From: Gemmatimonadota bacterium
Lineage (GTDB): Bacteria > Latescibacterota > UBA2968 > UBA8231
DNA: 9,187 nt
NCBI GenBank assembly: GCA_026706505.1
Contig: JAPOYQ010000153.1
Span: 1 to 9,187, forward strand
Reading direction: 5' to 3'
Made by a program: the position numbers and the translations under genes. The notes under the pieces were generated by a model. That model was not told the origin of the DNA and did no database searches. It saw only the letters and a program-made list of their open reading frames with translations. This document shows positions 1 to 9,187 of this stretch, in pieces. Each line of letters begins with the position of its first letter. Position 1 is the stretch's first letter.

Positions 1-719
1 TCCAGCTCATGGCGCACGGGCTGCCGGACGACTTCCGCTATGAGTTCGCAAGCGGAGGCCGCAACCTGTCGCGGCTGCGCTTTTCCCGCGACCACTCCAG
101 CGACTCGCTCATACTTAACGTGTACGTCCCCGAACAAGACGAGAGCTTTACAGTGGATCAGCCGTTGTTGTTCTCGGTGCTGGCCTACGAGCCAAATGCT
201 GTCGATGCCGAGGTGTTGGCCTCCGCCGATCCAGAGCGCTTGCAAGCCATGGGCATTGGCTACGAGCAACTGCAACTAGTACCCACGGGCCGGGCCGAAT
301 TGGAACTGACCACCCTCAACCTCGACCTCTCAGTCAATGGCGAGGGCGAGTCCAAGTCCGTTTGGCATTTGCGCAACCTCGGCACGGTTGAATTGCTCGA
401 CATCCGCCTGCAAGCCCTCTCGCCGCCCGGCTGGAATGTCTCCTTTGAACCGCAGGAAATCGCCCATATCTCACCGCGCGAGGAAATAGAAGCCGTGCTG
501 ACCGTGCGGCCCATCAACAGCGCCGAAATAGGGCGCTACGAAGTCAAGACCAGTGCCAGCACTCAGCACAAGGGACAGTGGGTCGAGTCGGTCGAGCGCA
601 CCGTCAACATAAACATCAAGAGCGATGGCTCGTTTTGGGGCATCACCGGGTTGGTGATCTTGCTGGTGAGCATCGTGCTGGGCATCGCCGTCTTCACCGT
701 GCAATGGAGCAAGCGATGA
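1..719 (+). CDS. Membrane-anchored NEW3-domain protein, 3' part (5' end outside window)
   Basis: The frame is open to the left edge (codons for Gln-Leu precede the first Met at 9), so this is the C-terminal part, about 238 residues, of a longer protein. The visible part is rich in beta-strand patterns. After a partial domain, residues about 95-205 (counted from the Met at 9) look like a NEW3 / NPCBM-associated Ig-like domain, with the typical pattern of a strand, NLG, then PPGW and a late GRYEVK strand. The C-terminus has one hydrophobic helix (about 214-230, GLVILLVSIVLGIAVF) followed by QWSKR, which suggests a bulk outside the membrane and a short cytoplasmic tail. Such proteins (COG1470-like) are often encoded beside ABC transporter genes, and here a TolC-like channel and an ABC ATPase follow directly. 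A role as an extracytoplasmic accessory of that exporter is inference. The NEW3 assignment rests on motif reading only. Confidence 0.75.
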   Translation, partial: QLMAHGLPDDFRYEFASGGRNLSRLRFSRDHSSDSLILNVYVPEQDESFTVDQPLLFSVLAYEPNAVDAEVLASADPERLQAMGIGYEQLQLVPTGRAELELTTLNLDLSVNGEGESKSVWHLRNLGTVELLDIRLQALSPPGWNVSFEPQEIAHISPREEIEAVLTVRPINSAEIGRYEVKTSASTQHKGQWVESVERTVNINIKSDGSFWGITGLVILLVSIVLGIAVFTVQWSKR

Positions 720-2101
720 CGGCTTATCGATCCATCTTGGCCGCCCTCTGCTGCTTGGCGAGCGTCGTCCACGCAGAGGAGTGGGATCTAACGACTTGTC
801 AGCGCGAAGCCGGCTATCACAGCCCAGTGCTCGGGGCGGCGCGCGCCCGCTGGAACCAGATGAGGGCACGCACCCGCTTCGACTACGCCGAGCAACTCCC
901 AACCATCGGCCTAAACGCTGATTACGCGCGCAGCGAATTCGCCGACGCACCGGAGACCGACCAACGCGAGCTTTTCTTGCAAGCCCAGCAAGAGATCGTG
1001 CGCTACGGAGCCACCACTCCATCGCGCTTTGCCGCCAAGCACCAGGAGCAGGCGGAAAAGGCGCACTACCGCGAGGCCATTATCGCCGTCGATAGCAAGG
1101 TGCGCCAAGCCTATTACCGCCTGCTGCTGACGCGCGACGAAATCGCCAGCCGCGACGAGTTGCTCGCCTACTTCCGCGCTAAAATGGACCGAGTGCACAC
1201 GCGCCTCGACGCCGGCTTGGCGCGGCCCGTAGAACTGCATGAGGCCGAGCTAGAGGTGTTGGAGGAACAGACGCGGATCAACAACCTCCAGCGCGAACTG
1301 CGCGCCCTACATCTGAAGCTCTTCACCGAGATCGGCCTCGTGGGCAAACGCTCGCTCCGCGCCATCGAGATCGTCGGCCCGCCCTACGAGCAACTACAGC
1401 TACTCGACCCCAGCGAAGCGGACTTGCCCGCCCTCATCGAGGAAGCCCGTGCCAACCGGCCCCACCTCGCCGAACTCGTCTGGCAAATAGACGAACAGCA
1501 GCATCAGGCGCGCAGTGTGTTCTGGCAGTGGCTACCCCACGTCGGCCTGCAACTGACCAAAGATGTCCAAGACACCGACCTCGGCTTGAACTGGAGCGGC
1601 AACGGCCAAACGTGGAAGCTGGTGGGGTCCGGTCGCCGCTCGCTCACCAGTGAGGGCTTGAATCCCGCGCTGGACCCCGGCGAAGGCTGGCGCGTGATGG
1701 CCAACGTCTCGCTGCCGCTGTTCCAAGGCGGTCGTCGGTTGGCGCGAGGGGCCGAGGAGCGGGCGCGGCTGAACGAACTGCGACAAGACCGCGACAAGAC
1801 CCGCAACTTGATTGAACTCGAAGTGGTCGAGGCGTTTTACGACCTGAAAAGCCGGCGGGAAAACACGCAGATTCTGCGCCGACGCGCCGATGTAGCCCGC
1901 CAGCGTTTGGACACAGTCGAAGAACTGTTTGAAAACGCCATGGGCAACCTCAACTTCGACGACATCCGCCGCCAGCGGGTCGCCGTCAACTCCGCCGAGC
2001 AGAGCTATTTTGCCCAGCGCTTGGCCTACATCCTCGCGGCTGAAGAGCTGCGGCGAATACTCGGCCGCGCACTCAACAGCGAATTTTACAAAACACCTTG
2101 A
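716..2101 (+). CDS. TolC-family outer-membrane efflux/secretion channel
   Basis: 461 residues, a normal length for the TolC/OEP family. Residues 1-20 form a signal peptide ending in VVHA before EEWDL. Two OEP repeats follow. The first runs from about residue 25 (PVLGAARARWNQ, then QLPTIGLNADYARSE). The second starts near residue 240 (LIEEARANRPHLAEL, then QWLPHVGLQLTKD, then the strand VSLPLFQGGRR), with long helices rich in Arg, Glu and Leu to the C-terminus. These are the strand and coiled-coil hairpin patterns of a trimeric channel crossing outer membrane and periplasm. The start at 716 is chosen because it begins the signal peptide, overlaps the previous stop as ATGA, and has GGAG at 706-709. 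The same frame is open further upstream but lies inside the preceding gene. The exported substrate cannot be told. No membrane-fusion protein gene is visible nearby. Confidence 0.93.
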   Translation: MTAYRSILAALCCLASVVHAEEWDLTTCQREAGYHSPVLGAARARWNQMRARTRFDYAEQLPTIGLNADYARSEFADAPETDQRELFLQAQQEIVRYGATTPSRFAAKHQEQAEKAHYREAIIAVDSKVRQAYYRLLLTRDEIASRDELLAYFRAKMDRVHTRLDAGLARPVELHEAELEVLEEQTRINNLQRELRALHLKLFTEIGLVGKRSLRAIEIVGPPYEQLQLLDPSEADLPALIEEARANRPHLAELVWQIDEQQHQARSVFWQWLPHVGLQLTKDVQDTDLGLNWSGNGQTWKLVGSGRRSLTSEGLNPALDPGEGWRVMANVSLPLFQGGRRLARGAEERARLNELRQDRDKTRNLIELEVVEAFYDLKSRRENTQILRRRADVARQRLDTVEELFENAMGNLNFDDIRRQRVAVNSAEQSYFAQRLAYILAAEELRRILGRALNSEFYKTP

Positions 2102-2115
2102 GAAAGGATCGCATC

Positions 2116-2838
2116 ATGTTGGAGATCATCGGACTTTCCAAGCACTACGGTGATGTCAAAGCCGTCACCGACCTCAACCTGACCATCGAAGGCGGCGAGA
2201 TCTTCACCATGCTCGGGGCCAACGGCGCGGGCAAGACCACGACCTTGATGGTCGCCTTGGGCTTTACCGAACCCACCCAAGGGACGGTCAAGCTGTGCGG
2301 CATCGACATCACCGAGCAGCCCTTAGAGGCCAAAAAGCACGTGGCCTATGTCTCGGAAAACGTCATGCTCTACGGCAACTTTAGCGCGCGACAGAATTTG
2401 GACTTCTTCACCCGCTTGAGCGGCCAGCCGCCCCAAGACGCCGAGCACTATGACGCGATTATGGCGCGCGTCGGCCTGCAACAGGAGGCGTTTGACCGGC
2501 GGGTCAAGGAGTTTTCCAAGGGGATGCGCCAGAAGCTGGGCATTGCCATTGCCATCGCCAAGGACGCCCGCATCGTGTTGCTCGACGAGCCGACATCGGG
2601 CCTCGATCCCAAGTCCGGGGCCGAGTTCTTGGAGCTGTTGGACGAGCTGCGCAACGAGGGCAAGGCGATATGGATGACCACGCACGACGTGTTCCGCGCC
2701 CGCGTGATCGCCGACCGGCTCGGCATCATGGTCGAGGGCCACCTCGTCAAGACGCTCACCCGCGACGAATTCCAAGAAGCCGACTTGGAGCGCATCTACG
2801 TCGAATACGTAGAACGGCCCGTCCTGCCAGCGGCCTAG
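2116..2838 (+). CDS. ABC transporter ATP-binding protein
   Basis: 240 residues, a single nucleotide-binding domain of the size and type that works with ABC-2-like permeases. Walker A is GANGAGKT (34-41), the signature is EFSKGMRQKL (132-141, a KGM-type variant of LSGGQ), Walker B is IVLLDEP (153-159), the D-loop is SGLD (161-164) and the switch His is H190 in TTHD. At the Q-loop, where Gln is usual, the sequence reads YVSENVMLY (78-86), with Ser-Glu. This variation is worth checking against relatives. The ATG at 2116 is chosen because AGAAAGGA at 2101-2108 lies 7 nt upstream; a TTG at 2098 in frame would overlap the tolC-like stop. The gene starts 14 nt after that stop, so it belongs to the same operon. 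It should power transport by a permease that is not in the window. Confidence 0.95.
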   Translation: MLEIIGLSKHYGDVKAVTDLNLTIEGGEIFTMLGANGAGKTTTLMVALGFTEPTQGTVKLCGIDITEQPLEAKKHVAYVSENVMLYGNFSARQNLDFFTRLSGQPPQDAEHYDAIMARVGLQQEAFDRRVKEFSKGMRQKLGIAIAIAKDARIVLLDEPTSGLDPKSGAEFLELLDELRNEGKAIWMTTHDVFRARVIADRLGIMVEGHLVKTLTRDEFQEADLERIYVEYVERPVLPAA

Positions 2839-3052
2839 GATGGGAAAGGGCATGGATTGAGCACTCAAACTGGAATGCGCTCAGCTTAGCGTGGGAGAAT
2901 GGGACCAAAAGGAAACACGGCGTCTTAGGAACGCTACATACGCCGACTATGTCGCCCGCCGGCTTCCTCTGTGTACCGCCAGTGGCCCAAGTTTTGCATA
3001 CTCAATTTTTGAGCGTATTTTAATCTTTAACCAGAAGTAAGGTCCCGATCCC
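2839..3052. other. Intergenic region, no gene seen
   Basis: 214 bp between the ABC ATPase gene and the small coiled-coil gene. No convincing open frame with a ribosome binding site was found, and no strong intrinsic terminator follows the ATPase stop. The last 60 bp become AT-rich and hold a possible promoter and a weak inverted repeat (CTCAA / TTGAG with a TTT loop at 3001-3013, followed by TATTTTAAT). Confidence 0.6.
2994..3021 (+). promoter_or_regulatory. Possible sigma-70-type promoter for the small coiled-coil gene
   Basis: TTGCAT at 2994-2999 (-35-like) and TATTTT at 3016-3021 (-10-like), spaced 16 bp, in the only AT-rich part of this gap, about 30 bp upstream of the start at 3053. Both boxes are imperfect, so this is a plausible assignment only. 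Confidence 0.35.
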
Positions 3053-3307
3053 ATGCCTACCGAACAACCCCTCACTGAGTTGACGACGCGCGACGTCTTA
3101 CTCCAAGTAGATCGCCGCCTGACCCTCATCGAAGACGACCTACGTACCCTAGACCAAAAATGGGATCAGCGATTCGGGACATTAGACCAAAAGATCGATA
3201 CCCAGAACAGCCAACTACGCCAAGAAATGAACACCAAATTTCACTGGACGCTCGGCGTCGTCTTGGCCAGTTGGATTTCCACCATCGGAACGCTGTTGCT
3301 CAAGTAA
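3053..3307 (+). CDS. Small tail-anchored coiled-coil protein
   Basis: 84 residues. Residues about 13-61 are charged with hydrophobic positions at regular spacing, as in a coiled coil. An 11-residue near-repeat is visible (TLDQKWDQRFG 32-42, TLDQKIDTQNS 43-53), which suggests a hendecad coiled coil. Residues about 64-83 (FHWTLGVVLASWISTIGTLLL) form one membrane helix, ending in Lys. The arrangement resembles small bacterial coiled-coil plus C-terminal membrane-helix families (DUF1640/Bdr-like or XhlA-like), but membership cannot be claimed from sequence reading alone. TAAGG at 3038-3042 is a modest ribosome binding site 10 nt before ATG. Its 3' end is repeated at 4683-4736 beside herA, which supports it as a real conserved gene and shows it once lay convergent with herA. 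Function unknown. Confidence 0.72.
   Translation: MPTEQPLTELTTRDVLLQVDRRLTLIEDDLRTLDQKWDQRFGTLDQKIDTQNSQLRQEMNTKFHWTLGVVLASWISTIGTLLLK
3146..3211 (+). repeat. 33-bp in-frame tandem repeat in the coiled-coil gene
   Basis: Two adjacent 33-nt units (3146-3178 and 3179-3211) each begin with codons for TLDQK and share the core TTAGACCAAAA or CTAGACCAAAA. They encode the 11-residue repeat of the coiled coil. Similarity fades in the second half of each unit. Confidence 0.6.
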
Positions 3308-3364
3308 GCACCTCTACTCCCCAAACAACGCCGCCACATCCCGCTCCACCTTTTCCCGCTGCTC
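3275..3364 (+). repeat. Left 90-bp direct repeat flanking the island
   Basis: Aligns without gaps to 4704-4793 at a constant offset of 1429 bp, with 7 mismatches by eye (3280, 3288, 3289, 3301, 3310, 3313, 3360), so 83/90 identical. It contains the last 11 codons of the small coiled-coil gene including its stop, a 6-nt gap, and the last codons of herA on the opposite strand. The longest uninterrupted identity is 46 bp (3314-3359), inside the herA part. Confidence 0.92.
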
Positions 3365-3376
3365 GGCAGCTTCTAA
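3314..3376 (-). pseudogene. herA 3'-end remnant (about 20 codons)
   Basis: Reading the minus strand from 3376 to the stop at 3316-3314 gives LEAAEQREKVERDVAALFGE and a stop. The real HerA ends in LPAEERREKVERDVAALFGE. There is no start codon context and no HerA-like sequence further upstream, apart from a weak possible resemblance (AAG against AMG) and an in-frame TGA about nine codons before the match. This is a detached 3' fragment, not a gene. It marks the left edge of the island. The few amino-acid differences show that it has diverged from, or came from a relative of, the intact herA. Confidence 0.8.
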
Positions 3377-3482
3377 AAACAGATAGCCCGCTGCCCGTCA
3401 ATCCACACTAGCTGCTGACTCAGAACGCGCCGCAAACATTCTCGTCCGCGATTCCACCCGTTCCGTATTAACTAACCCCTAC

Positions 3483-3519
3483 TGTCCGCTGGCGAACACC
3501 TGCTGTCCGTTGGCGCACA
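3483..3519 (+). promoter_or_regulatory. Two tandem TGT-N10-ACA dyads (candidate upstream activator sites)
   Basis: TGTCCGCTGGCGAACA (3483-3498) and TGTCCGTTGGCGCACA (3504-3519) differ at 2 of 16 positions and are spaced 21 bp centre to centre, close to two helical turns. The first is a good inverted repeat (12 of 16 positions match its own reverse complement), as expected for a dimeric regulator site. TGT-N10-ACA is the classical form of NifA upstream activator sequences, and enhancer sites for other sigma-54 activators have similar dyads. They lie about 190-225 bp upstream of the -12 element below, a usual enhancer distance. Which activator binds cannot be told. Confidence 0.65.
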
Positions 3520-3597
3520 GTGAGCAGATCATCCAAACGGCGGATATCGCCAGATTTAGAATATTAAAGGATGGCAGCAAGAGCTTGCGAGACAAAC

Positions 3598-3663
3598 GAA
3601 AAATTATCTTATTTTTTATAAGACATTATTTAACAGTAAGTTATACATAAATAAGCAAAACAA
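3598..3663. promoter_or_regulatory. AT-rich, probably flexible or bent linker between activator sites and promoter
   Basis: A 66-bp stretch made mostly of A and T in otherwise GC-rich DNA. It contains the inverted repeat TCTTAT-TTTTT-ATAAGA (3607-3623) and several short A/T runs. It sits between the dyads and the sigma-54 promoter, where looping or IHF-assisted bending is normal. No good match to the IHF consensus WATCAANNNNTTR was found on either strand, so intrinsic bending is the more cautious reading. Confidence 0.5.
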
Positions 3664-3694
3664 TCGGCGCGATTGGCAACCGCTGGGCACTCCA

Positions 3695-3711
3695 TTGGCA
3701 CGATAGTTGCA
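3695..3711 (+). promoter_or_regulatory. Sigma-54 (RpoN) -24/-12 promoter
   Basis: TTGGCACGATAGTTGCA matches the sigma-54 consensus YTGGCACG-N4-TTGCW at every defined position: GG at 3697-3698 and GC at 3709-3710, with the required spacing. Transcription should start near 3720-3723, leaving a leader of about 40 nt before the ATG at 3762, with the ribosome binding site inside it. The orientation, the spacing to the gene and the paired upstream dyads all agree. Expression of the gene would therefore need an ATP-dependent enhancer-binding activator, none of which is encoded in this window. Confidence 0.85.
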
Positions 3712-3748
3712 GTAGTGCGTACCGAAGCAACAACCCGCACTCTTCCAC

Positions 3749-3756
3749 AAAGGAGG
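3749..3756 (+). promoter_or_regulatory. Strong Shine-Dalgarno sequence
   Basis: AAAGGAGG, close to full anti-16S complementarity, 5 nt before the ATG at 3762. It is the best ribosome binding site in the window and fixes the start of the secreted-protein gene. Confidence 0.85.
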
Positions 3757-3761
3757 GCATC

Positions 3762-4601
3762 ATGCAACCCTTAGCCATTCGCATCCTATCTCTCGCGCTG
3801 ATCGCCATCTCCAGCGCCGCGGCCGTCGAGACCAAGTATCCCCACGGCGGCTTTGAGCCCCGCCTCGACAAGCTCCAAGGCTTGCTTGACTATGTCCATA
3901 CCGCGAAGAAGATCAAGGTCAAAGCCGGTCCCAAGTTGTGGCAGGCCATTGAGTCCATCCCCGTCGCGGCGGGCGTCCCCATCACCCCCGAGCAAGAAGC
4001 CGACCTACGCGACTGGCTCTACGACTTTCTCATCGCCTTCTCCGCTTCTGGCAATGACAGCCTCGCCGCCGAGTTCTACCTCCGCGAGGGCGTCAACAAC
4101 CCCAGGGCTGTAAAAAATATGAAAGAGACCCTAGCGGATTGGGGCATCGCAAAAGGCGACACGCCCTTTGACATCTTCCAAGCCATGCACCGCGCCGTAC
4201 TCGACGACCAAGGCTATGAATACCGCTTTGGCAAGGCCTTCTTGCGCCACAGCACGTTCAAGGTGTTCGAGATGCAGGGCCAGTATGAAAGCTATCACAT
4301 TTACCCGAGGGAAGCTGTCAAGCAGGGCCACTACGAGAGCACGTACCCGAGGGAAGCTGTCAAGGCCAGATTCAAATTGCAGCAAGAGGTTGACGGGGCG
4401 CTGCGGGCTGGCGAGAAGCGGGTCTTCACCGACATCGCGTTTGTCACCGAAGAGCCGACCGAGTTAGCCGGATCGGAAGGACCGATCTGCACTCCCTTCT
4501 TTTGCCGGCTAGCCTGGGATCCAGAGCGGGCAATGTGGCGCTTTGTAGAGGTCGTCTACAGCTCTAAGCTGCCGCATTCTTTCCTGTTTTCGGCCATATA
4601 G
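3762..4601 (+). CDS. Exported protein of unknown family under sigma-54 control
   Basis: 279 residues; I do not recognise the family. Residues 1-21 are a clear signal peptide (MQPLAIR, hydrophobic core ILSLALIAI, then SSAAA before VETKYPHGG), so the product should be periplasmic or secreted. The mature part has no further membrane segment and is a mixed helical protein with many aromatic residues. Recognisable patches are ITPEQEADLRDWLYDFLIAF (74-93), GYEYRFGKAFLRHSTFKVFE (151-170) and, near the C-terminus, C243 and C248 in ICTPFFCRLAWD, which could form a disulfide. A tandem duplication (172-187 and 188-201, both ending in YPREAVK) interrupts the middle. The gene stands alone between a sigma-54 promoter and an intrinsic terminator, so it is a one-gene transcription unit. 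It lies inside repeats that split a formerly adjacent gene pair. No enzyme motif is evident. A surface, binding or periplasmic stress role is possible but unsupported. Confidence 0.85.
   Translation: MQPLAIRILSLALIAISSAAAVETKYPHGGFEPRLDKLQGLLDYVHTAKKIKVKAGPKLWQAIESIPVAAGVPITPEQEADLRDWLYDFLIAFSASGNDSLAAEFYLREGVNNPRAVKNMKETLADWGIAKGDTPFDIFQAMHRAVLDDQGYEYRFGKAFLRHSTFKVFEMQGQYESYHIYPREAVKQGHYESTYPREAVKARFKLQQEVDGALRAGEKRVFTDIAFVTEEPTELAGSEGPICTPFFCRLAWDPERAMWRFVEVVYSSKLPHSFLFSAI
4275..4364 (+). repeat. In-frame tandem duplication inside the secreted-protein gene
   Basis: Unit 1 (4275-4322, 48 nt) encodes QGQYESYHIYPREAVK and unit 2 (4323-4364, 42 nt) encodes QGHYESTYPREAVK. Their last 21 nt (4302-4322 and 4344-4364) are identical and both begin CAGGGCCA. 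Unit 2 lacks two codons. Identity including silent positions suggests a fairly recent duplication. Confidence 0.88.
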
Positions 4602-4632
4602 CCGGCCTTGTAACTTTACTTGAGTAACGCAG

Positions 4633-4671
4633 AAAAAGCGGGCAGTTCGTCTATGAACTGCCCGCTTTTTT
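4633..4671. terminator. Intrinsic, probably bidirectional terminator
   Basis: GCGGGCAGTTC (4638-4648) pairs perfectly with GAACTGCCCGC (4655-4665) around the loop GTCTAT. The stem is preceded by AAAAA and followed by TTTTTT, so it should work on both strands. It ends the secreted-protein unit 32 nt after its stop and lies 62 nt past the herA stop on the other strand, serving both convergent units. Confidence 0.92.
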
Positions 4672-4682
4672 CGTGGCCGACC

Positions 4683-4736
4683 GACTTGGCATCACGGACC
4701 AAAATTTCTACCATCGAGACGCTGTTGCTTAAGTAA
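4683..4736 (+). pseudogene. 3'-end remnant of the small coiled-coil gene
   Basis: Plus-strand reading gives DLASRTKISTIETLLLK and a stop, against VLASWISTIGTLLLK and a stop at the end of the intact small protein (two-residue indel). There is no start or upstream coiled-coil part; the sequence before it is the terminator. It sits 6 nt from the herA stop, the same spacing as between the intact small gene and the herA remnant at 3308-3313. This marks the right edge of the island. Confidence 0.8.
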
Positions 4737-4793
4737 GCTCCCCTACTCCCCAAACAACGCCGCCACATCCCGCTCCACCTTTTCCCGCCGCTC
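4704..4793 (+). repeat. Right 90-bp direct repeat flanking the island
   Basis: Partner of 3275-3364 (83/90 identical, ungapped). Here the herA part is the 3' end of the intact gene, while the coiled-coil part is only a fragment. Confidence 0.92.
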
Positions 4794-6425
4794 CTCGGCG
4801 GGCAGGTCGTCCATACAGCCCATCGCACTGTAGAACTGAGCGTCGTAGTCGCGGGTCTTGATCACCACCGGCATGGGCACGGCGTGGCCGATGATCAACG
4901 CCTGCTGCTTGGAGTCGAGGCTGGCTAGCACGCTGCGCAGCCCTTCAGTGCCGCTGACGCCGGTGAGTACGGCTTGGATGTCCTTCTCGTCGTTGAGTAG
5001 AGCTGTGATGCGCGTGCCGATCTGCGAGAGCACCTCGTCATCAATGCTCGACGGCCGCTGATCGACGACTAGCAGCGAGACATAGTACTTGCGCATCTCG
5101 CGGGCAATGGTGCCGAAGATGGTCTGCTTAGCCGCCATGGGGTTGAGGAATTTGTGCGCCTCCTCAATGGTGATCATGAGCTGACGCGGCTGATCTTCGG
5201 GGCGCTGGGTGGCGTAGAAGCGCTCGCTCTTTTTGACGTACATTTCGTGGATGCGCCGCGCGATAATGTTGGCCACCAGCAAATAGCACAACATACTCGT
5301 CTGCTGCCCAAACTCCAGCACCACGTTGATCCCCTTGTCGAGGTATTCCATGATGCGGTCCACCACGTCGCCGTCCCGTAGCTTGGATACCATAAAGGGA
5401 AAGTTTTCCAGCCGTTTGAGCTTGCGATGCAGAGCGACTAAAGACCCGGCGTGCGCGCCGATCTCGCGGGCAAATTCCTCCACATCCGGGCCTTCTAGCT
5501 TCAAGAGCGTGCTCAGCCAGCGCTCCTTGTAAATCGCGTACACTAAGTAAGCCGACTCCACGGCCGTGGGGTTGAGCTTCAACTCATCCTGCAGCGGGGC
5601 AATGTCTTCGACGGTGATCTGGTCGTAGGAGATATAGACCTCGTGATCCGGCTGCACGCCGCGGGCGCGGGTCGATTGCGGGTCTAAGGAAAAGATCGCC
5701 ACCCGCTCACCGAAAAGCTGCTTGAGACCCTTGACGAAGGTCGTGGTGGAGCCGTTTTCCTTCATGGCCTTGAACCCGTACTCGTTGTGCATGTCAAAGA
5801 TTAGGTTGACGGCCTTGTCGTAGTGAATCAGCCCGCACAGCGCCAGCCGGGTCAGGAAGGACTTGCCCGTACCCGTCTTGCCGAAGATGCCGTTGGAGCG
5901 CTCGGCAAAGCGGATCATATCGAGGCAGACCTGCGTGTCCATGTCGAGCGGATTGCCGATGCTGAAGTAGCGACCCTCGGCGTCGCCCTCGCAGCCGAAA
6001 ATCTTGGCCACGTCGTCGGCCATGGCCTCTTGGACTTCGGAAAAGTGGCTCGGAATGGCCTTGACCGGACGCGGGCCTTCGTCGGCCGCCGCGTCCTTGG
6101 GCATCATCAGCATGGGCCGCAGCGAGACGATGTTGTACGTGCTGGTGCCGGCGAGCACTTGGCGCAACAGCGCGTCTTCTTGGCCCGGCGGATGTAGGAG
6201 AATTTCTTGGTTGTTGGCGTCGAGGCGCATGTCGGTGACCATAGAGAAGAAGTCGTTTTTGTCGCCCTCGATGACCACGAACTTGCCGGCCTTCATGTCC
6301 TCGACGTTCTGCTCGGGGTCCAGCTTCATCTCCAGCCCCTCGACCAGCGAGCCTTTGGTAATCACCCCGATCTGCTTCCCGCGACCGGCTGCGGCTGGCA
6401 CTCCGTTGTGCGCGTATTTTGCCAT
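4743..6425 (-). CDS. herA: HerA-like DNA-translocating ATPase/helicase
   Basis: 560 residues, normal for HerA. The N-terminal part (about 15-110, with GKFVVIEGDKNDFFSMVTDM) fits the HAS barrel. The RecA-like core follows: Walker A GKTGTGKS (182-189), the HerA motif LIFDMHNEYG (208-217), Walker B LMITIEEAHKF (416-426) with E421/E422 as catalytic candidates, then AREMRKY (441-447) and VDQRPSSID (454-462), the arginine-finger and sensor region of HerA/FtsK-type motors. HerA hexamers pump DNA and work with NurA in end resection. The ATG at 6425 gives MAKYAHNG and lies 2 nt after the stop of the preceding gene. A TTG at 6431, overlapping that stop by 4 nt, is an alternative with closer spacing to GGGTGG. 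It is the last gene of the operon and ends convergent to the island. Its final 20 codons are repeated at 3314-3373. Confidence 0.95.
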   Translation of the reverse strand: MAKYAHNGVPAAAGRGKQIGVITKGSLVEGLEMKLDPEQNVEDMKAGKFVVIEGDKNDFFSMVTDMRLDANNQEILLHPPGQEDALLRQVLAGTSTYNIVSLRPMLMMPKDAAADEGPRPVKAIPSHFSEVQEAMADDVAKIFGCEGDAEGRYFSIGNPLDMDTQVCLDMIRFAERSNGIFGKTGTGKSFLTRLALCGLIHYDKAVNLIFDMHNEYGFKAMKENGSTTTFVKGLKQLFGERVAIFSLDPQSTRARGVQPDHEVYISYDQITVEDIAPLQDELKLNPTAVESAYLVYAIYKERWLSTLLKLEGPDVEEFAREIGAHAGSLVALHRKLKRLENFPFMVSKLRDGDVVDRIMEYLDKGINVVLEFGQQTSMLCYLLVANIIARRIHEMYVKKSERFYATQRPEDQPRQLMITIEEAHKFLNPMAAKQTIFGTIAREMRKYYVSLLVVDQRPSSIDDEVLSQIGTRITALLNDEKDIQAVLTGVSGTEGLRSVLASLDSKQQALIIGHAVPMPVVIKTRDYDAQFYSAMGCMDDLPAEERREKVERDVAALFGE

Positions 6426-6427
6426 CG

Positions 6428-7084
6428 TCAATTGACCACCCGTCGGATAATCGAGCTAAGCCGATCATAGTCGTCGCTGAGAAGCCGCGACAGTTCCTTG
6501 CCCATTTGTACCAAATAGGACGGCGCGTGCGCGTGGGCGCGCACCGTGTGGCGCAACACGGCGATCACCAGCTCGTCAGTGGGTATTTTGGACGTGTTGA
6601 GAATGCTGCGCAGATAGTCGTCGGTGCGCGTGAAGGACCGCACTTGCTCGTCTGAACACAAGTACACAAAGCTGTGGATGCGTGCCGGCTGCGGCGGCAG
6701 GATCTGCACGGACTCGTCGCCATCCAAGTAGCCGATGACGAGGGCTTGGAACTCCGTGCGCAGCAGTTCGAAAATTTGCGGCTGTTCTAGGCGCAGTTCC
6801 TCTTCGGTCTTGCCATAAGCCGTGGGCCGGCGGTTTGGCTCGATGGAGTGCGTGAAAACGTTGAATACAATGCCGACCACCGGCATATCGGCTTCCACGC
6901 GGACGAACTGACCAAAGGAGGGCGCGCCGTGCAGCTCGCGCGCTTGGGCGATCAACTCGGTGGTGCTGCTCTCGACCACTTCGCCCACGTGAGTCCGCTC
7001 GTCCTCAGTGTCGTCGGGCAACGGCAGAGCCTCAGACCGAAAGCGGCTCAGCGGGCTTTGCTCGCGCTCTTTGATAGTCTCCAC
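6428..7084 (-). CDS. HAS-barrel-like protein of the HerA-NurA operon
   Basis: 218 residues, starting with GTG at 7084, which has GGGGAGG 6 nt upstream (12 nt after the nurA stop). Residues about 32-78 (VGEVVESSTTELIAQ, then FGQFVRVEADMPVVGIVFNV) resemble the small barrel found at the HerA N-terminus (HAS barrel: a GEV strand, then GxFV, then a GIV strand). The middle (QALVIGYLDG, then ILPPQPARIHSFVYLCSDEQ) continues the beta pattern, and the C-terminal 60 residues are helical and basic (VLRHTVRAHAHA, LSRLLSDDYDRLSSIIRRVV). No catalytic motif is seen. Its position between nurA and herA suggests an adaptor or regulator of the complex; that is inference. It could instead be a lineage-specific protein with only superficial barrel likeness. 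Confidence 0.8.
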   Translation of the reverse strand: METIKEREQSPLSRFRSEALPLPDDTEDERTHVGEVVESSTTELIAQARELHGAPSFGQFVRVEADMPVVGIVFNVFTHSIEPNRRPTAYGKTEEELRLEQPQIFELLRTEFQALVIGYLDGDESVQILPPQPARIHSFVYLCSDEQVRSFTRTDDYLRSILNTSKIPTDELVIAVLRHTVRAHAHAPSYLVQMGKELSRLLSDDYDRLSSIIRRVVN

Positions 7085-7096
7085 GATGGGCCTCCC

Positions 7097-8383
7097 CTAA
7101 ATGCCGGTGTAGCGCTTCTTGAAACTCTTCGTCGACAAGTGGGTTTGCAGGTCGTTTTTGACAAAGGTATCGCGCAAAAAGCGATAGAATGTCTCGCGAT
7201 CCGCACTGCGCACCACGGCGCGCTCGTGCGCCTCAGCCAAGGCGACCGGATAGCCCTGGCCTTTTTCGGCCTGGTCGTATAAACAGGCGTGAACCAAGTC
7301 GAGCAACTCGCGATCAGTCGCCACCCATTCCGGGACTTCGACCCGGCCGATCTCCGTTCCCACGTGCAGGTAAAAGTAGTAGATGTGATGCGGTCCGTAT
7401 TCGGCGAGGATTTTGGATGCGCTGCGGTAGAGCGGCGTGCGCTGCCCAAGGCGCAGTACGCGCCTCACCAAGACCGCGTCGCTCAGTCCTTCAATTGGGC
7501 TACAGGGCAAGCCGCGTCCCTGCCACAAATCCCCGTTCAGCGCGTCGATTTCTTCGCGGCTGAAGTGGAGTTGATTTTCTTCCTGATAAGGGCAGCGGTC
7601 GCAGTCGGCCGCGGCAAGCGGGCACAGGCCCAGCTTGAGGGCGTTGATCAATTCTTGGCTCCCCGGCTGGCTAATGTACCCAGCCACCGGCACCCGCGCT
7701 TCGCGCAACTCGTCCATCGCCGCTATGGTGGCCTCTAGGTGCGCGGCGCGGAAGTCCTGCGGCTTGCCCTCCAAGTTCCACAGAATCAGCGTGCCGTCGG
7801 AAAGCGCCAGCGTCCGGTGTCCCTCGGCGTGGGCTGCCAACGCCAAATCGGCCAACTCAGTAAACTCCATGAGGCCGCGCTTGAAGCCGACGAGTTCGCG
7901 ATTGACGAAGACCCGCGCCCCACCCCATTCCTCGTAGATTTCCTCCTCTCGGTAGTAGAGCCGCGGCTTGCTGCTCATCAGCGGCTTCTCGCCCGTGCCG
8001 TAGTGCAGCAGGATGTAGCCGATATTGATCAGAAAACAGGCCGAGATTTCGTGGCGGTCGGGAAAAATTTGCGAGCCGTCCGTGGCGGCGATGCTGATGG
8101 TGCTCGGGCGGGAGGGCGCGTCGACCCCGCCGCCGAGGCCTTCGCCCAAACCGGGCAACAGCCAAGAGGTGCGGCTGTCGCCGATCTTGCGGGCCAAGCG
8201 CTCCCAGTCGGGCAGCCAGCGCTGGTACTCGGCCAAAGCCAATTCGAGCTTGGCGCGAAAGTCCTCTTGGACGCGGCGCTCGTCGGCCACCATGCCGTCT
8301 ATTTGGGTCTTTACTGAATACAGATCCAACATGGCATTAGCCTTGCGGGCAACCTTGGACCGGCCCCGTCGCGATGCGCGCAT
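7097..8383 (-). CDS. nurA: NurA-family DNA repair nuclease
   Basis: 428 residues. The NurA core is visible: TDGSQIFPD (101-109) with D102 as a metal-binding candidate, a second acidic motif LALSDGTLILW (192-202) with D196, and conserved C-terminal blocks HHIYYFYLHVG, RVEVPEW and GYPVALAEAHERA. NurA is a manganese-dependent nuclease, 5'-to-3' on DNA ends, that docks on HerA. Four cysteines (C254, C261, C264, C294) lie in an insertion between the core motifs, in the order CPLAAADCDRC and then LPCSP. The start at 8383 directly follows the TAA of the preceding gene and has GGAAGAGG 8 nt upstream. It gives a basic leader (MRASRRGRSKVARKANA). An in-frame ATG at 8332 gives MLDLYSV, a more usual NurA beginning, and is a serious alternative. 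Confidence 0.92.
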   Translation of the reverse strand: MRASRRGRSKVARKANAMLDLYSVKTQIDGMVADERRVQEDFRAKLELALAEYQRWLPDWERLARKIGDSRTSWLLPGLGEGLGGGVDAPSRPSTISIAATDGSQIFPDRHEISACFLINIGYILLHYGTGEKPLMSSKPRLYYREEEIYEEWGGARVFVNRELVGFKRGLMEFTELADLALAAHAEGHRTLALSDGTLILWNLEGKPQDFRAAHLEATIAAMDELREARVPVAGYISQPGSQELINALKLGLCPLAAADCDRCPYQEENQLHFSREEIDALNGDLWQGRGLPCSPIEGLSDAVLVRRVLRLGQRTPLYRSASKILAEYGPHHIYYFYLHVGTEIGRVEVPEWVATDRELLDLVHACLYDQAEKGQGYPVALAEAHERAVVRSADRETFYRFLRDTFVKNDLQTHLSTKSFKKRYTGI

Positions 8384-9055
8384 TTATTCGGCCTCTTCCC
8401 ACGTTTCGCCCCCATCAATCGAAAAGCGCGTGTGCTGCCGCCACGCCGCCCAATCTTCGCCAGCGCTAGCCAAGTCGGCAGCCGCAGTCGCGGCGACGTA
8501 CTGGCCCACCTCGCCGCTGCCGTCGGGCCGATTGGTCTCAATGCGGATTTCGCTGAATTCGACGCGGCCCTGCAACAGCTCGGCCGCGCCGCGCTGCACG
8601 GCAAATGCGCGCCGCTCCCAAGCCTCGCGCTCGATGTCGCGGACGCGAAACCGCAGCCACAGCCGGCCGACATCCTCGTCCAGCCCAACCCCGTAAAACA
8701 CCCCATAGCGGTCGTTGACTAGCTCTTTGATTCGAGGGCGTTCGTCTTGGAGCGGTGGGATCGGCTCCTCCTCCAGCCCGTCGCGGTCCTCCTCGGAGAC
8801 ATAGCCTTCCAAGGAAGGCCCCCAGACCCAGCCTTCGACGCGGAAACGCACCCATCGGCCCTCCTCGCCGATGGACTCGATCTCCGTGCCAGCCAGCAAG
8901 GTGCCCAGCTTGGTGCCGTTGGGCGCATCGCGAAAGTTTTCCACGCTGGCCTCGACGACGAAGGTGTGGTCGCTACGCCGCTTAGCCGCCACACCCCCCA
9001 AGGCCAAGGCGGCGACTAAGGCCGCTGCTAGGGAGTATTTAGACAATCGAGACAT
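8384..9055 (-). CDS. Exported SH3-domain protein
   Basis: 223 residues from the ATG at 9055. Residues 1-24 form a signal peptide or signal anchor (MSRLSKYS, then AAALVAALALGGVAA before KRR). Residues about 33-85 match a bacterial SH3 (SH3b) fold: VENFRDAPNGTKLGTLLAGT, then GRWVRFRVEGWVWGPSLEGYV. The rest is charged, without cysteines, and ends in DGGETWEEAE. No catalytic domain is seen. The start is chosen because it begins the signal peptide; a longer open frame to 9166 would run antiparallel to sense inside the upstream gene in another frame. Its start overlaps the 3' end of the winged-helix gene by 17 nt and its stop touches the nurA start, so it is in the same operon. An extracytoplasmic protein among DNA-repair genes is unexpected. 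Confidence 0.88.
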   Translation of the reverse strand: MSRLSKYSLAAALVAALALGGVAAKRRSDHTFVVEASVENFRDAPNGTKLGTLLAGTEIESIGEEGRWVRFRVEGWVWGPSLEGYVSEEDRDGLEEEPIPPLQDERPRIKELVNDRYGVFYGVGLDEDVGRLWLRFRVRDIEREAWERRAFAVQRGAAELLQGRVEFSEIRIETNRPDGSGEVGQYVAATAAADLASAGEDWAAWRQHTRFSIDGGETWEEAE

Positions 9056-9187
9056 AGTAGAATTGCCGTCCGCCCCCGACGACCGACCCATCGCGCAGGC
9101 GGCACACCAACCCGAGACGTTGCAAGGCGTTGAGGCGGTTGCAGACGATGTTGATGTTTTTGCCAAGCGCGTCGGAAATCTCGGCCG
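9039..9187 (-). CDS. Winged-helix DNA-binding protein, C-terminal part (continues outside window)
   Basis: On the minus strand the frame from 9185 to the TAA at 9041-9039 is open for 48 codons and enters from the right edge. It reads AEISDALGKNINIVCNRLNA, then LQRLGLVCRLRDGS, then GGGRQFYYVSIV. That is the pattern of a helix-turn-helix recognition helix (SDALGKNINIVCNRLNALQRLGLV) followed by a beta wing (CRLRDGSVVGGGRQFYYV), as in ArsR/MarR-like winged helices. It overlaps the start of the SH3 gene by 17 nt, which suggests translational coupling. It could be the operon's own regulator or a DNA-binding part of the repair machine. Only the C-terminus is visible, so the full size and family are unknown. 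Confidence 0.7.
   Translation of the reverse strand, partial: AEISDALGKNINIVCNRLNALQRLGLVCRLRDGSVVGGGRQFYYVSIV

Follow-up and report, generated by a model that had tools for sequence, protein, structure and literature searches.

A sigma-54 control region in Latescibacterota that may join the promoter of an exported-protein array to the enhancer of an efflux activator

At sigma-54 promoters, paired upstream sites carry an activator ring that contacts the closed complex through a DNA loop and opens it, and the spelling TGT-N10-ACA is known as the upstream activator motif of NifA. The PEP-CTERM/PrsK-PrsR-PrsT regulons of Proteobacteria comprise, according to the available parts of their descriptions, many single-gene units for exported proteins with long intergenic regions (Haft, 2006, PMC1569441; PMC9850573). 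The same parts describe a 17-nt enhancer motif, sometimes repeated, a spacer of ∼63 nt and a sigma-54 site, and the regulons come with a histidine kinase, an NtrC-like response regulator and a TPR protein (PMC1569441; PMC9850573). A 2025 paper claims, in the text available from it, the first evidence tying sigma-54 to FtsX-like permeases (PMC12316311). No description of the gene array or of the enhancer reported here was found among the open-licence papers listed, and the literature search returned no paper joining Latescibacter, sponge and sigma-54.

The region ahead of the gene studied here (FAM) in the window, i.e., the whole 9,187-nt stretch of DNA analysed, is a real sigma-54 control region of good make; its combination of parts is new, but it is not a new kind of system. 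The -24/-12 element, TTGGCACGATAGTTGCA, was the sole full match to TTGGCACRNNNNTTGCW on both strands of the window, agreeing at every defined letter (GG and GC at fixed spacing), and all 17 of its letters recur ahead of the FAM1 gene of the related genome G051. With up to two mismatches allowed, two matches to TTGGCACRNNNNTTGCW were found in the window against 0.89 expected. A weaker -24/-12-like element (2982–2998, 11/13 with two mismatches) precedes a small ORF (3053–3307). The predicted leader is exactly the upstream part common to four further copies of the gene, L001–L004. FAM is likely to be transcribed alone since it has its own hairpin behind the stop codon, a structure that was not among the results of a terminator consensus scan.

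Upstream, two dyads begin 212 and 191 nt before the first letter of the -24 element, a step of 21 bp. They are paired, helically phased inverted repeats inside the 80–250 nt range typical for an NtrC-family enhancer. The TGT-N10-ACA spelling alone is weak evidence, as it occurs three times in the window (0.85 expected) and at least three times in 14 of 200 shuffles; a tandem TGTYCG-N4-CGNACA pair was found in 0/200 shuffles even with three mismatches allowed. The form TGTCCG-N4-CGNACA, hereafter class I, fits the dyads better than TGT-N10-ACA. Among the elements tried, a lone dyad at 121–136 (TGTACGTCCCCGAACA) was rejected as coding conservation, because it falls within the coding sequence of NEW3 and recurs in the NEW3 genes of G004 and G050. 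Likewise, CTGTCCGYTGGYG was discarded as a dispersed repeat: it gave 34 matches in eight genomes against six in the control, and most of 30 contexts looked coding or unrelated. The first-pass annotation had named the promoter element with all its defined bases, the two 16-bp dyads about 200 bp upstream, the AT-rich linker and the ribosome binding site, and all of these were borne out. Its view that one exported protein is controlled by a sigma-54 promoter and paired enhancer, with the activator encoded elsewhere, was supported as well. The coordinates are collected in Table 1.

Table 1. Positions of the features of the FAM locus in the window.
Feature	Position	Strand	Remark
NEW3-domain protein end (truncated at the window edge), OEP outer-membrane protein, ABC ATPase	3..2838	+	
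90-bp direct repeat, left copy	3275..3364	+	flanks FAM cassette
Class I enhancer dyad 1, TGTCCGCTGGCGAACA	3483..3498	+	kept in G051
Class I enhancer dyad 2, TGTCCGTTGGCGCACA	3504..3519	+	kept in G051 with 2 changes
AT-rich linker	3596..3662 (about)	+	alignable with linker of array promoters
Sigma-54 -24/-12 element	3695..3711	+	13/13 defined letters
Predicted 5' leader from +1	3722..3761	+	+1 inferred from -12 position
Ribosome binding site AGGAGG	3751..3756	+	sequence; ATG at 3762
FAM, 279 aa, signal-peptide-like N-terminus	3762..4601	+	without Pfam or NCBIfam family
Likely terminator, perfect 16-bp hairpin and T tail	4633..4670	+	inverted repeat
90-bp direct repeat, right copy	4704..4793	+	92% identical to left copy

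Similar to NifA sites, the window sites have the TGT-N10-ACA spelling and are paired upstream of a -24/-12 element, but they contain a CCG..CG core and go with different activators, of which the two considered show no NifA-level match. The assignment to NifA in the first-pass annotation was rejected on the scores of the two activators considered, which gave 326.8 and 365.6 bits against the TIGR01817 cut-off of 528.85, and on site context, the sites being present at unrelated efflux loci also. As compared with the PEP-CTERM regulons, FAM has no PEP-CTERM tail and its array has ABC-2 permeases and an OEP/NEW3/ABC exporter. The window sites end in CGNACA and the published PEP-CTERM motif, in the part of the description available, in TTTACA.

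The FAM protein ends in SFLFSAI and gave no match, PEP-CTERM tail included, in searches of Pfam and NCBIfam. Among solved structures, only two weak sequence matches were obtained (E 0.029 and 0.17), and Foldseek returned no family at E < 0.001; the fold compared with the protein was NTF2/SnoaL-like. Metagenomic sequence relatives numbered 348 at E ≤ 0.001, 120 of them listed, and those in named records belong to Latescibacterota, part of which are labelled Gemmatimonadetes. Part of the Latescibacterota records in this set presumably derive from sponge samples. The family was present in 8 of 64 genomes of the phylum of G003, with 19 matched pieces in G051 and 16 in G005, and none was confirmed in viral contigs. 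At 4302–4364 of the window, an exact 21-nt repeat 42 nt apart in FAM gives an extra YPREAVK segment, which is missing or variable in other FAM1 proteins.

The gene order of the window is NEW3 (cut), OEP, ABC, the small ORF and FAM, followed by HerA-HAS-NurA on the opposite strand. It contains the final part of the block that in G051 closes the FAM array with NEW3-OEP-ABC and then HerA-HAS-NurA. Homology to the FAM1 gene of G051 runs from about 3453 through the terminator. Each copy of the 90-bp repeat links the small ORF's end with that of HerA; in G004 these two ends are separated by ∼2 kb. No FAM match was found in the stretch between ABC and HerA of G004, and the cassette in the window is flanked by the repeats; hence, it has evidently been inserted secondarily between ABC and HerA.

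FAM is a multicopy family of Latescibacterota with arrays that include a histidine kinase, an NtrC-type activator, ABC-2 permeases and an exporter operon. The description of FAM as a single target was incomplete, since the gene belongs to a large family driven by sigma-54. In the complete chromosome of G051, FAM genes lie behind a kinase (HisKA and HATPase above the Pfam cut-offs, Cache and HAMP below) and the NtrC-type activator, and are interleaved with ABC-2 permeases (PF12679, DUF3526), a TPR protein and a glycosyltransferase/transglutaminase-like protein. The array then continues to NEW3-OEP-ABC, an operon having a sigma-54 promoter with dyads of a second form, GTGCG-N9-CGCAC (class II; at 42962), and to HerA-HAS-NurA. 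Sigma-54 itself (PF04552) was detected in eight of the nine related genomes that were searched, the exception being G002. A part of the G051 array (L059–L061, G051:C1:5198000–5257999) holds about a dozen FAM genes or fragments, some of them broken, and repeated ABC-2 permease genes, and looks like a gene family growing by tandem duplication. Past NurA (60817–65735, L061/L062), an inverted second partial copy contains ABC, the OEP end, permeases and a FAM piece.

To compare enhancers, sigma-54 elements with at least 12/13 letters and at least 260 nt of upstream DNA were counted in the window and ten array regions; L066:49 was left out for having too little upstream DNA. A class II site within one mismatch, 100–260 nt upstream, was found at 17 of these 20 strong promoters, in tandem at 16, as against 73/6000 (tandem 2/6000) in shuffled upstream stretches, the consensus having been drawn from the promoters on which it was counted and the scan of the phylum being the more independent test. 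Class II sites recur near -205, -183 and -162, a ladder with steps of ∼21 bp. That scan found class II tandems in 5 of 64 genomes (11 places in G051, four in G005 and one each in G004, G049 and G043, the last probably a chance match), with none in the reversed control. Eight of the 11 places in G051 are in the array, two overlap ahead of a FAM copy at ∼4.607 Mb and one is at 1,504,482. G050, which has the array, was missed by the tandem scan because its sites are 43 bp apart. The FAM copies in L064, L069, L070, L074 and L078 had no adjoining sigma-54 element of at least 11/13, those in L069, L070 and L078 standing at contig edges; these copies, like the promoter L063:5878 described next, do not fit a simple picture of the array.

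The three promoters lacking class II are those of the window FAM gene, of FAM1 in G051 and L063:5878. The last has neither enhancer class, and the first two bear a class I pair in place of class II, no class II site within one mismatch being present 100–260 nt upstream of either. In G051, the class I dyads are located at -214/-193 with the identical 21-bp spacing, and differ from those of the window by three changes in 37 letters. Class I at FAM is known from these two sequences.

Class I-like sites, searched as TGTCCGCTGGYGATACA with up to one mismatch, gave 21 matches at 12 places in six of eight genomes (control, 3). At ten of the places, a sigma-54-like element of at least 11/13 was found at a distance of ∼65 nt; the remaining two are cut off by contig edges. 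The first gene behind these ten promoters is HlyD-like in four, an FtsX-like permease in four and a subtilase-like gene in two; Pfam confirmed the genes of L127 (HlyD, ABC, MacB/FtsX) and one subtilase, and the others are assigned by resemblance. As far as the available text goes, this home of class I corresponds to the described FtsX-like/MacAB ABC systems, in which HlyD, an ABC ATPase and MacB/FtsX lie behind a sigma-54 promoter (PMC12316311). FAM1, however, encodes an exported protein of another family, and has only the enhancer class in common with those systems.

A gene for a PrsR-like response-regulator activator of one group, EBP-I, is present in the class I locus of five genomes (G003, G049, G051, G001 and G005). 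The DNA-binding helix of EBP-I (...TRTALYRRMEKYGL) differs from that of the array activator. PrsR is its best NCBIfam resemblance, but the cut-off of the PrsR equivalog TIGR02915 (502.6) was reached neither by EBP-I (429.5) nor by the array activator (380.3). The last 75 alignment columns of EBP-I, helix included, are 89–100% identical among G003, G049, G004, G001 and G051, and 28–34% identical to those of the array activator, HTH included. Further, positions 3479–3530 of the window match the region upstream of EBP-I in G003 (82%, E 6e-7). The match extends to letters outside the dyads, which suggests that the two enhancers are related by descent and not by convergence alone.

The best explanation of these observations, to which we assign a probability of roughly 0.6, is that the control region of FAM belongs to two circuits, with the core, linker and leader of the FAM array and the enhancer of the efflux activator, exchanged in cis. 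This reading is based on the presence of class II at 17 of 20 array promoters while the window FAM gene and FAM1 of G051 have class I. Owing to the co-location of class I-like sites with the EBP-I gene in five genomes, the activator of the window FAM gene is rather probably EBP-I or a close relative. From the same co-location of sites and activator genes, we infer binding by EBP-I; that it activates, and that the enhancer was exchanged in cis and in this direction, is likewise our interpretation. In such a scheme, sigma-54 RNA polymerase would sit closed at 3695–3711, and a phosphorylated EBP-I-type activator would bind 3483–3519 as dimers and form a ring, the two sites, two helical turns apart, placing two dimers on one face. 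The ring would loop across the AT-rich linker and melt the promoter at the expense of ATP; the transcript would start near 3722 and end at the hairpin, and the protein would then be exported. The window FAM gene thus probably answers to a different signal than its family relatives, and FAM1 would be expressed as part of the envelope-efflux response, apart from the other members of the family.

Several observations weigh against an exchanged enhancer. The FAM1 dyads are 16-mers and lie 175 nt from the promoter, whereas the efflux loci have mostly 17-mers (one of each in G003 and G049) at about 65 nt; 2 of the 10 efflux-type places precede a subtilase-like gene and no efflux gene; and class I at FAM comes from two sequences only. 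In the more distant G014, all eight tandem TGTCCG pairs adjoin sigma-54-like elements (at least 10/13), a point in favour, but the EBP-I helix was found in none of the four activator ends read, a point against. The TGTCCG site type is evidently a sigma-54 enhancer more widely. If the exchange is true, a bacterial enhancer was swapped as a module, with the same core and gene family, a similar distance and the same 21-bp phasing, which offers a natural test of sigma-54 network rewiring in cis. The rewiring in Pseudomonas fluorescens likewise placed a target gene under a different sigma-54 activator, as stated in the available parts of the reports (PMC5349173; PMC10482368). At the window FAM gene, the change would be in the enhancer DNA (in cis). 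In the Pseudomonas cases, by contrast, it is reportedly the activator protein that changes (in trans). The comparison also names a large uncharacterised exported-protein family with exporter, kinase and activator in uncultured Latescibacterota.

It is possible, though rather unlikely, that the TGTCCG pair is the target of the NtrC-type activator encoded in the array itself, class II being served by some other activator. In G051, the kinase (3678–5837), the activator (5843–7225), the class I dyads (7511–7547) and FAM1 (7791) adjoin, so that this activator could regulate FAM1, a point that also counts against the exchanged enhancer. G005 and G049 have class II sites and, as nearest relatives of the array activator, proteins only 61–62% identical; hence, class II does not perfectly track the 92% orthologue. 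However, in G004, the FAM promoter that comes after the orthologue (92%) bears class II sites, and G050 has the orthologue (92%) with class II sites, yet no class I match. The presence of another activator gene next to class I-like sites in five genomes and the low identity of the HTH-containing ends of the two activators argue against this alternative as well.

The dyads could also be a relic, which we regard as improbable; FAM1 would then still depend on the array system, or on the sigma-54 core and an activator that works from solution or from weak sites not seen here. Sigma-54 activators at high concentration can work without strong sites, and a degenerate palindrome, GGCGGATATCGCC, noted by eye at about 3540–3552, is a candidate decayed class II site. 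A relic agrees poorly with the retention of both dyads at unchanged spacing in the two copies, as described above, and with the lack of a class II site within one mismatch at either.

The proteins of L001–L004 are 74–87% identical to the window FAM protein, and neither the sigma-54 element nor the dyads were found upstream in any of the four. The refuting condition set by the first-pass annotation, dyads lost while the gene is kept, thus gave a split outcome: dyads and promoter were conserved in G051, the one other such copy with enough upstream DNA, and absent in L001–L004. The coding DNA of the window FAM gene is 90.8% identical to L001 as against 85.0% to FAM1 of G051. Promoter type does not track coding similarity, which fits an exchange of control DNA. 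A tree of the FAM1 copies had one of eight inner branches well supported, and gives no order of promoter changes. A sequence GGTTCAC-N17-GATCATA (or GGTCATA) lies upstream of FAM in 4/4 and of the neighbouring gene in 3/4 of these loci. Its spacing and neighbours point to an ECF promoter; in G001, the FAM neighbour is redoxin-like and is followed by an ECF sigma gene and a gene with a weak zf-HC2 match. In both L001 and L004 (5911–6990 in each), a ∼70-bp ECF-like promoter element was observed before FAM and again before the next gene.

Homology of L001–L004 starts at 3722 of the window and 7752 of G051, i.e., at the predicted +1, in 8/8 comparisons, the ends of local alignments being uncertain by a few letters and the G005 boundary falling four letters inside +1. 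An improbable reading is that FAM is a portable output unit, cut at the transcription start and placed under three controls (class II, class I and ECF); in its boldest form, suggested by the position of this boundary, the ECF-type copies would have arisen from transcript cDNA. Apart from the uncertainty of the boundary, the cDNA form is opposed by the 3' end, as the homology does not reach the terminator hairpin and breaks off shortly behind the stop codon. A non-regulatory origin, in which the gene is a decaying duplicate and its perfect promoter a mere look-alike, is suggested by the flanking 90-bp duplication and by broken FAM copies elsewhere (interior stops, fragments), but is very improbable given the intact 279-codon frame, the 13/13 promoter letters, the same structure in G051 and tandem dyads in 0/200 shuffles.

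At another locus of the family (L006, near 2716–2900), the sigma-54 promoter and the FAM gene are separated by the coding sequence of a small secreted peptide rich in cysteine; the same position in G051 holds a far shorter reading frame.
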